Shown: positions 1 through 64,000 of the stretch, piece after piece
How the letters are laid out: the number at the start of each line of letters is the position of its first letter
Numbering within the stretch: position 1 is the stretch's first letter
Source of the DNA: Bacteroidota bacterium
Lineage (GTDB): Bacteria > Bacteroidota > Bacteroidia > Palsa-965
Assembly: GCA_006218065.1 (NCBI GenBank)
Contig: VBWE01000010.1
Location: 1-64,000 of the forward strand
Length of the DNA: 64,000 nt
Direction: 5' to 3'
Position numbers and translations under genes: made by a program
Notes under the pieces: model-generated
The model's input: the letters and a program-made list of their open reading frames with translations, nothing else
Databases searched by the model: none
Told to the model about the DNA's origin: nothing

Positions 1-509
1 ATGGGAAATTGCTGCGCTTGTAATTTTCCTTCCACCATGCCCGATATTTCAGCCACGATCGAATCGTTCGTGATGCGGTTGTAGGTTATTTTTTTAGGAA
101 AATCGTGGCTGGGGTTTTCAAATACCAGTTGGTTCCCGCTTTGAGAAGTCATTTTAAATTTGACCGGTTGCCCGTTGTTCTGATCTTTTACAACAGGGAT
201 ATAAAATAAATCGCCGGCGGTTTGGACAAGGCTGAGTTTCTCGGAAGAAACCGTATCTCCTCCTGCTACGAAGTAACTGGCTCCTTCTAAAGTGGAATCG
301 TTCTGCTGTTCCCAGGTTTCCGCAGCATATCCTTCGGATGAATTGTTTTCCCATTTCCCGATGAGCCAGTTCAGCTCTTTCAGTTTGGAATAATCGGGGA
401 CTGTTCCTGTTTCCGCTTTCGTTTCGACCGGTGTTCCGGAGGAACAGGAGCAGAAAATTACCGGCGACAAAATCAGCGCGGCAACTATTGCCTTGTAAGT
501 CTTTCTCAT
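1..509 (-). CDS. DUF6265-like lipoprotein, 3' end cut by window
   Basis: Reading the minus strand from ATG at 509 gives at least 169 codons without a stop. The N terminus is a signal peptide with a lipobox-like stretch ending in cysteines (VIFCSC), so a lipoprotein is likely. The mature part has the run LNWLIGKWEN, then ETWEQ, EGASYF and FENPSHDFPKKI, the pattern of the DUF6265 family as I remember it. No enzymatic role is known to me. The start lies 10 bp behind the stop of the VOC gene, so the two are probably co-transcribed with the AraC regulator. The C terminus lies outside the window. Confidence 0.8.
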   Translation of the reverse strand, partial: MRKTYKAIVAALILSPVIFCSCSSGTPVETKAETGTVPDYSKLKELNWLIGKWENNSSEGYAAETWEQQNDSTLEGASYFVAGGDTVSSEKLSLVQTAGDLFYIPVVKDQNNGQPVKFKMTSQSGNQLVFENPSHDFPKKITYNRITNDSIVAEISGMVEGKLQAQQFP

Positions 510-519
510 GGCGCCTGTT

Positions 520-888
520 CTATTGAATTGAATGTAATGCCAGTTTGTTTCCTTCCGTATCAATAAACATCGCGAAGTAACCCATCTCGGGGCTGATCTG
601 GGTTTTGGGTACAATGACTTTTCCCTTGTTGCTTTCTACTTTATCCAGGACAGGTTGCAAATCATCGCCGGCATTCAGGTAAATCGTTACGCCTTCCATG
701 GAAGGAGCATAATCTTCGCCTTTTACAATAGCGCCTGAAACATGCTTGCCGTCCGACGGGAAAAAGCCCATTTTAGAGCCGAACATTTCCGCTTCGTGAA
801 TTTCGACGTCAAGAACACTTTTGTAAAATTTTACTGCCCGGTCAAAGTCTTTGGCAGGAATTTCGAACCAATTGATCAGATTTTTCAT
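520..888 (-). CDS. VOC (glyoxalase/bleomycin-resistance fold) family protein
   Basis: A 122-residue protein with one vicinal-oxygen-chelate module: NWFEIPAKDFDRAVKFY at the start, a central GAIVKG strand, and a C-terminal FIDTEGNKLALHS motif. I chose the ATG at 888 because a sister gene at 49484-49852 begins at the same place (NWFEIP) and is also 122 residues; a longer reading to 927 adds residues the sister lacks. Substrate and reaction are unknown; VOC proteins include dioxygenases, isomerases and binding proteins. It sits between an AraC regulator and a DUF6265 lipoprotein on one strand, so it may belong to a small stress-response operon (inference). Confidence 0.88.
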   Translation of the reverse strand: MKNLINWFEIPAKDFDRAVKFYKSVLDVEIHEAEMFGSKMGFFPSDGKHVSGAIVKGEDYAPSMEGVTIYLNAGDDLQPVLDKVESNKGKVIVPKTQISPEMGYFAMFIDTEGNKLALHSIQ

Positions 889-971
889 TTTTACAAATTT
901 TACGGTTAATGCATTATTGCAACGCAAAACTGCAAGATCGGAACCCGGTAAAATTGTAAAAACGCGACAGG

Positions 972-1787
972 CTATTCGCTGTCAATAAAAAGAGAAGACA
1001 TTTTAAGGCTGCCTGCGTAGAATTTTTTGGGACTCATGCCTGTAAACTCTTTGAAATCCTTTATGAAATGCGCCTGGTCGTAATAATCGCCTTCATGCGC
1101 TATGGAAGTAAGGCTGGTAAATCGTTTATTCGCCAGCATTTTTAACGTGGACTGAAGCCGGATAATTTTGGAGAGTTGTTTTGGACTAAGGCCTATGGCT
1201 GACGAGAATTTTCTTTCGAGCCTGCGGCGGTTGATTTTAATTTGTTCGGACAGTTCGTCAACGGATACCTGCCCTTTCAGGTTTGTAATGATCTCCACGC
1301 TCTCTTTGGCAATACGGTCAATCGATTCGGGCGAAAGCAGCCTGTTCAGTAAAAAGGTTTCGATTATTTGCTTTCGCGTTTCATTTTTTTTGGCCTTCAG
1401 TATTTTCTTCTCTACGTGAATTACCTCTTCCCCGAAAAGTTCCTGCAGGGGAACAGCCCTGTTTTCCATTTTGGACAGCGGTAACGCAATCAAGGGACTG
1501 AGCCCGTCGGGATGAAAGCGGGCTGCGAAAATACCCGTAGTCCCTGTCGGCTCTATTTCCAGGGGTTGCGTGATCTGGCCGAATACAAAACACCGGGGTT
1601 GTATAATAGCGTTTCCGTTCTCCAGGTATTGTTTATACAGGTCGCCGTAATGGAAAATCATTTCCATGCAACCATCGGGAACGATGCGTTGTTTTTCCGG
1701 TTTATTTTCTGCGGGTCCGTCCAGGGACCAGAAACATTTTACAAATGCCGATAAATCGGAAACAGGATTATATGTTTTGTAATCCAT
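972..1787 (-). CDS. AraC-family transcriptional regulator with DUF6597-like N domain
   Basis: A 271-residue regulator. Residues 1 to about 100 match the DUF6597-type sensor domain often found before AraC DNA-binding domains (SDLSAFVKCFWSL, VPDGCMEMIFHYGD). The last 90 residues carry two helix-turn-helix units: VSVDELSEQIKINRRRLERKF, and DQAHFIKDFKEFTGMSPKKF, which is the second AraC helix. An upstream ATG at 1802 is possible, but MDYKTY at 1787 fits the domain start better. The VOC and DUF6265 genes follow on the same strand, and they are the natural first candidates for its targets (inference). The effector is unknown. Confidence 0.88.
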   Translation of the reverse strand: MDYKTYNPVSDLSAFVKCFWSLDGPAENKPEKQRIVPDGCMEMIFHYGDLYKQYLENGNAIIQPRCFVFGQITQPLEIEPTGTTGIFAARFHPDGLSPLIALPLSKMENRAVPLQELFGEEVIHVEKKILKAKKNETRKQIIETFLLNRLLSPESIDRIAKESVEIITNLKGQVSVDELSEQIKINRRRLERKFSSAIGLSPKQLSKIIRLQSTLKMLANKRFTSLTSIAHEGDYYDQAHFIKDFKEFTGMSPKKFYAGSLKMSSLFIDSE

Positions 1788-1817
1788 ATGATTTACATGC
1801 AATTTAAAAAAATGCGG

Positions 1818-2369
1818 TCAGGTATTCTTCTTTCTTTTCCTCCACTGCAGGAAAAGCGCAAAAAGCGAGAGCAGGGACAAACTCAGGTAACCATACATCG
1901 CGGAGGACTGCAATACTTTCGGTTCGTTTTTCAGGTTCGCTTTGCCGCGTACGTGCAGTTTCCTGTTCAGTTGCTCTTTGGCGTAACGGATTACGAAATG
2001 ATGTTCCTCTCCATTCACCCGGTCTTCCTCTACCGAAAGAACGGTGATGGCCTGGTTCGGCTGGCTTCTCTGGAGAAAAATAACATTGGTTTTTCCTTTT
2101 ACTTTTTTCGGAACCGCCTCGATGGTCAGTGAAAATTGCCTTTGGGCGATGTAAATCACGGAATCGCGCAAACGGTACCTGCTGCCATCAACATCCACGT
2201 AAAAATCAAAATCCGGGAAATTCCTGCTGTTGAGGACTACCGCGTGACATCGCGTAAGATCCGGCGTAATAGCGTCCCAGCAATCGCCGCAGGTAGGGCA
2301 ACCCAGGGCATCGGCCCGCGTCTGTATATGAGCAGACAATATGAACAGCAGTAAGATAAATCGTTTCAT
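1818..2369 (-). CDS. secreted, C-terminally membrane-anchored protein of unknown function
   Basis: A 183-residue protein I do not recognise. It has a signal peptide (MKRFILLLFILSAHIQTRA), a cysteine-rich start to the mature part (CPTCGDCWDAI, then C41), a beta-rich middle, and one C-terminal transmembrane helix near 158-175 followed by the basic tail QWRKRKKNT. The plan of secreted domain plus C-terminal anchor recalls the NTR-like protein at 28779-29369, and the cysteines may form disulfides in the same way, but no clear homology is visible. It starts 59 bp from the divergent outer-membrane gene at 2429 and ends about 30 bp before the AraC regulator. Confidence 0.7.
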   Translation of the reverse strand: MKRFILLLFILSAHIQTRADALGCPTCGDCWDAITPDLTRCHAVVLNSRNFPDFDFYVDVDGSRYRLRDSVIYIAQRQFSLTIEAVPKKVKGKTNVIFLQRSQPNQAITVLSVEEDRVNGEEHHFVIRYAKEQLNRKLHVRGKANLKNEPKVLQSSAMYGYLSLSLLSLFALFLQWRKRKKNT

Positions 2370-2428
2370 TGGGGATTCTGTCCTGCAATTTAGCGATTTT
2401 GGCTATCTTGAACGAAACATTTGCACCG

Positions 2429-3460
2429 ATGCGTAACCTCTTTTTATTCCTCGTATTTTTTGCATCCATCCGTCTTGCCGCGCAAACAAGTGATACGGCT
2501 AAAAACAGGGACGATATCGTTGCTCTGAATGACGGTATTATCCTGCGCGGCAAAATCGTCCGCCAGCAGTCGGGCGTGATGATTTTTGAAGACAATGTCT
2601 CCGGGGAAATCACCATCAAAAATTCACGCATCAAATGGTTCGCCAGCATCGATCCGGGTAAAACCTACCGCGTATTAACCACCACATCCACCAACTATTA
2701 CGGGAAACTCGTTTCGGCCGAAGCCCAGGCTTTCCAACTGGAAACCAGCGCGTCGGGCATCGTTTCCATTCCTTACAATTCGGTCAAATCGGTCGAGCTG
2801 ATCATCGAAGGCAAAGCCAGAGAACCGGCTATCATCAGCGAACTGGGCACCTGCGACCCGCTGCTGGCCCAGTATGTGGTCAGTCCTTCCGCTATTCCCG
2901 TGGAGCGCGGCCTCTATTATTATCACAATTTTATGCTGATCGGAACCAATTCGATCAGCTACAGCATTTCGGATCATGTCAGTATCGGCGGAGGCGTCCT
3001 CGGCATAGTCTTTCCTTACCTCTATATGCGCAGCGGTTTCAAAGTCGGGGATAACAGCTATCTCGGCGCCAGCCTGGGCCTGGGCAGCACATTCATCGAC
3101 GCCGGCGTCGGATTAGGCGTTACCGGGACATATACGTACGGCAACGAAGAAAAAAACATATCCGCAGGAATAGCATACGGCGCTTTTGCCGGTTTCGGAA
3201 GCCAGTTCGAAAGCCCGGAATCACCGGTTTTTACGCTCAGCGGAATCGCTCCTATCGGCAAGCGCGCCCTGCTTGTGACCGAAAACTGGATCATTCCCGG
3301 AACTTTCGGAGCATTTTCACAAACACAGTCCGTTCACACGCTGGGACTACGTATCCGCGGCAACCGCGGGGCGATGGACTTCGGACTGAGCACTTCGCCG
3401 ATCTGGTGGGGCGATATTCTTTCCCTGATCCCATATGCAGGGTACACGTACAAGTTTTAA
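2429..3460 (+). CDS. putative outer-membrane beta-barrel protein
   Basis: A 343-residue exported protein. I place the start at MRNLFLFLVFF, a standard signal peptide cut after RLAAQ; the longer upstream reading adds nothing signal-like. Residues about 30-130 form two small beta modules with alternating charge (DGIILRGKIVRQQSG, YYGKLVSAEAQAFQLE). From about 165 on, glycine- and aromatic-rich alternating strands run to the end, which finishes in YTYKF; a terminal Phe is the usual outer-membrane insertion signature. Function is unknown. Its stop is followed at once by a dispersed intergenic repeat. Confidence 0.75.
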   Translation: MRNLFLFLVFFASIRLAAQTSDTAKNRDDIVALNDGIILRGKIVRQQSGVMIFEDNVSGEITIKNSRIKWFASIDPGKTYRVLTTTSTNYYGKLVSAEAQAFQLETSASGIVSIPYNSVKSVELIIEGKAREPAIISELGTCDPLLAQYVVSPSAIPVERGLYYYHNFMLIGTNSISYSISDHVSIGGGVLGIVFPYLYMRSGFKVGDNSYLGASLGLGSTFIDAGVGLGVTGTYTYGNEEKNISAGIAYGAFAGFGSQFESPESPVFTLSGIAPIGKRALLVTENWIIPGTFGAFSQTQSVHTLGLRIRGNRGAMDFGLSTSPIWWGDILSLIPYAGYTYKF

Positions 3461-3625
3461 GTGTTCAATCCTCCCGGGATATTGAACGCTCAATGTCAAA
3501 CGCACAACGTACAATGATCAACCTGTCCGCCGCATTCACCTGAGCAGACGGAAGAACCGATCCGATGAACATTCTTCTCCCGGTAGCCATCTGGAGAACA
3601 TTTAATATGGAGCGTTTTTTTGCCA
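3461..3625. repeat. intergenic repeat directly after a stop codon (GAGCGTTTTTTT family)
   Basis: The 321 bp between the barrel gene and the peroxiredoxin are mostly a repeat. Its first part (3483-3502, AACGCTCAATGTCAAACGC) also occurs inverted at 7595-7634. Its second part (3563-3621: GATGAACATT, CCCGGTAGCCATC, GGAGAACA, GAGCGTTTTTTT) lines up with 20164-20222. No coding signal is visible. Confidence 0.65.
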
Positions 3626-3706
3626 ATGTGGTGATTCCGCAACTCCGTTTTGAACAAAATCTTTTCTCATTTGTTAACCCCGAACCACCCCGGGCTCACT
3701 ATTTTA

Positions 3707-3738
3707 TTTCAGGTCTCGCCAGGGTTTTCGTAATTTTG
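3707..3738 (+). promoter_or_regulatory. Bacteroidota-type promoter of the peroxiredoxin
   Basis: TAATTTTG at 3731-3738 matches the TAnnTTTG -7 box of Bacteroidota. TTTC, one base off TTTG, stands 20 bp upstream at 3707. The predicted transcript start near 3743 leaves a leader of about 40 nt before the ATG at 3782. No SD sequence is visible, which is usual in this phylum. Confidence 0.55.
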
Positions 3739-3781
3739 CACCAACCAAACGACAAAACAAAACACAAAAACAAAATAAACC

Positions 3782-4414
3782 ATGCAAGTATTAGTCGGTA
3801 AAAAAGCGCCTGTATTCAAGGCCAAAGCAGTTGTTTCAGGCGGAGAAATTATAACCGATTTTTCGCTCGAACAGTATATCGGGAAAAAATACGTGATCTT
3901 CTTCTTCTATCCGAAAGATTTCACTTTTGTTTGCCCTACGGAACTTCACGCTTTCCAGGAAAAACTCGCCGAGTTTGAAAAACGCGATACGGCTCTTGTT
4001 GCCTGTTCCACCGACACGGAACAGTCGCACTGGGGCTGGCTGCAGATGGACAAAAATCACGGCGGCATCAAAGGCATCACCTACCCGGTAGTTGCCGATA
4101 CTAACAAAACGATTTCATACAACTATGGCGTGCTCAACGGTACATACGATGTGAGCGACGAAGGCGAAATGCTGGCTACCTCGGAAATGATCGCATACCG
4201 CGGCCTTTTCCTGATCGACAAAAAAGGATTAGTCCGCCACCAGCTCATCAACGACCTGCCGCTGGGCCGTAACGTAGACGAAGCCATACGCATGGTGGAC
4301 GCACTGCAGTTCAACGAAGAAAACGGTGAAGTTTGCCCGGCCAACTGGACCAAAGGATCCGACGGACTCAAAGCTTCGCACAGCGGTATTGCAGATTACC
4401 TCGCGAAACACTAA
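3782..4414 (+). CDS. 2-Cys peroxiredoxin (AhpC/TSA family)
   Basis: A 210-residue thiol peroxidase that reduces hydrogen peroxide and organic hydroperoxides in the cytoplasm. The peroxidatic cysteine is C51 in FTFVCPTE. The resolving cysteine is C185 in GEVCPANW, the C-terminal position of typical 2-Cys enzymes. YPKDF before C51 and the later GLFLIDKKG stretch are family marks. Length and architecture are complete. No ahpF-like reductase lies nearby, so the electron donor must be encoded elsewhere. It has its own promoter, and a 159-bp inverted-repeat element begins right behind its stop. Possible oxidative-stress control is not visible in the sequence. Confidence 0.95.
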   Translation: MQVLVGKKAPVFKAKAVVSGGEIITDFSLEQYIGKKYVIFFFYPKDFTFVCPTELHAFQEKLAEFEKRDTALVACSTDTEQSHWGWLQMDKNHGGIKGITYPVVADTNKTISYNYGVLNGTYDVSDEGEMLATSEMIAYRGLFLIDKKGLVRHQLINDLPLGRNVDEAIRMVDALQFNEENGEVCPANWTKGSDGLKASHSGIADYLAKH

Positions 4415-4573
4415 GAGTCTGTTAGGAATTTGTTTTTCGAGGTTTTTAGGATGGATTTTTTGCTCGATCGACCTGCCTGCGCGTAGCCGCTACGGCGGAG
4501 GCAGGGGCGCTTTTTGAGTAAGTAGGCAAAAAAGGCTCCTAAAAAGCCGGAAGGATAATTTCCTAACAGCCTC
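4415..4573. repeat. 159-bp MITE-like element with terminal inverted repeats
   Basis: The left end starts GAGTCTGTTAGGAATTTG; the complement of the right end reads GAGGCTGTTAGGAAATTA. The similarity continues inward through GTTTTTAGGA and TTTTTTGC for about 45 bp per arm. The centre (about 4470-4520) is a small GC-rich region around GTAGCCGCTACGGC. It begins at the first base after the peroxiredoxin stop. No ORF inside. Confidence 0.6.
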
Positions 4574-4589
4574 TAAACTTTTTTGAACA

Positions 4590-4624
4590 AAAGCCGGCCG
4601 GTTGGAATGCAACCGGCCGGCTTT
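4590..4624. terminator. strong hairpin terminator
   Basis: A perfect 15-bp stem, AAAGCCGGCCGGTTG / CAACCGGCCGGCTTT, with a 5-base loop (4605-4609) and T/A runs on both sides. It can end transcripts from the peroxiredoxin side. Confidence 0.8.
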
Positions 4625-4788
4625 TTCATTTTCACCGGTTTTATATGAACAGCCGGCCTCCCGGGACGAACTTTTTGGCTTCCGCGACGTATTACTACTC
4701 AAAGGCCTCCGTTGCGGAAACTTCGTATATGATGAAAGCCGTATTTTGATTTCGGCAGCCGATGAACTTTGCATATTTTCACCACCGT

Positions 4789-5295
4789 ATGAAGCGAGAT
4801 TTGCCCGTTTATATTTTTTTGCTGCTCTTCGGGGTTTCCGGCTGTTCTTCATCCGAACAACAAACAGAATCGTGGGTGGAAGAATCCATTTCTTTCTTTT
4901 CGCTTCGTTGCCCCCAGCCCTGTGTAGTCAGCAATATCGAACGCATCCGCGATTCCGCTTATGTCAGTCCCTTTGCAAACGGCATCATCCATTTCGGCAA
5001 AATCAGGATTAAATTCAAATCACTCGAAGTGAAAGGAAACGACTTTAATCCCTGCCCCTGCGAGGATCATACCTTCATGCACGCCAGCAAATACACCATC
5101 GAAAACAAAAAGGTGAACAACCTGCAAAGCCGGATCGCTTACGTGGAAGAAGGCGCTACGTACCTGGCCGAACTATGCTGCAGCAATAACCGGTTCGACA
5201 AGCAGCTTTACCTTTTTGCCGACAGTCTTGATGCCACGCAGCTTTCTACGGTGCTGGCGGTTTTTAAGACGGTGAATTTTCCGGAGGATCGCTGA
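4789..5295 (+). CDS. small lipoprotein of unknown function
   Basis: A 168-residue lipoprotein with signal peptide MKRDLPVYIFLLLFGVSGC; the cysteine at position 19 is the lipidated residue, which fixes the start at 4789. The mature protein is rich in cysteine (CPQPC, CPCED, ELCCSNN), so it may carry disulfides or bind metal. The middle is beta-rich (GIIHFGKIRIKFKSLEVKGNDF). I recognise no family. It converges on the prolyl oligopeptidase gene with only 7 bp between stops, so little space remains for a separate terminator. Confidence 0.72.
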   Translation: MKRDLPVYIFLLLFGVSGCSSSEQQTESWVEESISFFSLRCPQPCVVSNIERIRDSAYVSPFANGIIHFGKIRIKFKSLEVKGNDFNPCPCEDHTFMHASKYTIENKKVNNLQSRIAYVEEGATYLAELCCSNNRFDKQLYLFADSLDATQLSTVLAVFKTVNFPEDR

Positions 5296-5302
5296 GCGTC
5301 GC

Positions 5303-7426
5303 TCAATACTTCATCCCCAAATTGTAAAACACAAAAGCCCACATATCCGAATATTCTTCGATCTGCTTCGCCGTCGGTTTTCCTGAACCATGTCCGGCGT
5401 TGGTATCGATGCGGATCATCACCGGGTTATTTCCTTTGTGATTCGCCTGCAGCGTGGCGGCAAACTTGAAGGAATGCGCCGGGACAACACGGTCGTCATG
5501 ATCGCCGGTACAGATCAGCGTGGCGGGATATGCTACTTCCTTCACATTGTGCAGCGGCGAGTATTTGAACAGGCAGCGGAATTCTTCTTCGTTTTCGCTC
5601 AGGCCGTAATCCGTACTCCAGGCGCGGCCGATCGTGAACCGGTGATAACGGAGCATATCCAGTACGCCGACCTGCGGCAGGCATACTTTACAGAGGTCGG
5701 GACGTTGTGTCATCACCGCGCCGATAAGCAAACCGCCGTTTGAGCGGCCGTGGATAGCCAGTTTTTCCTTGCTCGTATATTTTTCGCTGACTAAGTACTC
5801 GGCAGCTGCGATGTAATCGTCGAATACGTTTTGTTTTTTGCATTTCGTGCCGGCTTTGTGCCAGTCTTCACCGTACTCGCCGCCGCCGCGCATATTGGCC
5901 ACGGCATACACACCGCCCGCTTCCAGGAAAACGGAACGGTCGATGCGGAATTCGGGAGCATAAAAATTATTGAAACCGCCGTAACCGAAGAGGAAACAGG
6001 GATTCGTTCCGTCGAGTACGATGCCTTTTTTATGCGTAATGAACATCGGGATTTTTGTACCGTCTTTGCTGGCGTAAAAAACCTGCTTCGTTTCATAATC
6101 ATCCGAATTGAAATCGATAGCCGGTTTAATATACAGGCTGCTCTTTTTCGTCGTGATATTGTATTTGTAGATGGATGCGGGCGCCGTGAACGAAACCACG
6201 CTGTAAAACACGAGGCTGTCCTTCCTGTCACCGTTCAGCCCGTCGCAATACGCCAGGCCGGGAAGTTCGATCTCGTTCTCCTCTTTTCCGTTCAGATCGA
6301 AAACGTACATTTTCGATTTTACGTCGACTAAATATGTCGCAATGATTTTATCACCGGCGATCGTCACTTCTTCCAGCAGGTCTTTTTGTTCCGGCAGGAT
6401 ATTTTTCCACGACGCCGCACCGGGATTCATGATGTCGATGGAAACCAGGCGGTATTTGGGCGCGCCGGCGTTCGTGCGGACGATCATATTCGTTCCCTGT
6501 ATATCGAGCACACCGTAATTGTTATCGAAATTATCCACGATCGTAATAAAATCGCTGCCGGGTTTCAACAGGTCTTTTACGATCAGCGCATTTCCGCTGG
6601 TGGATTCGTAGCTGAACAGTACGAGCCAGCGCCCGTCTTCACTGACCTGCGGACCAAATGAACGGTTCGGGTGAGCATCGTCTTTGTAAACCAGCACATC
6701 TTTATCCTGCGAAGTGCCGAGTTTATGGTAATACACTTTCTGGTTTTCGTTTTTCGAAGACAATTCACTTCCTTTCGGCGCATCGAAACGTCCGTAATAA
6801 AACCCGTCGTCTTTCCAGGCCACGCCCGAAAACTTGATCCATTTCAGGTGATCGTCCAGTTTCCTGCCGGTTTCAATATCCATCACATCATACTCCACCC
6901 AGTCCGAGCCCGCTTTGCTCAGGCCGTATGCCAGGTATTTCCCGTTTTTGGAAACGCTGCTTCCGCTGAGCGATATTGTTCCGTCTGCCGAAAGCGTATT
7001 CGGATCGAGCAGCACGCGGCCGGTTCCGTTCAGACCTTCTTTCACGTAAAGCACGGCCTGGTTCTGGATGCCGTTGTTGTATGAATAGAAATAGTTTTTC
7101 CCTTTTTTATACGGCACGGAAGTCTTTTCAAAAGACCAGATTTTGGTCAGGCGCTCGCGGATCTTATCCCGGAAAGGAATTTTAGCGAGGTAATCAAAAG
7201 TCACTTTGTTCTGCTCCTGCACCCATTTTTTGGTTTCTTCAGAATTATCGTCCTCGAGCCAGCGGTACGGATCGGGAACTTTTACGCCGAAATATGTATC
7301 GACCGTATCGGTTTTCCGTGTAGCCGGGTATTTGAATGCGCTGTCGTTCTTTGTTTCGCCTCCGCCGCCGGAACAAGCGGTGAGCAGAAGAACAGTTGAA
7401 AAAACGGGGATCGTGTAGCTTTTCAT
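5303..7426 (-). CDS. prolyl oligopeptidase family serine peptidase (S9A), lipoprotein
   Basis: A 707-residue peptidase expected to cut short peptides after proline in the periplasm. The start at 7426 gives a lipoprotein signal peptide (LLLTACSGGGG). Residues about 40-440 form the seven-bladed propeller that gates access; the rest is the alpha/beta hydrolase domain. The catalytic serine is S562 in HGRSNGG, the histidine is H679 in NAGHGSG, and the aspartate lies in GDHDDRVVP. KVPDPYRWLED near the N terminus is typical of S9A. Two ATGs six bases apart are possible starts (7426, 7432). It is transcribed divergently from the YD-repeat gene. Confidence 0.96.
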   Translation of the reverse strand: MKSYTIPVFSTVLLLTACSGGGGETKNDSAFKYPATRKTDTVDTYFGVKVPDPYRWLEDDNSEETKKWVQEQNKVTFDYLAKIPFRDKIRERLTKIWSFEKTSVPYKKGKNYFYSYNNGIQNQAVLYVKEGLNGTGRVLLDPNTLSADGTISLSGSSVSKNGKYLAYGLSKAGSDWVEYDVMDIETGRKLDDHLKWIKFSGVAWKDDGFYYGRFDAPKGSELSSKNENQKVYYHKLGTSQDKDVLVYKDDAHPNRSFGPQVSEDGRWLVLFSYESTSGNALIVKDLLKPGSDFITIVDNFDNNYGVLDIQGTNMIVRTNAGAPKYRLVSIDIMNPGAASWKNILPEQKDLLEEVTIAGDKIIATYLVDVKSKMYVFDLNGKEENEIELPGLAYCDGLNGDRKDSLVFYSVVSFTAPASIYKYNITTKKSSLYIKPAIDFNSDDYETKQVFYASKDGTKIPMFITHKKGIVLDGTNPCFLFGYGGFNNFYAPEFRIDRSVFLEAGGVYAVANMRGGGEYGEDWHKAGTKCKKQNVFDDYIAAAEYLVSEKYTSKEKLAIHGRSNGGLLIGAVMTQRPDLCKVCLPQVGVLDMLRYHRFTIGRAWSTDYGLSENEEEFRCLFKYSPLHNVKEVAYPATLICTGDHDDRVVPAHSFKFAATLQANHKGNNPVMIRIDTNAGHGSGKPTAKQIEEYSDMWAFVFYNLGMKY

Positions 7427-7552
7427 AGTCATGCTTTGGTAGCCAAATGTAATCGGAAACCGCCTGATCCCCAAAGCAAATTGACGAACGGAAACAGGCC
7501 TTGTCGGGCGGAGCAAAACCGGTTGAAATTGACGTGTTTTCCCCCGGGTCTC

Positions 7553-7634
7553 CAAACGCTCAATACACGATTATCAATGTTCATCGGATTGGCCCTTGAT
7601 AATCGTGCATTGAGCGTTTGACATTGAGCGTTTT
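7553..7634. repeat. imperfect palindrome in a divergent promoter region
   Basis: AAACGCTCAATACACGATT (from 7554) pairs with the inverted copy ending near 7620 (complement AAACGCTCAATGCACGATT), giving a stem of about 25 bp. A tail TTGACATTGAGCGTTTTTTTT follows, shared with 3483-3502 and 20210-20222. It lies between the divergent starts of the peptidase and the YD-repeat gene. Confidence 0.65.
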
Positions 7635-7695
7635 TTTTCGCTGCCGCGAAAGCATAGACACCAAAATTTTACCTTTAAGCTCAAATTCCGTGTCT

Positions 7696-8616
7696 ATGAC
7701 AAATACAGCCATTAAGGTAAAACAGATGACTGTTCATCGCTATCCAGACTTGTCGCCCGACGAAAACAATGAACTGGCCACAGAAGAGCGGGAACGTTTT
7801 CTGCTCCGTGAAGTGCATTATCATCCTTCCGGAAATATCCTGACCGATACCGAATACGACGAATCCGGCGAAGCCATCGAAAAGTTTGAGAATGGTTTTG
7901 ACGAAAAGAACCGCATTACCGAGCACAGGCATTACAGCGGAGGCGAACTGGTGGAGCGCGTAACACTGGAATACGACGAAGCCGGTCGCATTGTGAAAGA
8001 GTTGAAACACTACGAAGACGGGGAACCGGCACAGACTATTTACGTGTACGATGAAAAAGGCCAGCTTACCGAAAAACGGGTCGAGTCTTCTCCCGGCGAA
8101 ACAGAGCAGCGTGAGCGTTTCGAATACCACCCGGAAGGCAAAGACAAACCAGTACTGTTTGAAGAATTCGGATACGAGGACAAACTGTTTCGCCGCGAAA
8201 AAAACAGGTATGAATTAAAAGAAGATAAACTCATCCTGCTGGAAACCGAACATGAAAACATGGAGAGCGGAAAAAAATATAAAGTCGTACATCATGACCC
8301 GAAGGCGCACGAGGATAACGTAGCCAACGTGGTTTATGACGCCGACGACCGCATCGCGGAAATTGTGCGCGAATGGTACGATGAAAAAGGTAACCAGGTT
8401 AAAATGACGCACAAAACGAGAAGCGCCGCAAACGATTCGGTCGTTGAATTCGGTTACGACGATCGTGGCAACATGATCATGCGCAGGCAGGAAACAGGAA
8501 CAAATTATTACAAGGAAACCCGTTTTTTATACAACGAGCACAACTTGCCGGCCTGGCAGTGCATCAACTTTGGAGGTTCTTCTACTGCTGATGTTTATTC
8601 GTACGAACTTTATTGA
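7696..8616 (+). CDS. YD-repeat-like protein without a signal peptide
   Basis: A 306-residue acidic protein built from repeated beta-hairpin units that recall RHS/YD repeats: EYDESGEAI, EYDEAGRIVKEL, VYDEKGQLTEKR, WYDEKGNQVKM, GYDDRGNMIMRR. A YD repeat usually belongs to long secreted toxins or wall proteins. Here the protein is short, has no signal peptide, no toxin domain and no sorting signal, so it looks cytoplasmic. A TACCTTTA box at 7670-7677 supports the ATG at 7696. Function unknown. Confidence 0.75.
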   Translation: MTNTAIKVKQMTVHRYPDLSPDENNELATEERERFLLREVHYHPSGNILTDTEYDESGEAIEKFENGFDEKNRITEHRHYSGGELVERVTLEYDEAGRIVKELKHYEDGEPAQTIYVYDEKGQLTEKRVESSPGETEQRERFEYHPEGKDKPVLFEEFGYEDKLFRREKNRYELKEDKLILLETEHENMESGKKYKVVHHDPKAHEDNVANVVYDADDRIAEIVREWYDEKGNQVKMTHKTRSAANDSVVEFGYDDRGNMIMRRQETGTNYYKETRFLYNEHNLPAWQCINFGGSSTADVYSYELY

Positions 8617-9228
8617 GAAGTGCATAGCACCATTTCCAAAAAACAAGCCGCAGATTGCACAGATTATACATGGTTATTCGTAGTCGGCGACTACGGATAA
8701 CTGCGGACTGCGAAAATCTGCGGCAAAAAAAACAGGGCCGCTTTTCCCCTTCACGTAGTTTCCATCCGGGAAAAGCGGCCCATTCACCCACTCTGCTGCC
8801 TCCATCACATTGCGTACCCACGCAACACAGAACAGGTGCTGAACACCGTTGCAGCCTGAGATCATTCTGCTTTCCGAACACTGCTTTGGTGACCAGGCGG
8901 CTCGCAACGGTGATGCTGTCAAAAAGAAGGAGTTTCACTGAAAAACCTTCAATCGTTTTCACGCTCAACTCTCCAACAAGTTTTTCGTGAAACTCCGTAA
9001 TGTTATATTTCGAGGATCCGAATCACCCGCACAGTATGGAAGCAGCAGGAATATATACTGCCGGACCAAGAAATTGCTGAACGGGAGAATTCATGCACAC
9101 TCGGATTTACGAGCATAACCCCTTCCGGGGGAAAAAGTTACGCTTCAGAAAAATTTTAACAGGGTGAACTGGTTATTAGAAAAACGACAAGGCTTGACCG
9201 AAATTGTGCATTTGTTGATAAATCCGGC
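8617..9228. other. 612-bp stretch without a supported gene
   Basis: The first part (8648-8723) is an inverted repeat, GCCGCAGATTGCACAGATT against AATCTGCGGC, with the inner palindrome GTAGTCGGCGACTAC. Next comes a perfect 14-bp stem (8734-8747 with 8767-8780). From 8781 to 9228 both strands have short open frames, including a 128-codon minus-strand frame, but none has a recognisable domain, a plausible start or family-like composition. It may be a decayed gene or only regulatory DNA ahead of the convergent kinase gene. Confidence 0.5.
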
Positions 9229-12200
9229 TCAATTGTCGAAAACCGGCGCGAGCCGCAGGGTCACGCGCGTGCCGGTTGCTACGCCGGAAGCATCTTCCAG
9301 GTCGGTAATGATCACGCGGTTGTTCTCCGCGCCCTCGCTGTTCATATGCTCCAGGCGTTCCTGCGTGATGCTCAGCGCGGCCGATTCGTGATCTTTCGGT
9401 TCCTGCTGTTTCAATTCGGCGGCGCGTTTGCGGCCGATGCCGTTATCCGTGATCGTACATTCCACCAGGCCGCCGCGCAAACCGAAATGCAGTTCGATCA
9501 GACCGCCTTCCGCGCGGTGACGCACGCCGTGCATGACGGCGTTTTCCACGAAAGGCTGGATGAGCATCACGGGAATGAGTACGGCGTCGGGAATAATTTC
9601 TTCGTCCACTTCGACAGAATAGCTGAAACGGTTCCCGTGACATACTTTTTCCAGTTCGAGGTAATTCGAAAGCAGTTCGGCTTCCTGCGCGATACTCGTG
9701 AGCTGCTGCCTCGAATTCTCGAGAATGAGCCGCATCAGTTTGGCGAATTTCGCGAGCAGGCGTTTCGCTTCGAAAGTATCATTCCGCGTAATGTAGCCCT
9801 GGATCGAATTCAGCGCGTTGAAAATAAAATGCGGGTTCATCTGCAGGCGCAGCGCTTTCTGTTCCAGGTCGAGCAGGCTGCGTTCGAGTTCCAGTTTTCT
9901 TTTTTCCAGCTCGAGCTTTTCCAGTTGCTCGCGGTTTCTCCTTTTGATGCGCCGTATCCGCAGGCGGATGAACAACCAGATGAGCAGGATTACCGTGATG
10001 GTAACGGCTGCACGGAAAGGCCATGTGGCATAAAAAGGAGGCGTGATGGAAAAAGCGTATGTAATTTCTTTGCACCAGACTCCGTCACCATTACGCGCCT
10101 TCAAACGGAAATTATATTGCCCGGGCGGCAGGTTGGAATACACGGCCTGCTGCTCGTTGCTTTCGGGCGACCAGCGCGGATCAAAGTTTTCGAGCTTCCA
10201 CTGGTAACGCACGCTTTTCGGATTGCGCAGGTGCAGCCCGATGAATTCGAAACGCAGGTGGTTCTGTTCGCTCGGCAGTACGAGCGTCGCCGGGAGCGCA
10301 TACCAGCCTTTGCCTTCTTTACCGAAGGAAGTTTCCTGTATCGCGTCGAAGAACAACCGTATGCCTGTCAGGTGGAGCAAAGGCGCCACGGCATCGCCGT
10401 AATCCGCTTTCGGGTTGTAACGCGTGGCCCCGTGAATGGTTCCGAACCAGACGTGCCCGAGTTTATCCGTGCATACGGCGTTCTGGCTGACTTCGATGCC
10501 GGTGAATCCTTCTTCTTTTCCGTAATGCCGCAGGTTTTTCAGATCGCCTTTCGCATCGCGCGCAACCCGGTCGATTCCTTTTTCCGTACCGACCCAGAGA
10601 TTTCCTTCCCGGTCGATGATGAGCGAATAAATATTATCCGACAATAATCCGTTCACCGTGCCGATGGCATTAAACAGCGGGTTGTCCGCATGTCCTTTCC
10701 CGGCGTGCGCAGCCGGCGTATGCCGCACCACGCCGCCGCCAGCCATGCCGAAATAAATACGTCCCTGCGCATCGCCCGTGATGGATCGCACGGTTGAACC
10801 GGTGAGCCCGTTCCCGGGTCCGTAATGACCGGTAACTTTTACGTTCGCCGAATCTTCCTGTTCAATCCTGTACGCGCCGTTGCCCACGCTTCCCGCCCAG
10901 ATTACTTTTCCCGAAGGCGATGCGTACACCGCGAGTATCCGGTCGGCGCTCAGTCCCTGCTTTTTCCCGATCACGGAAAATTCACCGGTGACCGGATCGT
11001 AAATGCTGATGCCGCCGCCCGCAGTTCCCATCCAGATGCGGCCGGAGTCGTCGCTGGTAATGCTGTTCACGAAATTGCTGCTCAGGCCGTTCTTCCGCAA
11101 AAAATGCCGGAATGAATTTCCGTCGTACGACCAGGCGCCATCGCTCACCGTTCCGAACCAGACCGTGCCCTGTTTATCCTGGTACATGCATTTCACTTTG
11201 GCCGCGGTAAAACCTTCGCGTTCACGGAAAGCGCGGTAATATTTCCCGTCGTATTTCATCACCCCGCCGTTCGAGGTGGCGAACCAGATATTGCCCTGGT
11301 CGTCTTCCATCACGGAATATACCCAGGCGCCGAAGTCCTCTATTTTTTCATTGAAGTGCAGGAAGCGTTCCCCGTCCAGCCTGCACATGCCGCCGCCGGA
11401 CGAACCGAACCACATATTACCCCAGGAATCTTCGAGCAGGCACATCACCACGTTGCTGCACAAACCGGTGGTTTCGCTGAACACAGTAAAACTTTCCCCG
11501 TCGAAACGGCAAACGCCGATCGGCGTGGCTACCCAGAGACGGCCGGCCTTGTCGGGATATAATGCGTGAAGCGTATTCGTGGTCAGTCCATTCTTCACGG
11601 AATAATTCCTGAACTTTTCGCCGTCGTATGCCGAAAGCCCGTTCCCGTAAGTGGCTATCCAGATGATGCCGTTTTTATCCTGCTTGATGTCGCGGATATT
11701 GTCGGCGGCCAAACCATCGGCACGTTTGAAGATTTTAAATTTTCCGTCGGCTTCCGCAGTCTTTAATTCCACGCGCACCGCGCCGAGATCGGTACCGATC
11801 CAGATATTTCCTTTACGATCGGCGGTGATACAGTTGACGATATTATCCGGCAGATGATTCTCACGCCAGTGATGCTGCACGAATTTCCCGTTCTCGATAA
11901 TATATACGCCGGCTTCTTCCGTGCCCACCCAGATGCGTCCTTTGCTGTCTTCGCAGAAGGCGTTCATCATGGCCGCTTTATTTTCGGGAATAAGCACCGT
12001 GTGAAATTTCAGGCCGTCGAAATAACAAAGTCCTTCATCTGTTCCGATCCAGATATTGCCTTTCGAATCTTCGAGCAGGCAGCGGATGAAATTATTCACC
12101 AGCCCGTTCGATTCCGTATAATTCTGGAACTGCATCCCGTCGAAACGGCTGAGTCCCCCGCCCCGCGTGCCCAGCCACAGGTAACCGCGCCGGTCTTCGA

Positions 12201-12330
12201 TCATGGCATATACCTGCGATTGAGCCAAACCTTCACCCACGGAAAAGCTGCGGAAATTATATTGCTGGGAAAAAAGACGGGATGCCGCAAACAGCAGGAG
12301 CAGGAAAAGCTGAAAACGGCGAAGCGGCAT
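9229..12330 (-). CDS. hybrid-propeller sensor histidine kinase (LytS/His_kinase type)
   Basis: A 1033-residue membrane sensor. After the signal peptide (FAASRLFSQQ) come about a dozen two-component-regulator propeller blades, to residue ~650, with repeats of the type DSKGNIWIGTDEGLCYFDG. A Y_Y_Y domain follows (LRFEFIGLHLRNPKSVRYQWKL, YNFRLKARNGDG), then one transmembrane helix near 790-810, a coiled coil, and the His_kinase domain (LQMNPHFIFNALNSIQGYI, phosphoacceptor H at about 833). The ATPase domain has NAVMHG and DNGIG. The LytS-type core usually works with a LytTR response regulator, but none is encoded nearby, so it is an orphan. The ligand is unknown; in Bacteroidota such sensors often read extracellular sugars. 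Confidence 0.93.
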   Translation of the reverse strand: MPLRRFQLFLLLLFAASRLFSQQYNFRSFSVGEGLAQSQVYAMIEDRRGYLWLGTRGGGLSRFDGMQFQNYTESNGLVNNFIRCLLEDSKGNIWIGTDEGLCYFDGLKFHTVLIPENKAAMMNAFCEDSKGRIWVGTEEAGVYIIENGKFVQHHWRENHLPDNIVNCITADRKGNIWIGTDLGAVRVELKTAEADGKFKIFKRADGLAADNIRDIKQDKNGIIWIATYGNGLSAYDGEKFRNYSVKNGLTTNTLHALYPDKAGRLWVATPIGVCRFDGESFTVFSETTGLCSNVVMCLLEDSWGNMWFGSSGGGMCRLDGERFLHFNEKIEDFGAWVYSVMEDDQGNIWFATSNGGVMKYDGKYYRAFREREGFTAAKVKCMYQDKQGTVWFGTVSDGAWSYDGNSFRHFLRKNGLSSNFVNSITSDDSGRIWMGTAGGGISIYDPVTGEFSVIGKKQGLSADRILAVYASPSGKVIWAGSVGNGAYRIEQEDSANVKVTGHYGPGNGLTGSTVRSITGDAQGRIYFGMAGGGVVRHTPAAHAGKGHADNPLFNAIGTVNGLLSDNIYSLIIDREGNLWVGTEKGIDRVARDAKGDLKNLRHYGKEEGFTGIEVSQNAVCTDKLGHVWFGTIHGATRYNPKADYGDAVAPLLHLTGIRLFFDAIQETSFGKEGKGWYALPATLVLPSEQNHLRFEFIGLHLRNPKSVRYQWKLENFDPRWSPESNEQQAVYSNLPPGQYNFRLKARNGDGVWCKEITYAFSITPPFYATWPFRAAVTITVILLIWLFIRLRIRRIKRRNREQLEKLELEKRKLELERSLLDLEQKALRLQMNPHFIFNALNSIQGYITRNDTFEAKRLLAKFAKLMRLILENSRQQLTSIAQEAELLSNYLELEKVCHGNRFSYSVEVDEEIIPDAVLIPVMLIQPFVENAVMHGVRHRAEGGLIELHFGLRGGLVECTITDNGIGRKRAAELKQQEPKDHESAALSITQERLEHMNSEGAENNRVIITDLEDASGVATGTRVTLRLAPVFDN

Positions 12331-12370
12331 AAGGGCGTTTATGGAAAGTAAAGTTACGAATCGAAAACAG

Positions 12371-12398
12371 AAGAGCCGCCCTTTCCGGAGCGGCTCTT
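12371..12398 (-). terminator. terminator of the pnt operon
   Basis: Stem AAGAGCCGC / GCGGCTCTT (12371-12379 with 12390-12398), followed on the minus strand by a T-rich run. It lies 21 bp beyond the pntB stop and separates the operon from the kinase gene. Confidence 0.7.
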
Positions 12399-12418
12399 AC
12401 CCAGTTTGTATGTTTTTG

Positions 12419-13903
12419 TTATTCCATCGTTTTCAGTTCGGCCACCAGCTCCGTAAGGGCTTTCTTGGCATCGCCGAAGAACATGGAACATTTCGGATCG
12501 TAGAACAGCAGGTTGTCGATACCGGCGTAACCGGCGTTCATCGAACGTTTGTTCACGATTACGTTTTTCGCGCGATCCACTTCGAGAATCGGCATGCCGT
12601 AGATCGGTGAAGAAGGATCGGATTTCGCAGCCGGGTTTACCACGTCGTTCGCACCCACGATCAGTACTACGTCGGTCTGTTCGAATTCCGGGTTGATATC
12701 GTCCATTTCCACGAGCTTTTCGTAAGCTACGTTCGATTCGGCAAGCAGTACGTTCATGTGTCCCGGCATACGTCCGGCTACCGGGTGAATGGCGTATTTC
12801 ACTTCTACGCCGCGTTCTTCGAGAATCATTTCCAGTTCGTGTATCACGTGCTGGGCCTGGGCTACGGCAAGACCATAACCGGGAACGATCACTACTTTCT
12901 TGGAGTAGTTCATCATCACCGCGAGATCGCTTACCTGCACGTCTTTGATCGATCCTTTTACATCCGGGCCGCCGGTTGTTGCACCGCCGCCGCCGAATGC
13001 GCCGAAAATAACGTTGCTGAGCGGACGGTTCATGGCTTTGCACATTTCAAGGGTGAGCAGCGTGCCCGCCGAACCGACGAGAATACCACCGGTAAGCATC
13101 ACGTAGTTGTCGTACAGGAATCCTCCGAAAGCGGCGGCAAGTCCCGTAAACGAGTTGAGCAGCGAAATAACCACCGGCATATCGGCTCCGCCGATCGGAA
13201 CGGTGAACAGGATACCGTAAACAAGTGCAGCAGCAAAAAGCAGGTACAGCATCATGGCTGCCGAACCGGACATGACCGGTGCGCCGGTTCCGTCTTTCAG
13301 CATTCCCCAAAGCGACCCGCCATCTGCAGAAGCAGCGTAAACGATCCAGCTGGCAAAGCCAAACACACCGATCATGACCACTGTGTTGATGATATTGTAA
13401 GCGGGTAAACGGATCGGTTTGTTCATCGTGCCGTTCAGTTTCAGGTAAGCGATGATCGAACCGGAGAACGAAACACTTCCGATCACCAATCCAGCGATAA
13501 TCGGGATCAGCGGGCCGACCTGGCCGGGATAGTGTTCAAATTCCATCAGCCCGATAAGCGCCGCGCAGGCTCCGCCCATGCCGTTGAACATCGAAACGAG
13601 TTCGGGCATTTTGGTCATCTGCACTTTTTTGGCGGTCATCCAGCCGATCACGGTTCCCAGCGCGATAGCACCGAAAATAAGGCCGTAGATCAGCGTCGGT
13701 ATTTTGTAGGGTTGTTCAAAACCCTGCTCGTTGACGATTGTTTTGTTGTACAGGAAGATCGTGCCCAGGATGGCGATGATCATACCGGTAGCGCCGATCA
13801 GGTTTCCTTTACGCGCAGTTTTCGCGTTGCCCATCATCTTCATGCCGATGATGAAAGTGACCGAGCCGATTAAGTAACAGATTTCGAGGAGATGATGCTT
13901 CAT
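12419..13903 (-). CDS. pntB: NAD(P) transhydrogenase subunit beta
   Basis: A 494-residue integral membrane protein carrying most of the proton channel (domain II) and the NADP(H)-binding domain III. About eight to nine hydrophobic helices fill residues 1-270; domain III starts near 310 with VPGYGLAVAQAQH and has RMPGHMNVLLAE, GANDVVNPAA and NAGYAGIDN. With the alpha subunits it uses the proton gradient to move hydride from NADH to NADP+. Length is normal. It is the last gene of a three-gene operon (25 bp behind pntAB) and ends at a hairpin terminator. Confidence 0.97.
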   Translation of the reverse strand: MKHHLLEICYLIGSVTFIIGMKMMGNAKTARKGNLIGATGMIIAILGTIFLYNKTIVNEQGFEQPYKIPTLIYGLIFGAIALGTVIGWMTAKKVQMTKMPELVSMFNGMGGACAALIGLMEFEHYPGQVGPLIPIIAGLVIGSVSFSGSIIAYLKLNGTMNKPIRLPAYNIINTVVMIGVFGFASWIVYAASADGGSLWGMLKDGTGAPVMSGSAAMMLYLLFAAALVYGILFTVPIGGADMPVVISLLNSFTGLAAAFGGFLYDNYVMLTGGILVGSAGTLLTLEMCKAMNRPLSNVIFGAFGGGGATTGGPDVKGSIKDVQVSDLAVMMNYSKKVVIVPGYGLAVAQAQHVIHELEMILEERGVEVKYAIHPVAGRMPGHMNVLLAESNVAYEKLVEMDDINPEFEQTDVVLIVGANDVVNPAAKSDPSSPIYGMPILEVDRAKNVIVNKRSMNAGYAGIDNLLFYDPKCSMFFGDAKKALTELVAELKTME

Positions 13904-13927
13904 ATAGCGTTTGGAACAGAGTCCGTT

Positions 13928-14236
13928 TTACTTTTTCTTCTTGAACATTTCGAGCATGCGATCCGTAACCACGAATCCGCCCACTACGTTGAGCGTACCG
14001 AGCAATACGGCGAGGAAGCCGAGAATCAGCGCCACGATATTGTCCGGGTTAACGTTGAGCATAACGTGGATCGCACCGACGATCACTACGCCGTGGATAG
14101 CATTCGCGCCCGACATGAGCGGCGTGTGCAGTACAGTGGGAACGCCGCCGATTACTTCGATTCCGACAAATACGGAAAGCACAATGAAGTAGATGATCTC
14201 GCGGTGATCGTTAATGTATTGGAGAAAGTTTTCCAT
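13928..14236 (-). CDS. pntAB: NAD(P) transhydrogenase subunit alpha part 2
   Basis: A 102-residue membrane protein with three helices, corresponding to the C-terminal membrane part of the E. coli PntA. GGVPTVLHTPLMSGANAIHGV is the conserved core. A split alpha subunit, with soluble and membrane parts encoded separately, is common outside the gammaproteobacteria. It lies between pntAA and pntB on the same strand. The tail MFKKKK is basic, as expected for a cytoplasmic end. Confidence 0.95.
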   Translation of the reverse strand: MENFLQYINDHREIIYFIVLSVFVGIEVIGGVPTVLHTPLMSGANAIHGVVIVGAIHVMLNVNPDNIVALILGFLAVLLGTLNVVGGFVVTDRMLEMFKKKK

Positions 14237-14282
14237 AAGTATCCGGTTCTTCGGGCTATCCGGTGGATCGCCCTTACAGTTA

Positions 14283-15410
14283 TTACGCAGTTACGGGTTT
14301 AGTGACGGAAGGATGGACCGCTGTACCATTGTGCACGATGAGCGATCCTTTGGTGATCTCTTCATCCATTTCCCATTTGAAATTATCTTTATCGGCCAGG
14401 TGAAGCAGGAAGGCTTCTACGTTTTTCGCGTAGAGGTCGCTGGCGTTCATCGGGAGCAGGGAAGGAATATTGCCTTCGCCGATGATGGTTACACCGTGCT
14501 TCTGTACGGTGTTATTGAGTTCGCTGCCGACCACGTTGCCACCCTGTTCAACCGCCATATCGACGATAACCGAACCGAAACGCATGCTTTTCACCATGTC
14601 TTCGGTAACGAGTACCGGGGCTTTCCTGCCGGGGATGAGGGCCGTAGTGATGACGATATCGGCATCTTTTACGTGCTTGGCGACCAGTTCCTGCTGCATT
14701 TTCAGGAATTCTTCCGAAACGCCTTTTACGTAACCGCCTTCGATCTTGATGGATGCATCACCTTTTACTTCGATGAATTTTCCACCGAGCGACTGCACCT
14801 GTTCTTTGGTTTCGGGGCGGATGTCGGTTACTTCGACTACTGCGCCCATGCGCTTGGCTGTTGCGATAGCCTGCAGACCGGCAACACCGGCGCCGAAAAT
14901 GACAACTTTCGAGGGACGGATCGTTCCGGCCGCGGTGGTCATCATCGGGAGGATTTTGCCGATCGTGTTTGCGGCCATGACTACGGATTTGTATCCGGCC
15001 AGGTTAGCCTGCGAACTGAGCGCGTCCATTTTCTGCGCGCGTGAAATACGCGGAACGGCATCCATCGAGAATGCGGAAATGCCGGCTTTGCAGAAGGCTT
15101 CGACCAGTGCAGGGTTCGTGGCGGCCCAGATAAATGAAATCAGGATGCTTCCTTTTTTCATCTGCGCCGTTTCCTCGGGCGTGGGCGGGTTCACTTTCAG
15201 CAATACATCGCTGTCGGTAAATACCTTGTTCTTGTCTGTTACCGTTGCACCGGCAGCCGTATAAGCCTCATCGGTGAAAAAAGAATTGGTGCCTGCACCG
15301 GACTCCACGATTACTTCAAAGCCTTTTTTTACAAGACCTTTGATCACATCGGGAGTAAGCGCTACACGGTTTTCTTTGAATTTGGTTTCCTTGGGAACTC
15401 CGAGCTTCAT
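14283..15410 (-). CDS. pntAA: NAD(P) transhydrogenase subunit alpha part 1
   Basis: A 375-residue soluble subunit that binds NAD(H) (domain I). It begins MKLGVPKETKFKENRVALTP, the alanine-dehydrogenase/PntA N-terminal motif, and has the Rossmann loop VVIFGAGVAGLQAIATAKRMGAVV. VIVDMAVEQGGN is another PntA mark. It starts the operon pntAA-pntAB-pntB. A TACTTTCG promoter box lies on the minus strand at 15453-15460, and between it and the start is a short hairpin (CCCGT / ACGGG with T-rich loop). Confidence 0.97.
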   Translation of the reverse strand: MKLGVPKETKFKENRVALTPDVIKGLVKKGFEVIVESGAGTNSFFTDEAYTAAGATVTDKNKVFTDSDVLLKVNPPTPEETAQMKKGSILISFIWAATNPALVEAFCKAGISAFSMDAVPRISRAQKMDALSSQANLAGYKSVVMAANTIGKILPMMTTAAGTIRPSKVVIFGAGVAGLQAIATAKRMGAVVEVTDIRPETKEQVQSLGGKFIEVKGDASIKIEGGYVKGVSEEFLKMQQELVAKHVKDADIVITTALIPGRKAPVLVTEDMVKSMRFGSVIVDMAVEQGGNVVGSELNNTVQKHGVTIIGEGNIPSLLPMNASDLYAKNVEAFLLHLADKDNFKWEMDEEITKGSLIVHNGTAVHPSVTKPVTA

Positions 15411-15452
15411 CGTCGCGTATTTTTCTGGTAAACCCGTTTTTTACGGGCAGGG

Positions 15453-15460
15453 CGAAAGTA
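15453..15460 (-). promoter_or_regulatory. -7 promoter box of the pnt operon
   Basis: TACTTTCG on the minus strand, a TAnnTTCG variant of the Bacteroidota box. The predicted start near 15448 gives a leader of about 38 nt, which contains a small CCCGT / ACGGG hairpin. Confidence 0.5.
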
Positions 15461-15488
15461 CGAAAAGGAAACAAAAGCGCAAAATGGA

Positions 15489-16403
15489 TTAATGGCTGTT
15501 TTTCAGCAGGTTCAGGGCTTTGTCCGGGAAATCCGTGATCAGTCCGTCAACACCCATCCGGATCAGCCGGCGCATATCTGCCGTATCGTTCACCGTATAC
15601 GGATGCACTTCAATGCCGAGGCTGTGCGCTTCTTTGACCAGCCCGGGCGAAACACGTTTATAATGCGGGTTGAACATGTACGGAGTAAAACCGAGTTTTT
15701 TCACCTTTCTCTTCACTGAAGCCGAGGTCATGGTCAATATGCCGATCCGCAGGCTGCTGTCCAGCTTATGGATTTCCTGTAAAACACGCAGGTCGAAAGA
15801 CTGGACCAGTATCCGGTCATTGATATTATAGCGGCTGATCACGGCATAGACCAGTTTCGCGAACTTTTCCGGCTTCGGGTGAAAGCGTCCGTCGCCCGGT
15901 TCCAGGCATTTGATCTCGATATTATAGGTGACCGGATTCAGCCCGGATGCGGCGGTATGTTTTTCCAGTTCCGTGATCACTTCCGAAAGCAGGGGTTTGT
16001 GCTCGCTGATTTTTTCCTGCAAAGGGAATTTCCTGTTTCCGCGGATTCCGCAGTCATATTTCCTGATTGCGGCGTATTTCATTTTGTACAGGTTGTGCTT
16101 CTTCCCTTTTTTCACCGGTTTTCCGTCGGGCGTCGAACAGTAGAGCGCATGCATCCAGGGTTCATGCGAAACTACCACCTGGCTGTCGGCGGAAATCACC
16201 ACGTCCAGTTCGATGGAAGGCGCGCCGAGGTTTACGGTTTCCCGGAATGCGGTCAGCGTGTTTTCGGGAAAAAGTCCCCGGGCGCCGCGGTGTCCGTGGA
16301 CCAGGATCTGTTTATCGGTTTTGGCAGGCATATTTTTCCGGTTGGCGCACGAAAAGCCTGTAAGCAGCAGGAAAACGAACAGGCTCCATCGGGAAAGGTT
16401 CAC
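15489..16403 (-). CDS. glycerophosphodiester phosphodiesterase, probable lipoprotein
   Basis: A 304-residue enzyme expected to split glycerophosphodiesters into glycerol-3-phosphate and an alcohol. The signal peptide ends in LLLTGFSC, so it is probably lipidated and periplasm-facing. The catalytic start HGHRGARGLFPENTLTAF holds the two family histidines, the metal ligands E and D sit in IELDVV, and SHEPWMHALYC follows. The C-terminal GIEVHPYTVNDTADMRRLIRMGVDGLITDFP is classic for the family. The start codon is GTG. A TAAATTTG box ends 5 bases before it, so the transcript may begin at the start codon. Confidence 0.95.
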   Translation of the reverse strand: MNLSRWSLFVFLLLTGFSCANRKNMPAKTDKQILVHGHRGARGLFPENTLTAFRETVNLGAPSIELDVVISADSQVVVSHEPWMHALYCSTPDGKPVKKGKKHNLYKMKYAAIRKYDCGIRGNRKFPLQEKISEHKPLLSEVITELEKHTAASGLNPVTYNIEIKCLEPGDGRFHPKPEKFAKLVYAVISRYNINDRILVQSFDLRVLQEIHKLDSSLRIGILTMTSASVKRKVKKLGFTPYMFNPHYKRVSPGLVKEAHSLGIEVHPYTVNDTADMRRLIRMGVDGLITDFPDKALNLLKNSH

Positions 16404-16415
16404 GAAGCAAATTTA
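16403..16415 (-). promoter_or_regulatory. promoter box placing transcription start on a GTG start codon
   Basis: TAAATTTG on the minus strand (16415 down to 16408). With the usual spacing of five bases, transcription starts at 16403, the first base of the GTG of the phosphodiesterase gene, which predicts a leaderless mRNA. Confidence 0.5.
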
Positions 16416-16486
16416 GACTGTTTAAAATTCCTCCGGAGTCTGTTTTAGAGAAAAGTGTTTTTATACGTCGGAATAGTTAGCGTTCA

Positions 16487-16602
16487 GCGACAGTCGGCAG
16501 TGGCAGCAGCAGTCGATGTGGTGCGCTTCGCATGTCGCCCGGATTTTCCGGGAGCATTGCTGCAAAACAAAAGACTGCTGTTGCCACTGCCTCCTGCCGC
16601 TT
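16487..16602. repeat. long imperfect inverted repeat between divergent genes
   Basis: GGCAGTGGCAGCAGCAGTC (from about 16495) pairs with an inverted copy near 16573-16597 (complement GAGGCAGTGGCAACAGCAGTC). The 329-bp gap between the phosphodiesterase start and the gene at 16733 holds this structure and no ORF. Confidence 0.55.
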
Positions 16603-16732
16603 AGTAAAGACATATTGAAAAAGGAACTATAAATATCCACGGGACGCAATTTTAAACAGGCTATGTGTAACATTTCGTTTTCCCTGCCCGTCATATGCAC
16701 AAAACAGCCAAACATCTCCAAAAAATAAAGTC

Positions 16733-17068
16733 ATGAAAAAGTTCCTGATCACCGCGCTTCTTTCCGTTTTCTGCTTCAGCATGCAAGCCGCAACCATCGT
16801 TTCTGCCAAAGACCACAATGATCTTGTCCGCACCATCCTGAAACAGCTCCGTTTTTCCGACGAGGTGAAAGAAGAAGCAAACGGAACCAATGCCATCGTC
16901 AATTTTATCATCAACGACAAAGGCATTATCGAAGTAAAAGAAGTGATTACCGACAACAAGGCCGCCAAAGAATCCATCGAGCGCCAGATGAGCAGCATGC
17001 CCATCAATAAAACGCCGGTTTTGCCGAATACACTTTACACCATGAAGGTGAGCTTTACGCAGCAGTAA
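16733..17068 (+). CDS. small secreted protein, TonB-C-like fold possible
   Basis: A 111-residue exported protein with signal peptide MKKFLITALLSVFCFSMQAA. The mature 90 residues are alpha/beta: IVNFIINDKGIIEVKEVITDN recalls the strand pair of TonB C-terminal domains, followed by a helix (AAKESIERQMSSMPI) and a closing strand. Many Bacteroidota encode such short secreted proteins; the role is unknown. A hairpin terminator at 17093-17118 follows its stop. Confidence 0.72.
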   Translation: MKKFLITALLSVFCFSMQAATIVSAKDHNDLVRTILKQLRFSDEVKEEANGTNAIVNFIINDKGIIEVKEVITDNKAAKESIERQMSSMPINKTPVLPNTLYTMKVSFTQQ

Positions 17069-17092
17069 ACCGCTTGCCGATCTCCTGGTGCT

Positions 17093-17125
17093 GCCGTTTC
17101 GTATATTTACGAAACGGCTTTTTTT
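17093..17125 (+). terminator. terminator whose T tract touches the next start codon
   Basis: Stem GCCGTTTCGTA / TACGAAACGGC (17093-17103, 17108-17118) and seven T. The ATG of the SGNH hydrolase starts at 17126, the next base. Either the hydrolase is made only from read-through transcripts or its real start or promoter lies further in. Confidence 0.75.
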
Positions 17126-17812
17126 ATGCGGCGATTTACAGTCATAGTGCTTTGTTTTATGATCGCGACGGTTATACTGATGTCATTTATGCAGCAAAAG
17201 AAACAGGCTGCCGTCCGCTTTCTGCCTTTGGGCGATTCGTACACCATCTGCGAAGGCGCAAAGCCTGCCGAATCCTGGCCTGTACTGCTGACTGCGCACC
17301 TGGAAGAAAAAGGACACGATATCGCTTTGCTGGCCAACCCGGCGCGCACCGGTTTCACTACGTTCGACCTGATGCAGGAAGAGCTCCCGGTGCTGGATAA
17401 GTCGGATGCGAATTTCGTAACGCTGTGCATCGGCGTAAACGACTGGGTTCGCGGAATCGACAGCACCGTTTTCAAGAAAAACTTCTCGCTTATCCTCGAC
17501 CGCATCCAGCGGAAAATCCCGGACAAGCAGAAAATCATCGTACTCACCATCCCGGATTTCAGCGTTACGCCGAACGGAAAATTATACGGAAACGGCCGCG
17601 ACATCAGCAAAGGCATTGCCGCATTCAACGGGATAGTCACGCGTGAAGCGAACAAACGGAAACTGAAGATCGTGGACCTCTACCCGATCAGCAAAGGCAT
17701 GGCGGATAACGATGCGCTGGTTGCACGCGACGGGCTGCATCCTTCCGCGCAGGAATACGCGATCTGGGAAAAAGCGATTTTGCCGGTGGCGGTGGAAATA
17801 TTGAAACCGTAG
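17126..17812 (+). CDS. SGNH/GDSL-type esterase or lipase
   Basis: A 228-residue hydrolase of the SGNH superfamily. Block I is GDSYT at 36-40 (nucleophile S38), block III is GVND at 103-106, and block V is DGLHPS at 202-207 (D202, H205). The N terminus has a hydrophobic segment (FTVIVLCFMIATVILM) that serves as signal peptide or anchor, so it acts outside the cytoplasm. Substrate unknown; family members are esterases, acetylhydrolases and lysophospholipases. The stop codon lies inside a palindromic repeat. Confidence 0.92.
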   Translation: MRRFTVIVLCFMIATVILMSFMQQKKQAAVRFLPLGDSYTICEGAKPAESWPVLLTAHLEEKGHDIALLANPARTGFTTFDLMQEELPVLDKSDANFVTLCIGVNDWVRGIDSTVFKKNFSLILDRIQRKIPDKQKIIVLTIPDFSVTPNGKLYGNGRDISKGIAAFNGIVTREANKRKLKIVDLYPISKGMADNDALVARDGLHPSAQEYAIWEKAILPVAVEILKP

Positions 17813-17856
17813 TACATTGTTATCCGTAGCCGGCGGCTAGGATAGCAACGTACTAC
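17810..17856. repeat. palindromic repeat overlapping a stop codon
   Basis: GTAGTACATTGTTATCC GTAGCCG pairs with CGGCTA GGATAGCAACGTACTAC. The stop codon of the hydrolase and the end of the convergent lipoprotein gene both lie in or against it. It could act as a two-way terminator. Confidence 0.6.
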
Positions 17857-18728
17857 TTTATTCGTTCTAAGCGATAAACCAATTTTTCCCGACTCGGCAT
17901 TCCTTCACCGGAAGCATTTTTCACGGCATACAAAAACAATACATTCCCTTTCCGTTCAAAAGCAAAAGTCGGGAAAGGCATACCTTCTTCGTTACTCAGC
18001 ATCACCATATCGAAAGGCGGCGCGTTGCCGTGACCGAAATCCGTTTCCACGCGGTACCAGGTCAGTCCCTGGAATCCTTTCACCGTGCCGTCGGCAGCAA
18101 AAGAAACCGTATCGGATGCCTGGCTGTATTTTCCTGTTGTCAATTTGTAGACGCCTTCGAAAAGTGTTTTGTTCACCAGGTATTCCAGCGCGGTAATATC
18201 TACTTCATTGCGCGAGGGCGGTTTCCGGAAAACACGTTTGTAAACGCCCTGTGCACCCAGGCGGGAATTGAAGATGCTGAGCAGCGTGTCATTCCCCGTA
18301 AAAATATAGTTAAGCATGATTTTAACCGACGCAAAATTCCGCCCGTCATAAATCTCCATGAACGGTTTTCCTTCCAGGTTTTTCCGGAAAATAATATCGA
18401 AACGTTCGCTTTCATGATAGAATGAACGGCCGCGGGAATTGATCAGCGTATCGCCGGAAAGGCTGGAGATATCAAAATAGAATTCCGCTTCGTTCAGTCC
18501 TTCGGAATATCCCGCACGCACCGATTTTTTTCTTTCGATCGCACCGGCCAGCACAGTATCCACCCAGCCGCCTTCCACGATCTGCAGCAACCGTTTTACT
18601 TCGGCTGAATCCGTTTGATTTGTTTTGAAACTATCGACAAGAACTTTTAGCGTTTCCGGTTTTTTTTCGCTGCAGGACTGACCAAGCAGCGCCAGGGCGA
18701 CAAGTGCAAATATTACCGGTGAACGCAT
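17853..18728 (-). CDS. lipoprotein of unknown function
   Basis: A 291-residue lipoprotein with lipobox LLGQSC. The mature part is mostly beta (AEFYFDISSLSGDTLI, RFDIIFRKNLEGKPFMEIYDGRNF, NYIFTGNDTLLSIF), with no domain I recognise. Its start is 9 bp behind the stop of the short-chain dehydrogenase, so the two are co-transcribed. Nothing links the two functions. Confidence 0.72.
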   Translation of the reverse strand: MRSPVIFALVALALLGQSCSEKKPETLKVLVDSFKTNQTDSAEVKRLLQIVEGGWVDTVLAGAIERKKSVRAGYSEGLNEAEFYFDISSLSGDTLINSRGRSFYHESERFDIIFRKNLEGKPFMEIYDGRNFASVKIMLNYIFTGNDTLLSIFNSRLGAQGVYKRVFRKPPSRNEVDITALEYLVNKTLFEGVYKLTTGKYSQASDTVSFAADGTVKGFQGLTWYRVETDFGHGNAPPFDMVMLSNEEGMPFPTFAFERKGNVLFLYAVKNASGEGMPSREKLVYRLERIK

Positions 18729-18737
18729 GCCCGTGTT

Positions 18738-19556
18738 TTACAAAAACAAATCCTGCTGCAGATCACTACCCGGCACAACGCTGTAATGCGCGAGATCGGT
18801 AATACCTTCCGCCGCCAGCACATCCTCGTCGATGAAAAAATGGCCTGTCGTTTCCTTGCTGTTTTTCGAGAAAATATAAAACGCGCAGTCGCCCATGATT
18901 TCCGGTTTGCGTGACCGGTTTATCAAATCGTCTCCGCCGAGAATATTCCGCACCGCCGCCGTAGCGATGGTGGTGCGCGGCCAGAGTGCGTTTACCGCGA
19001 TGCCTTCCTTACGCAATTCTTCCGACATGCCGAGCACAAGCATGCTCATGCCGTATTTGCTGATCGTGTACGGGGCAAAATTGGCAAACCAGTCTTTGTG
19101 CATATTGAGCGGCGGCGAAAGCACGAGAATATGCGGGTTCGCCGATTTGCGCAGGTGCGGAATACAGTGCCGCGAAACGAGATAGGTGCCGCGGGTATTG
19201 ATATCCTGCATCAGGTCGTACTGTTTCAGCGGCAGCATGGAAACCGGCGACAGGTTGATGGCGCTGGCGTTATTCACCAGGATATCTATACCACCGAAGG
19301 TTTTCACGGTTTCTTCCACCGCGTTCACCACATCCGTTTCTTCGCGGACATCGCATTTCACGGCGAGTACTTTTCCGCCGGCTTTGATCATTTCTTCGGC
19401 GGCGGAATAAATAGTGCCTTCGAGTTTAGGATGCGGCTCTACTGTTTTTGCCGCGATCACGATATTGGCCCCTGCGGCGGCCAGCTTCAGCCCGATGGCT
19501 TTTCCTATGCCCCGGCTTCCGCCGGTGATGAATACGGTTTTGTTGTGGAATGTCAT
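18738..19556 (-). CDS. short-chain dehydrogenase/reductase (HSDL2-like)
   Basis: A 272-residue SDR enzyme that should use NAD(P)(H) to oxidise or reduce an alcohol/carbonyl. The nucleotide loop is TGGSRGIGKAIG, NNAS is at about 96-99, and the active Y-x3-K is YTISKYG. The segment TVEPHPKLEGTI and the C-terminal FFIDEDVLAAEGITDL match hydroxysteroid dehydrogenase-like 2 proteins, tied in animals to fatty-acid or sterol metabolism. Complete length; the substrate cannot be told. Confidence 0.93.
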   Translation of the reverse strand: MTFHNKTVFITGGSRGIGKAIGLKLAAAGANIVIAAKTVEPHPKLEGTIYSAAEEMIKAGGKVLAVKCDVREETDVVNAVEETVKTFGGIDILVNNASAINLSPVSMLPLKQYDLMQDINTRGTYLVSRHCIPHLRKSANPHILVLSPPLNMHKDWFANFAPYTISKYGMSMLVLGMSEELRKEGIAVNALWPRTTIATAAVRNILGGDDLINRSRKPEIMGDCAFYIFSKNSKETTGHFFIDEDVLAAEGITDLAHYSVVPGSDLQQDLFL

Positions 19557-19618
19557 GGCAACAAGGTAGGAGAATGTGCGCTATCAGCAAAACGGGTTTT
19601 CATAGTCCGGATCATAGC

Positions 19619-19633
19619 TATCTTTGCATGATG
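19619..19633 (+). promoter_or_regulatory. promoter box touching the start of the YkgJ-like gene
   Basis: TATCTTTG at 19619-19626 is an exact TAnnTTTG box. The predicted transcript start, five bases on, is 19631, the A of the second of two overlapping ATGs, so the mRNA is predicted to be leaderless. Confidence 0.5.
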
Positions 19634-20122
19634 GATATCCAATCCTTCCACCAGCGCGCCGAGAAAAACCGCGTAAGCAATAAAAAACTTATCGCGAAGC
19701 TGAAGCGCGCCAAACCGAAAGACCTCGACGAGCATACGCATCAGTTCCACGAAGAAGCCTTTGAGCATATCGACTGCCTGCAATGTGCGAACTGCTGTAA
19801 AACCACCAGCCCGATTTTTTACCAGAAAGACATTGAACGCGCTGCCGCACATATGCGCATGAAGCCCGGCGATTTTCTGCAGAAGTACCTGCACATGGAT
19901 GAAGACGGTGATTTCGTGGTGAACCATGCGCCCTGCCCTTTCCTCGACGGGGAAAATTACTGTACCATTTACGACGGCCGACCCACCGCCTGCCGCGAAT
20001 ACCCGCATACCAACCGGAAGAAAGTATTCCAGGTGCTGGATATTACGGAGAAAAACGCGCTGATCTGTCCCGCGGTTTTGGAAATCACGGAGAAGCTGAA
20101 GAAGATTTACCTGCAGCCGTAG
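19631..20122 (+). CDS. YkgJ-family cysteine-cluster protein
   Basis: A 163-residue protein of the YkgJ/CxxCxxCC family, thought to bind a zinc or iron-sulfur cluster. The eight family cysteines are visible: CLQCANCC near 48-55, CPFLDGENYC with a second C nine residues on, then TACREYP and ICPAV. I place the start at 19631 because the promoter box predicts transcription from there; the ATG at 19628 adds one residue. The basic N-terminal helix (KKLIAKLKRAKPKD) precedes the cluster. The biochemical role of the family is unknown. Confidence 0.9.
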   Translation: MDIQSFHQRAEKNRVSNKKLIAKLKRAKPKDLDEHTHQFHEEAFEHIDCLQCANCCKTTSPIFYQKDIERAAAHMRMKPGDFLQKYLHMDEDGDFVVNHAPCPFLDGENYCTIYDGRPTACREYPHTNRKKVFQVLDITEKNALICPAVLEITEKLKKIYLQP

Positions 20123-20131
20123 CATCTGTTT

Positions 20132-20222
20132 AATTCCGATAGCTATCGGGGCAATCATCAATCCGATGAACATTGATATCCCGATAGCCATCGGGAGAAC
20201 GTTTGGCATTGAGCGTTTTTTT
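20132..20222. repeat. intergenic repeat (GAGCGTTTTTTT family) after a stop codon
   Basis: It contains two palindromes, CCGATAGCTATCGG and CCCGATAGCCATCGGG, and ends in CATTGAGCGTTTTTTT. Positions 20164-20222 align with 3563-3621. It lies between the convergent ends of the YkgJ-like and desaturase genes. Confidence 0.65.
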
Positions 20223-20243
20223 CCATGTTCCGCAGCAGTAAAA

Positions 20244-21080
20244 CTATTCCGGTGGTTTCTGATTTTCCGTTCCGGCCTGCGTCGCTTTCGGTTTGAAAAT
20301 TTTATCCGCAACCGCATCCGGCAGCAGCGGGTGAATCATCTGCCCCGCATAATTTTTCGGAAACGTTTCTTTTATCCCGAATTTTTCCGGCTCGTGTTCC
20401 GGGCAGGTGTAGGTTCCGAAAAGAATATCCATCAGCGGCGAAATGTTCGCGTAATTCCCTGCATCACGGTCCAGGTCGTGGTGCCAGTGGTGCAGTTCCG
20501 GCGCACCGATCAGCATGCGCAACGGACCGATCGGCAGGCGTACGTTCGAGTGAATATAAATCGCCCAGATGCCGCGGAAAGCGATAAATCCGGCGATTGT
20601 TTCCAACGGAAAACCGAGCAGGATGGCGGGAAGATTTATAATGCCCACCGTGTAAATCGTATCCAGCGGGTGCTCGCGGTGCGCGGCCAGCCAGTCGAGG
20701 TGTTCCGCACTGTGGTGCACTTTATGAAAACGCCAGAGAAAACCGACTTTATGCTGCAGCCGGTGCGCCCAGTAAATCAGGAAATCGCTGAGCAGGATCA
20801 CTTCGATCGCCTGCAGCCACCAGGCTTGCGCAGCTACCGACTGGCGGAAGCCGGCAGGAAGAATTCCATTCAGCCAGTAGCTGAAATAACCGAGCGCATA
20901 CGCCACCAGTCCGCCCCAGAGAAAATACTGCCCGAGAAAATAGCACAGGTCCATGATCCAGGCAGGGCGAAAAAAACGCTGGCCGGGTTTTGCCGGGAAT
21001 ACTTTTTCCATCGGCGTAAAAAGCAGCGCAAGAAAAATCAGGCTGAGACCGGTAAGCGGTAAGATCATCAGGAAATTCAT
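20244..21080 (-). CDS. sterol desaturase / fatty-acid hydroxylase family enzyme
   Basis: A 278-residue membrane di-iron oxygenase-like protein. Four to five hydrophobic helices carry the histidine boxes: HRLQH at 106-110, HKVHHSAEH at 119-127 and HHWHHD at 197-202, plus H134, H137 and H177. It should hydroxylate or desaturate a lipid, sphingoid or sterol-like chain; the substrate is open. The tail after 255 is polar and rich in KATQ. The start is only 6 bp behind the SSKSGPVF gene at 21087, so these three genes form one operon and may share a membrane setting. Confidence 0.93.
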   Translation of the reverse strand: MNFLMILPLTGLSLIFLALLFTPMEKVFPAKPGQRFFRPAWIMDLCYFLGQYFLWGGLVAYALGYFSYWLNGILPAGFRQSVAAQAWWLQAIEVILLSDFLIYWAHRLQHKVGFLWRFHKVHHSAEHLDWLAAHREHPLDTIYTVGIINLPAILLGFPLETIAGFIAFRGIWAIYIHSNVRLPIGPLRMLIGAPELHHWHHDLDRDAGNYANISPLMDILFGTYTCPEHEPEKFGIKETFPKNYAGQMIHPLLPDAVADKIFKPKATQAGTENQKPPE

Positions 21081-21086
21081 GATACG

Positions 21087-21578
21087 CTATTTTTCTTCGT
21101 TCAGTTTCTCTTTCGAAATGGAATCCATCATGGGTAACCGGAATGGAGAAGGCGTTTTTGGCCAGGGCATTTCAAAAAAGAGGATCGTTTTCGAACTGCT
21201 GATCAGCCTGGGCCGGTAAACTGAAAAAACTGGGCCGGACTTGGAACTGGCCATCATTTCCTGTGTCCCTGCGGGAAGCTCCGGTTCTTTTGCCGCGATT
21301 GGTTCTTTTGCCGCGACGGTATTTGACGTTGTGTTTTTTGAAGCAGTTTTCCCGGGTTTGCTTTGCAGGTTATCCCTCAGCGAATCCACTTCGGCATCCT
21401 GTGTGCGTTTGCGCGCATAAGCAACACCTGCGGATTCAGCATTTTCGTAACCTGTTTGCGCAGCATCGGAAAGGAAAAAATGATCGAAAGCGCCTGAGCG
21501 AAAAGCCACGAAGCCGGAAAGCAGCAAAACAAAGCATGCAATCACCATGATTTTTATGGCGTAGTTTGATCGACTCAT
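21087..21578 (-). CDS. SSKSGPVF-motif membrane protein, copy B
   Basis: A 163-residue protein I do not recognise. It has one N-terminal transmembrane helix (IKIMVIACFVLLLSGFVAF) followed by RSGAFDH, then a low-complexity linker rich in K, T, A and E. ASSKSGPVF stands near residue 113, a second weaker copy is SSSKTILFFE, and a polar tail closes the protein. The sister gene directly upstream (21590-22045) shares the helix, SGFVAxRSGAFDH and the SSKSGPVF motif, so the pair arose by duplication. Topology is probably N-in, with the motif-bearing tail in the periplasm. Confidence 0.75.
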   Translation of the reverse strand: MSRSNYAIKIMVIACFVLLLSGFVAFRSGAFDHFFLSDAAQTGYENAESAGVAYARKRTQDAEVDSLRDNLQSKPGKTASKNTTSNTVAAKEPIAAKEPELPAGTQEMMASSKSGPVFSVYRPRLISSSKTILFFEMPWPKTPSPFRLPMMDSISKEKLNEEK

Positions 21579-21589
21579 GATGGCAGCTT

Positions 21590-22045
21590 TTATCTCGGCT
21601 TCTTCTTCGACGTATCTGTCTTCGGAACAAAAACCGGTCCCGATTTGGAACTGGGAATAACGATGGGATCGATCACAACAGGCGTTTCGGATTTCGGAAC
21701 AAAGACCGGTCCGGATTTGGAACTCGGAATAACGAGAGGAGCAACATCCTGGTTTTTATTTGTGTTCGCCTGTTTCTTCGTCGCAGTATCTTTTTGCGGC
21801 GCCGCATTTTGTACCGGCCTCGGCTCGATCACTTTTCCCGATTTCGAGCTGGGCATAATCATATCCGCTTGTTTCGGAGAATCCACAGCCGGCGAATCTG
21901 TTTTTCCGGCCTCGCCCGGAAGAGCGATAGCTGTATTATCCAGGTAGTGATCGAAAGCGCCGGAACGGTACGCTACGAAGCCCGACATCAGGACAACGAA
22001 TACCGAAACGACGGCGATTTTCAGGACAGGTCTGGACTGGCTCAT
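21590..22045 (-). CDS. SSKSGPVF-motif membrane protein, copy A
   Basis: A 151-residue sister of the next gene. The N-terminal helix (LKIAVVSVFVVLMSGFVAY) is followed by RSGAFDHYL, then a disordered stretch with three copies of one motif: MPSSKSGKV at about 64, IPSSKSGPVFVPK at about 103, IPSSKSGPVFVPK at about 128. The spacing of the last two is 25-26 residues, with an intervening SETPVVIDPIV. It ends in KKKPR. First gene of the operon with copy B and the desaturase-like enzyme. Function unknown; the repeated short motif in a disordered tail suggests a docking or processing signal (inference). Confidence 0.75.
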   Translation of the reverse strand: MSQSRPVLKIAVVSVFVVLMSGFVAYRSGAFDHYLDNTAIALPGEAGKTDSPAVDSPKQADMIMPSSKSGKVIEPRPVQNAAPQKDTATKKQANTNKNQDVAPLVIPSSKSGPVFVPKSETPVVIDPIVIPSSKSGPVFVPKTDTSKKKPR

Positions 22046-22136
22046 GCTGCTGCTGGATTTACAAGAGCAAATTAATTCATATCGCCGGATTTCACGCGAA
22101 AAAATGTGTTAATAATGTTTAACCGTCCCCGATTCG

Positions 22137-22144
22137 TATCTTCG
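22137..22144 (+). promoter_or_regulatory. -7 promoter box of the Asp-box T9SS gene
   Basis: TATCTTCG, the TAnnTTCG variant, 21 bp before the ATG at 22165. The predicted transcript start is near 22149. Confidence 0.45.
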
Positions 22145-22164
22145 CTTATCCATAAACATTTTAC

Positions 22165-24960
22165 ATGAGAAAGCTTACGATACTTGCGCTCGCGCTGTTC
22201 CCGGGCATTTCCGTTTATTTATTTTTTACTTCCGGCAGCGCCGCTCTTCCGAAACGCATGGGCGATGCGATGGAAGACAATGCCCGCGAACGCCACGAAT
22301 ACGAATTCAACCGGCTGGTTTCGCCCGACGGCACGATCCCGGATCATATCCGCGAAAAAGAACTCGCTTTCGCCGCTACCCTGCCCAGCGACGCATCCCT
22401 GCGGGCACAAAACGGACGCGCACCGCAGGCCTTCTTCGACCCACGCGGTCCGTGGAATGTAGGCGGACGCACACGCGCCTTCGCCATCGACGTAACGGAT
22501 GAAACGCATTTCATCGCCGGTACAACCTGCGGTGGTATCTGGTCGACAACCACCAGCGGCGCCGGCTGGAATAAAATGACCACGCTCAATACCTACCACG
22601 GAATCACCTGCATCGCGCAGGATAAACGCCCGGGACATACCAACACCTGGTACACCGGCTCCGGCGAAGCATACGGACAATCAGCCAGCGGCGGAAGTGC
22701 ATACTTCCTCGGCAACGGTATGCTCAAGTCCACCGACAACGGAATGACCTGGACGGGCATCACGCCCACCATTACCAATACGCCGCAAACTTTCGAATCA
22801 TTCTGGGACATGATCTGGAATGTGGCGCTCGATGAAAACGATACGGTGAACGACGTGGTTTATACCGCCTGTATGGGCGCCGTGTACAAAAGCATCAACG
22901 GCGGAACGAACTGGACCACCGTGCGCGGCGGAAACCTGAGTGCGTATTCCTATTTCACCGACGTAGCCGTTACCAAAGATTCGGGTATCGTTTACGCCAC
23001 CTTGAGTTCCGACGGTCCTGCGGTTTCACGCGGCATCTGGCGAAGCGTTGACCAGGGCGGCACCTGGGCGCATATTTCCACCTCGCTTTTCGGGGATTCG
23101 CTTTGCAACCGCATCGTAATGGGCATCAATCCTTCGAATGAAAACGAATTGTATTTCCTGGCCAATACGGACGGCATCGGTATGCCCGACACGAATTTCA
23201 ACGGTGATATCGAATACAATGCCTTGTGGCGGTACACCTACCTCGGCGGCGACGGCAGCGGCGCGGGCGGCATGTGGGAAGATCTTTCGCCCAACCTGCC
23301 CGGCGGCGGCGTTTACGGACCTTTCGCCGATTTCAATGCGCAGGGATCGTATGATCTTACCGTCGCTGTAAAACCGGGTGATCCGAATACGGTTTTTATC
23401 GGCGGAACGAATATCTACCGCAATACGAACCGGTTTAACGATACGGCGAATACGGAATACATCGGTGGTTATGAAGTGAATGCTTCGCTGCCTTTCGTGT
23501 ATTCGTATCCTGATCATCACCCGGACCAGCACGGTTTCGTTTTCCTGCCGAGCAACCCGGATGTGCTTTTCAGCAACAACGACGGCGGCATTTTCAGGAC
23601 GAACGACTGTACGGCGCCTTCGGTAACGTGGACGTCGCTGAACAACGGCTACCTCACGAGCATGTTTTATACCTGCGCGATCGATCACGGTACCCCGGGA
23701 AACAATATCATCGTAGCCGGCGCGCAGGATAACGGGAGCTGGTGGACGAACAGCACCAACCTGCAGACGCCCTGGGTTACACCGCGCGGCGGCGACGGTT
23801 CATACTGCCAGATCGCAGACGGGCAGAGCATGTATTATTTCTCCATCCAGAAAGGCAAGATGAACAAAGCGCAGCTCGACGGCAGCGGAGCAGTAACCGG
23901 TTACCGCCGCATCGACCCGATCGGCATCGACAAGGACGATTATCTTTTCATCAATCCTTTCACGCTCGATCCGAACAACAACAATATCATGTACCTCGCC
24001 GGCGCGAAATACCTCTGGCGTAACGATGATCTCTCCGCCATCCCGCTCAGCAACCAGTTCGATTCGATCAGCACGAACTGGGTGCAATGGACCGATTCGG
24101 TTCCGACAGTGAATTCCAAAATCACCGCGTTGGCTGTTTCGAAAACACCGGCCAACCGCGTGTATTACGGCACAGACAAGAAAAACGTGTACCGTGTGGA
24201 CAATGCGCATACCGGTACGCCCACGCCGGTAAGCATTACCAATACAGGGTTCCCGGCTACGGGTTATGTGAGCTGCATCGCGGTGAACCCGAACAATGCG
24301 GACGAACTGCTGGTTGTTTTCTCGAACTACGGCGTGTACAGTCTATGGCACAGCGCCGACGGCGGAACGACCTGGGCGAAAGCGGCGGGCAACCTCGAAC
24401 AAACGATCACCGGCGGCGGTAACGGTCCTTCACTGCGCTGGGCCGCATTTTTACCGGTAAGCGACGGCATGATTTACCTGGTTGCGGGAAGCACCGGCGT
24501 TTATGCAACGGATACGCTGCTGGGCACGAATACGGTTTGGGTACAGCAGGGCGCGAATTCCATCGGCAACGTGGTTTGCGACATGATCGATGTGCGGACT
24601 TCCGACGGGCTGGTAGTGGTTGCCACGCATGCGAACGGCATTTACACCGCCAATTTCACGAGCGTGAATGATATTGTTACGGTACACGACCAGGTGAAAC
24701 CCAACTTTTCTATGACTGTTTTCCCGAACCCGGCGATCAGCGACATTACTATCGAATTCGACCTGCCGCGGGCGGCGCGGGTGCGGATCGATCTGCTGGA
24801 CGAGCGCGGGCGGCTGGTACAGGCTTTGCCGGAACAGGTGCTTTCCGCCGGCAAACAAAAATCCGTCATTGAAAACAAAAACCTGCCCGCGGGTGTTTAT
24901 TACTGCAGGCTGATCGCCGGAGAGCTGGTACAAACCAAAGCCATATCCATTATCCGCTGA
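22165..24960 (+). CDS. large secreted Asp-box (sialidase-like) propeller protein with T9SS sorting domain
   Basis: A 931-residue protein carrying an N-terminal hydrophobic export signal (TILALALFPGISVYLFF). Residues about 90-830 form a beta-propeller with at least four Asp-boxes: STDNGMTWTG, SINGGTNWTT, SVDQGGTWAH, SADGGTTWAK. The last 85 residues are a type A T9SS sorting domain (FPNPAISDITIEFDLP, VRIDLLDERGRLV, LPAGVYYCRL, ISIIR). Asp-box proteins include sialidases and Vps10-type binders; I see no clear sialidase catalytic set, so a binding or glycoside-acting role stays open. Expected on the cell surface or outside. A terminator follows. Confidence 0.92.
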   Translation: MRKLTILALALFPGISVYLFFTSGSAALPKRMGDAMEDNARERHEYEFNRLVSPDGTIPDHIREKELAFAATLPSDASLRAQNGRAPQAFFDPRGPWNVGGRTRAFAIDVTDETHFIAGTTCGGIWSTTTSGAGWNKMTTLNTYHGITCIAQDKRPGHTNTWYTGSGEAYGQSASGGSAYFLGNGMLKSTDNGMTWTGITPTITNTPQTFESFWDMIWNVALDENDTVNDVVYTACMGAVYKSINGGTNWTTVRGGNLSAYSYFTDVAVTKDSGIVYATLSSDGPAVSRGIWRSVDQGGTWAHISTSLFGDSLCNRIVMGINPSNENELYFLANTDGIGMPDTNFNGDIEYNALWRYTYLGGDGSGAGGMWEDLSPNLPGGGVYGPFADFNAQGSYDLTVAVKPGDPNTVFIGGTNIYRNTNRFNDTANTEYIGGYEVNASLPFVYSYPDHHPDQHGFVFLPSNPDVLFSNNDGGIFRTNDCTAPSVTWTSLNNGYLTSMFYTCAIDHGTPGNNIIVAGAQDNGSWWTNSTNLQTPWVTPRGGDGSYCQIADGQSMYYFSIQKGKMNKAQLDGSGAVTGYRRIDPIGIDKDDYLFINPFTLDPNNNNIMYLAGAKYLWRNDDLSAIPLSNQFDSISTNWVQWTDSVPTVNSKITALAVSKTPANRVYYGTDKKNVYRVDNAHTGTPTPVSITNTGFPATGYVSCIAVNPNNADELLVVFSNYGVYSLWHSADGGTTWAKAAGNLEQTITGGGNGPSLRWAAFLPVSDGMIYLVAGSTGVYATDTLLGTNTVWVQQGANSIGNVVCDMIDVRTSDGLVVVATHANGIYTANFTSVNDIVTVHDQVKPNFSMTVFPNPAISDITIEFDLPRAARVRIDLLDERGRLVQALPEQVLSAGKQKSVIENKNLPAGVYYCRLIAGELVQTKAISIIR

Positions 24961-24984
24961 TTTCAACAGATTGCTATTCATAAA

Positions 24985-25025
24985 TAAAGGCTCCTGTGCG
25001 ATCTCCCGGCGCAGGAGCCTTTTAC
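24985..25025 (+). terminator. terminator after the Asp-box gene
   Basis: Stem AAGGCTCCTG / CAGGAGCCTT with a 15-base loop holding CGATCTCCCGG, then TTTACTTTT. The next gene starts directly after it, at 25030. Confidence 0.7.
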
Positions 25026-25029
25026 TTTT

Positions 25030-25635
25030 ATGCCTTCAACCATGCTCGACTTTTTGCGCAGTGATGATTTTATGAACTGGGTGGCGATCCCGCTGCTCAT
25101 TTTTATCGCACGCATGAGCGACGTTTCGCTTGCGACGATCCGCAATATTTTTATCTCGAAAGGTTTTCGCAAGATCGTTCCCTTCATCGGTTTTTTCGAA
25201 GTGCTCATCTGGCTTATCGCGATGAAGCAGGTGATGACTTACGCCAACAACTGGTTTGCCTATTTCGCCTGGGCTGCCGGTTTCTCCATGGGTACGCTTG
25301 TAGGCATGCGCATCGAAGAACGGCTGGCGCTCGGCACGCAGATCATCCGTATCATCGTCAACAATAATTCGGACGAATTCATTGCAGCCATGCGGAATGC
25401 CAAACACGGCGTAACAACTACGGATGCACAAGGCGCTTTCGGACCGGTGAAAATGATCTTTACCGTAGTGCAGCGAAAAAATGTGGCGGAAGTGATCGCG
25501 CTCATCGAAAAATACAATCCTTCGGCCTTCTATTCCATCGAAGATGTGCGCACGGCCGAGCACGGGTATTTCGCGCAAGGCGGGAACAGTTTGTCCGTTG
25601 TCCGCCGGCTGTTTTCGGGAAAATCGGAAAAATAA
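25030..25635 (+). CDS. UPF0316-type membrane protein (DUF5698 + DUF2179)
   Basis: A 201-residue protein with three hydrophobic helices in the first 95 residues (WVAIPLLIFIARMSDVSLATIRNIF, PFIGFFEVLIWLIAM, FAYFAWAAGFSMGTLVGMRIEERLALG) and a soluble ferredoxin-like DUF2179 domain at about 100-185 with GVTTTDAQGAFGPVKMIFTVVQR. This matches the UPF0316 (YebE-like) family of unknown role. An ATG at 25042 is an alternative start. It opens immediately behind the terminator of the previous gene. Confidence 0.9.
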   Translation: MPSTMLDFLRSDDFMNWVAIPLLIFIARMSDVSLATIRNIFISKGFRKIVPFIGFFEVLIWLIAMKQVMTYANNWFAYFAWAAGFSMGTLVGMRIEERLALGTQIIRIIVNNNSDEFIAAMRNAKHGVTTTDAQGAFGPVKMIFTVVQRKNVAEVIALIEKYNPSAFYSIEDVRTAEHGYFAQGGNSLSVVRRLFSGKSEK

Positions 25636-25648
25636 CCCCGGCTCTTTT

Positions 25649-26287
25649 CTATCTTCTCAGCGAATTCGATTTCACCACACATTTCGGAATGTCCCATTTA
25701 CCCTTCCACTTTTCCATATCGACCCTGTTTCCGTCGCAGTCAAGCACATAACCTTCCGCATCTTTCGAAATAATCCAGGCCTCCCCTGTTTCGATAAAAT
25801 AAATCGTGCGCCGGGTGCTGACATCCGGGAAAACATGCCGCACACCGTCGTACTTGCCTGCCCGTTTGCCCCACGAGATACCATATTCGTTATTCTTTAA
25901 ATCCATGATCATGCTGGCGGAATCCGGTTGGGCGCCATCTTCCACGGCTCCTTTTTTAAAAGCAAGGTAATTGCCTTTTTCGTGCGCTTTGCCCAGCTTC
26001 CTTGCTTTTCGCGCTGATGTTTTTTTAGTCAGCAAAGCCATCCAGTACACATGCCGGAAAGCATCCAATTGTCCGCCGGCGGCATCACCGTCCAGCGCTT
26101 TCGCTTTCGCCAGCGAATCGGTTACCGCGCGTGCATGCAGACTTATACGATGCGCTTTCTTCGCGATGAACGGATGAAAAATCACCCAGCGTTTTTCCGG
26201 CGCACTCAGCCCGCGAAATGACTGCATGTTGTTTTGCGCAGCAAGCGAAAAAGAAAAGAAGCACGACAACAAAAGAATCCGGATCAT
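25649..26287 (-). CDS. secreted DUF6973-like protein
   Basis: A 212-residue exported protein (signal peptide MIRILLLSCFFSFSLAAQ). The mature part has DGDAAGGQLDAFRHVYWMALLTKK, then GNYLAFKKG and DLKNNEYGISWGKR, a pattern I associate with the DUF6973 family: a helical domain with conserved D, R and H that may be catalytic. The C-terminal third (RTIYFIETGEAWIISKDAEGYV) is beta-rich. Function unknown. Convergent with the UPF0316 gene, 13 bp apart. Confidence 0.75.
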   Translation of the reverse strand: MIRILLLSCFFSFSLAAQNNMQSFRGLSAPEKRWVIFHPFIAKKAHRISLHARAVTDSLAKAKALDGDAAGGQLDAFRHVYWMALLTKKTSARKARKLGKAHEKGNYLAFKKGAVEDGAQPDSASMIMDLKNNEYGISWGKRAGKYDGVRHVFPDVSTRRTIYFIETGEAWIISKDAEGYVLDCDGNRVDMEKWKGKWDIPKCVVKSNSLRR

Positions 26288-26392
26288 CGTTTTAAAAGTA
26301 CGTGATAAATTTTGCTCAAAGATGTTTTTCCCAAAGAGGTTTAAGGCTCTGTAAATAAGAGCCCGTTAAAGAGACTTCGTAAACAAGACTTC

Positions 26393-26421
26393 GCTAGTCG
26401 ACGACTCTGTCGTCGACTAGC
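26393..26421. repeat. 13-bp-stem palindrome, copy 1 of a pair
   Basis: GCTAGTCGACGAC TCT GTCGTCGACTAGC, preceded by AAACAAGACTTC. Almost the same sequence occurs at 45328-45356. Both copies lie between divergent genes. The rest of the 219-bp gap (26288-26506) holds no ORF. Confidence 0.75.
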
Positions 26422-26506
26422 AACAACCTTATAATACGGACTGTATACCAACCACTTACAACTTTGGCACAGGTTTCGCATAATACCTCATATAACGCTT
26501 AAAACG

Positions 26507-26734
26507 ATGCATACTGATCACATACAACAATATGAAAGGCTGAGCCGGATGATTGATTCGAGCAGCAACCTGCTGCAACTGGAAACTACAGCGAAGTTGC
26601 TCGAATTGTTCCGGGTACGCGAACCCGCACATCCTGAACTGCATGAAAAGCTGCAGGTGCAGTTCACAGGCAAAGCCCGCCAGATGTATTACTTCGAATG
26701 GAAGTATAAAGACTTCGACGCTGAAGCAGCGTAA
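26507..26734 (+). CDS. small cytoplasmic protein of unknown function
   Basis: A 75-residue, probably all-helical protein (HIQQYERLSRMIDSSSNLLQLETTAKLLELF, then ELHEKLQVQFTGKARQM). No signal peptide and no family I recognise. Support comes from a clean start, helical periodicity, codon use like the neighbours and a hairpin terminator 24 bp after the stop. It could still be a chance frame, but I think it is real. Confidence 0.6.
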   Translation: MHTDHIQQYERLSRMIDSSSNLLQLETTAKLLELFRVREPAHPELHEKLQVQFTGKARQMYYFEWKYKDFDAEAA

Positions 26735-26757
26735 GGAAGGCCCACTGGACATGGGAC

Positions 26758-26798
26758 AACCGCCGCACGGAGCAATCTGTAGCGGCGGTTGTGTTTTT
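26758..26798 (+). terminator. terminator of the small gene
   Basis: Stem CAACCGCCGC / GCGGCGGTTG (26758-26767, 26782-26791) followed by TGTTTTTG. Confidence 0.7.
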
Positions 26799-26815
26799 GC
26801 AGTTCCGAAAGCTCC

Positions 26816-28630
<1,815 letters not shown>

Positions 28631-28638
28631 ACCACAAA

Positions 28639-28750
28639 TTGTAGTCATTGCAGGCGGAAAACAGCCACTTGCTTTGGCAACGTTGCGCTTCGCAAGCGTC
28701 CCGATAGCGATCGGGAGCCGCGCTGCGCCTCCGGCTTCGCTATGACTACA
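28639..28750. repeat. GC-rich inverted-repeat element after the ABC-F stop
   Basis: Ends TGTAGTCATTGCAGGCGG and (inverted) CCGGCTTCGCTATGACTACA. Inside are TTGCGCTTCGCAAGCG and CCCGATAGCGATCGGGA palindromes; the latter recalls 20132-20222. It lies between convergent genes and may stop transcription both ways. Confidence 0.6.
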
Positions 28751-28778
28751 GTAACTTTTACGGCTTCGTAATTGGAAT

Positions 28779-29369
28779 TTACTTCCAGAACTTCCTCACA
28801 AGAAAATAAATCACGAGAATCCCCACGCCGGAACCGAGGATGAGCCAGAGATTAACCCAGCCTTTCGGAATATCGTTCTTGCGATCGGGAATCGGTTGCA
28901 GGTCGCCTTTTTCCTGCATCGGTTTGTGGCGGTGATATGTCTTGTCCACAAAAGCGAGTTCTTCGTCAAACGTCTGGCCCGATGAAACGAGGTACATATC
29001 GAGCACCGGGTTGCTGATCCGCCGGCGGCTGCGGCTGCACACTTCGGCGGTGGCTTCACCGTACTTTTCGTAATCCGTGTACATCAGCCACTCCTGCCCT
29101 TTCGCAAAATTGAATTTACAGTCGGTATTGCAATCGTATGTCACCGGCATACGCACAAGGACTTCGCCTTTGTAAACGGAAGTAACGTTAAACCAAACTG
29201 TTTGTTTCCCGCTGCACTCGCCTACCGAATCCACGCGCCCGATAAAAATCAGGTCGTATTGCGCCGTATTCGCTACCGATGCTTTCCCGGCAATCTGGCA
29301 ATCACAGGCTTCCTGGCCGAAAATCCCGGTAGCGATAAAAAATAAAATCACCGAAAAATAAAATCGCAT
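28779..29369 (-). CDS. membrane-anchored NTR/TIMP-like protein
   Basis: A 196-residue exported protein. After the signal peptide (IATGIFGQ) comes CDCQI, then a beta-barrel-like domain with FIGRVDSVGEC, NVTSVYKGEV, YDCNTDCKFNFAKGQEWLMYT: the cysteine and aromatic pattern of netrin-like/TIMP domains. A C-terminal helix (NLWLILGSGVGILVIYFLV) anchors it. TIMPs inhibit metalloproteases, but bacterial relatives are uncharacterised, so only the fold is claimed. Its ATG overlaps the hutH stop by one base, so it is translationally coupled to a catabolic enzyme it has no obvious link with. Confidence 0.78.
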   Translation of the reverse strand: MRFYFSVILFFIATGIFGQEACDCQIAGKASVANTAQYDLIFIGRVDSVGECSGKQTVWFNVTSVYKGEVLVRMPVTYDCNTDCKFNFAKGQEWLMYTDYEKYGEATAEVCSRSRRRISNPVLDMYLVSSGQTFDEELAFVDKTYHRHKPMQEKGDLQPIPDRKNDIPKGWVNLWLILGSGVGILVIYFLVRKFWK

Positions 29370-30859
29370 CAGGCGAAACGGTAGGACTGTATGAATGAAA
29401 TACTGTTTTCAATGTCTTTGTAAAGCATCCGGTCTTCGCTCACGAACGAAACCTGTTTCCGGAAATCCGCGAGCATACTTTCCAGCGCCGGCGATGATTT
29501 ACCGGGACGGCGGAATTCCAGCGCCTGCGCCGCGGTCATCAGTTCGATCGCAAAAATCCGTTCCAGGTTGCAAACCACGTCGAAACATTTCGTCGCCGCA
29601 TTCGCGCCCATGCTCACGTGATCTTCCTGCCCGTTCGAAGAAACGATCGAATCAACCGAAGCCGGTGTGCACAATTGTTTGTTTTGGCTCACGATGGACG
29701 CCGCGGTGTATTGCGGAATCATAAAACCGGAATGCAGTCCCGGCGAAGCCACCAGGAAAAGCGGCAGACCGCGCTGTCCCGAAATAAGCAGGTACGTGCG
29801 CCGCTCCGAAATGCTGCCGAGTTCCGCCAGCGCAATCGCCATAAAATCGAGCGCGAGCGCGAGCGGCTGCCCGTGGAAATTACCGCCGGAAATCAGCAGG
29901 TCGTCTTCGGGAAAAACAGTCGGGTTATCCGTCACGGAATTTATTTCCGTTTGAAAAACCTGCGCAGCGTACCCGATCGCATCACGCGAAGCGCCGTGAA
30001 CCTGCGGCATGCAGCGGAAAGAATAGGGATCCTGCACGTGCTTTTTCGGCTGCGCAATCAGCATACTTCCTTCGAGCAATATGCGGACGTGCGCCGCAAC
30101 GGCGATCTGCCCGTTGTGCGGACGAATGTTCTGGATATTCGGATGAAACGGATCGGGGCGGCCGTCGTAGCCTTCGAGCGAAAGCGCGCCGATCATGTCC
30201 GCCGCTTCCGCCAGTTTTTGCGCGCGCAGCATGCACCATGTTCCGTAAGCGCTCATGAACTGCGTACCGTTGAGCATGGCCAGTCCTTCTTTCGATTGCA
30301 AACGGATCGGGGCAAGTCCGAGTTTTTTCAGTGCGGCGGCGGTGTCCTGTTTTTTTCCTTCAAAATGCACTTCGCCGAGCCCGAGCAAAGGCAGCGTGAG
30401 ATGCGCGAGCGGGGCCAGGTCGCCGGATGCGCCGAGTGAACCTTGTTTGTAAACAACCGGCAGCAGGTCGTGATTGAAAAAATCGACGAGCCGCTCGACG
30501 GTCACCAGTTGCACGCCGGAATTTCCGTACGATAACGCCTGGATTTTGAGCAGGAGCATCAGGCGGACCACATCGTGCGGCACTTCCTCGCCGGTTCCGC
30601 AGGCATGCGACATCACGAGGTTTTGCTGAAGCTGCGAGAGGTCGTTTTCCGGGATGGAGACATTGTACAAAGCCCCGAACCCCGTATTGATCCCGTAAAC
30701 CGGCCCCGCACCCGAAGCGATTTTTTTATCGAGATATTCCCGGCAGGCCGTGATGCGCCGCTTCGCTTCGTCCGATAAAACAAGTTTTTTCTTCCCTTCC
30801 AGTATCGATGCGATCACCTGGAAATCGAGTTTGGTTGCCGGGTTTATTATGTAGTCCAT
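29369..30859 (-). CDS. hutH: histidine ammonia-lyase
   Basis: A 496-residue enzyme that converts histidine to trans-urocanate and ammonia. The MIO cofactor triad is A144-S145-G146 in GSLGASGDLAP. GINTGFG, the active tyrosine before it, and NPTVFPEDD are family marks. Length is normal for HutH. Other members of the family (phenylalanine or tyrosine ammonia-lyases, aminomutases) cannot be fully excluded, but the N-terminal pattern and missing C-terminal extension favour HutH. No hutU, hutI or hutG lies nearby. The TIMP-like gene follows with a one-base overlap, and the GxxExxY element lies upstream. Confidence 0.93.
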   Translation of the reverse strand: MDYIINPATKLDFQVIASILEGKKKLVLSDEAKRRITACREYLDKKIASGAGPVYGINTGFGALYNVSIPENDLSQLQQNLVMSHACGTGEEVPHDVVRLMLLLKIQALSYGNSGVQLVTVERLVDFFNHDLLPVVYKQGSLGASGDLAPLAHLTLPLLGLGEVHFEGKKQDTAAALKKLGLAPIRLQSKEGLAMLNGTQFMSAYGTWCMLRAQKLAEAADMIGALSLEGYDGRPDPFHPNIQNIRPHNGQIAVAAHVRILLEGSMLIAQPKKHVQDPYSFRCMPQVHGASRDAIGYAAQVFQTEINSVTDNPTVFPEDDLLISGGNFHGQPLALALDFMAIALAELGSISERRTYLLISGQRGLPLFLVASPGLHSGFMIPQYTAASIVSQNKQLCTPASVDSIVSSNGQEDHVSMGANAATKCFDVVCNLERIFAIELMTAAQALEFRRPGKSSPALESMLADFRKQVSFVSEDRMLYKDIENSISFIQSYRFA

Positions 30860-30871
30860 ATGTAGAAGTCT

Positions 30872-31446
30872 TTACCGCAGAGTCGCTGAGGCGCAGAGAA
30901 TTCGCAGAGTTAAAAATTATTACTGTAATGGTTCATTTGTATAAGTCTTTACCGCTGAGGTGCAGGGAATTCGCAGAGTTAAAAATTGTTTACGAATCTT
31001 TTGATTCCCTGTTTTATCAGCGGCACATTGAAATTTATCAATAAGCCAAGTTTTTTATCCGTCAGCCTGAGGTATGAAATAATCTGGGCTTCGTAAACCG
31101 GGATCATTGCTTCGGCCGACTTGAGTTCAAGTATGATCACGTCCTCAACCAGAATATCAACTTTGAATTCTTTTGACAGTTCATATCCTTTATAAACCAA
31201 AGGAATAACGACTTGATTCTGAGCTTTGATCCCGCGAAGCTCCAGTTCTTTCATCAGGCAAATTTCGTAAACAGACTCCAATAAGCCCGGTCCCATCAGT
31301 GAATGAACTGTAATACAAGCATCAATAATCGATGACGTCAGTTTGTTGTAGTCTTCTTGATTCATATCTCTGCGAATGCTCTGCGTTCCGGTAACTCCCG
31401 GTTCATTTCTCTGCGAATCCTCTGCGCCTCAGCGCCTCTGCGGTGA
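30872..31446. mobile_element. inverted-repeat element carrying a GxxExxY gene
   Basis: The outer ends (30872-30909 and 31409-31446) are about 93% identical over 38 bp in inverse orientation: TTACCGCAGAG..GCTGAGGCGCAGAG..ATTCGCAGAG. Inner partial copies lie at 30948-30979 and 31368-31385. The right outer end stops 5 bp before the hisS stop codon. The gene between the inner copies fills the element exactly: its stop lies in the left inner copy and its ATG is 3 bp from the right inner copy. No transposase is visible, and mobility is inferred. Confidence 0.65.
30979..31365 (-). CDS. GxxExxY protein (PD-(D/E)XK nuclease-like)
   Basis: A 128-residue protein with the family motif G27-L-L-E30-S-V-Y33. 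The nuclease-like core is visible as D70 in FKVDILVEDVIILELKS and the E80-L-K82 triplet, which fits a PD-(D/E)XK active site. GxxExxY proteins are widespread in environmental bacteria, often in several copies, and I know of no proven function. Codon use is more AT-rich than in neighbouring genes. It sits head-to-tail behind hisS inside a repeat-bounded element, which makes it the likely cargo or driver of that element. Confidence 0.92.
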   Translation of the reverse strand: MNQEDYNKLTSSIIDACITVHSLMGPGLLESVYEICLMKELELRGIKAQNQVVIPLVYKGYELSKEFKVDILVEDVIILELKSAEAMIPVYEAQIISYLRLTDKKLGLLINFNVPLIKQGIKRFVNNF

Positions 31447-31451
31447 AAAAG

Positions 31452-32873
31452 TTACGCGATCTTCTCTATTAAACCTGTAATAGCAACTTTCTCCTGCTCC
31501 CCTGTTTTCATATTCTTCAGCATCACCACGTTTTCTTTCCGCTCGTTCTCCCCGACAATCGCCACAAAAGGAATTCCTTTCGCGTCTGCGTATTTCATTT
31601 GTTTCTGCATTTTTACCGCATCCGGGTAAAGCTCCGCAGCGATGCCTGCTTTACGTACCTGCTGCAAAATACTCAAACAGTATTCCTGGTCCGCTTCGCT
31701 GAATGTCACGAAAAGCAATTTGGTGGATGCGGAAACTTCTTCCGGGTAAAGGTTCAGTTCGTTCAGCACATCGTAAATCCGGTCGGCGCCGAACGAAATA
31801 CCCACGCCGGAAAGATTCGGCAGACCGAAAATACCCGTCAGGTCATCGTAACGCCCGCCGCCGCAAATGCTGCTTTTTAGCGACCCTGCCAACGCCTTCA
31901 CTTCAAAAATTGCGCCTGTGTAATAATTAAGTCCTCGGGCTAATGACATGTCCAAAATGAGGTTGGGTATTTCCTTGGGATCCTTATCAATATATATTTG
32001 ACTCAAATAGCTAAAAATCTGATAGATTTCCTCAACGCCTTTTTTCCCAATTGGAACAGATTCAAACACATCCATTAGTTTAATCAAGGCAGACTTACCC
32101 TTACCTTCTTTATACAATTCTTGAACCTCAACAGCGAGGCTCATAAATTTCTGGAGTTTAGAAACAACCTCATCTGAAAAGCCCTTCTCTTTCAGCTCAG
32201 AATAAATTTTGTCTCCTATTTTTTCGTACTTATCAATTGCAATGACAATATCCATGAAACGATCTTTCTCGTTCACATATTCAGCAATTCCTGCAAGAAT
32301 TTTTCTATTGTTTATTTTTATTTCAACGGACACTTTCAGCACGGCGAAAACCTCATCGATAATCTGCACGAGTTCCACTTCGTTCAAAAGCGAATTGCTT
32401 CCGATCACATCCGCGTCGCACTGGTAAAACTCCCGGTAGCGGCCTTTCTGCGGACGGTCCGCACGCCATACCGGCTGAATCTGGTAGCGTTTAAAAGGAA
32501 ACGTAATTTCATTCTGATTCATCACCACGTAACGCGCAAAAGGAACAGTGAGATCGTAGCGAAGTGCTTTTTCGGAAATTTTATTGGTGAACGCACCGAA
32601 GCCCGCATTTTTTGCCGCAATAATTTCTTCGTCGTTTTTGAAATCGGATAAATAATTGGCAGAATTCAGAATCCGGAAAATCAACCGATCTCCTTCTTCC
32701 CCGTACTTCCCCATCAGCGTTTCGGTATTTTCCATCGCCGGCGTTTCAATCGGCAGATAGCCGTACTTTTTATACACCGAACGGATCGTATCGAAAATAT
32801 AATTCCGGCGCACCATTTCCTGCGGGGAGAAATCGCGCGTGCCTTTGGGAATGGAAGGCTTCTGCGTAGCCAT
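31452..32873 (-). CDS. hisS: histidine--tRNA ligase
   Basis: A 473-residue class II synthetase that charges tRNA-His. It starts [12 protein letters not shown], has motif 2 around [27 protein letters not shown] (106-140), the histidine signatures ARGLNYYTG and GGGRYDD, motif 3 with GISFGADRI, and a C-terminal anticodon domain ([13 protein letters not shown] onward). Residues about 178-317, mainly the insertion domain, are encoded by DNA of about 35% GC (31921-32340), while the flanks have 45-58%. The reading frame is intact and the motifs are all present. A mosaic gene formed by homologous replacement is the simplest reading. Confidence 0.96.
31921..32340. other. AT-rich block inside hisS, possible recombination tract
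   Basis: Counting each 60-base line gives 24, 18, 22, 21, 22, 19 and 19 G+C, together 145 of 420 (34.5%). The line after it has 27 of 60 and the next about 35. The change at the 32340 edge is sharp. Encoded residues are rich in K, I and E. Confidence 0.7.
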
Positions 32874-32905
32874 AGTTTTGTATTTCTAAAAACTGGTTCC
32901 TGTTA

Positions 32906-32988
32906 ATTTCAAATGCAAAATTTCAAATGTAAAATGACAAAGAAGTACACTTTAGCATTTTGCATTTAGCGTTTGATATTTTGTATTG
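32906..32988. repeat. AATGTAAAATG / CATTTTGCATTT word-type inverted repeat, copy b
   Basis: AATTTCAAATGCAAAATTTC, AAATGTAAAATGACAAAG, then inverted TTTAGCATTTTGCATTTAGC and GTTTGATATTTTG. It lies in the 262 bp between hisS and the mutS end. Confidence 0.7.
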
Positions 32989-33057
32989 TTTATCGGCCCT
33001 GGAAAACAATATTTTTCAGCGCTCAAAGGTAGCAAATAGCAGGAAAAGCCTGTGGAA

Positions 33058-33128
33058 GTTTTTTACCGCGAAGACACGAAGACGCGAAGTAAAACGTTAG
33101 CGCCTTCGCGCCTTTGCGGTGAAAAAAC
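33058..33128. repeat. short gene-less inverted repeat related to the GxxExxY element ends
   Basis: GTTTTTTACCGCGAAGACAC pairs with the complement GTTTTTTCACCGCAAAGGCG, followed by GACGCGAAG / CCTTCGCGC. The outermost bases TTTTACCGC / GCGGTGAAAA are those of the GxxExxY element. It ends 7 bp before the mutS stop codon. Confidence 0.6.
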
Positions 33129-33135
33129 GGAAAAC

Positions 33136-35766
33136 TTACTTCCCCCCGATCAGTTTCCTGATCTCGTTCAGTTTCATCAGCGCTTCCACGGGCGTGAGCG
33201 TATTGATATCGGTCTGGAGAATTTCTTCCTTGATCTGCCCGAGTACGAAATCGTCGAGCTGGAAAAAGCTGAGTTGATACTCGTCGTTTTTCTTCGCAGG
33301 CTTGTCCGATTTCATCAGCTCGGTATCGCTGTGCGAACGTTCGAGCTGGATGAGCACTTCTTTGGCGCGTTCCACCACCTGCCGCGGCATACCGGCCATG
33401 CGGGCCACGTGGATACCGAAACTGTGCTCGCTGCCGCCCGCCACCAGCTTGCGCAGGAAAATCACTTTGTTACCGACTTCCTTCACGCTCACGTTGAAAT
33501 TGCGTATGCGTTTCAGGCGATTGGTCATTTCGTTCAGCTCGTGGTAATGCGTGGCGAACAGTGTGCGCGCTTTGGCTTCGGGCTGCTCGTGGATATATTC
33601 CGCAATCGACCAGGCGATCGAAATGCCGTCGTACGTGCTTGTTCCGCGGCCGATCTCGTCGAGCAGGATCAGGCTGCGCGCCGACATATTGTTCAGGATG
33701 CTCGCGGTTTCGTTCATCTCCACCATAAACGTGGATTCGCCGGAGGAAATATTATCTGAAGCGCCGACCCGCGTAAAAATTTTGTCCACCATCCCGATAT
33801 CCGCATGCGTGGCCGGCACAAAACAACCCGCCTGCGCCAGCAGCACGATGAGCGCGGTTTGCCGCAGCAGTGCAGATTTACCGGACATGTTCGGACCGGT
33901 GATCATGATGATCTGCTGCGAAGCAGGATCGAGGTACAAATCATTCGCCACGTAATTTTCTCCCGCGGGAAGCTGCTGTTCGATCACCGGGTGGCGGCCG
34001 CCTTTGATATCCAGGATATGCGAATCGTTCACGTGCGGGCGGACGTAATTATGCTTCTGCGCAAGCTGCGCATACCCGCAAAGGCAATCCAGCCGCGCGA
34101 TAATATTCGCGTTCTTCTGGATGGCCACGACAAATTCGCCGAGCCCGGCGACCAGCGCAGCGAACAAACGCGTTTCGATGGCGAGAATTTTTTCTTCCGC
34201 GCCGAGAATTTTTTCTTCGTATTCCTTAAGCTCCGGCGTAATATAACGCTCGGCATTCACCAGGGTTTGCTTGCGCAGCCATTCGGGCGGCACTTTATCC
34301 TTGTGCGCATTCGTGACTTCGAGGTAATACCCGAACACGTTGTTGAACGCGACTTTGAGCGAAGTAATGCCGGTACGTTCGGTTTCGCGCTGCTGCACTT
34401 TCAGTAAATAATCTTTTCCCGAAGTGGAGAGATTTCGCAGCTCATCCAGTTCCGCATCCACGCCCGCAGCGATTACGTTTCCTTTATTGACCAGCGCGGG
34501 CGGTTCGGGCATGAGTTCGCGCACGATCCGTTCACGCGCTTCCGCACAAAGGTCGATCTGCCGCGCAAGTTCCTGCAGTTGCGGGTTATCCGACTGCAGC
34601 GCGAGTTCACGGATCGGGATGAGCGCTTCGAGCGAGCGGCGGAGCTGTGCGGTTTCGCGGGGCGAGATTCGCCCGACAGCCGCTTTGGAAACCAAACGTT
34701 CGAGGTCACCGATATCGGCGATATGCCCGCTGATCTGTTCGCGCTGTTCCGCTTTGCCGAGCAGGAAGCCGACGATATCGAGGCGTTCATTGATCGCGTT
34801 GATGTCTTTGAGCGGCAGGGCCAGCCAGCGTTTCAGCAGGCGCGCGCCCATCGGCGAAACGGTGTGGTCGATCACGTCGATCAGCGTGCGCGCGTTGTCG
34901 TTTCCCGAACCGAAAATTTCGAGGTTGCGTACCGTGAAGCGATCCAACCAAACGTAACGGTCTTCTTCGATCCGCGACAGCGAAGCGAGGTGCTGCACTT
35001 TATCATGCTGCGTTTCGGCCAGGTAATGCAAAGCCGCGCCGGCAGCGATAATGCCGAGTTTCATGCTCTCCACGCCGAATCCTTTGAGCGAATGCGTGGA
35101 GAAATGTTTGAGCAAACGCTCCTGTGCGAATTCTTCGGTAAACACCCATTCGTCGAGACCGAAAATGTAGAATTTGTCTCCGAACTGGCCGGTAAAATCC
35201 TTGCGGAGCGCCCGCTGGTAAAGCACTTCGCTTGGGCGGAAATTCTGCAGCAGTTTATCCACGTAATCGAAGCTGCCCTGCGCTGCGAGAAATTCGCCGG
35301 TGGAAATATCGAGAAATGAAACGCCGGCTTCTTTTCCTTCGAAATGAACTGCGGCGAGAAAATTATTCGATTTGTGATCGAGGACTTTATCGTTGAATGA
35401 AACGCCGGGCGTGACCATTTCCGTTACCCCGCGCTTGACGATGGTTTTCGTCATTTTGGGATCTTCGAGCTGGTCGCAGATGGCTACCCGCTGCCCGGCC
35501 CGCACCAGGCGGGGCAGGTACGAATCGAGCGAATGGTGCGGAAAACCCGCCAGTTCGATATACGCCGCAGCGCCGTTGGCCCGGCGGGTAAGCACGATGC
35601 CGAGGATATGCGACGTTTTGATCGCATCCTGGCCGAATGTTTCGTAAAAATCACCCACCCGGAACAGCAAAAGCGCGTCAGGATGTTTCGCCTTGATCGC
35701 GTTATACTGTTTCATGAGCGGCGTTTCCACTTCGCCGGTTTTCGATGCTGTTTTGGCTTTGGCCAT
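33136..35766 (-). CDS. mutS: DNA mismatch repair protein MutS
   Basis: An 876-residue mismatch recognition ATPase. The N-terminal domain starts [31 protein letters not shown], with the mismatch-wedging F-x-E (FYETF) at about residue 38. The lever and clamp regions follow. The ATPase has Walker A GPNMSGKS and Walker [16 protein letters not shown], and [13 protein letters not shown] is the signature. Normal full-length MutS1. A TATTTTCG box at 35775-35782 on the minus strand places the transcript start within about 4 bases of the ATG. No mutL nearby. Confidence 0.97.
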
Positions 35767-35867
35767 GCGTAGCGCGAAAATACGAGGAAAGCCTCCTTTT
35801 TACATGCAAAGTTGTTAACAGGAAGCTGACAATTTTGTAGCCGTTTCCGATTGGCAGAAGCAATTCC

Positions 35868-35898
35868 TGCTATCCGAAGCTCCCAGCTTCGGATAGCA
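35868..35898. repeat. perfect 14-bp palindrome between mutS and proC
   Basis: TGCTATCCGAAGCT CCC AGCTTCGGATAGCA, a perfect stem with a three-base loop, in the 188-bp divergent promoter region. It may be an operator, a dispersed hairpin repeat or a transcript barrier. Confidence 0.7.
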
Positions 35899-35926
35899 AA
35901 CGTTTCAAACTGCCAAACGGAAAAAG

Positions 35927-35934
35927 TATCTTCG
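35927..35934 (+). promoter_or_regulatory. -7 promoter box of proC
   Basis: TATCTTCG, predicted transcript start near 35939, 16 bases before the ATG. Confidence 0.45.
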
Positions 35935-35954
35935 CGGATTAATTCATCATCCTT

Positions 35955-36755
35955 ATGAAAATAACGATCGTCGGTTGCGGGAATATGGGGCTGGTTTATG
36001 CACGTTCGTTCCTGCGTTACAATATTGTCACGAAAGAAGACCTGTTGCTGGTTGAAAAAAACGTATCGCGGAAAGAAGAATTGCGTTTGCTGCAGATCGG
36101 TGAAGTTGTTGTTCCCACCGACCCGATGGTTACGGAAAGCGACCTGATGATCCTCGCTGTGAAGCCGCAGGATTTTCCCGCGCTTGCTCCGCAGCTGCAG
36201 CCCATGCTCCGCCCGGGCATGACGCTGCTTTCGATCATGGCCGGTATCCGGATGAGTTCCATCGAGGAATATCTTTCGCACCGCAATATCGTGCGCGCCA
36301 TGCCGAATTCCCCGGTGGAAGTGGGCATGGGCATGACGGGTTTCTGCGCGCATCCCGAAGTTCCGGCCGACCGCGTACGCAAAGTGGAAAACCTGCTGGC
36401 AACCACCGGGCGCACCGTTTTCCTCGACGATGAAAATATGCTCGACGCCGTTACCGCGCTCAGCGGAAGCGGTCCGGCTTATTTTTTCTATATCGTGAAG
36501 TCGATGATCGAAGCCGGGAAAAAAATGGGTATGGACGATGTAACCGCATCCACGCTGGTCAAGCAAACCATGCTGGGCGCATTCCAGCTCGTGAACAACG
36601 GCAGCAAATCGCTCGATGAACTGATCCGTACCGTTTCGTCCAAAGGCGGAACGACCGAAGCCGCTTTCCAGGTTTTTAACGCGAAAGGCGTAGGCGAAGG
36701 ATTAACCGAAGGTATTCTCCGAGCAGAGCAGCGCGCGAGGGAGCTTTCAAAATGA
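35955..36755 (+). CDS. proC: pyrroline-5-carboxylate reductase
   Basis: A 266-residue enzyme that reduces pyrroline-5-carboxylate to proline with NADPH. The Rossmann loop is IVGCGNMG at 4-11; AVKPQDF, IVRAMPNSPVEVGMGMTGFC and the long C-terminal signature (ALSGSGPAYFFYIVKSMIEAGKKMG, VKQTMLGAFQLV, GGTTEAAFQVF) are all in place. Complete. The partner catabolic enzyme, P5C dehydrogenase, lies at 58048. proA and proB are not in the window. The stop is followed at once by an AT-rich inverted repeat. Confidence 0.96.
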   Translation: MKITIVGCGNMGLVYARSFLRYNIVTKEDLLLVEKNVSRKEELRLLQIGEVVVPTDPMVTESDLMILAVKPQDFPALAPQLQPMLRPGMTLLSIMAGIRMSSIEEYLSHRNIVRAMPNSPVEVGMGMTGFCAHPEVPADRVRKVENLLATTGRTVFLDDENMLDAVTALSGSGPAYFFYIVKSMIEAGKKMGMDDVTASTLVKQTMLGAFQLVNNGSKSLDELIRTVSSKGGTTEAAFQVFNAKGVGEGLTEGILRAEQRARELSK

Positions 36756-36826
36756 ATTGCGAATGCCGATTTCCGAATGCCGAATTATTTTATGGATATA
36801 TTTCATTCGACATTCGGTATTCAAAA
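36756..36826. repeat. GAATGCCGA / TCGACATTCGG word-type inverted repeat after proC
   Basis: GCGAATGCCGATTTCCGAATGCCGAATT, written as two near-direct copies of GAATGCCGA, and the inverse CATTCGACATTCGGTATTC, separated by an AT-rich loop. Same layout as the other stop-codon repeats but with a different word. Confidence 0.6.
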
Positions 36827-37801
36827 CACCGGCGCAGTCCACGGTTTTCGGCTGAACACGGTTGCATCATCCACATCTTTCAGCCCGCAAACATAACGCG
36901 TCATCCGCTCCACGCCGAATCCCGCACCGGCAGAGCGCGGCAGCAAACCGGCTTTCACCACTTCGAGATAATGTGCAAAAACTTTTTCGTCGGTACCGGT
37001 TTCTTTCATCCTTTTCAGTATCTGTTCATAATCGTATTCGCGTTCCGCACCGGATAAACCTTCGCCGAAACCGTCAGGCCAGATGATATCGTAGTTGCGG
37101 TATGTTCCGGGAACAAGCGGTTCTTCCCGGTCATAAAACTCGCGGGCATGGTTGATCAGCCAGAAAGGCTCGATACTTTCTTTTGACTTTTTCATCTCGT
37201 ACTGATCGCCGTACAATTCTTCCAGCGTTTCCGTCCGGTAGCGCCGGAATTTCCCGGGAACCGGTAAAACCGACCCGCGAAGCTTTTGCAGTTCTTCGCT
37301 CATCTCCACATTCAGGCGGACGAAAATAAAACGCACGAGTTCTTCCATAAATTCCATCACGAAATCCATGTCCTTATCGCGGAATTCGAAATCTACCTGC
37401 GTGAATTCGAACAGGTGCCGGCCTGTTTCGCGGCGGTCGTCAAGTTCGAGCCGCACGTTCGGGGAAACGATATAAATCGCTTCCAGCATAGGGTTTGTAA
37501 GCGCAAGCTGTTTATGAAAGATCATCGATTTGGTAAGGCTCCAGCGCTGACCCGCATACGCGACAGCCGCATCGATCACGCCGTGGTTGAGCGGATCGGT
37601 AATCGGTGAAAGCAGGAGCGGCATCACCTGCACCAGGTTTTTCCGGAACATAAATTCGTGCGTGGCGCGGATGATACATTGCTGCACGCGAAGAATGTCC
37701 GCCAGTTCCTTCCGGCCTGCATGTGATAATGCTTTTTGGACAGCGCCTGTTTCTTTTTTTTGTCCCGAGGACTCTTTCGGACTGCTGATAATTGTTTCCA
37801 T
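36821..37801 (-). CDS. class II aaRS-like asparagine synthetase (archaeal AS-AR type)
   Basis: A 326-residue protein made only of an AspRS/AsnRS-type catalytic core, without the N-terminal anticodon-binding OB fold. RRETGRHLFEFTQVDFEF is the motif 2 region, and AGAGFGVERMTRYVCGLKDVDDATVFSRKP is motif 3 with the AsnRS-style ending. This is the layout of the archaeal asparagine synthetase related to AsnRS, which makes asparagine from aspartate, ammonia and ATP. The divergent AsnC-like regulator supports the assignment. The alternative is an orphan AsnRS paralogue of other use. Confidence 0.78.
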   Translation of the reverse strand: METIISSPKESSGQKKETGAVQKALSHAGRKELADILRVQQCIIRATHEFMFRKNLVQVMPLLLSPITDPLNHGVIDAAVAYAGQRWSLTKSMIFHKQLALTNPMLEAIYIVSPNVRLELDDRRETGRHLFEFTQVDFEFRDKDMDFVMEFMEELVRFIFVRLNVEMSEELQKLRGSVLPVPGKFRRYRTETLEELYGDQYEMKKSKESIEPFWLINHAREFYDREEPLVPGTYRNYDIIWPDGFGEGLSGAEREYDYEQILKRMKETGTDEKVFAHYLEVVKAGLLPRSAGAGFGVERMTRYVCGLKDVDDATVFSRKPWTAPVF

Positions 37802-37820
37802 TTTTCCGGTGATTTGGCTG

Positions 37821-37853
37821 CAAAGCTATGGCAGGGATAAAGTAATTTGCAAA
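37821..37853 (-). promoter_or_regulatory. asnA-like promoter with likely AsnC operator
   Basis: On the minus strand, TTTG (37853-37850) is followed after 21 bp by TAGCTTTG (37828-37821), a full match to the Bacteroidota consensus and spacing; the transcript start is predicted near 37816. The AT-rich, partly palindromic tract up to 37917 (TTGCAAATATTTTA, AAATTTGGCAAAATAT) is a good site for an Lrp/AsnC dimer that would control both genes. Confidence 0.65.
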
Positions 37854-37917
37854 TATTTTAATGATTATGAATTATTATTATAAATTTGGCAAAATATAAA
37901 CCATAATACTATCAATA

Positions 37918-38403
37918 GTGAAAACAAGGACGCCAAAAACAGCCCCGGATTACCAACTTGATAAACTCGACCGGCAGATACTCCGCATCCTCGTCCGGGA
38001 TGCAACCATACCGTACACCGATATCGCCAAAGAACTTGTCGTTTCGGGCGGAACGATTCACGTCCGCATGAAAAAACTCCGGGAGATGGGCGTTGTAACC
38101 GGCTCGCATCTTTCCGTAAATCCTGCGAAACTGGGTTATGACATCACAGCATTCATTGGCATTTATCTCGATAAAGGCTCGGAATATCACGATGCCGTTG
38201 CGCGGATGAAAAAAATACCGGAACTGGTAGAACTGCATTACACGACCGGTTCATACAGCATGTTTGCCAAGATCATCTGCAAAAGCACGGAGCATCTCCG
38301 CCAGGTGCTGAACGAAAAAATACAAACGATCCGGAGCGTGGAAAGAACGGAAACCTTCATCTCGCTCGAAGAAAGTATCCGCCGGCAGGTAAGTATCGAT
38401 TAA
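37918..38403 (+). CDS. Lrp/AsnC-family transcriptional regulator
   Basis: A 161-residue regulator with a GTG start. Residues 12-65 form the helix-turn-helix (YQLDKLDRQILRILVRDATIPYTDIAKELVVSGGTIHVRMKKLREMGVV), and residues about 75-150 the RAM ligand-binding domain (GYDITAFIGIYLDKGSEYHDAV, VELHYTTGSYSMFAKIICKS, TFISLEES). Such proteins sense amino acids and often regulate the divergent neighbour and themselves; in E. coli AsnC controls asnA. Here the neighbour is the aaRS-like synthetase, so a role as an asparagine-responsive regulator is the natural inference. Confidence 0.93.
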   Translation: MKTRTPKTAPDYQLDKLDRQILRILVRDATIPYTDIAKELVVSGGTIHVRMKKLREMGVVTGSHLSVNPAKLGYDITAFIGIYLDKGSEYHDAVARMKKIPELVELHYTTGSYSMFAKIICKSTEHLRQVLNEKIQTIRSVERTETFISLEESIRRQVSID

Positions 38404-38474
38404 TTTTTATTCCCTGCATCGCCCTGCGGATAAGGGATTCAGCGCAGCAATACCATTTACACCCCGAACATGGA

Positions 38475-38507
38475 TTTGGAAATATGCATCATTCGTTTTT
38501 AGATTTG
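38475..38507 (+). promoter_or_regulatory. promoter of the Phe/Tyr leader and aromatic operon
   Basis: TTTG at 38475-38478, a 21-bp spacer, then TAGATTTG at 38500-38507: a full consensus match. The predicted transcript start near 38512 puts the leader ATG about 13 nt inside the RNA. Confidence 0.7.
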
Positions 38508-38524
38508 CAGCGATTCATACAACC

Positions 38525-38587
38525 ATGCAGAACAAACGCAACTATTTTTTCTTCTATTTCATCGGCACCCGGCGGGGCACGATATAG
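38525..38587 (+). CDS. phenylalanine/tyrosine leader peptide of an attenuator
   Basis: A 20-codon frame from ATG at 38525 to TAG at 38585. It reads MQNKRN, then YFFFYF (codons 38543-38560), then IGTRRGTI: six aromatic codons in a row. It starts just behind a consensus promoter and ends 33 bp before a terminator hairpin, upstream of pheA and a DAHP synthase-chorismate mutase. This is the architecture of the enterobacterial pheL leader, though the sequence is unrelated. Too short to be caught by ordinary gene finding. Confidence 0.85.
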   Translation: MQNKRNYFFFYFIGTRRGTI

Positions 38588-38620
38588 GAGATCTGTTGCA
38601 TAAACGATAACAATCACCGA

Positions 38621-38652
38621 AAGCGTCCCGGAAATACCGGGACGCTTTTTTT
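38621..38652 (+). terminator. attenuator terminator of the aromatic operon
   Basis: An 11-bp stem AAGCGTCCCGG / CCGGGACGCTT (38621-38631, 38637-38647), loop AAATA, followed by a T run to 38652. Its 5' arm GTCCCG (38625-38630) can instead pair with CGGGGC at 38573-38578 inside the leader frame (one G-U), which would be the antiterminator. Confidence 0.85.
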
Positions 38653-38678
38653 ATGTCCGTTTTCCAAAACAAACTATC

Positions 38679-39539
38679 ATGATCAGCACACAGACATTAC
38701 GCAGCATGAAGGTCGCTATACAAGGCAGCCCGGCATCTTTCCACGAAACCGCCGCACACCGGTATTTCGGAAAACGGATCGAACTGGTTTACTGCAAAAG
38801 TTTCCGCGAATCGTGCGGGATGCTTGCCGGTAACCAGGTGGATTACGCCGTGATGGCCATAGAGAATACGATTGCGGGCGCGATCCTGCCCAATTATGGA
38901 TTGCTGCATGAACTCGGCCTGCACATTTTCGGTGAAACGCAGATCCCGGTCCGGCTCAGCCTGCTGGCGCTTCCCGGCAGTTCCCTGCATGAAATCGAAT
39001 TCGTGCTTTCACATCCCGTTGCGCTGCGCCAGTGCACGCGCTACCTCGCCGGGCTTCCGCACCTCGTGCTGCAGGAAGGACCGGATACGGCATCCTGCGC
39101 ACGTACCGTTGCCGGGAAAAAACTCGCTTTTACAGCAGCCATTGCCACCGCCGAAGCCGCTCCGCAGTATGGGCTGGATATCCTCGCGACGCGTATCGAA
39201 GATCACGCAGAAAATTTTACGCGCTTCTGGATCCTTTCGAAAGGCAGAAATCCCGCGCCGGATGCCGACAAAGCAAGCGCCTGTTTCCTGCTTCCGCACC
39301 GGGGAGGAAGTCTCGCAGACCTGCTCTCCGAACTCGCGGCAACAGGCGTCAACATCCAGCGGATCCAGTCACTGCCGGTAGCCGGGGATGCTTCGCAGTA
39401 CCGCTTTTTCATCGACTTCAGTTGGTCAGAAAGCGGCTGTTATGAAAATGCGCTGGCCGCACTTTACCGGCATTCCGCACAAATGCGCGTACTCGGGAAA
39501 TACAAATCAGGAGAGATTTTGAAAACGACAAAAACATGA
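38679..39539 (+). CDS. pheA: prephenate dehydratase with ACT domain
   Basis: A 286-residue enzyme that turns prephenate into phenylpyruvate, the committed step to phenylalanine. MKVAIQGSPASFHETAAHRYFG starts the catalytic domain; the ATG at 38706 (first residue of that motif) is an alternative start. DYAVMAIENTIAGAI and the later NFTRFWILSKG hold the TRF-type catalytic motif. An ACT domain follows from about 200 (FLLPHRGGSLADLLSELAATGVNIQRIQSLP), which normally binds phenylalanine for feedback inhibition. The 3' end overlaps the next gene by four bases (ATGA). Expression is predicted to be controlled by the leader at 38525. Confidence 0.94.
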   Translation: MISTQTLRSMKVAIQGSPASFHETAAHRYFGKRIELVYCKSFRESCGMLAGNQVDYAVMAIENTIAGAILPNYGLLHELGLHIFGETQIPVRLSLLALPGSSLHEIEFVLSHPVALRQCTRYLAGLPHLVLQEGPDTASCARTVAGKKLAFTAAIATAEAAPQYGLDILATRIEDHAENFTRFWILSKGRNPAPDADKASACFLLPHRGGSLADLLSELAATGVNIQRIQSLPVAGDASQYRFFIDFSWSESGCYENALAALYRHSAQMRVLGKYKSGEILKTTKT

Positions 39540-40600
39540 ATACGACGAAAATATTATCCGCTGAAAATACCGGCGCAGGCAAACAACCGCTGCTCATTGC
39601 CGGTCCGTGCAGCGCCGAAACCCGTTCGCAGACGCTCGGCACGGCACAAGCCATTGCCGCGCATTTCCCGGATGCGATTTTCCGCGCAGGTATATGGAAA
39701 CCGCGCACCCAACCCGGAAGTTTTGAAGGCGTTGGCGTCACCGGGCTCGAATGGCTGCGCGCGGTGAAACTGAAGACCGGCCTGCGCACCGCCACCGAAG
39801 TAGCCAACGCCGCGCACGTGGAAGCCTGCCTCGAACATCAAATCGATTTGCTGTGGATCGGCGCACGGACGACGGTCAACCCGTTTTCCGTCCAGGAAAT
39901 TGCCGATGCGCTGCGCGGAGTCGATATTCCCGTGCTGATCAAAAACCCGGTGCATGCCGATCTTGCTTTGTGGATCGGTGCGCTGGAACGGTTGAGCCGC
40001 GCTGGAATAAAAGAGCTTGGTGCGATTCACCGCGGTTTTCACCAAGCGGATACGCAACCCTTCCGAAACGCGCCGCTCTGGGAAAAACTCGTGGAACTGC
40101 GCACGCGCTGCCCGGAAATTCCGGTGATCTGCGACCCAAGCCATATCTGCGGGAATACTGCGCTGATTCCGTACGTATCGAAACATGCGCTGGACCTGGG
40201 GCTGGACGGACTGATGATTGAAACGCATATCGTTCCGCAGCAGGCTTTGAGCGACGCCGCGCAACAACTTACGCCCGCGGAATTGCAGATGCTGGTCAGT
40301 CAACTGCGCCTGCGTTCCAAAACATCACCTGCCGACGATTTGCTGCAAAACCTGCGCGGGAAAATAAACCGCACGGACGAGCAACTGCTGCGTTTGCTTT
40401 TCGAGCGCATGAAAATTTCGAAAGCCATCGGGAATCACAAACAGCAGCGGAACCTGGCCATCGTGCAGCCTTCGCGCTGGGAAGAAGTGCTCGGGCAGCA
40501 ACTGCAGCTGGCCGACGCGCTCGGACTGAAGCCGGATTTCGTGAAAGAAATTTACACGCTCATCCATGAACAATCGGTGAAAGAGCAGATGGATGATTGA
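39536..40600 (+). CDS. bifunctional DAHP synthase / chorismate mutase
   Basis: A 354-residue fusion. Residues 15-260 are the DAHP synthase of the KDO8P-like type (LLIAGPCSAET, FRAGIWKPRTQPGSFEG, LWIGARTTVNPFSVQEIADAL, DPSHICGN, IETHIVP), which joins PEP and erythrose-4-phosphate. Residues about 265-345 are an AroQ-type chorismate mutase (LRGKINRTDEQLLRLLFERMKISKAIGNHK). In Bacteroidota such C-terminal mutase domains carry the feedback signal to the synthase. Together with pheA it covers the first and the branch steps of phenylalanine synthesis, and its start overlaps the pheA stop. Confidence 0.95.
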   Translation: MNTTKILSAENTGAGKQPLLIAGPCSAETRSQTLGTAQAIAAHFPDAIFRAGIWKPRTQPGSFEGVGVTGLEWLRAVKLKTGLRTATEVANAAHVEACLEHQIDLLWIGARTTVNPFSVQEIADALRGVDIPVLIKNPVHADLALWIGALERLSRAGIKELGAIHRGFHQADTQPFRNAPLWEKLVELRTRCPEIPVICDPSHICGNTALIPYVSKHALDLGLDGLMIETHIVPQQALSDAAQQLTPAELQMLVSQLRLRSKTSPADDLLQNLRGKINRTDEQLLRLLFERMKISKAIGNHKQQRNLAIVQPSRWEEVLGQQLQLADALGLKPDFVKEIYTLIHEQSVKEQMDD

Positions 40601-40604
40601 AAAA

Positions 40605-40691
40605 TACCCTGGATGGCAGTCGAAGGGCGGGTACTGAAACGCTGTGTATAAAAGTCACAGGTACATGCCCTTCGACTGCGCTCAGGGTGAC
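40605..40691. repeat. CAGTCGAAGGGC / GCCCTTCGACTG inverted repeat
   Basis: CAGTCGAAGGGC (40617-40628) and its inverse GCCCTTCGACTG with CTCAGGGTGAC flank a loop of about 40 bp; the outer ends ACCCTGG / CAGGGT also pair. It starts right after the stop of the fusion gene. The CCCTTCGACTGCGCTCAGGG word is one I know as common in many bacterial genomes. Confidence 0.65.
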
Positions 40692-40787
40692 GTCGGTATA
40701 TTTTAGTTATCGGAATTTGATTTTGTCCGATCCGCAGGATTCCTACGGAAAGGAGTCCTTTGGAGAAAATTGTTTTTTTCTGAATGC

Positions 40788-40802
40788 TATCTTTGAATCA
40801 TG
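40788..40802 (+). promoter_or_regulatory. promoter box placing transcription start on the TrmH-type ATG
   Basis: TATCTTTG at 40788-40795; the predicted start is 40800, the A of the ATG. TTTG at 40759 is 25 bp upstream, a little further than usual. Confidence 0.5.
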
Positions 40803-41333
40803 CGTAAACTCGCCAACGAAGAACTCGACCGCAAATCCCGGGAAGAATTCCGGGCCGCCCGGAAAATGCCGGTGGTGCTTGTGCTCGACAACGTGCGCAG
40901 CATGCACAACGTGGGTTCCGTTTTCCGCACGGCGGATGCTTTCCTGGTGGAAGCGCTTTATCTCTGCGGACTCACCGCCACCCCACCCCACCGCGAGATC
41001 CAAAAGACCGCGCTGGGCGCCACGGAAACCGTGACCTGGGAACATTTTACCGATACGGTTACAGCGATTGAAAAATTACGGCAGGACGGGTACAAAATTT
41101 ACGCGCTCGAGCAGGCGGAAAAAAGTATTTCACTGGAAAAATTCGCACCGGGAAAAGAGGAAAAACTGGCGCTGATTTTCGGAAACGAAGTGGAAGGCGT
41201 CCAGCAAAACGTAATCGACCTGTGCGACGGCTGCATCGAGATTCCGCAATTCGGAACGAAGCACTCGTTTAATATTTCCGTTTCGGCGGGGATTGTGTTA
41301 TGGGATTTGTTTACGAAAAAATTTCATGTTTAA
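40800..41333 (+). CDS. TrmH/SpoU-family RNA methyltransferase
   Basis: A 177-residue knotted (SPOUT) methyltransferase that moves a methyl group from S-adenosylmethionine to a ribose 2'-OH in tRNA or rRNA. Motif 1 is NVRSMHNVGSVFRTAD (31-46), motif 2 is LIFGNEVEGV, motif 3 is IPQFGTKHSFNISVSAGIVLW. There is no extra N-terminal substrate-binding domain, so it resembles the short TrmL/TrmH-like group; the RNA target is unknown. The stop lies in a GTTTCA-type repeat. Confidence 0.94.
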   Translation: MRKLANEELDRKSREEFRAARKMPVVLVLDNVRSMHNVGSVFRTADAFLVEALYLCGLTATPPHREIQKTALGATETVTWEHFTDTVTAIEKLRQDGYKIYALEQAEKSISLEKFAPGKEEKLALIFGNEVEGVQQNVIDLCDGCIEIPQFGTKHSFNISVSAGIVLWDLFTKKFHV

Positions 41334-41393
41334 CGTTTCAAGTTGGATCACGGAAGACTTTGAACACCAAACTTTGAACCTGAAACAAACGCC
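41325..41393. repeat. TTTCATGTTTAA / AACCTGAAAC word-type inverted repeat, copy a
   Basis: TTTCATGTTTAACGTTTCAAG, GTTGGATCAC, then CTTTGAACACC and the inverse ACTTTGAACCTGAAAC. Resembles 50644-50720, sharing GTTGGATCAC exactly. It overlaps the methyltransferase stop codon. Confidence 0.65.
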
Positions 41394-41408
41394 GGCTGGT
41401 GGAAAGGC

Positions 41409-42080
41409 TTAGTTTTTCCTGGGAGCACTGGCTGGAACCCCGCTGCGGCTCTTCGCGCGTGAGCGGTTCAGCGAGTCGGCTTCCGTTTTTTCAATCGCGT
41501 AATACTCGCGGTACATTTTGTTCAGTTCCGAATTGATCTTGTTCGTGTACGTCGCATCGTAAGTAAACTCTTTAGTATATGCCCGGTAATTCACTTTGGC
41601 GATCGGGTTGTTCAACACGGCGACATCGAGGTTTTTCACTTTCGGGAAAATGTCCACGTCAAAAGTATAGTCGAATGCTTTCTGCGTTCCGGCGGGAACT
41701 TTGGTATCGATGAGGATTTTCTTTTCTACAAACCCTTTCCTGGTGAAATGGATCATGAATTGCCGGTTGAGCGGCAGGCGGAAAGCCAGGCGGCCTTTAT
41801 GATCGGTAATTCCGTAAAGAACCAAAGCTCCTTTTTCATTCCGCACGCTGACTTCTGCACTGTCGAGCACAGGATTTCCGGCCTTGACATCGCCTTTCGA
41901 AAGACGGACCTGGCCCTGCAGCTGCAGGTAGTTTTTGGATTTGCCGACGAGCGAATCTTCCGCTTCGGCTACCGAGCCGATACTCTTTTCTTCTTTATCT
42001 CCCGGGCGAAAGCTGTTGAGCGTAAACACCATACTTACAGCCAGGAAAGGCAAAAGCAGTTTGAACGGATTGGTTTTCAT
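41409..42080 (-). CDS. secreted carboxypeptidase-regulatory-like domain protein
   Basis: A 223-residue exported protein; the N terminus (LLLPFLAVSMVFTLNSF) is a signal peptide. Residues about 50-130 resemble a carboxypeptidase regulatory-like (transthyretin-type) domain: LQGQVRLSKG, DSAEVSVRNEKGALVLYGITDHKGRLAFRLPLNRQFMIHFTRKGFVEKKI. The rest is helical and ends in a basic tail (RSRAKSRSGVPASAPRKN). Such domains bind or connect surface proteins. Upstream of it (42081-42217) I see only AT-rich DNA and the shared terminator at 42222. Confidence 0.75.
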   Translation of the reverse strand: MKTNPFKLLLPFLAVSMVFTLNSFRPGDKEEKSIGSVAEAEDSLVGKSKNYLQLQGQVRLSKGDVKAGNPVLDSAEVSVRNEKGALVLYGITDHKGRLAFRLPLNRQFMIHFTRKGFVEKKILIDTKVPAGTQKAFDYTFDVDIFPKVKNLDVAVLNNPIAKVNYRAYTKEFTYDATYTNKINSELNKMYREYYAIEKTEADSLNRSRAKSRSGVPASAPRKN

Positions 42081-42221
42081 TTTCGGATACGGGAATTAAA
42101 TTCAGGTCGGTGTCAAAAATAGAAAAATCAGCTTAGGGAAATCAAATTTTGCCGGCGAAACGGGGGTATTTATCGGTTTTCCACTGACTGATTATCAACA
42201 GCGACCTGTTTACCCATAAAA

Positions 42222-42250
42222 AAAGCCCCCCAGCATCGCTGGAGGGCTTT
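42222..42250 (-). terminator. terminator of the TPR lipoprotein gene
   Basis: Stem AAAGCCCCCCAGC / GCTGGAGGGCTTT with a three-base loop; on the minus strand the T run follows. It lies 20 bp beyond the gene's stop. Confidence 0.85.
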
Positions 42251-42270
42251 TCAGAAACAATCAGATCAAA

Positions 42271-43995
42271 TCAGTTGACAACAGCCTTGAACTCGGCGTT
42301 TTCACGCCATTTCAGGAATTCCATGTCTTCTTTTGCTTTCTCTTTCAGGGAAGCATCTTTCTGGATAGCTGTAGTCAGGTTGCTTACCACTCCGCCGGCG
42401 TCGCCTTTGCGGGCGCTGATCACGGCACGGAGGTAGTAAGAAATAGCGTCTTCTTTGTCGCTTCCGCCGTCAAGTGCACTGCTGCCTCCGTCGGGGCTGC
42501 CGTTGAGTACCTGGGCAAGAGCTGCGTTGAAGTCTTTTGTTCCGCCGAAGTTGGTAACAGCATCAGCATAAGCGCCGTCCTGGATCTGAACGATACCCAT
42601 GTTGTAAACTACTTCCGGACCAGCGCCAGCAGCTTTCTTGTACATTTCCATAGCCTGTTTGCGGTCGCCCATCCAGCGGTAGCAGATGCCCATGTTGTTC
42701 ATGACGATCTTCTGGCTCGGATCAGCTTTCATGGCTTTTTCGAACTGGGCTTTTGCGTCCTGCAGTTTGTTCTGCTGGAGGTAAATGCAGCCTACGTTGT
42801 TCGAGGTGCGCCAGTCGTTCGGGTATTTGCGTTCAGCGGCTTTGTAGAAAGCCAGCTTCTCGTTTACATCTTTGGTCAATGTACCAGCATACAGGATTTC
42901 TTCCACCGTAAGGCTGTCGGGGCTGCTCTTGGCAAGCATCAGGATGTTGTCATCCGGGCGTGCATGCTCGTCGGCCTTCATGGTCATTACCGAGCGGCGG
43001 AGTTTCGGAAGAATGTCGTTGGCGATTTCCGTGTACGTCTTCGACATGTTCTTGATTTCACGCTCGCGGGCTTCGCCGTCAGGATACTGGGAAAGAACAC
43101 GCAGTACGAGGTCCTTGTCTTTGATGCTCGAAGCTTCCATGGCTTTCTTGAAACCATCCCAGTCTTCGGCAGTAGTTACTTTGCTGTAAAACGCTTCAGC
43201 CTGTGCAGGTGTAAGCGCAAGTTTCTTGTCTTTGAACATCGCCATAAAGGCTTCGCTCGATTTTTTCGCACGATCGTTGGCCAGGTTGGCGTTCAGCGTC
43301 ATTTCACCGTCCGGTGAAGCGTAAGCCGAAACGTCGCATCCTTTGAAATCATAGCCCCAGCGGTGCTTCATGCCTTTGTCGACCCAGGTTTTGAGGTCTT
43401 TCATCGGCTGCGCGTTCATTTCAGTCGGACGAACCGTAGACTGGTTGATCACGAAGAATATCTGCGCTTCGCCGGTACGCGGGATGATCTTCTGGAACTG
43501 GTCTTTCCCGATGATGCTCTTATCGTCGGGCTGAACGAGAAGCGGTGTAACGATAGTACCGTCACCGATTTTCTTTTCAGGCATTTCTTTTGATTTCGAC
43601 TTCACAACACCGGTTGCTTTTACTTTGAAGTCGGTGTTTTTCATTTCCGGCGAATACGGCTGCTTGTCCGTATAGGTGAAGCTGCCACCGGTTTTGTAAG
43701 CGATTTTAGTACCTGTTCCTTCGGCTTTCTCGCCGATGAGGGTAGCAGGCTTGAAGTTCTTACCGCCGATTGTAGGAGTAACGGTAAGTACGACTTTCTT
43801 TCCGAAATACTTGGGAGGATACGTTACTTTGACAGTAACCGCTACACTGTCGCCATGCATTTCCAGCGGATTCGGCGTAACAGAGTAAGTCACCAGGTCG
43901 GCTTTCTTCGCCATTTTTTTCAGCCCTGTACAGGCGGTGAAGCTTACTACGGCTAATGCAGCAAGACCGAGTGTGAAAACGTGCTTGTTTTTCAT
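42271..43995 (-). CDS. TPR-repeat lipoprotein with OmpA-like segment
   Basis: A 574-residue lipoprotein (lipobox VSFTAC, C22). Residues about 30-160 are beta-rich (TYSVTPNPLEMHGDSVAVTVKVTYPPKYFGKKVV). A segment at about 175-250 with FFVINQSTVRPTE and VSAYASPDGEMTLNANLANDRAKKSSEAF resembles an OmpA-like peptidoglycan-binding module. The second half holds several TPR units (NDWRTSNNVGCIYLQQNKLQDAKAQFEKAMKADPSQ). Such proteins sit in the outer membrane facing the periplasm. It has its own strong terminator. The exact role is unknown. Confidence 0.82.
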   Translation of the reverse strand: MKNKHVFTLGLAALAVVSFTACTGLKKMAKKADLVTYSVTPNPLEMHGDSVAVTVKVTYPPKYFGKKVVLTVTPTIGGKNFKPATLIGEKAEGTGTKIAYKTGGSFTYTDKQPYSPEMKNTDFKVKATGVVKSKSKEMPEKKIGDGTIVTPLLVQPDDKSIIGKDQFQKIIPRTGEAQIFFVINQSTVRPTEMNAQPMKDLKTWVDKGMKHRWGYDFKGCDVSAYASPDGEMTLNANLANDRAKKSSEAFMAMFKDKKLALTPAQAEAFYSKVTTAEDWDGFKKAMEASSIKDKDLVLRVLSQYPDGEAREREIKNMSKTYTEIANDILPKLRRSVMTMKADEHARPDDNILMLAKSSPDSLTVEEILYAGTLTKDVNEKLAFYKAAERKYPNDWRTSNNVGCIYLQQNKLQDAKAQFEKAMKADPSQKIVMNNMGICYRWMGDRKQAMEMYKKAAGAGPEVVYNMGIVQIQDGAYADAVTNFGGTKDFNAALAQVLNGSPDGGSSALDGGSDKEDAISYYLRAVISARKGDAGGVVSNLTTAIQKDASLKEKAKEDMEFLKWRENAEFKAVVN

Positions 43996-44133
43996 GTTTG
44001 GTTTGGTTGTTCTGATTGTTCCTTTAAGGTGGAGCGTTATTCACGCCCGCGCAAAAATAAAGAAATTTCCAAACTTCGAGCAGTCCGGCGAAAAGATTTT
44101 GCACAAACTGCGTTTCCTTGAAAAGCCTTCTGT

Positions 44134-44754
44134 TTATGAAATTTCCGTTAAGCCGTTTGGAAAACGTTTCCGGACTGTTTCTGAAGCCAGTTCAAAAAGC
44201 GAATCGGCGTCGTGCGTGGATGTGTCGATTAACAGCACCGGGAAAGGCATTTTTCCATGAAAATGCTGCCGGTATCCTTCCCCGATTTTCTGCAGGTACC
44301 CGTCTTCAATGCCCTGTTCGTAGCTGCGGCCGCGATTCTGAATATTTTGCCGGAGGGCCGCCGTATCGCGGTGCAGGTAGATCACCAGCCCGGGCATGCG
44401 CATCCGTTTTTCCAGGTGCCCGAAAAAACGTTCGAATAAAACCAGTTCTTCCCCTGCGAGATTGATCCGTGCAAAAACCAGTGATTTGGCGTAATAATAA
44501 TCGGCCACGATTTTTTTATCCGCCGCAATTTCCTCGCTGAGCTGCCTGTACCGGTCTTCGAGAAAGGAAAGTTCGAGCGGGAAAGCATAGGTGGCGGGAT
44601 CTTCGTAAAATTTCGGCAGGAAGGGATTGTCCTCGAAACGCTCGGTAACCAGCTCAGCGCCAGCCGATTCCGACAACCTGCGGGCCAGCGTGGTTTTCCC
44701 GGCGCCGATATTGCCTTCGACCGCGATAAAATCATACCATACGGGATTTTTCAT
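44134..44754 (-). CDS. deoxynucleoside kinase
   Basis: A 206-residue kinase that phosphorylates deoxynucleosides for salvage. I start it at 44754 because MKNPVWYDFIAVEGNIGAGKTTLA begins the P-loop domain there, 10 bp behind the folK stop; the longer frame has folK sequence in another frame. ERFEDNPFLPKFYED, ELSFLEDRYRQ (substrate/DR region) and the LID-like EKRMRMPGLVIYLHRDTAALRQNIQNRGR follow. This matches dGK/dAK-type bacterial kinases. The folK-kinase pair is common in Bacteroidota, as I recall. Confidence 0.92.
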   Translation of the reverse strand: MKNPVWYDFIAVEGNIGAGKTTLARRLSESAGAELVTERFEDNPFLPKFYEDPATYAFPLELSFLEDRYRQLSEEIAADKKIVADYYYAKSLVFARINLAGEELVLFERFFGHLEKRMRMPGLVIYLHRDTAALRQNIQNRGRSYEQGIEDGYLQKIGEGYRQHFHGKMPFPVLLIDTSTHDADSLFELASETVRKRFPNGLTEIS

Positions 44755-44764
44755 GGACGGACTT

Positions 44765-45256
44765 TCAGGATGTTCGGTTCGGTTGTTCCCGGTACTTGCG
44801 CAGCATTTCCGAAACGGTTTCGCCGGCTTCCGGGTGCGTAAAGTCCGGCGCGATTTCATAAAGCGGCTCCAGCACAAAGGCTCTTTCAGCGATATGCGGA
44901 TGCGGTATGTGCAAAGTATCTGAATGGATCACGCGGTCGTCAAAAAACAGGATATCGATATCAATCGTACGCGGCGCCCATTTTTTTTCGCGGACGCGGC
45001 CCAGCACCTGTTCAACCTGCAGAATGCGGGTCATCAGTTCCTCCGGGGAAAATTGCGTTACCAGTTCCGCCGCAAGGTTCAGGAACATGGGCTGGTCGGC
45101 GCCCGGGGGCCAGGGCTCGGTTTCGTATGTTCCGGAAACCGCCGCGATCGTACCGGCATTCCCGCGGAGCAAATCCAGCGCATGATCCAAAAGCGCTTCG
45201 CGATCGCCAAGATTCGAACCCAGGGACAAATAAACAGTATGCGGTGCATCGCTCAC
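44765..45256 (-). CDS. folK: 2-amino-4-hydroxy-6-hydroxymethyldihydropteridine diphosphokinase
   Basis: A 163-residue folate enzyme that transfers pyrophosphate from ATP to the pterin. YLSLGSNLGDRE, YETEPWPPGADQPMFLNLAAEL, KKWAPRTIDIDILFFDD and IPHPHIAERAFVLEPL are the standard motifs. The start codon is GTG at 45256. A TACTTTTG box on the minus strand (45268-45261) ends 5 bases before it, so transcription is predicted to start exactly at the GTG. The kinase gene follows in the same operon. Confidence 0.95.
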   Translation of the reverse strand: MSDAPHTVYLSLGSNLGDREALLDHALDLLRGNAGTIAAVSGTYETEPWPPGADQPMFLNLAAELVTQFSPEELMTRILQVEQVLGRVREKKWAPRTIDIDILFFDDRVIHSDTLHIPHPHIAERAFVLEPLYEIAPDFTHPEAGETVSEMLRKYREQPNRTS

Positions 45257-45268
45257 GCAACAAAAGTA
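45256..45268 (-). promoter_or_regulatory. promoter box placing transcription start on the folK GTG
   Basis: TACTTTTG on the minus strand (45268 to 45261), a full TAnnTTTG match; five bases downstream is 45256, the first base of the start codon. Confidence 0.5.
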
Positions 45269-45327
45269 GAAGAAAGACGTTTTGGCGTATCTTACATTAA
45301 ATAAAAACTATTTGGAAACAAGACTTC

Positions 45328-45356
45328 GCTAGTCGACGAATGAGTCGTCGACTAGC
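45328..45356. repeat. 12-bp-stem palindrome, copy 2 of a pair
   Basis: GCTAGTCGACGA ATGAG TCGTCGACTAGC, preceded by AAACAAGACTTC as at 26393-26421. It lies between the divergent folK and sugar-dehydrogenase genes. Between the two copies only the loop and the outer flank differ. Confidence 0.75.
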
Positions 45357-45391
45357 AGCGACCGTTTTACAGAAACCTGTTTTACAAACTC

Positions 45392-46831
45392 ATGAAAAAA
45401 ATCCTACGTTCTTTTATACTGGCACTGTCCCTTGTTCCTCTTTTTTCGTCCGCGCAAAATTTCAGTACGCAGACGCTGATCGACAGTCTTTCTTTACCGA
45501 TCGCGTTTGATTTTGCACCGGACGGGCGGATTTTCCTCACAGAAAAAGGCAATCCATCGAACCCGTACGCTGAATCGCGCATACGTTTATACGATGCTTC
45601 CTTCCAGGATCTCGGTGTTTTCTATGATCTTTCCGATTCGGCGCATACCACCGGCGAATGCGGCCTGCTCGGACTTGTGCTGGATCCGGCTTTCGCGACG
45701 AATCATTACGTGTACGTTTATTATACGCATGTGTGGAATACCGATCAGCGCATCCGTATTCTCCGGTTGACCGACGTGAACAACAGCGGTACCAGTCCTG
45801 CGATTATTTTTGATCACAACGCGCCCGATTCGCTTTTTGCGCACGTAGCCGGGAACCTGCATTTCCGCCCTTCGGAGCCGAACAATATTTATTTCGTGAT
45901 CGGCGAACGGACCATCGGGTCGAATGCGCAGTTGCTGAACAATCCGTACGGCAAGGTGCTGCGCATCACCACGTCGGGCGGAATTCCCACGGACAATCCT
46001 TTTTACGACGACGGGAACCCGCTTACCGGGAATAACGATTGCATCTGGAGTTACGGTCACCGCAACCCGTATGATTTCTGTTTCGGTCCGAACGACTCGC
46101 TTTACATTTCGGAAAACGGCGCGCTGGCCTGGGACGAAGTGGACGTGGGACACAAAGGCGCGAATTACGGCTGGCCCGCCTGCGAAGGCGCCTATGTAAC
46201 CGCATCCACCACGCAGCCCTGCAACACGCCCGGCTTCACCGATCCGATCGCAGGATGGAATCCTACGGTGGGACTTACGGGCATCGTATATTATACCGGC
46301 TCCGTTTTACCGGGACTGGATAATCACCTGCTTGTGGGCGATTTCAATACGCACAACATTTATGATGTTACGCTTGGAAACGGCCCGGCATTCGATACGG
46401 CGCTTTTGAGAACGACCTGGATCAGCAATGCGGCTTCTTCGGGCATCACGGGAATGAAGCAGGGCCCCGAAGGTTGTCTCTACGGGCTTGCCGTCAATTT
46501 CTTCCCGGCAGGAAATTTTTTCCGCATCTGTCCTGACGGTGTTTCGACCGGTGGGGAACATGTTCTTTCCGCGCCGCTTTTCGTTTCGCCCAACCCGGCC
46601 GGCGGTCTGCAAACGATCCGGTATGCGCTGAAAGAACCGGCATCCGTATCGATCAGTGTCCGTGATCTTCGCGGGAAACTGGTCCTGCATTTTTCCGAAG
46701 GGCAGAAAGCGGCCGGTAATCATACCCAAGCGATTGACTGGGATCAAGTAACTCTTGACGCAGGAATTTATTTCTGCACGCTCGAAGCAGGAGAAGCGCA
46801 TCAAACAATAAAACTGGTGCATACCAAATAA
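45392..46831 (+). CDS. glucose/sorbosone dehydrogenase-like T9SS protein, copy 1
   Basis: A 479-residue secreted protein (signal peptide to SSAQ). The propeller of the PQQ-type glucose/sorbosone dehydrogenase family fills residues about 25-385: FDFAPDGRIFLTEKGN, GLLGLVLDPAFATNHYVYVYYT, HVAGNLHFRP, NPYGKVLRI, WSYGHRNPYDFCF, GANYGWPACEGAY. The last 80 residues are a type A T9SS sorting domain (SPNPAGGLQTIRYAL, VRDLRGKLVL, LDAGIYFCTLE). Oxidation of a sugar or sugar-like substrate is probable but not shown. A paralogue follows directly. Confidence 0.9.
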   Translation: MKKILRSFILALSLVPLFSSAQNFSTQTLIDSLSLPIAFDFAPDGRIFLTEKGNPSNPYAESRIRLYDASFQDLGVFYDLSDSAHTTGECGLLGLVLDPAFATNHYVYVYYTHVWNTDQRIRILRLTDVNNSGTSPAIIFDHNAPDSLFAHVAGNLHFRPSEPNNIYFVIGERTIGSNAQLLNNPYGKVLRITTSGGIPTDNPFYDDGNPLTGNNDCIWSYGHRNPYDFCFGPNDSLYISENGALAWDEVDVGHKGANYGWPACEGAYVTASTTQPCNTPGFTDPIAGWNPTVGLTGIVYYTGSVLPGLDNHLLVGDFNTHNIYDVTLGNGPAFDTALLRTTWISNAASSGITGMKQGPEGCLYGLAVNFFPAGNFFRICPDGVSTGGEHVLSAPLFVSPNPAGGLQTIRYALKEPASVSISVRDLRGKLVLHFSEGQKAAGNHTQAIDWDQVTLDAGIYFCTLEAGEAHQTIKLVHTK

Positions 46832-46883
46832 CAGGATCCTTATTTCCGGTTAATCTGTCCTGTGCTGAATAAGCCCATTTTCC

Positions 46884-46891
46884 TATATTTG
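46884..46891 (+). promoter_or_regulatory. -7 promoter box of sugar-dehydrogenase copy 2
   Basis: TATATTTG, a full TAnnTTTG match; predicted start near 46896, 17 nt before the ATG. It suggests that the second copy is expressed on its own. Confidence 0.5.
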
Positions 46892-46912
46892 AGACTTCTT
46901 AAAGAAAAAACT

Positions 46913-48403
46913 ATGAAAAAACTTCTACCCGTACTTTTTCTCGCAGCTATCGGATTTGTCCCCGGACTGAAGGCACAGACCTATACTAACACGGCCTACC
47001 TGTCGGCTACCATGGATTACCCGGTTGCATTTGATATTGCGCCTGACGGACGCTTCTTCTGCACGCAGAAAGGCGGAAACTTCCTGCCTACTATCGATGC
47101 GCAGATTAAAGTGTATAATGCCAGCGGTACGTATATCGGTGTTTTTTACGATCTGACCGATTCGGTAAACGCCGATTTTGAACGCGGCCTGCTTGGCATT
47201 TGCCTGGATCCCGACTTCACGAACAACCATTACGTTTACGTTTATTATAACTACAATTCCGACAGCCAGAACGGAACCGGAGATGAACGGATACGTATTA
47301 CCCGTTTCACGGAAGTGAACAACGTGGGAACCGCACCGATGAATATTTTCGATCTCGACGTATCGAACAGCATCGCGGGAAATCACGTCGGCGGAAATCT
47401 CCACTTCCGTCCTTCCGATCCGAATAATATTTACTTCACTATCGGCGACCTCGCGTACCAGCAGTCGAACCCGACACTGAACTACGCCAATAAGCTGACA
47501 AACCCTTACGGAAAACACCTGCGCATCGGCAAAAGCGGCCTGAACGTTGTTCCGACCGACAATCCTTTTTACGATGACGGCAACCCGCTGGCCACCAACT
47601 GCGACTGGATCTGGAGTTACGGACACCGCAACCCGTTTGATTTTACGTTCAGCACGGTGAGCGATTCCCTTTATTCTTCCGAGAACGGTCTCAATACCTG
47701 GGATGAAATGAACATGGTGCACAAAGGAAGTTTTTACGGCTGGGCGAATTGCGAAGGCAATTATGTGAACGGTTCTACAACCACTCCTTGCGGCGAACCA
47801 AATGACGTGCTCCCGATTGAAGACTGGGGTTCGCCGTTGCCTGCACTCACCGGTATCCTGTACTACAGCAGCCAGGTGATGCCCGAATTTGACAACCATG
47901 TGCTTGTTGCAGACAATGATTATGGCCGGATTTATGATATTACCCTGGGCAATTCCCCGGTATATGATCAGTTCATCAGCCGGGTTACCTGGATGGATGT
48001 TGTTACCCCGGGAGGCCTGACCACACTCAAACAAGGCAGCGACGGTTGCGTATATGCCATGAAAGGCGGATATACCACCACAGGCCAGATTCACCGGATT
48101 TGTCCGCAAGGCCTGTATACAGAAGACAACAACCTTGTCTTCAACGAACTGAAAGTAAGTCCGAATCCCGCTTCCGGCGAATTCGAATTAACATATTCCA
48201 TCTCGCGCAATGCAAAAGTAACCGGCCAGCTTTTCGACATCACCGGCCGCAAAGTAGCCGACCTGTTCAGCAGCGAACAGCGGACCGGTGCACAGCGTAT
48301 GACATTCAACAGTCAAACACTTGGTCTCACAGCCGGCGCTTACATCTGTACATTGCAGGGCGAAGGTATCAGCAGCACCGTAAAACTGCTCATCGCGGAA
48401 TAA
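46913..48403 (+). CDS. glucose/sorbosone dehydrogenase-like T9SS protein, copy 2
   Basis: A 496-residue paralogue of the preceding gene, with the same layout: signal peptide (FLAAIGFVPGLKAQ), propeller (FDIAPDGRFFCTQKGG, GLLGICLDPDFTNNHYVYVYYN, HVGGNLHFRPSDPNNIYF, WSYGHRNPFDFTF) and a C-terminal type A sorting domain (SPNPASGEFELTYSI, DITGRKV, GAYICTLQGEG). The start at 46913 follows a TATATTTG promoter box and gives a clean signal peptide; the upstream ATG does not. The two copies share the conserved core but differ in loops, so they may accept different substrates (inference). Confidence 0.9.
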   Translation: MKKLLPVLFLAAIGFVPGLKAQTYTNTAYLSATMDYPVAFDIAPDGRFFCTQKGGNFLPTIDAQIKVYNASGTYIGVFYDLTDSVNADFERGLLGICLDPDFTNNHYVYVYYNYNSDSQNGTGDERIRITRFTEVNNVGTAPMNIFDLDVSNSIAGNHVGGNLHFRPSDPNNIYFTIGDLAYQQSNPTLNYANKLTNPYGKHLRIGKSGLNVVPTDNPFYDDGNPLATNCDWIWSYGHRNPFDFTFSTVSDSLYSSENGLNTWDEMNMVHKGSFYGWANCEGNYVNGSTTTPCGEPNDVLPIEDWGSPLPALTGILYYSSQVMPEFDNHVLVADNDYGRIYDITLGNSPVYDQFISRVTWMDVVTPGGLTTLKQGSDGCVYAMKGGYTTTGQIHRICPQGLYTEDNNLVFNELKVSPNPASGEFELTYSISRNAKVTGQLFDITGRKVADLFSSEQRTGAQRMTFNSQTLGLTAGAYICTLQGEGISSTVKLLIAE

Positions 48404-48419
48404 TATTTTTTTCACCAGT

Positions 48420-48456
48420 AAAAGAGCCGGGTAAAATAATCCGGCTCTTTTCTTTT
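48420..48456 (+). terminator. terminator after the sugar-dehydrogenase pair
   Basis: Stem AAAAGAGCCGG / CCGGCTCTTTT (48420-48430, 48441-48451), then TCTTTTTT. Confidence 0.8.
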
Positions 48457-48482
48457 TTACGATCTTCACCGTCGTTAACCCG

Positions 48483-49481
48483 ATGCTGAAACAGAACGAT
48501 TATTTTCCGCATGTCAACCTGCTTCGCGGCATTGCTGCGCTGATGGTGTGCGTTTATCATTTCAGCCATTTCCAGTGTTTCGACGGATCGCTTTTCAGCA
48601 AAGAGGATTGGATTTACCGCATCGGGGAATACGGCAGCCAGGGCGTGACGGCGTTTTTCGTGATCTCCGGTTTTGTGATTCCTTTTTCCATGCACAAGGG
48701 ACAATACGTCTATCGTGCATTCGGCCGTTTCCTGGTCAAACGCAGCATACGGATCGAACCGCCTTACATCGCCACGATCATCGTCATCCTGCTGATCGGC
48801 TATTACCTTTCGAGACGCTGGGGAAACCCGTTCGAATTCCACCCGGAACAATTTGCGCTGCACATCGGGTACCTCATTCCTTTCTCGGAATACGAATGGT
48901 ACAACCCGGTTTTCTGGACGCTGGCCATCGAGTTCCAGTATTATATCCTGATGGCATTGATTTTTCCGCTGATCACCGGGAATAACCGGATCATGCGTCA
49001 CCTTGTCCTTGCCGTTTTCCTCGCCGGGCATTTTCTTCCGCAGTACAAATCCACCTTACCGGAACATGCGGGCATATTCATCCCGGGCATCGTTTTGTTT
49101 TTGTACCGCGCGGGATATTTCAAACCGGCGGAAATGCTGGGCTGGTTTTTCGCCTCGCTCTGTCTTTTGTTCTACGATCAGAGCCTGGTGATCTGCGTAA
49201 TTACCATGCTCACTTTTTTTGCGATCTGGCTGCTGCGTTCGGATACGAAAGCCGGCAACTGGCTGGGGAATATTTCCTATTCGCTTTACCTGCTGCACGG
49301 AAGTACGGGCATGATGTTTCTGCTTTTCCGGAGCAGTTCCACTTTTTCGACGCTTGATAAATACGGGGCCTTCCTGCTGGCTGTGCTCATTTCGCTTATT
49401 GCTGCGTATGTTTTCTGGTTCTTCGTGGAGCAGCCGAGTAAAATCATGTCGCAGAATTTCAAACTCCATAAACCGAAATAA
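48483..49481 (+). CDS. acyltransferase 3 family membrane protein (OafA/YrhL type)
   Basis: A 332-residue integral membrane protein with about ten helices. The start has the family motif NLLRGIAALMVCVYHFSHF (H at about 20 is the conserved catalytic histidine), GVTAFFVISGFV, and RSIRIEPPY. It moves acyl (often acetyl) groups onto sugars or lipids on the outer face; the acceptor cannot be told. A VOC protein gene starts 2 bp behind its stop, so they are co-transcribed. Confidence 0.92.
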   Translation: MLKQNDYFPHVNLLRGIAALMVCVYHFSHFQCFDGSLFSKEDWIYRIGEYGSQGVTAFFVISGFVIPFSMHKGQYVYRAFGRFLVKRSIRIEPPYIATIIVILLIGYYLSRRWGNPFEFHPEQFALHIGYLIPFSEYEWYNPVFWTLAIEFQYYILMALIFPLITGNNRIMRHLVLAVFLAGHFLPQYKSTLPEHAGIFIPGIVLFLYRAGYFKPAEMLGWFFASLCLLFYDQSLVICVITMLTFFAIWLLRSDTKAGNWLGNISYSLYLLHGSTGMMFLLFRSSSTFSTLDKYGAFLLAVLISLIAAYVFWFFVEQPSKIMSQNFKLHKPK

Positions 49482-49483
49482 CC

Positions 49484-49852
49484 ATGAAAAAGAGCTGGAC
49501 CAACTGGTTTGAAATACCGGCCGCCGATTTTGAGCGCGCAGTAAAATTCTACGAAACCATTTTCGACATTCAACTGGCTATAAACGATTTCGGAAATCTC
49601 AAAATGGCGATTTTTCCGCACGAGGAAGGCGGCGCGGCCATTTGCTGGAGTCCCGGCTGGTACAATCCCGGCGCAGGAGGTGTAACGGTTTATATGGATG
49701 CCGAACCCGATCTGCAGGTTGTGCTCGATCGCGTGGAAAAAGCAGGCGGAAAAATCATCCAGGTCAAAAAACTCATTTCACCGGAAAACGGTCACATGGC
49801 TTTGTTTACCGACAGCGAAGGCAACCGAATGGCACTGCATTCCATGAAGTGA
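49484..49852 (+). CDS. VOC family protein, paralogue of 520-888
   Basis: A 122-residue VOC module: NWFEIPAADFERAVKFYETIF, MAIFPHEEGGAAICW, VTVYMDAEPDLQVVLDRVEKAGGKI, MALFTDSEGNRMALHS. Length and end points match the paralogue at 520-888, which differs mainly in the central loop. Coupled to the acyltransferase (2-bp gap). Reaction unknown. Confidence 0.9.
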   Translation: MKKSWTNWFEIPAADFERAVKFYETIFDIQLAINDFGNLKMAIFPHEEGGAAICWSPGWYNPGAGGVTVYMDAEPDLQVVLDRVEKAGGKIIQVKKLISPENGHMALFTDSEGNRMALHSMK

Positions 49853-49905
49853 TCCGAACAAACACGAAGAGCATTTGTTCTTATATCAAAAGCATAAATC
49901 ATGCG

Positions 49906-49921
49906 TACCTTTGTCCTGATG
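49906..49921 (+). promoter_or_regulatory. promoter box just before the ubiE start
   Basis: TACCTTTG at 49906-49913, full consensus; predicted start at 49918, one base before the ATG at 49919. The upstream ATG (49901) lies before the box and is unlikely to be used. Confidence 0.5.
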
Positions 49922-50644
49922 CCGGAAACAGTAACTCCTTACAATAACGAGGCGACCAAAAAGGAACAGGTAGCGGAGATGTTCGACAACATCGCTTACC
50001 GGTACGATTTCCTGAACCAGCTGCTTTCCCTGGGCATCCACAAAGGCTGGCGGAAAAAATCGATCCGTTTTCTCAAACCGCTCCAGCCGAAACAAATACT
50101 CGATGTAGCCACCGGAACCGGCGATTTTGCGATCGCTGCGCTGAAACTGGATCCCGATAAAGTTACCGGAGTCGATATTTCCGAAGGCATGCTGAAATTC
50201 GGCCGGGAAAAATTAGTGAAGGAAAATCTCACCGGTAAAATCGAACTGCTCACCGGCGATTCCGAAAACCTGCCTTTCCCCGATAACAGTTTCGATGCGA
50301 TTACCGTCGGTTTCGGCGTGCGCAATTTCGAAAACCTGGAAAAAGGATTGCAGAACATGCTGCGCGTGCTTCGTCCCGGCGGTATGCTGGTAGTACTCGA
50401 ATTCTCCCGCCCGCGCAAATTCCCGGTCAAGCAGCTTTACAATTTTTATTTCAAGCGTGTTTGTCCTTTCGTGGGACGCGTATTTTCCAAAGATGCACGC
50501 GCCTATTCCTACCTCAACGAATCGGTGAATGCATTTCCCGACGGCGATGATTTTCTTACAATCATGAAAAAGACCGGGTATACCGATGTGAACTGCCGCC
50601 CGCTTTCGTTCGGAATTGCCTCCATTTATACCGGGAAAAAATAA
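49919..50644 (+). CDS. ubiE: demethylmenaquinone methyltransferase
   Basis: A 241-residue SAM-dependent methyltransferase that makes menaquinone from demethylmenaquinone. VAEMFDNIAYRYDFLNQLLSLGIHKGWR, then LDVATGTGDFAIAAL (motif I), GVDISEGML, DSENLPFPDNSFDAITVGFGVRNFENL and VLEFSRP are UbiE/MenG signatures. Bacteroidota mostly use menaquinone, so the MenG activity is the relevant one. I start it at 49919, inside the longer frame, because of the promoter box. In Bacteroidota ubiE commonly precedes porT, as here. Confidence 0.95.
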   Translation: MPETVTPYNNEATKKEQVAEMFDNIAYRYDFLNQLLSLGIHKGWRKKSIRFLKPLQPKQILDVATGTGDFAIAALKLDPDKVTGVDISEGMLKFGREKLVKENLTGKIELLTGDSENLPFPDNSFDAITVGFGVRNFENLEKGLQNMLRVLRPGGMLVVLEFSRPRKFPVKQLYNFYFKRVCPFVGRVFSKDARAYSYLNESVNAFPDGDDFLTIMKKTGYTDVNCRPLSFGIASIYTGKK

Positions 50645-50720
50645 AGTTTCACGTTTAAAGTTTCATGTTTAAAGTTGGATCACTCAAAAACTTTAAACCT
50701 GAAACTTTAAACATGAAACA
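50644..50720. repeat. GTTTCATGTTTAAAG / CTTTAAACATGAAAC word-type inverted repeat, copy b
   Basis: Starting right behind the ubiE stop: AAAGTTTCACGTTTAAAG, TTTCATGTTTAAAG, GTTGGATCAC, then the inverse CTTTAAACCTGAAACTTTA and AACATGAAAC. Copy a is at 41325-41393. Confidence 0.7.
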
Positions 50721-50797
50721 TAAACAGGCAACCCGCAGGGTTTTCCTCCGTCTAACATCCGGAATACAATACTACGCCTCACCATCCGTGCTTTTTT

Positions 50798-51511
50798 ATG
50801 CGGCCGAACACTGGCGTTTTATTGCTGTTTCTTTTTCTTTCCGTACAACTCTCTGCGCAAAAGAACCGCGTAGCGGAAAATCTTCCCTGGTATTACAGCG
50901 AGCATGGCCACGTGGGTACAATCCTCGGTGGCAGCCGGCTCGATTTTGTACTGCGGCCTGCGGCGGATTTTGCGCGGTTCGACAGTTTAAAAACGATCAA
51001 CACCGGTTTCCAGTTGGGATTTCACATCAAATTCGTGGGCGAATGGCGACCGCAGCGGTATCTTTTATTTCGCTTCGAACCGGCGCTGGTGCTTGCGCAG
51101 CGTTCGCTGGAATATCATTTTGAAACGCCGACCGATACGTTCAATATCATCCAGCCAGTAGAATCGAACCTGCTGGAATTTCCCGTCAACTTCCGCCTGC
51201 GTTCGAAACGGCTCGGGAATTTTGCAGCGTATATGCAGGCAGGCGGTTTTTACAGTTATGATCTCGCTTCGCAGAAAGACGTGAGCAACGCGGCATCGGG
51301 AAAAGCGATTGTGAAACTGAAGAAACACGATTTCGGGATTCAAACAGGAACCGGGATTGATTTTTTCCTGCCGTACTTCAAATTCGGAATCGATTTCCGC
51401 GCGGGACTGGGCATACGGAACCTGTTGGTAAGAGATCATACGATTTACTCGGACTCGGTTGAAAGCCTGCGTTCGAGGTTCTTTATGATTTCGTTTACTT
51501 TCGAGGGATAA
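50798..51511 (+). CDS. porT: PorT-type T9SS outer-membrane protein, copy 1
   Basis: A 237-residue outer-membrane barrel (signal peptide LLLFLFLSVQLSAQ). The family pattern is visible: NLPWYYSEHGHVGTILGGSRLDFVLRP, FEPALVLAQRSLEYHF, ESNLLEFPVNFRLRSKRLGNFAAYMQAGGFYSYDLASQKDV, DFFLPYFKFGIDFRAGLGIRNLL. PorT is needed for type IX secretion in Porphyromonas. The gene follows ubiE, as in many Bacteroidota. The next gene is a second copy, so one may have taken on a new role. Copy 2 looks closer to the usual form in the YYSEKLHFGF start region (inference). Confidence 0.83.
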   Translation: MRPNTGVLLLFLFLSVQLSAQKNRVAENLPWYYSEHGHVGTILGGSRLDFVLRPAADFARFDSLKTINTGFQLGFHIKFVGEWRPQRYLLFRFEPALVLAQRSLEYHFETPTDTFNIIQPVESNLLEFPVNFRLRSKRLGNFAAYMQAGGFYSYDLASQKDVSNAASGKAIVKLKKHDFGIQTGTGIDFFLPYFKFGIDFRAGLGIRNLLVRDHTIYSDSVESLRSRFFMISFTFEG

Positions 51512-51615
51512 TTTCGTACTTCCTCCTCTGAAAAACCGGCTGCAGATTACGCAGATTGATTTGCTTAAACCGGCGTGTAAATCGACTTCTGCCGTGCAAA
51601 CTGGAAGCAATAAAT

Positions 51616-51623
51616 TATCTTTG
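51616..51623 (+). promoter_or_regulatory. -7 promoter box of porT copy 2
   Basis: TATCTTTG, a full consensus match; predicted start near 51628, 18 nt before the ATG. It implies independent expression of copy 2. Confidence 0.45.
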
Positions 51624-51645
51624 CTGCCGTTACATTAAAGACGAG

Positions 51646-52365
51646 ATGCCGCTTAAACGAATTTTTATCCTGCTTGCTTTCCTCGCTGCGTTTACTTCCG
51701 CGTATGCGCAGGGCAAGGTCAGGCCGCAAAATCGCCCGGATTATTACAGTGAAAAACTGCATTTCGGTTTTTTCCTCGGCATCAACAAAACCAATTTCGT
51801 CGTTACCCCGGTCGATACGCTCAAGCAGGTTTCCGACAGCCTGAAGACCATTCTTTCCGCGCCCGAAACGGGTTTCAACCTCGGCATCGTTTCGGAACTG
51901 CGGCTCGCGGAATACCTCACGCTGCGTTTTGTTCCCGATCTCGCTTTCGGACAGCGCAACCTCGAATATCATTTCGAAGGCACCACGGACACGTTTACCA
52001 TCCAGAAAAAAATCGAATCCACCTTTCTTGATTTTCCGCTCAGCCTGAAACTGCGGTCCAAACGGCTCGGGAATTTTGCCGCACACATGATCGGCGGCGG
52101 ACATTATACGCTCGACCTGGCTTCGCAGAAAGACGTGCAGAATAATATTCCCGGCCAGGAAGTCGTCAAAATCCGCAAGCATGATTTCGGCGTACATGCC
52201 GGCGCCGGCGTCGATTTCATACTTCCCTATTTCAAGTTCGGCATCGAATTCAAAGCCATGCTGGGTACGCGCAACCTGCTCATCCGCGATGAAACGGTTT
52301 ACTCGCGCGCGCTGGACAACCTGCGCTCCAAAGTCTTTCTCATTTCACTCACCTTCGAAGGCTGA
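51646..52365 (+). CDS. porT: PorT-type T9SS outer-membrane protein, copy 2
   Basis: A 239-residue paralogue of the previous gene. Signal peptide LLAFLAAFTSAYAQ, then RPDYYSEKLHFGFFLGINKTNFVVTP, LRFVPDLAFGQRNLEYHFEG, ESTFLDFPLSLKLRSKRLGNFAAHMIGGGHYTLDLASQKDV, DFILPYFKFGIEFKAMLGTRNLL. The start at 51646 fits the signal peptide and the TATCTTTG box at 51616. Its stop is 3 bp before the GTG of the FAD oxidoreductase, suggesting coupling. Confidence 0.85.
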   Translation: MPLKRIFILLAFLAAFTSAYAQGKVRPQNRPDYYSEKLHFGFFLGINKTNFVVTPVDTLKQVSDSLKTILSAPETGFNLGIVSELRLAEYLTLRFVPDLAFGQRNLEYHFEGTTDTFTIQKKIESTFLDFPLSLKLRSKRLGNFAAHMIGGGHYTLDLASQKDVQNNIPGQEVVKIRKHDFGVHAGAGVDFILPYFKFGIEFKAMLGTRNLLIRDETVYSRALDNLRSKVFLISLTFEG

Positions 52366-52368
52366 GCC

Positions 52369-53952
52369 GTGATACACCCGCTCCAGCTCAACCTGAGTCC
52401 GCAACTGGCTTATGACGAAGCCGCGCTGCGCGAATACATCGCACAATATCTCGCCGTCGATTCCCCGCGTATCGCAGGCATCAAACTGCTCAAACGTTCC
52501 ATTGACGCGCGCAAGCGACCGATCAAAGTCGTTGTGCAACTGGAAGCCTACGTCGACGAACCTTTACCGGAGCATGCATTTCGTTTCGATTATCCTGACG
52601 TCAGTCGCGCAGAAGAAGTGATCATCATCGGTTCCGGTCCGGCAGGATTATTTGCTGCACTCCGTTTAATCGAACTCGGTTTCAAACCGGTGATCCTTGA
52701 ACGCGGGAAAGACGTACAGAGCCGCCGCCGCGACCTCGCCGCACTCAACAAAGAGCATATCGTCCATCCCGATTCCAATTATTGTTTCGGTGAAGGCGGC
52801 GCCGGTACATACTCGGACGGCAAACTCTATACGCGATCGACCAAGCGCGGCGACGTGCGGCGCATACTCGAAACCTTTGTGGCGCACGGGGCGGATGAAA
52901 ACATCCTGACCGAATCGCACCCGCATATCGGCACGAACAAACTGCCGAAAATCATTACCACCATCCGCGAAAGCATCCTCAAAGCCGGCGGCGAAGTGCA
53001 TTTCGAAACGCGCGTCACCGATTTTGAAATCAAAGACGGCCGCATAAAATCGGTAATCGCTTTGCAGAAAGGCGAAACCGTAAACTTTGAAGCGAAACAG
53101 GTCCTGCTGGCCACGGGACATTCCGCCCGCGATATTTTCGAAATGCTGGACCGGCACAAGATCCTGATCGAAGCGAAACCGTTTGCGCTCGGCGTGCGCG
53201 TGGAGCATCCGCAGGAACTCATCGACAGCATGCAGTACCATTGTTCGCGAAAGGAAGCGGCGGAGCAGCGCGAATATCTTCCCGCAGCATCATATAGTTT
53301 GGTGCAGCAAATAGAAGGCACCGGCGTATATTCTTTTTGCATGTGCCCGGGCGGAATCATCGCGCCCTGTGCCACCGGCCCGGAAGAAGTGGTGACCAAC
53401 GGCTGGTCGCCTTCGAAAAGAAATAATCCTTACGCCAATTCCGGGATCGTGGTCGCCATCGATCCCACGAAAATGCGCAGGTACCAGCCTTACGGCGTGT
53501 TCAGCGGCATGCAGTTCCAGAAAGAAATGGAACGCATCGCCTGGGAAGCCGGCGGCCGCACACAAACCGCACCCGCGCAGGCGCTCGACGATTTTGTAAA
53601 AGGAAAACTTTCCGTTTCGCTGCCGGATTGTTCGTACCAGCCCGGGGTAAAATCCGCCGCGCTGCACGAACTGCTTCCGCCTTTCATCGCGCGCCGCCTC
53701 CAGGAAGGACTGAAAGCGTTCGGAAAAAAAATGCGCGGATATATCACCAACGAAGCCTTGATCGTAGCCACCGAATCGCGCAGTTCCTCCCCGATCCGCA
53801 TCCCGCGCGACCCGGAGAAACTGCACCACGTGCAAATTGAAAACCTCTACCCAAGCGCGGAAGGCGCAGGATACGCCGGCGGAATCGTTTCGGCCGCTAT
53901 CGACGGGCAGCGCTGCGCGGAAGCGATAGCGGTTGTAAAAAAGAGTTCGTGA
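52369..53952 (+). CDS. FAD-dependent oxidoreductase (COG2509-like)
   Basis: A 527-residue flavoprotein with a GTG start, 3 bp behind porT copy 2. An N-terminal basic domain (LAYDEAALREYIAQYLAVDSPRIAGIKLLKRSIDARKRPIKV, about 1-75) is followed by the FAD loop VIIIGSGPAGLFAALRLIELG (about 84-104) and ILERGKDVQSRRRDLAAL. FGEGGAGTYSDGKLYTR and FCMCPGGIIAPCATGPEEVVTNGWSPSKRNNPYANSGI are the marks of this widely conserved, uncharacterised group. It resembles geranylgeranyl-reductase-like or HI0933-like flavoproteins. No partner is obvious. Confidence 0.92.
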   Translation: MIHPLQLNLSPQLAYDEAALREYIAQYLAVDSPRIAGIKLLKRSIDARKRPIKVVVQLEAYVDEPLPEHAFRFDYPDVSRAEEVIIIGSGPAGLFAALRLIELGFKPVILERGKDVQSRRRDLAALNKEHIVHPDSNYCFGEGGAGTYSDGKLYTRSTKRGDVRRILETFVAHGADENILTESHPHIGTNKLPKIITTIRESILKAGGEVHFETRVTDFEIKDGRIKSVIALQKGETVNFEAKQVLLATGHSARDIFEMLDRHKILIEAKPFALGVRVEHPQELIDSMQYHCSRKEAAEQREYLPAASYSLVQQIEGTGVYSFCMCPGGIIAPCATGPEEVVTNGWSPSKRNNPYANSGIVVAIDPTKMRRYQPYGVFSGMQFQKEMERIAWEAGGRTQTAPAQALDDFVKGKLSVSLPDCSYQPGVKSAALHELLPPFIARRLQEGLKAFGKKMRGYITNEALIVATESRSSSPIRIPRDPEKLHHVQIENLYPSAEGAGYAGGIVSAAIDGQRCAEAIAVVKKSS

Positions 53953-53966
53953 TTTTTCCCGGTACG

Positions 53967-54055
53967 AAATTTCAAATGCAAAACGCCAAATGTAAAAGGC
54001 CAAAGTCTCTCACTTTGACATTTTACATTTGGCGTTTGATATTTGGCATTTGATT
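53967..54055. repeat. AATGTAAAATG / CATTTTACATTT word-type inverted repeat, copy c
   Basis: AAATTTCAAATGCAAAACGC, CAAATGTAAAAGGCCAAAG, then TTTGACATTTTACATTTGGC and GTTTGATATTTGGCATTTG. The best inverted pairing of the three copies (26816, 32906, 53967). Starts 15 bp behind the oxidoreductase stop. Confidence 0.7.
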
Positions 54056-54076
54056 TTTTCATTGGTCTTTATAAAA

Positions 54077-54109
54077 ACAAAGTCCGCCGGACCTTTCGGC
54101 CCTGGCGGA
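54077..54109 (-). terminator. terminator of the DUF4476 gene
   Basis: AGTCCGCCGGACC TTTC GGCCCTGGCGGACT (one bulge), followed on the minus strand by TTTGTTTTTATA. Confidence 0.65.
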
Positions 54110-54198
54110 CTGTTCTCCTCCGGGAAACGCTACAAACCCGGTTCTGGAGCCATACACCGAGCGGTGATGTATGGTAATCGGTCGTCTAACCCAAATCG

Positions 54199-54978
54199 TT
54201 AATGCGTGCTGACGTACTGTGCAAGTTCTGTTGTGCTGCTTTCGAAAGAGAAAGCGTTGCTCACCAGGTGATAGTTATGTTTGTCAGCAGTAAAGCTGTA
54301 CGCATGTTTTGCAAGAGCCAGTTTGGTCGACTCGAAAGTCATCAGGTTGACCAGTTCCGTTACCTGCGAAGCGGTGATGCCGTTGCGGATACCTTGTTTG
54401 GCCACGGTAAGGCGCGTATCGTCGAATGACTTGTTGCGGATGCTGTTCTTCAGCGCTTCAAAATCAGCCGAAGGGATTCCATAGTACCCGTAACCGCCGT
54501 AGCCGTTGTTGCCGTAACCGCCGTTACCGTACCCGTTGTTCCCGTTTCCGCATCCGCCGCCGTTACCTCCGCCGTAAGGATCATACGAACCCCAGGGATC
54601 ATTCGGATTGCCATAGGACGGGCCGGAGTAAAGCGGCGTAACGCTCAGCACGCTATATTGATTCATGCCGTTAATCATCGCTGTGATATTCGACGCGGCC
54701 GGAACGGTAACCCATCCCTGGTAAACGGTCACCGGCATGGTATATGAACCCCAGCCCTGGCCGTACTGCACCATCCGCGATACCTGCAGGTAGTGATTGC
54801 CCGGCGTGATATTCGTGAGCTGGTAATTATTCGAAGGCGTATTGTAACGCTGGTTATCGAAGGTTACTGCAATCGGAGCATTATCATAAAGATGCAAATG
54901 TATCTGCGAGGCATAACCATTTGCTTCTGCCAGTTGAGCTCCTGACAAGCAGGCGAATATGAGTAGTACATTTTTCAT
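54199..54978 (-). CDS. secreted DUF4476-domain protein with glycine-rich linker
   Basis: A 259-residue exported protein (signal peptide LLIFACLSGAQLAEA). The N-terminal half is beta-rich (IHLHLYDNAPIAVTFDNQRYN, NYQLTNITPGNHYLQVSRM), followed by a G/N/Y-rich linker (GNPNDPWGSYDPYGGG and several GYGN units, about 124-166). The last 90 residues are a DUF4476 domain (FEALKNSIRNKSFDDTRLTVAKQGI, LMTFESTKLALAKHAYSFTADKHNYHLVSNAFSFESS). DUF4476 is common and uncharacterised in Bacteroidota. The 266-bp upstream gap holds only a probable promoter. Confidence 0.88.
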   Translation of the reverse strand: MKNVLLIFACLSGAQLAEANGYASQIHLHLYDNAPIAVTFDNQRYNTPSNNYQLTNITPGNHYLQVSRMVQYGQGWGSYTMPVTVYQGWVTVPAASNITAMINGMNQYSVLSVTPLYSGPSYGNPNDPWGSYDPYGGGNGGGCGNGNNGYGNGGYGNNGYGGYGYYGIPSADFEALKNSIRNKSFDDTRLTVAKQGIRNGITASQVTELVNLMTFESTKLALAKHAYSFTADKHNYHLVSNAFSFESSTTELAQYVSTH

Positions 54979-55206
54979 AGCGACTTTTCCTTTCTTTTTG
55001 TTTTGCGCTGACAGGGATATTTCAACTGCCGTGCCAAAGTCTGAAAAACGCCGCCGGGAAATTTATGAGTATATGAACTCACACCATCCATCAATATTAA
55101 GATCAGGCAGTTACAATGATTTCAACAAAACTGTTCTTCGCCTGTTATTATCCCAATAGTATCTGACTATAAAAGGGTTTTATCGCTGATGCGTATTTCG
55201 GGATTA

Positions 55207-55245
55207 TTTGCACAGTTGTAAAAGAGTCTCTCTAACTTTGCGCCA
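55207..55245 (+). promoter_or_regulatory. full consensus promoter ending on the ATG of the holin-like gene
   Basis: TTTG at 55207-55210, 22 bp spacer, TAACTTTG at 55233-55240, predicted start at 55245, the A of the ATG. The clearest leaderless candidate in the window. Confidence 0.6.
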
Positions 55246-55604
55246 TGAAATTCATTATCCGCATTCTTGTTTCTACACTTGCTGTCCTCGCAACGTCTTA
55301 TTTATTGCCGGAAAGCATGATCAGCGTGGCCGATTTTAAAACCTGCCTGGTTGTTGCGCTTGTGCTTGCGTTTCTGAATTCGGTGATAAAACCGATCATG
55401 ATTATTCTCACCATACCGGCCACGATCCTTTCTTTCGGCTTGTTCCTGCTCGTGATCAATGCAGCCATCATCATGATCGCCGATTATTTTGTGGATGGAT
55501 TTAAAGTACACGGATTCTGGTCGGCCCTGCTGTTCGCCGTGATCCTCGCGATCGTGAACAGTGTTTTTGAAAGGCTGCAGAAGAAAGATGAACAACAGAA
55601 TTGA
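55245..55604 (+). CDS. phage-holin-family small membrane protein (YvlD-like)
   Basis: A 119-residue protein with three to four helices (FIIRILVSTLAVLATSYLLP, LVVALVLAFLNSVIKPIMIILTIPATILSFGLFLLVINAAIIMIADYF, HGFWSALLFAVILAIVNSVFE). LNSVIKPIMIILTIP and the IVNSVFERL end are typical of the Phage_holin_4_2 (YvlD) family. Despite the name these are chromosomal membrane proteins of unknown role and no phage genes lie near. The 51-bp tandem array begins about 15 bp behind the stop. Confidence 0.9.
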   Translation: MKFIIRILVSTLAVLATSYLLPESMISVADFKTCLVVALVLAFLNSVIKPIMIILTIPATILSFGLFLLVINAAIIMIADYFVDGFKVHGFWSALLFAVILAIVNSVFERLQKKDEQQN

Positions 55605-55618
55605 GTCACTTCGTTTAC

Positions 55619-55868
55619 AATTGAGTCAATTACCCGATTTGAAAATGGAGAAGATGACCACTGCTTGTTAATTGAGTCAATTAGCCGATTTGAAAATGGA
55701 GAAAATGACCATTACTTGTTAATTGAGCCAATTGCTCAATTTGAAAATGGAGAAGATGACCACTACTTGTTAATTGAGCCGATTGCTTAATGGGCAAATG
55801 AGAAAATGAAGGACATTTTCAAATTGAGTAATTGTCTCCATTTTCAAATCAGCTAATTGACTCAATTG
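55619..55868. repeat. 51-bp tandem repeat array with an inverted end copy
   Basis: Units start at 55619, 55670, 55721 and 55772 (AATTGAGTCAATTA.. GATTTGAAAATGGAGAA.. ATGACCACT.. CTTGTT), exactly 51 bp apart, the last one degraded. Positions 55816-55868 are an inverted copy (CCATTTTCAAATCAGC, ..GACTCAATT) best matching unit 2. The array can fold into a long hairpin. It fills nearly the whole gap between the holin-like and DUF2779 genes, which converge on it. Confidence 0.85.
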
Positions 55869-55882
55869 AAAAATTAAAGCCG

Positions 55883-57364
55883 CTACTCTTTCGCTTTCCT
55901 GAGTACATCCATAATATGCACCATGGCGAGTGTATCCAGGCGGCCGTATTCGAACAGTCCTTCTTTCATTTCGGCAAGCGTGAACAGGTCCTGTTGATCG
56001 TGCAGTTGTTCATACGCGGCCATGGCCTGGCTGCCGTTTGCTATTTTCAGCTGCGTATAACTCATGCCCGGAACGAGTGCGGGCAACACGTTCTTGAGTG
56101 AAACCGATCCTTTCATGGCCGGGTGATGGTAGGCGCGTTCCATGAATGGCTGCATCAGGTCCGTAAGCCGCGAAATACGGTCGAGGAATGCATCACCGTA
56201 TTCCGGGAAAAGGTTTTTCATAGCGAAGAGCATACTCCGTTCCAGGTTCGAATCGTATACGATGATGCTGCCGGTTCCTTCCGTATCGCGCAGTATGGAT
56301 TCAGCGAATTCTTTGCGCGGATCGTTCCCGGGCTCGGCGATGAAGCTGATATGAACCGCCTCCGCGCCTTCCTGCTCAACCGCGTGAATCGAATACTGGA
56401 AAGGCAGGTGCTGGAATGGTTTTGTTCCTTCGTATTTCGGGATCGCGGGCATGAACGTTTCAATATCCATGAACAGCAGCGGGAACTTCAGGCCGGAGAA
56501 AAACTTATCCAGCTTTGCTTTATCCACCAGCGGTTTCATTTCCCTCAGGCTCCGGAGCTGCGCACGCGCCATTTCGTTGAGCGAATCTTCATTGACAATA
56601 TCGGTGATCGATTGTATGCCGCTGCTGTAAAGTAAAAACGCATCGCTGCGCGAAAGCCCGGTGAGTTCGAAAATATTATGCTCCGGCAACGGTTTCCAGC
56701 ATTGCCCGATAAAATCGCAGGAATACGGAGAAAAACAATGATCGCCGATATCGCGGGCGGGAACCTGCGAGCCTTCCAGCATGGTTTTCATTTCCCCGAC
56801 GTTGAGCGCGATCTGTTTTTCTTTCTGTTCGATCTCCTCCAGCACAGAAACCAAATTGAACAGTTTGTTCAGCTGCACATCCCCTTCACGACGGTACGCC
56901 GAATTGATATGCGCCAGCGAAAAATTTGTAATCTCCAGTCCCGCTCCTTTAAGTACATAGTACTGGAGTGCGGCATCATTCACATGAACCGGTGAAAGCC
57001 GGAGCGAACTTTTCACTTCCACGGCATGCCAGCCGTTGCCGCTGCGGGCCAGGATATCCACGAAAATGAGCACCCCGTTGAAACGAAAAGCAGCTTCATA
57101 AATGACATCGGTTCCGCCCTCGATCAGGTCCCTGGTTTTTTCAACAGCCTGCTCGTACTTGCGGCTGAGCCCCACGGTGGAATCGATTCCGCCGGGAAAT
57201 AATTCGCGCGCGAGAATACCGACATCTATGCCGCGTGTAAACTGTGCCTGTCTTTCCGGGGGAATGGGATCGCGGAGCTGCGGATAATGCCGGTAAAGGA
57301 ACAACGCTTTGGAGCACTGCAGTCCCTTGATATAACTTGTTTTACTGAGAATATGTTTTTCCAA
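55883..57364 (-). CDS. DUF2779 protein: Cas4-like nuclease fused to a DEDDy exonuclease
   Basis: A 493-residue protein. Residues 10-230 form a RecB/Cas4-like PD-(D/E)XK domain: C17 in GLQCSKALFLYRH, D103 in IFVDI, E116-V-K118, and C210, C216, C222 in CFSPYSCDFIGQC. Four such cysteines usually hold an iron-sulfur cluster. The C-terminal half is a DEDDy 3'-5' exonuclease-like domain: D300-I-E302, D371 in YDSNLERS, and Y473-G-R-L-D477 (YxxxD). All catalytic positions look intact. The function is unknown; DNA processing or defence are both possible. No cas genes nearby. The tandem array lies 15 bp behind the stop. Confidence 0.9.
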   Translation of the reverse strand: MEKHILSKTSYIKGLQCSKALFLYRHYPQLRDPIPPERQAQFTRGIDVGILARELFPGGIDSTVGLSRKYEQAVEKTRDLIEGGTDVIYEAAFRFNGVLIFVDILARSGNGWHAVEVKSSLRLSPVHVNDAALQYYVLKGAGLEITNFSLAHINSAYRREGDVQLNKLFNLVSVLEEIEQKEKQIALNVGEMKTMLEGSQVPARDIGDHCFSPYSCDFIGQCWKPLPEHNIFELTGLSRSDAFLLYSSGIQSITDIVNEDSLNEMARAQLRSLREMKPLVDKAKLDKFFSGLKFPLLFMDIETFMPAIPKYEGTKPFQHLPFQYSIHAVEQEGAEAVHISFIAEPGNDPRKEFAESILRDTEGTGSIIVYDSNLERSMLFAMKNLFPEYGDAFLDRISRLTDLMQPFMERAYHHPAMKGSVSLKNVLPALVPGMSYTQLKIANGSQAMAAYEQLHDQQDLFTLAEMKEGLFEYGRLDTLAMVHIMDVLRKAKE

Positions 57365-57448
57365 ACGTCAATCCGCATTTTAAACGGATCACGAAGCTAC
57401 GGAAACTGTTTAAAACTCCTCAGCGTACCTGGGAATTTTAAACAGTAT

Positions 57449-57865
57449 CTACTCCCTACTGCTATCCCGGTTGTTCTCGAAATCTTCTCCTTCCGTTTCC
57501 ACCTTCTCGTTCATTTCCGCCGTAAGATCGTTCAGCTCCGCCAGTGAATAATTATCCGTAGTCGTAGTCAGGAGCCATACGTTACCTGATTTCCGGAAAA
57601 CCTGCACATAAACGCCGAACACATCGGTGAACGATTTTTCCACATCGGCCACTTTCATTAAACCGTCGATATGAAAAAGTCCGTCATGCCCGGAATCGCG
57701 GACGCTGCTCACCGGCACCTGGGTCTGAATAATACGTTCGTTTGCGGTGTATTTTCCGTCCTTGTTGGTGTCATAAAAAAATTCCAGTTTGAGAAAAGGG
57801 AATCGACTGGCAAATGCCTGCTGGATTTCTTCAAGACGGGTATGACCTGCTATTTTAATATTCAT
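57449..57865 (-). CDS. conserved small protein of unknown function
   Basis: A 138-residue cytoplasmic protein beginning MNIKIAGHTRLEEIQQAFASRFPFLKLEFF. I recall close relatives with this start across Bacteroidota but no function. The middle (VKVADVEKSFTDVFGVYVQVFRKSGNVWLLTT) is alpha/beta, and the end is acidic and disordered (EMNEKVETEGEDFENN). Upstream and downstream gaps hold nothing else. Confidence 0.8.
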   Translation of the reverse strand: MNIKIAGHTRLEEIQQAFASRFPFLKLEFFYDTNKDGKYTANERIIQTQVPVSSVRDSGHDGLFHIDGLMKVADVEKSFTDVFGVYVQVFRKSGNVWLLTTTTDNYSLAELNDLTAEMNEKVETEGEDFENNRDSSRE

Positions 57866-58009
57866 GGCCTGGTTTTTTTATTTTGTCAAAAATCGTTCAG
57901 TCCGCACCCGGAGAAAATGATACGCATCATCGTTGCGGTTTCATTTTACAGGAAAGCAGGTGATTAAAATCACTTTTGAGCACGACCGCTTTGCTGCGCG
58001 GGGATTTTG

Positions 58010-58017
58010 TAATTTCG
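58010..58017 (+). promoter_or_regulatory. -7 promoter box of the P5C dehydrogenase gene
   Basis: TAATTTCG, TAnnTTCG variant; predicted start near 58022, 26 nt before the ATG at 58048. Confidence 0.45.
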
Positions 58018-58047
58018 TGCCGTCATTCCGACTTAACCAGACAGATT

Positions 58048-59679
58048 ATGCCAAAAGGATTTTACAAAGTACCCGCCGCGGTAAACGAACCGATAAAATC
58101 ATACGCCCCGGGTTCGCCCGAACGTGCGGAACTGAAAAAAATGCTCGAACAGCTTCGCTCGGCCGAGCTCGATATCCCGATGTACATCGGCGGTAAAGAA
58201 GTACGCAGCGGGGATAAAGTCCGCCTGGCGCCTCCGCACGACCATAAACACACGCTCGGTTATTTTCACAAAAGCGGCAAAGAACATATTCAGCAGGCCA
58301 TCGATGCCGCACTGGCCGCAAAGGAAAAATGGGCGGCGCTTTCGTGGGAACACCGCGCATCCATTTTCCTGAAAGCAGCCGAACTGATCGCCGGTCCTTA
58401 CCGGGCCAAACTGAATGCCGCGACCATGCTGGGACAAAGCAAGAATGCTTTCCAGGCGGAAATCGATTCGGCCTGCGAGATCACGGACTTCCTGCGTTTC
58501 AACGTGCAGTACATGGCCGAGATTTACAGCCAGCAGCCGAATTCTTCCGCGGGCATCTGGAACCGCCTGGAATGGCGCCCGCTCGAAGGATTCGTTTATG
58601 CGCTTACGCCGTTCAACTTCACGGCTATCGCCGGGAATCTTCCTACATCCTGCGCTATGATGGGTAACGTGGTGGTGTGGAAACCGAGCAATACGCAGGT
58701 ATATTCCGCCAACGTGCTCATGGAGATTTTCATGAAGTCCGGCGTTCCTGCGGGTGTGATCAACCTCATCTACCCTTCGGGACCGGATGCCGCCGAAGTA
58801 ATTTTCAATCACCGCGACTTCGCCGGTATTCATTTTACCGGATCGACGGAAGTGTTCCAGAGCATCTGGAAAAGTATCGGGAACAATATTCACAGGTACC
58901 GCTCGTACCCGCGCATCGTGGGTGAAACCGGCGGAAAAGATTTTATCGTGGCGCATCCTTCGGCCGATCCGGCCGTGGTGGCTACGGCCATTTCGCGCGG
59001 CGCATTCGAATACCAGGGACAGAAATGTTCGGCGGCTTCACGCGCGTATATTCCTTCGAATATCTGGAACGCCGTGCGCGAACAGGTGGTTGCCGATCTG
59101 AAATCGTTCCAGATGGGCGGCACGGAAGATTTCGGGAACTTCATCAACGCCGTGATCGATGAAAAATCATTCGACAAGCTCGCGGGCTTTATCGACCGCG
59201 CGAAAAAAGACAAAGGCGTGGAAATCGTGGCCGGCGGCGGGTACGATAAATCGAAAGGTTACTTTATCGAACCGACCGTGCTGAAAGCCGACGATCCGAA
59301 ATATGTGACCATGTGCGAAGAACTTTTCGGGCCGGTGCTCACCCTGCACGTTTACGACGAAAATAAATTCGAAGAAACGCTCGACCTGGTAGACAGCACT
59401 TCGATTTATGCGCTTACCGGCGCGGTGATTTCGCAGGATCGTTACGCAATCGAACTGGCTACGAAAAAATTATCCAACAGCGCGGGTAACTTTTACATCA
59501 ACGACAAGCCTACCGGCGCTGTGGTCGGTCAGCAGCCTTTCGGCGGCGCGCGCGGATCGGGGACAAACGACAAGGCCGGTGCGATGATCAACCTGCTGCG
59601 CTGGGTATCGCCGCGCACGATCAAGGAAACCTGGGTTCCGCCTGTGGATTACCGCTACCCGTTTCTCGCGAAGGATTAA
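58048..59679 (+). CDS. pruA: L-glutamate gamma-semialdehyde (P5C) dehydrogenase
   Basis: A 543-residue aldehyde dehydrogenase that oxidises glutamate semialdehyde to glutamate, the second step of proline breakdown. It is the free, eukaryote-like (ALDH4A1) form and not the PutA fusion: MPKGFYKVPAAVNEPIKSYAPGSPER, YIGGKEVRSGD, TPFNFTAIAGN, FTGSTEVFQSIW, ETGGKDF, GAFEYQGQKCSAASRAYIP (catalytic C), and FGGARGSGTNDKAG. Residues upstream of 58048 in the longer frame are not family-like. Proline dehydrogenase is not in the window; proC at 35955 runs the opposite pathway. Confidence 0.96.
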   Translation: MPKGFYKVPAAVNEPIKSYAPGSPERAELKKMLEQLRSAELDIPMYIGGKEVRSGDKVRLAPPHDHKHTLGYFHKSGKEHIQQAIDAALAAKEKWAALSWEHRASIFLKAAELIAGPYRAKLNAATMLGQSKNAFQAEIDSACEITDFLRFNVQYMAEIYSQQPNSSAGIWNRLEWRPLEGFVYALTPFNFTAIAGNLPTSCAMMGNVVVWKPSNTQVYSANVLMEIFMKSGVPAGVINLIYPSGPDAAEVIFNHRDFAGIHFTGSTEVFQSIWKSIGNNIHRYRSYPRIVGETGGKDFIVAHPSADPAVVATAISRGAFEYQGQKCSAASRAYIPSNIWNAVREQVVADLKSFQMGGTEDFGNFINAVIDEKSFDKLAGFIDRAKKDKGVEIVAGGGYDKSKGYFIEPTVLKADDPKYVTMCEELFGPVLTLHVYDENKFEETLDLVDSTSIYALTGAVISQDRYAIELATKKLSNSAGNFYINDKPTGAVVGQQPFGGARGSGTNDKAGAMINLLRWVSPRTIKETWVPPVDYRYPFLAKD

Positions 59680-59699
59680 ACCGGAACACATTATAAAAA

Positions 59700-59741
59700 C
59701 AGGAACGGGGAAGTTTGTACAAACTTCCCCGTTCCTGTTTT
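59700..59741. terminator. bidirectional terminator
   Basis: A perfect 19-bp stem CAGGAACGGGGAAGTTTGT with its complement from 59719 to 59737, no loop beyond the turn, and T/A runs on both sides. It lies between the convergent P5C dehydrogenase and T9SS genes. Confidence 0.9.
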
Positions 59742-59755
59742 GTTTGCGTATAAAA

Positions 59756-60733
59756 TCAGTTTTTCGTTTTCACGAGCTTTTCGCGAAGCACGGTATTGCC
59801 CGAGCCGATTTCCAGGAAATAAAAACCGTTGCTCCAGGCGGAACCGTCGATCAGCATATTGCCCGTTCCTGCGGGATGCGTCCCGGATGAAACCGTTTTC
59901 CCGCTGATGTCGAAAACACGATATTGCGCGTCAACAGACTGCATGGTTTCCGGAAGCGTAACGGCAAAGTTGCCTGCAGACGGGTTCGGATTTACATGCA
60001 CACGCCGGTACATACTTTCGGCCATACCGACGGTTGTTGCCGAACCCGGGCAATTCGCATCGACATAAGCATAACCGTAATGCCCGCTCTGCGTGCAGCC
60101 TGCTGCTGTAAAACGCAAAGTAACCGCCGTTCCCACAAATGCCGAAAGATTTACGCTCAGCGTATCCCAGGGCTTGAATGATGTCGGCGCTATACATACA
60201 CTGAAACCGGGTACGCTTCCGCCTGCGTTAAGCAGCAGCGTTCCGGCAGGAATTGCGGCGCTGGCTGCGTCGAACATTTCGATATTAAAATACGGCTGAT
60301 CTGTCGGAGCATGTCCTCCGTCATTCAATACTACGGCGTAATAAATATCCAGTATAGTATCGGCAGCACCTACGACAAATGCCTGCTCAATGATCTCGCC
60401 CTGGTAATTGGGCGTGGTTCCGCCAAGACGTACCGAGTATTGTCCGCCGGGATGAACAACCGGGAAAAGTCCGCAGGGATCCGTCCCGCCGGCAGTAGTC
60501 ATAATCGTATGGCGGGCGTTCGGATCGTTGAGCGGAGCATTCGGAACCGTGCTGTAAAAACCGGTAACGATATTATTCAGCGGCCCCGACGAGCTGGTCT
60601 GGTTATCGCCGATAGACCCGGTCCAGCCGGTAAAAGCGCTGTCTTCAAAACCGAAGTTCGTACACACCGGCAGTTGCGCGGTTGCAAGCAGGGGAAAAGC
60701 AATAGTAATAAGCGGAGTAAGGATTCTTTTCAT
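59756..60733 (-). CDS. small secreted T9SS protein with adhesion-like domain
   Basis: A 325-residue exported protein (signal peptide ITIAFPLLATA). Residues about 20-235 form a jelly-roll/adhesin-like domain (CTNFGFEDSAFTGWTGSIGD, HPGGQYSVRLGG, GEIIEQAFVV, ILDIYYAVVLNDGGHAPTDQPYFNIEMFDA), typical of carbohydrate-binding-like modules. The last 80 residues are a type A sorting domain (NPNPSAGNFAVTLPE, VFDISGKTVS, NGFYFLEI). Cargo of the type IX system; ligand unknown. Confidence 0.87.
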   Translation of the reverse strand: MKRILTPLITIAFPLLATAQLPVCTNFGFEDSAFTGWTGSIGDNQTSSSGPLNNIVTGFYSTVPNAPLNDPNARHTIMTTAGGTDPCGLFPVVHPGGQYSVRLGGTTPNYQGEIIEQAFVVGAADTILDIYYAVVLNDGGHAPTDQPYFNIEMFDAASAAIPAGTLLLNAGGSVPGFSVCIAPTSFKPWDTLSVNLSAFVGTAVTLRFTAAGCTQSGHYGYAYVDANCPGSATTVGMAESMYRRVHVNPNPSAGNFAVTLPETMQSVDAQYRVFDISGKTVSSGTHPAGTGNMLIDGSAWSNGFYFLEIGSGNTVLREKLVKTKN

Positions 60734-61220
60734 GGGTTTTGTTTTTAGTTTAACAGGTTGGGGTTATAGAACTGGTGGGATTAGGAACACCGTTTTCATA
60801 ATCTGTTGCCAAACAGAGCATGCAAGTTACGATATTCTGATGCGGCAGCGAGGTCATTATTTTCCCGCGAACCGTATCAAAAGCATGAAAACGGCTATAT
60901 TATCGCTTTTATGCGCTGATTTTAATGAAAAATATGATAATTAACGGATGTGTTTTATTTAAAATACTTGTTTTCCATGATAAATCCGCTTTGTAAAGGC
61001 AGGGGTTTTTGTTTGGTTTGCTTTTCGAAAAAAGAATAAATGCTTTTTCAACACGGAAAGTATAGCATTTAAACTAATTTCTTAATTAATTTCATTAATT
61101 ACACGTTCTTTTCCATTATTGAAAATAATTGCCACCCGGGCGTATTTTTTTGTTGATTAGGACAAAAAACAATTACATCCGCGGCATAGTGCTTTTGCCT
61201 GATAATGCTGAGTTTTGCGC
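60734..61220. other. 487-bp AT-rich intergenic region
   Basis: No ORF of note. It is distinctly AT-rich from about 60900 to 61180 (TTAATTAATTTCATTAATTACAC around 61083). It must hold the promoters of the T9SS gene and the HTH pair, but I see no exact TAnnTTTG box at a useful place. It may bind the HTH proteins encoded next to it (inference). Confidence 0.5.
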
Positions 61221-61664
61221 ATGTCATTACACATCGGAAAATTGATCCTGAAACACCTGGAAAGCCAGGGCATCAACAAAAGCGAATTTGCACGCCGGAT
61301 CGGCGTTACGCCGCAAAATGTTTACAGTATTTTCCGGCGCTCTTCCATCAGTACGGACCTGCTGCAGAAAGTAACGCAGGCGCTCGGGTTCAATTTCTTT
61401 CAATACTACTCGCCCGAAGCCGAGTATCACAATACCGTCTCCGAACCGCTGGCGAGCGTTTCGGAACTGGAACGTGAAACGGCGACATTGAAACGGGAAG
61501 CAGAACTGCTCCGGCAGGAAAACGAGTACCTGAAAATGATAAACGAATTGCTGAAAGAACGCAGCATGGGCAGGCCCGAACCACCTGTCGATGACCTTCA
61601 CGAAGCAAAAATGAAAAAACAAAAAACAGCGGTAAAGCAGCAGCGGAAGAAGAAGAAAAAGTAA
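61221..61664 (+). CDS. HTH (XRE-like) regulator with coiled coil, copy 1
   Basis: A 147-residue protein. Residues 1-65 are a helix-turn-helix domain (LHIGKLILKHLESQGINKSEFARRIGVTPQNVYSIFRRSSISTDLLQKVTQALGFNFFQYY). A leucine-rich coiled coil follows at about 80-115 (LERETATLKREAELLRQENEYLKMINELLKER), which should make it a dimer, then a lysine-rich tail (KKQKTAVKQQRKKKKK). The start at 61221 gives MSLHIGK, matching VNIHIGK of the sister gene. Copy 2 starts 64 bp downstream. Confidence 0.87.
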   Translation: MSLHIGKLILKHLESQGINKSEFARRIGVTPQNVYSIFRRSSISTDLLQKVTQALGFNFFQYYSPEAEYHNTVSEPLASVSELERETATLKREAELLRQENEYLKMINELLKERSMGRPEPPVDDLHEAKMKKQKTAVKQQRKKKKK

Positions 61665-61727
61665 TTGGCGAAAATAAATTGGCGATTTCAATAAAAGTTC
61701 CCCGTATCACTTAACAAACAAAAACCT

Positions 61728-62153
61728 ATGAGCAAAAAAAACACCAAAGAAAAAGAATCGGCGAAAGAAAAGGCCCATAAGCCGGTCAACATCCACATCG
61801 GCAAAATCGTACGCCAGCACCTCGAAGAGGTAGGCATGACGAAGAGCGAATTTGCACGCCGTATCAATACATCACCGCAGAATATTTACGGTATTTTCAA
61901 GCGCCAGTCGATTGATACCGAATTGCTGCGCGACATTTCACGCGTACTGGGCTATGACTTTTTCCAGTACTACGCTTCTACGTCTATGGTTGTAAGCGAA
62001 GACAAAACCGCTTACGGCAAACTGCAGGTGAAAACCGCCATGGAACTGCAAAACGAACTCGATTCGCTTCGCAAGGAAGTAGAAGTACTGCGGAATGAAA
62101 ATACCTACCTGAAAGAGATTCACCGCCTGCTCAAGGAAAAAGGAAAGCTCTGA
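61728..62153 (+). CDS. HTH (XRE-like) regulator with coiled coil, copy 2
   Basis: A 141-residue sister of the previous gene with the lysine-rich segment moved to the N terminus (MSKKNTKEKESAKEKAHK). The HTH core is VNIHIGKIVRQHLEEVGMTKSEFARRINTSPQNIYGIFKRQSIDTELLRDISRVLGYDFFQYY. The coiled coil is ELQNELDSLRKEVEVLRNENTYLKEIHRLL. The pair may form homo- or heterodimers. The stop touches the end of the convergent phosphatase gene (62154), with no room between. Confidence 0.87.
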   Translation: MSKKNTKEKESAKEKAHKPVNIHIGKIVRQHLEEVGMTKSEFARRINTSPQNIYGIFKRQSIDTELLRDISRVLGYDFFQYYASTSMVVSEDKTAYGKLQVKTAMELQNELDSLRKEVEVLRNENTYLKEIHRLLKEKGKL

Positions 62154-64000
62154 TCAGCCGATCCTGATTCCTGCAAGCAGTACATCATCGACCTGCCCGT
62201 AGCCGCTTTTCCACTGTGAAAAGTATGCCGCGAGCAGGTCTTTCTGCTTTTGCATGTTTTGCGCCGAACCGGCAAGCAGTTGCTGCTTCAGGTTTTTGGT
62301 CATCAGTTTTTTGCCTTTTTCTCCGCCGAACTGGTCGGCATAACCGTCGGTGAACATATAGAGCGCGTCGCCAGGCTGCAGTACGGTTTCTTTCTGTGCA
62401 AAAATAAAATCGGGAGGAGTCACTCCGCCGATGGATACGCGATCGGGAAGCAGTTCTGTAATTTCTTCTTTCCGGATGACGATCATCGGCCTGTTGGCGC
62501 CGGAAAAAGCGGCGCTGCGCGAAACGGAATCGATCACGCAAATACCGATATCCATACCGTCGCGCACAACGATCTCTTCCTGCCCGTCATCTTTTTTCAT
62601 ACCGCTTTCCTGGTGCAGCAGCAGGCTCGCGAGGCCTTTGTTCAGTTCGGTGAGGATGCGGCCGGGATCGGTTATTTTTTTCTCGTACACCACCTGGTGC
62701 AGCAGGTTATTCCCGATCATGCTCAGCAGCGCGCCCGGAACGCCATGCCCGGTACAATCGGCTACGGCGATGACTGTTTTTTGCGCGGCTGTCGCGCACC
62801 AGAAAAAATCGCCGCTCACGATATCGCGCGGCAGGAAAAGCACGAACGATTCCGGGAAAATATCGCGCAGGTTTTTCTCATCCGGCAGTACAGCCTGCTG
62901 CAGGCGCTGCGCATAGGTAATGCTGTCGGTGATTTCCCGGTTTTTGACTTCGATTTCGAATTTCTGCGCTTCAATGGTCAGGTTCCGGTTTTCCAGCAGG
63001 CGGTTGGCTTTCTTTTTCTCCCGGTAACGCAATAGGAACAGCGAAGCGGTGATCAGCAGGGCAAGCACGCCGATCGCCAGCGTACCGATGAATAAATTCT
63101 GCCGTTCGCTTTTCACCTGCAGGAGCTCATTTTCTTTTTGCTTGCGCATTTCACTTTCGCGCGCTTCCTGTTCGCGGAGCTGCGCGGCTATTTTTTCCTG
63201 CGCTGCGGTGATCTGCTGCTGCACATCGCTGCTGCGCATGCCTTCGTCTGTTTCCATGTAGCGTTCCTGGTACTCGTACGCTTTCCGGAAATCGTTTTTC
63301 TGTTCGTACAGTTTCGCCAGCAGTTCGAAGCCTTCCTTAACCAGGTTTTTCATATCGTTGCGCTGCGCGAGTTCCACGCCTTCGAGCAGGTATTTCTCAC
63401 CCAAAACGAGATTTCCCATGTCGAGATAAAGCGAACCGATATTGTTTTTGTTCATGGCGATGCCGGAACTGTCGCCGACCGCCACGTTCATTTCAAGGGA
63501 TTTCTCCAGGTATCTTTTCGCTTTTTCAGATTCGCCCAGGTTGACCAGCACGCCGCCGATATTGTTGTACGAAGCGGCGATCTCCGATTCATCTTCCCCG
63601 TTCCTGATTTTTACGCCGAGCGCCTTCTCGAGCCATTCCAGCGAACGGCGGTAATCTTTTTTCTGGTAATACACCGCGCCGATGTTGTTGTAGATCCCGG
63701 CAAGCGCCATGGAATCTTTAATTACCGGCATGGCTTTTTTGTAATAATCCAGCGCGCCTTCCTGGTCGCCCTGCGCGCTCATCAGGTTGGCGATATTCAC
63801 GTATGTCCGCGCCATCCGCTCATATTCCCCGATCTGCTGGTAAATGCCGATCGCCTGCAGGTAATAGTTCATCGCTTCTTTCATATCGCCGCGGTAGCTG
63901 AAAATATTCCGGCCGATATTGGTGCAGATCACGCCCATGCGTTTTTTATCGCCGATGCGTTCGGCTACGCGCAGCGCTTCTTTCAGGGTGGCGATGGCTT
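62154..64000 (-). CDS. TPR - SpoIIE-type protein phosphatase, N terminus cut by window
   Basis: At least 615 residues are visible, with the frame open to the window edge; the true start lies beyond 64000. The first ~260 residues are tetratricopeptide repeats (YYLQAIGIYQQIGEYERMARTYVNIANL type). A transmembrane helix (LFIGTLAIGVLALLITASLFLL) and a coiled coil come next. The C-terminal ~240 residues are a PP2C/SpoIIE phosphatase: SGDFFW, DCTGHGVPGALLSMIGNNLL, TDGYADQFGG, DDVLLAGIRI. It should dephosphorylate serine or threonine, for example of anti-anti-sigma-type proteins. It converges on the HTH pair without a gap. Confidence 0.92.
   Translation of the reverse strand, partial: AIATLKEALRVAERIGDKKRMGVICTNIGRNIFSYRGDMKEAMNYYLQAIGIYQQIGEYERMARTYVNIANLMSAQGDQEGALDYYKKAMPVIKDSMALAGIYNNIGAVYYQKKDYRRSLEWLEKALGVKIRNGEDESEIAASYNNIGGVLVNLGESEKAKRYLEKSLEMNVAVGDSSGIAMNKNNIGSLYLDMGNLVLGEKYLLEGVELAQRNDMKNLVKEGFELLAKLYEQKNDFRKAYEYQERYMETDEGMRSSDVQQQITAAQEKIAAQLREQEARESEMRKQKENELLQVKSERQNLFIGTLAIGVLALLITASLFLLRYREKKKANRLLENRNLTIEAQKFEIEVKNREITDSITYAQRLQQAVLPDEKNLRDIFPESFVLFLPRDIVSGDFFWCATAAQKTVIAVADCTGHGVPGALLSMIGNNLLHQVVYEKKITDPGRILTELNKGLASLLLHQESGMKKDDGQEEIVVRDGMDIGICVIDSVSRSAAFSGANRPMIVIRKEEITELLPDRVSIGGVTPPDFIFAQKETVLQPGDALYMFTDGYADQFGGEKGKKLMTKNLKQQLLAGSAQNMQKQKDLLAAYFSQWKSGYGQVDDVLLAGIRIG

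Follow-up and report, generated by a model that had tools for sequence, protein, structure and literature searches.

The pheA gene of the bacterium studied here is preceded by a short open reading frame (ORF) rich in aromatic codons and by a hairpin followed by a run of T, and the locus raises the question of whether these parts regulate pheA together and what they would sense. We analysed the region in its window, the whole stretch of DNA of 64,000 nt, and in related genomes. The results indicated that the element is very probably a ribosome-mediated transcription attenuator of the pheA operon. The mechanism is a classical one, known from pheL, trpL and hisL.

Organization of the pheA leader region

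The features of the locus are listed in Table 1. The first-pass annotation had described a consensus promoter with 21 nt between its boxes, a 20-codon frame with six aromatic codons in a row, a terminator hairpin with a T run, and an operon of pheA and a DAHP synthase-chorismate mutase gene; direct reading of the sequence, translation and the protein domains confirmed each of these, and all of its coordinates were correct. The intrinsic terminator (38620-38652) sits between the leader ORF and pheA, the first structural gene. The stretch 38512-38660 had a folding energy of -46.7, compared with -29.0 +/- 3.3 for shuffled sequences (z = -5.3; 0 of 200 shuffles). CGGGGC of region 2 and GTCCCG of region 3 are complementary with one G-U pair. 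Counted from its first base, the last aromatic codon lies 15 nt before the start of region 2, which in turn begins 12 nt ahead of the stop codon.

Table 1. Features of the proposed pheA attenuator locus and of the hydroxylase leader in the same genome
Feature	Position	Strand	Evidence
Promoter, Bacteroidota type: TTTG (-33 box, 38475-38478), 21 nt, TAGATTTG (-7 box, 38500-38507)	38475-38507	+	Sequence
Leader peptide ORF, 20 codons, MQNKRNYFFFYFIGTRRGTI and stop; ATG at 38525, TAG at 38585-38587	38525-38587	+	Sequence, translation
Region 1, six control codons TAT TTT TTC TTC TAT TTC (Tyr-Phe-Phe-Phe-Tyr-Phe)	38543-38560	+	Sequence
Region 2, CGGGGC, antiterminator 5' strand	38573-38578	+	Sequence, folds, cross-species permutation
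Region 3, terminator 5' arm; GTCCCG (38625-38630) doubles as antiterminator 3' strand	38620-38631	+	Sequence, folds
Region 4, terminator 3' arm (38637-38648) and U-run (T7, 38646-38652)	38637-38652	+	Sequence, folds
pheA, prephenate dehydratase, regulated gene 1	38679-39539	+	PF00800, 170.9 bits, 3e-50
DAHP synthase-chorismate mutase fusion, regulated gene 2	39536-40600	+	PF00793, PF01817; 4-nt overlap with pheA
Lrp/AsnC-type regulator gene, adjoining the attenuator on its upstream side	37918-38403	same strand as pheA	PF01037, PF13404
Hydroxylase leader L181	G000:C43, upstream of the PF00351 gene at 31803		Terminator and antiterminator

In the mechanism that we propose, transcription would start some 10-15 nt upstream of the leader ATG, and the leader would then be translated by a ribosome. 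If charged tRNA-Phe or tRNA-Tyr were scarce, this ribosome would stall on codons 7-12, region 2 would lie outside it and pair with region 3, and the terminator would be blocked, so that RNA polymerase would continue into both pheA and the DAHP synthase-chorismate mutase gene. With Phe and Tyr both plentiful, the ribosome would reach the stop codon at 38585 and cover region 2, regions 3 and 4 would form the terminator, and transcription would end at about 38652. On a leader free of ribosomes, region 2 would be sequestered in a hairpin formed with region 1, and the terminator would form too.

Conservation across the class Bacteroidia

We searched 396 genomes from this class for PF00800 (pheA) and took upstream DNA from 113 loci. 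A leader was accepted if an ATG-started ORF of 8-45 codons contained at least five aromatic codons in eight, and the second criterion was a hairpin with a T-run at most 110 nt after this ORF. Leader ORF, hairpin and T-run were found together at 88 of the 113 loci, in 20 of 28 families, while the same test found 2 of 113 on the reverse strand and 0 of 113 in shuffled sequence. The aromatic-rich short frame and the terminator, which the first-pass annotation had suggested seeking upstream of pheA in related Bacteroidota, are thus kept in most of these relatives, and the pheA attenuator is widespread in the class Bacteroidia. Its proposal of a phylum-specific leader has to be narrowed: in other classes of the phylum such a leader was present at 0 of 50 pheA loci, and within this sampling the element is specific to the class. 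The combination of position, ORF, hairpin, pairing and their conservation far exceeds chance, and a chance origin was ruled out by the reverse-strand, shuffled and other-class controls.

Under the criteria used, 25 of the 113 loci carry no leader, and whole families lack it (0 of 8 loci in f12, 0 of 4 in f66, and also f21); four named MAG relatives likewise have no pheA leader. At about 9 of these 25 loci pheA lies directly behind another gene, so that a leader adjoining pheA is not expected there; a close upstream ORF on the same strand occurs at 0 of the 88 leader-bearing loci. The promoter was counted on an earlier set of 84 leaders, in which TAnnTTTG lies at most 80 nt upstream of the leader ATG in 48 of 84 relatives, compared with 20 of 420 shuffles, and 43 of these 48 also have TTG in the -33 region. 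The peptide sequences vary widely and are poorly conserved outside the aromatic run.

Two aromatic leaders in series, each with its own terminator, were observed at seven pheA loci (L037, L088, L117, L126, L127, L132 and L143), which belong to all three f47 genomes and four others. At L132, L037 and L117 the first U-run is soon followed by the start of the second leader, and no promoter-like site separates them. Within the family of the window's genome, pheA was undetected in four nearly complete genomes (G002, G003, G006 and G007).

Antiterminator pairing and alternative folds

For each locus, we formed the duplex between the sequence beyond the last aromatic codon and the 5' arm of the terminator at that locus. 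The mean energy of the region 2:region 3 duplex was -15.3 kcal/mol for native pairs and -9.7 kcal/mol after swaps between families (z = -16.8 in an earlier set, before strand correction). Related genomes are not fully independent, and kinship was addressed by a permutation test with one locus per family, in which 0 of 20,000 permutations reached the native mean. From family to family the paired words are very different (GCCGGGACT/AGTCCCGGC, GAAGCGGGA/TCCCGCTTC, GGCAGGA/TCCTGCC, GGGAGGG/CCCTCCC and CGAGACCT/AGGTCTCG), which reveals compensatory change and not a single conserved word. The antiterminator that had been put forward as a candidate from the letters of one genome is therefore maintained by covariation in its relatives.

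The spacing of this pairing was also examined. Counted from the first base of the final aromatic codon, the start of the region-2 helix lies 12 nt or more downstream in 84 of 95 leaders; relative to the stop codon, it falls between -18 and +12 nt in 66 of 95. Given the footprint generally known for the ribosome, this spacing suggests that a stalled ribosome would leave region 2 free and that a terminating ribosome would usually cover it. Predicted folds of the free RNA of the window followed the course that the first-pass annotation had expected: a ribosome placed at codon 7 or 12 led to the CGGGGC:GUCCCG antiterminator, and one at the stop codon to the terminator. With no ribosome, region 2 was predicted to be closed in a protector hairpin with region 1. 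For the full transcript at equilibrium, the terminator was predicted to be favoured in every state, including that with a stalled ribosome, and the core of the window's antiterminator is just 6 bp, one of them G-U. Because the terminator is the more stable structure in every state once region 4 has been made, the switch must act kinetically, during transcription. Known attenuators likewise act while the RNA is being made. Both the sequence and the predicted folds contain an antiterminator that excludes the terminator and would be freed by stalling on the control codons. Judged by sequence and modelled folding, the pheA element is a ribosome-mediated attenuator in every feature that could be tested.

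Alternative explanations

The same evidence bears on other readings of the locus. The hairpin might be the terminator of the upstream Lrp/AsnC-type gene and the aromatic ORF a product of chance, since this gene shares the orientation of pheA and its end is 217 nt from the hairpin, and six-codon aromatic runs alone are common, with 34 pattern matches genome-wide vs 35 in the reversed control. However, a promoter and an ORF intervene between this gene and the hairpin, and both the repetition of the whole layout at 88 of 113 loci and the covariation of leader and terminator arm argue against an upstream-gene terminator; we regard this explanation as extremely improbable. The regulator encoded by the adjoining gene could also control the pheA promoter, with attenuation secondary or absent. 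It may provide a second layer of control, and two layers can coexist, as do TrpR and trpL in E. coli, but control by this protein would leave the leader, the terminator and the covarying antiterminator unexplained, and we consider it quite unlikely to be the main mechanism.

Another scenario places control at the translational or post-transcriptional level, with a leader peptide that acts in trans or is coupled to pheA, and with a constitutive terminator. Leader peptides acting in trans are known, such as peTrpL of Sinorhizobium (PMC7298713). Three observations speak against this scenario: the poor conservation of the peptide beyond the aromatic run, the distance of about 90 nt from the leader stop to the pheA start, with a terminator between them, and the covariation, which links the sequence of the leader to the arm of the terminator. 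This scenario is very unlikely.

Phe and Tyr codons in the pheA leader

Phe and Tyr codons are mixed in 95 of 95 pheA leaders, whose dense eight-codon windows contain 332 Phe, 296 Tyr and 20 Trp codons. Bacteroidia with this layout probably sense shortage of both amino acids by a stalled ribosome; E. coli does likewise for phenylalanine, with an unrelated sequence. In the genome of the window, tyrA was undetected, as PF02153 (prephenate dehydrogenase) gave no match in a search that was positive in 14 of 14 control genomes, and a pterin-dependent aromatic amino acid hydroxylase (PF00351) is present. Because tyrA was undetected and this hydroxylase has a Tyr-only leader of its own, PheA output probably supplies Tyr too, which offers an explanation for the Tyr codons of the pheA leader. 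The simplest reading of these sequences is that Tyr would be made from Phe, with the hydroxylase answering to Tyr and pheA to both.

A Tyr-only leader upstream of the hydroxylase gene

The hydroxylase attenuator of the same genome, absent from the first-pass annotation, has the Tyr-only leader MNTQHNNYYNYYPVPLEPAGTALLR, followed by GAAGCCCGGTTCC-GAT-GGAACCGGGCTTC-T7, and GGAACCGG of the leader is complementary to CCGGTTCC in the terminator. Tyr-only leaders with terminators precede 20 of the 49 short-form hydroxylase genes of the class, and for long-form hydroxylases (about 590 aa) from other families no Tyr leader was convincing. Of the hydroxylase leaders, 2 of 22 include Phe in the control-codon window, compared with 95 of 95 pheA leaders (Fisher 1e-20), a contrast that lies in the lack of Phe, as the hydroxylase leaders were picked for their Tyr content. 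The pairing test was weak with the terminator stem alone (223 of 5000), and gave 0 of 5000 with the apical loop, where the antiterminator reaches, a result that depends on a post hoc choice because the loop was added after seeing the data. In G003, in which pheA was undetected, the Tyr-leader hydroxylase (L234) is kept, as if Tyr were made from imported Phe.

These observations point to a likely two-tier system of aromatic attenuation in Bacteroidia, in which a bispecific Phe and Tyr leader, sometimes two in series, would control pheA, and a Tyr-only leader would control the hydroxylase as a regulated enzyme of Tyr biosynthesis. The hydroxylase, often viewed as catabolic, would thus be marked as a tyrosine-synthesis enzyme, in agreement with mutant fitness data from Echinicola vietnamensis (Bacteroidetes), which give it a biosynthetic role (PMC7311316).

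Relation to known attenuators

A gathering-level search found no Rfam family at cut-off anywhere in the window, T-box included. In a relaxed search, Phe_leader (RF01859) was the best of the five matches listed, covering the full model length in the leader region with 22.9 bits (E = 0.11), where the cut-off is 55 bits. By score, the element is not a member of this family. The suggestion that it evolved independently of enterobacterial pheL is likely from this score, though it falls short of proof because RF01859 is still the best match. Both systems regulate pheA through a leader peptide with aromatic codons and a four-region terminator/antiterminator; the element described here differs in its mixed Phe/Tyr control codons, its peptide and RNA sequence, its Bacteroidota-type promoter and its occurrence in the class Bacteroidia. 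Bispecific or multispecific leaders are known from thrL (Thr/Ile) and ilvL of E. coli, in which, as here, one leader reads more than one amino acid dependent on the operon, but the amino acids (Phe/Tyr), the genes and the phylum are different. T-box riboswitches of amino acid genes in Firmicutes likewise sense tRNA charging, and the window element has no Rfam T-box match.

Within the phylum, according to a transcriptome analysis of Flavobacterium psychrophilum, there are strong clues to leader-peptide attenuation upstream of amino acid operons, and pheA and hisG are preceded by structured 5' elements without Rfam match that are common to other Flavobacteriaceae genera (PMC9723704). These elements concern the same genes in the same phylum; the main-text passages give no leader sequence, pairing or codon logic, and beyond them we traced the pheA element through 20 families with covariation and found its Tyr-only hydroxylase sister. 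A Bacteroides map mentions leader-like short ORFs (PMC7366714). In the literature searched, which mostly left out subscription papers, we found no description of the Phe/Tyr code, of pheA leaders in tandem or of a Tyr leader before the hydroxylase gene, nor of ribosome-mediated attenuation by tyrosine or of attenuation of this hydroxylase. A comparative study of attenuation in bacteria by Lopatovskaya et al. (2010), cited in PMC4833913, may contain related predictions. Our results indicate that ribosome-stalling attenuation is a main means of controlling aromatic amino acid synthesis in a large class in which it has been little described, and whose control of this kind is absent from Rfam; many unannotated leader peptides are gained, 95 before pheA alone.

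Trp and His leaders in the same genome

Two further leaders with terminators were found on the minus strand of contig G000:C19, namely MKTIINKHWWWHTEANQLAG upstream of trpE (L182), with WWW, and MKRFFHLHHHVVFPAR upstream of hisG (L183), with HLHHH. Their presence suggests that leader-peptide attenuation is a general habit of this bacterium. The antiterminator of the trp leader was no better than shuffles (168 of 500). The 3' end of the his leader, CGGTAAGCC, spans the stop codon and repeats the terminator 3' arm, which yields a clean and strong antiterminator with GGCTTGCCG (-18.0; 20 of 500 shuffles). Leader codon content tracks the gene product, with Phe and Tyr for pheA, Tyr for the hydroxylase, Trp for trpE and His for hisG, and this match could be used to assign pathway roles from sequence alone. 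A tRNA-Trp(CCA) gene, detected by ARAGORN, and a long inverted repeat lie between the trp terminator and trpE.
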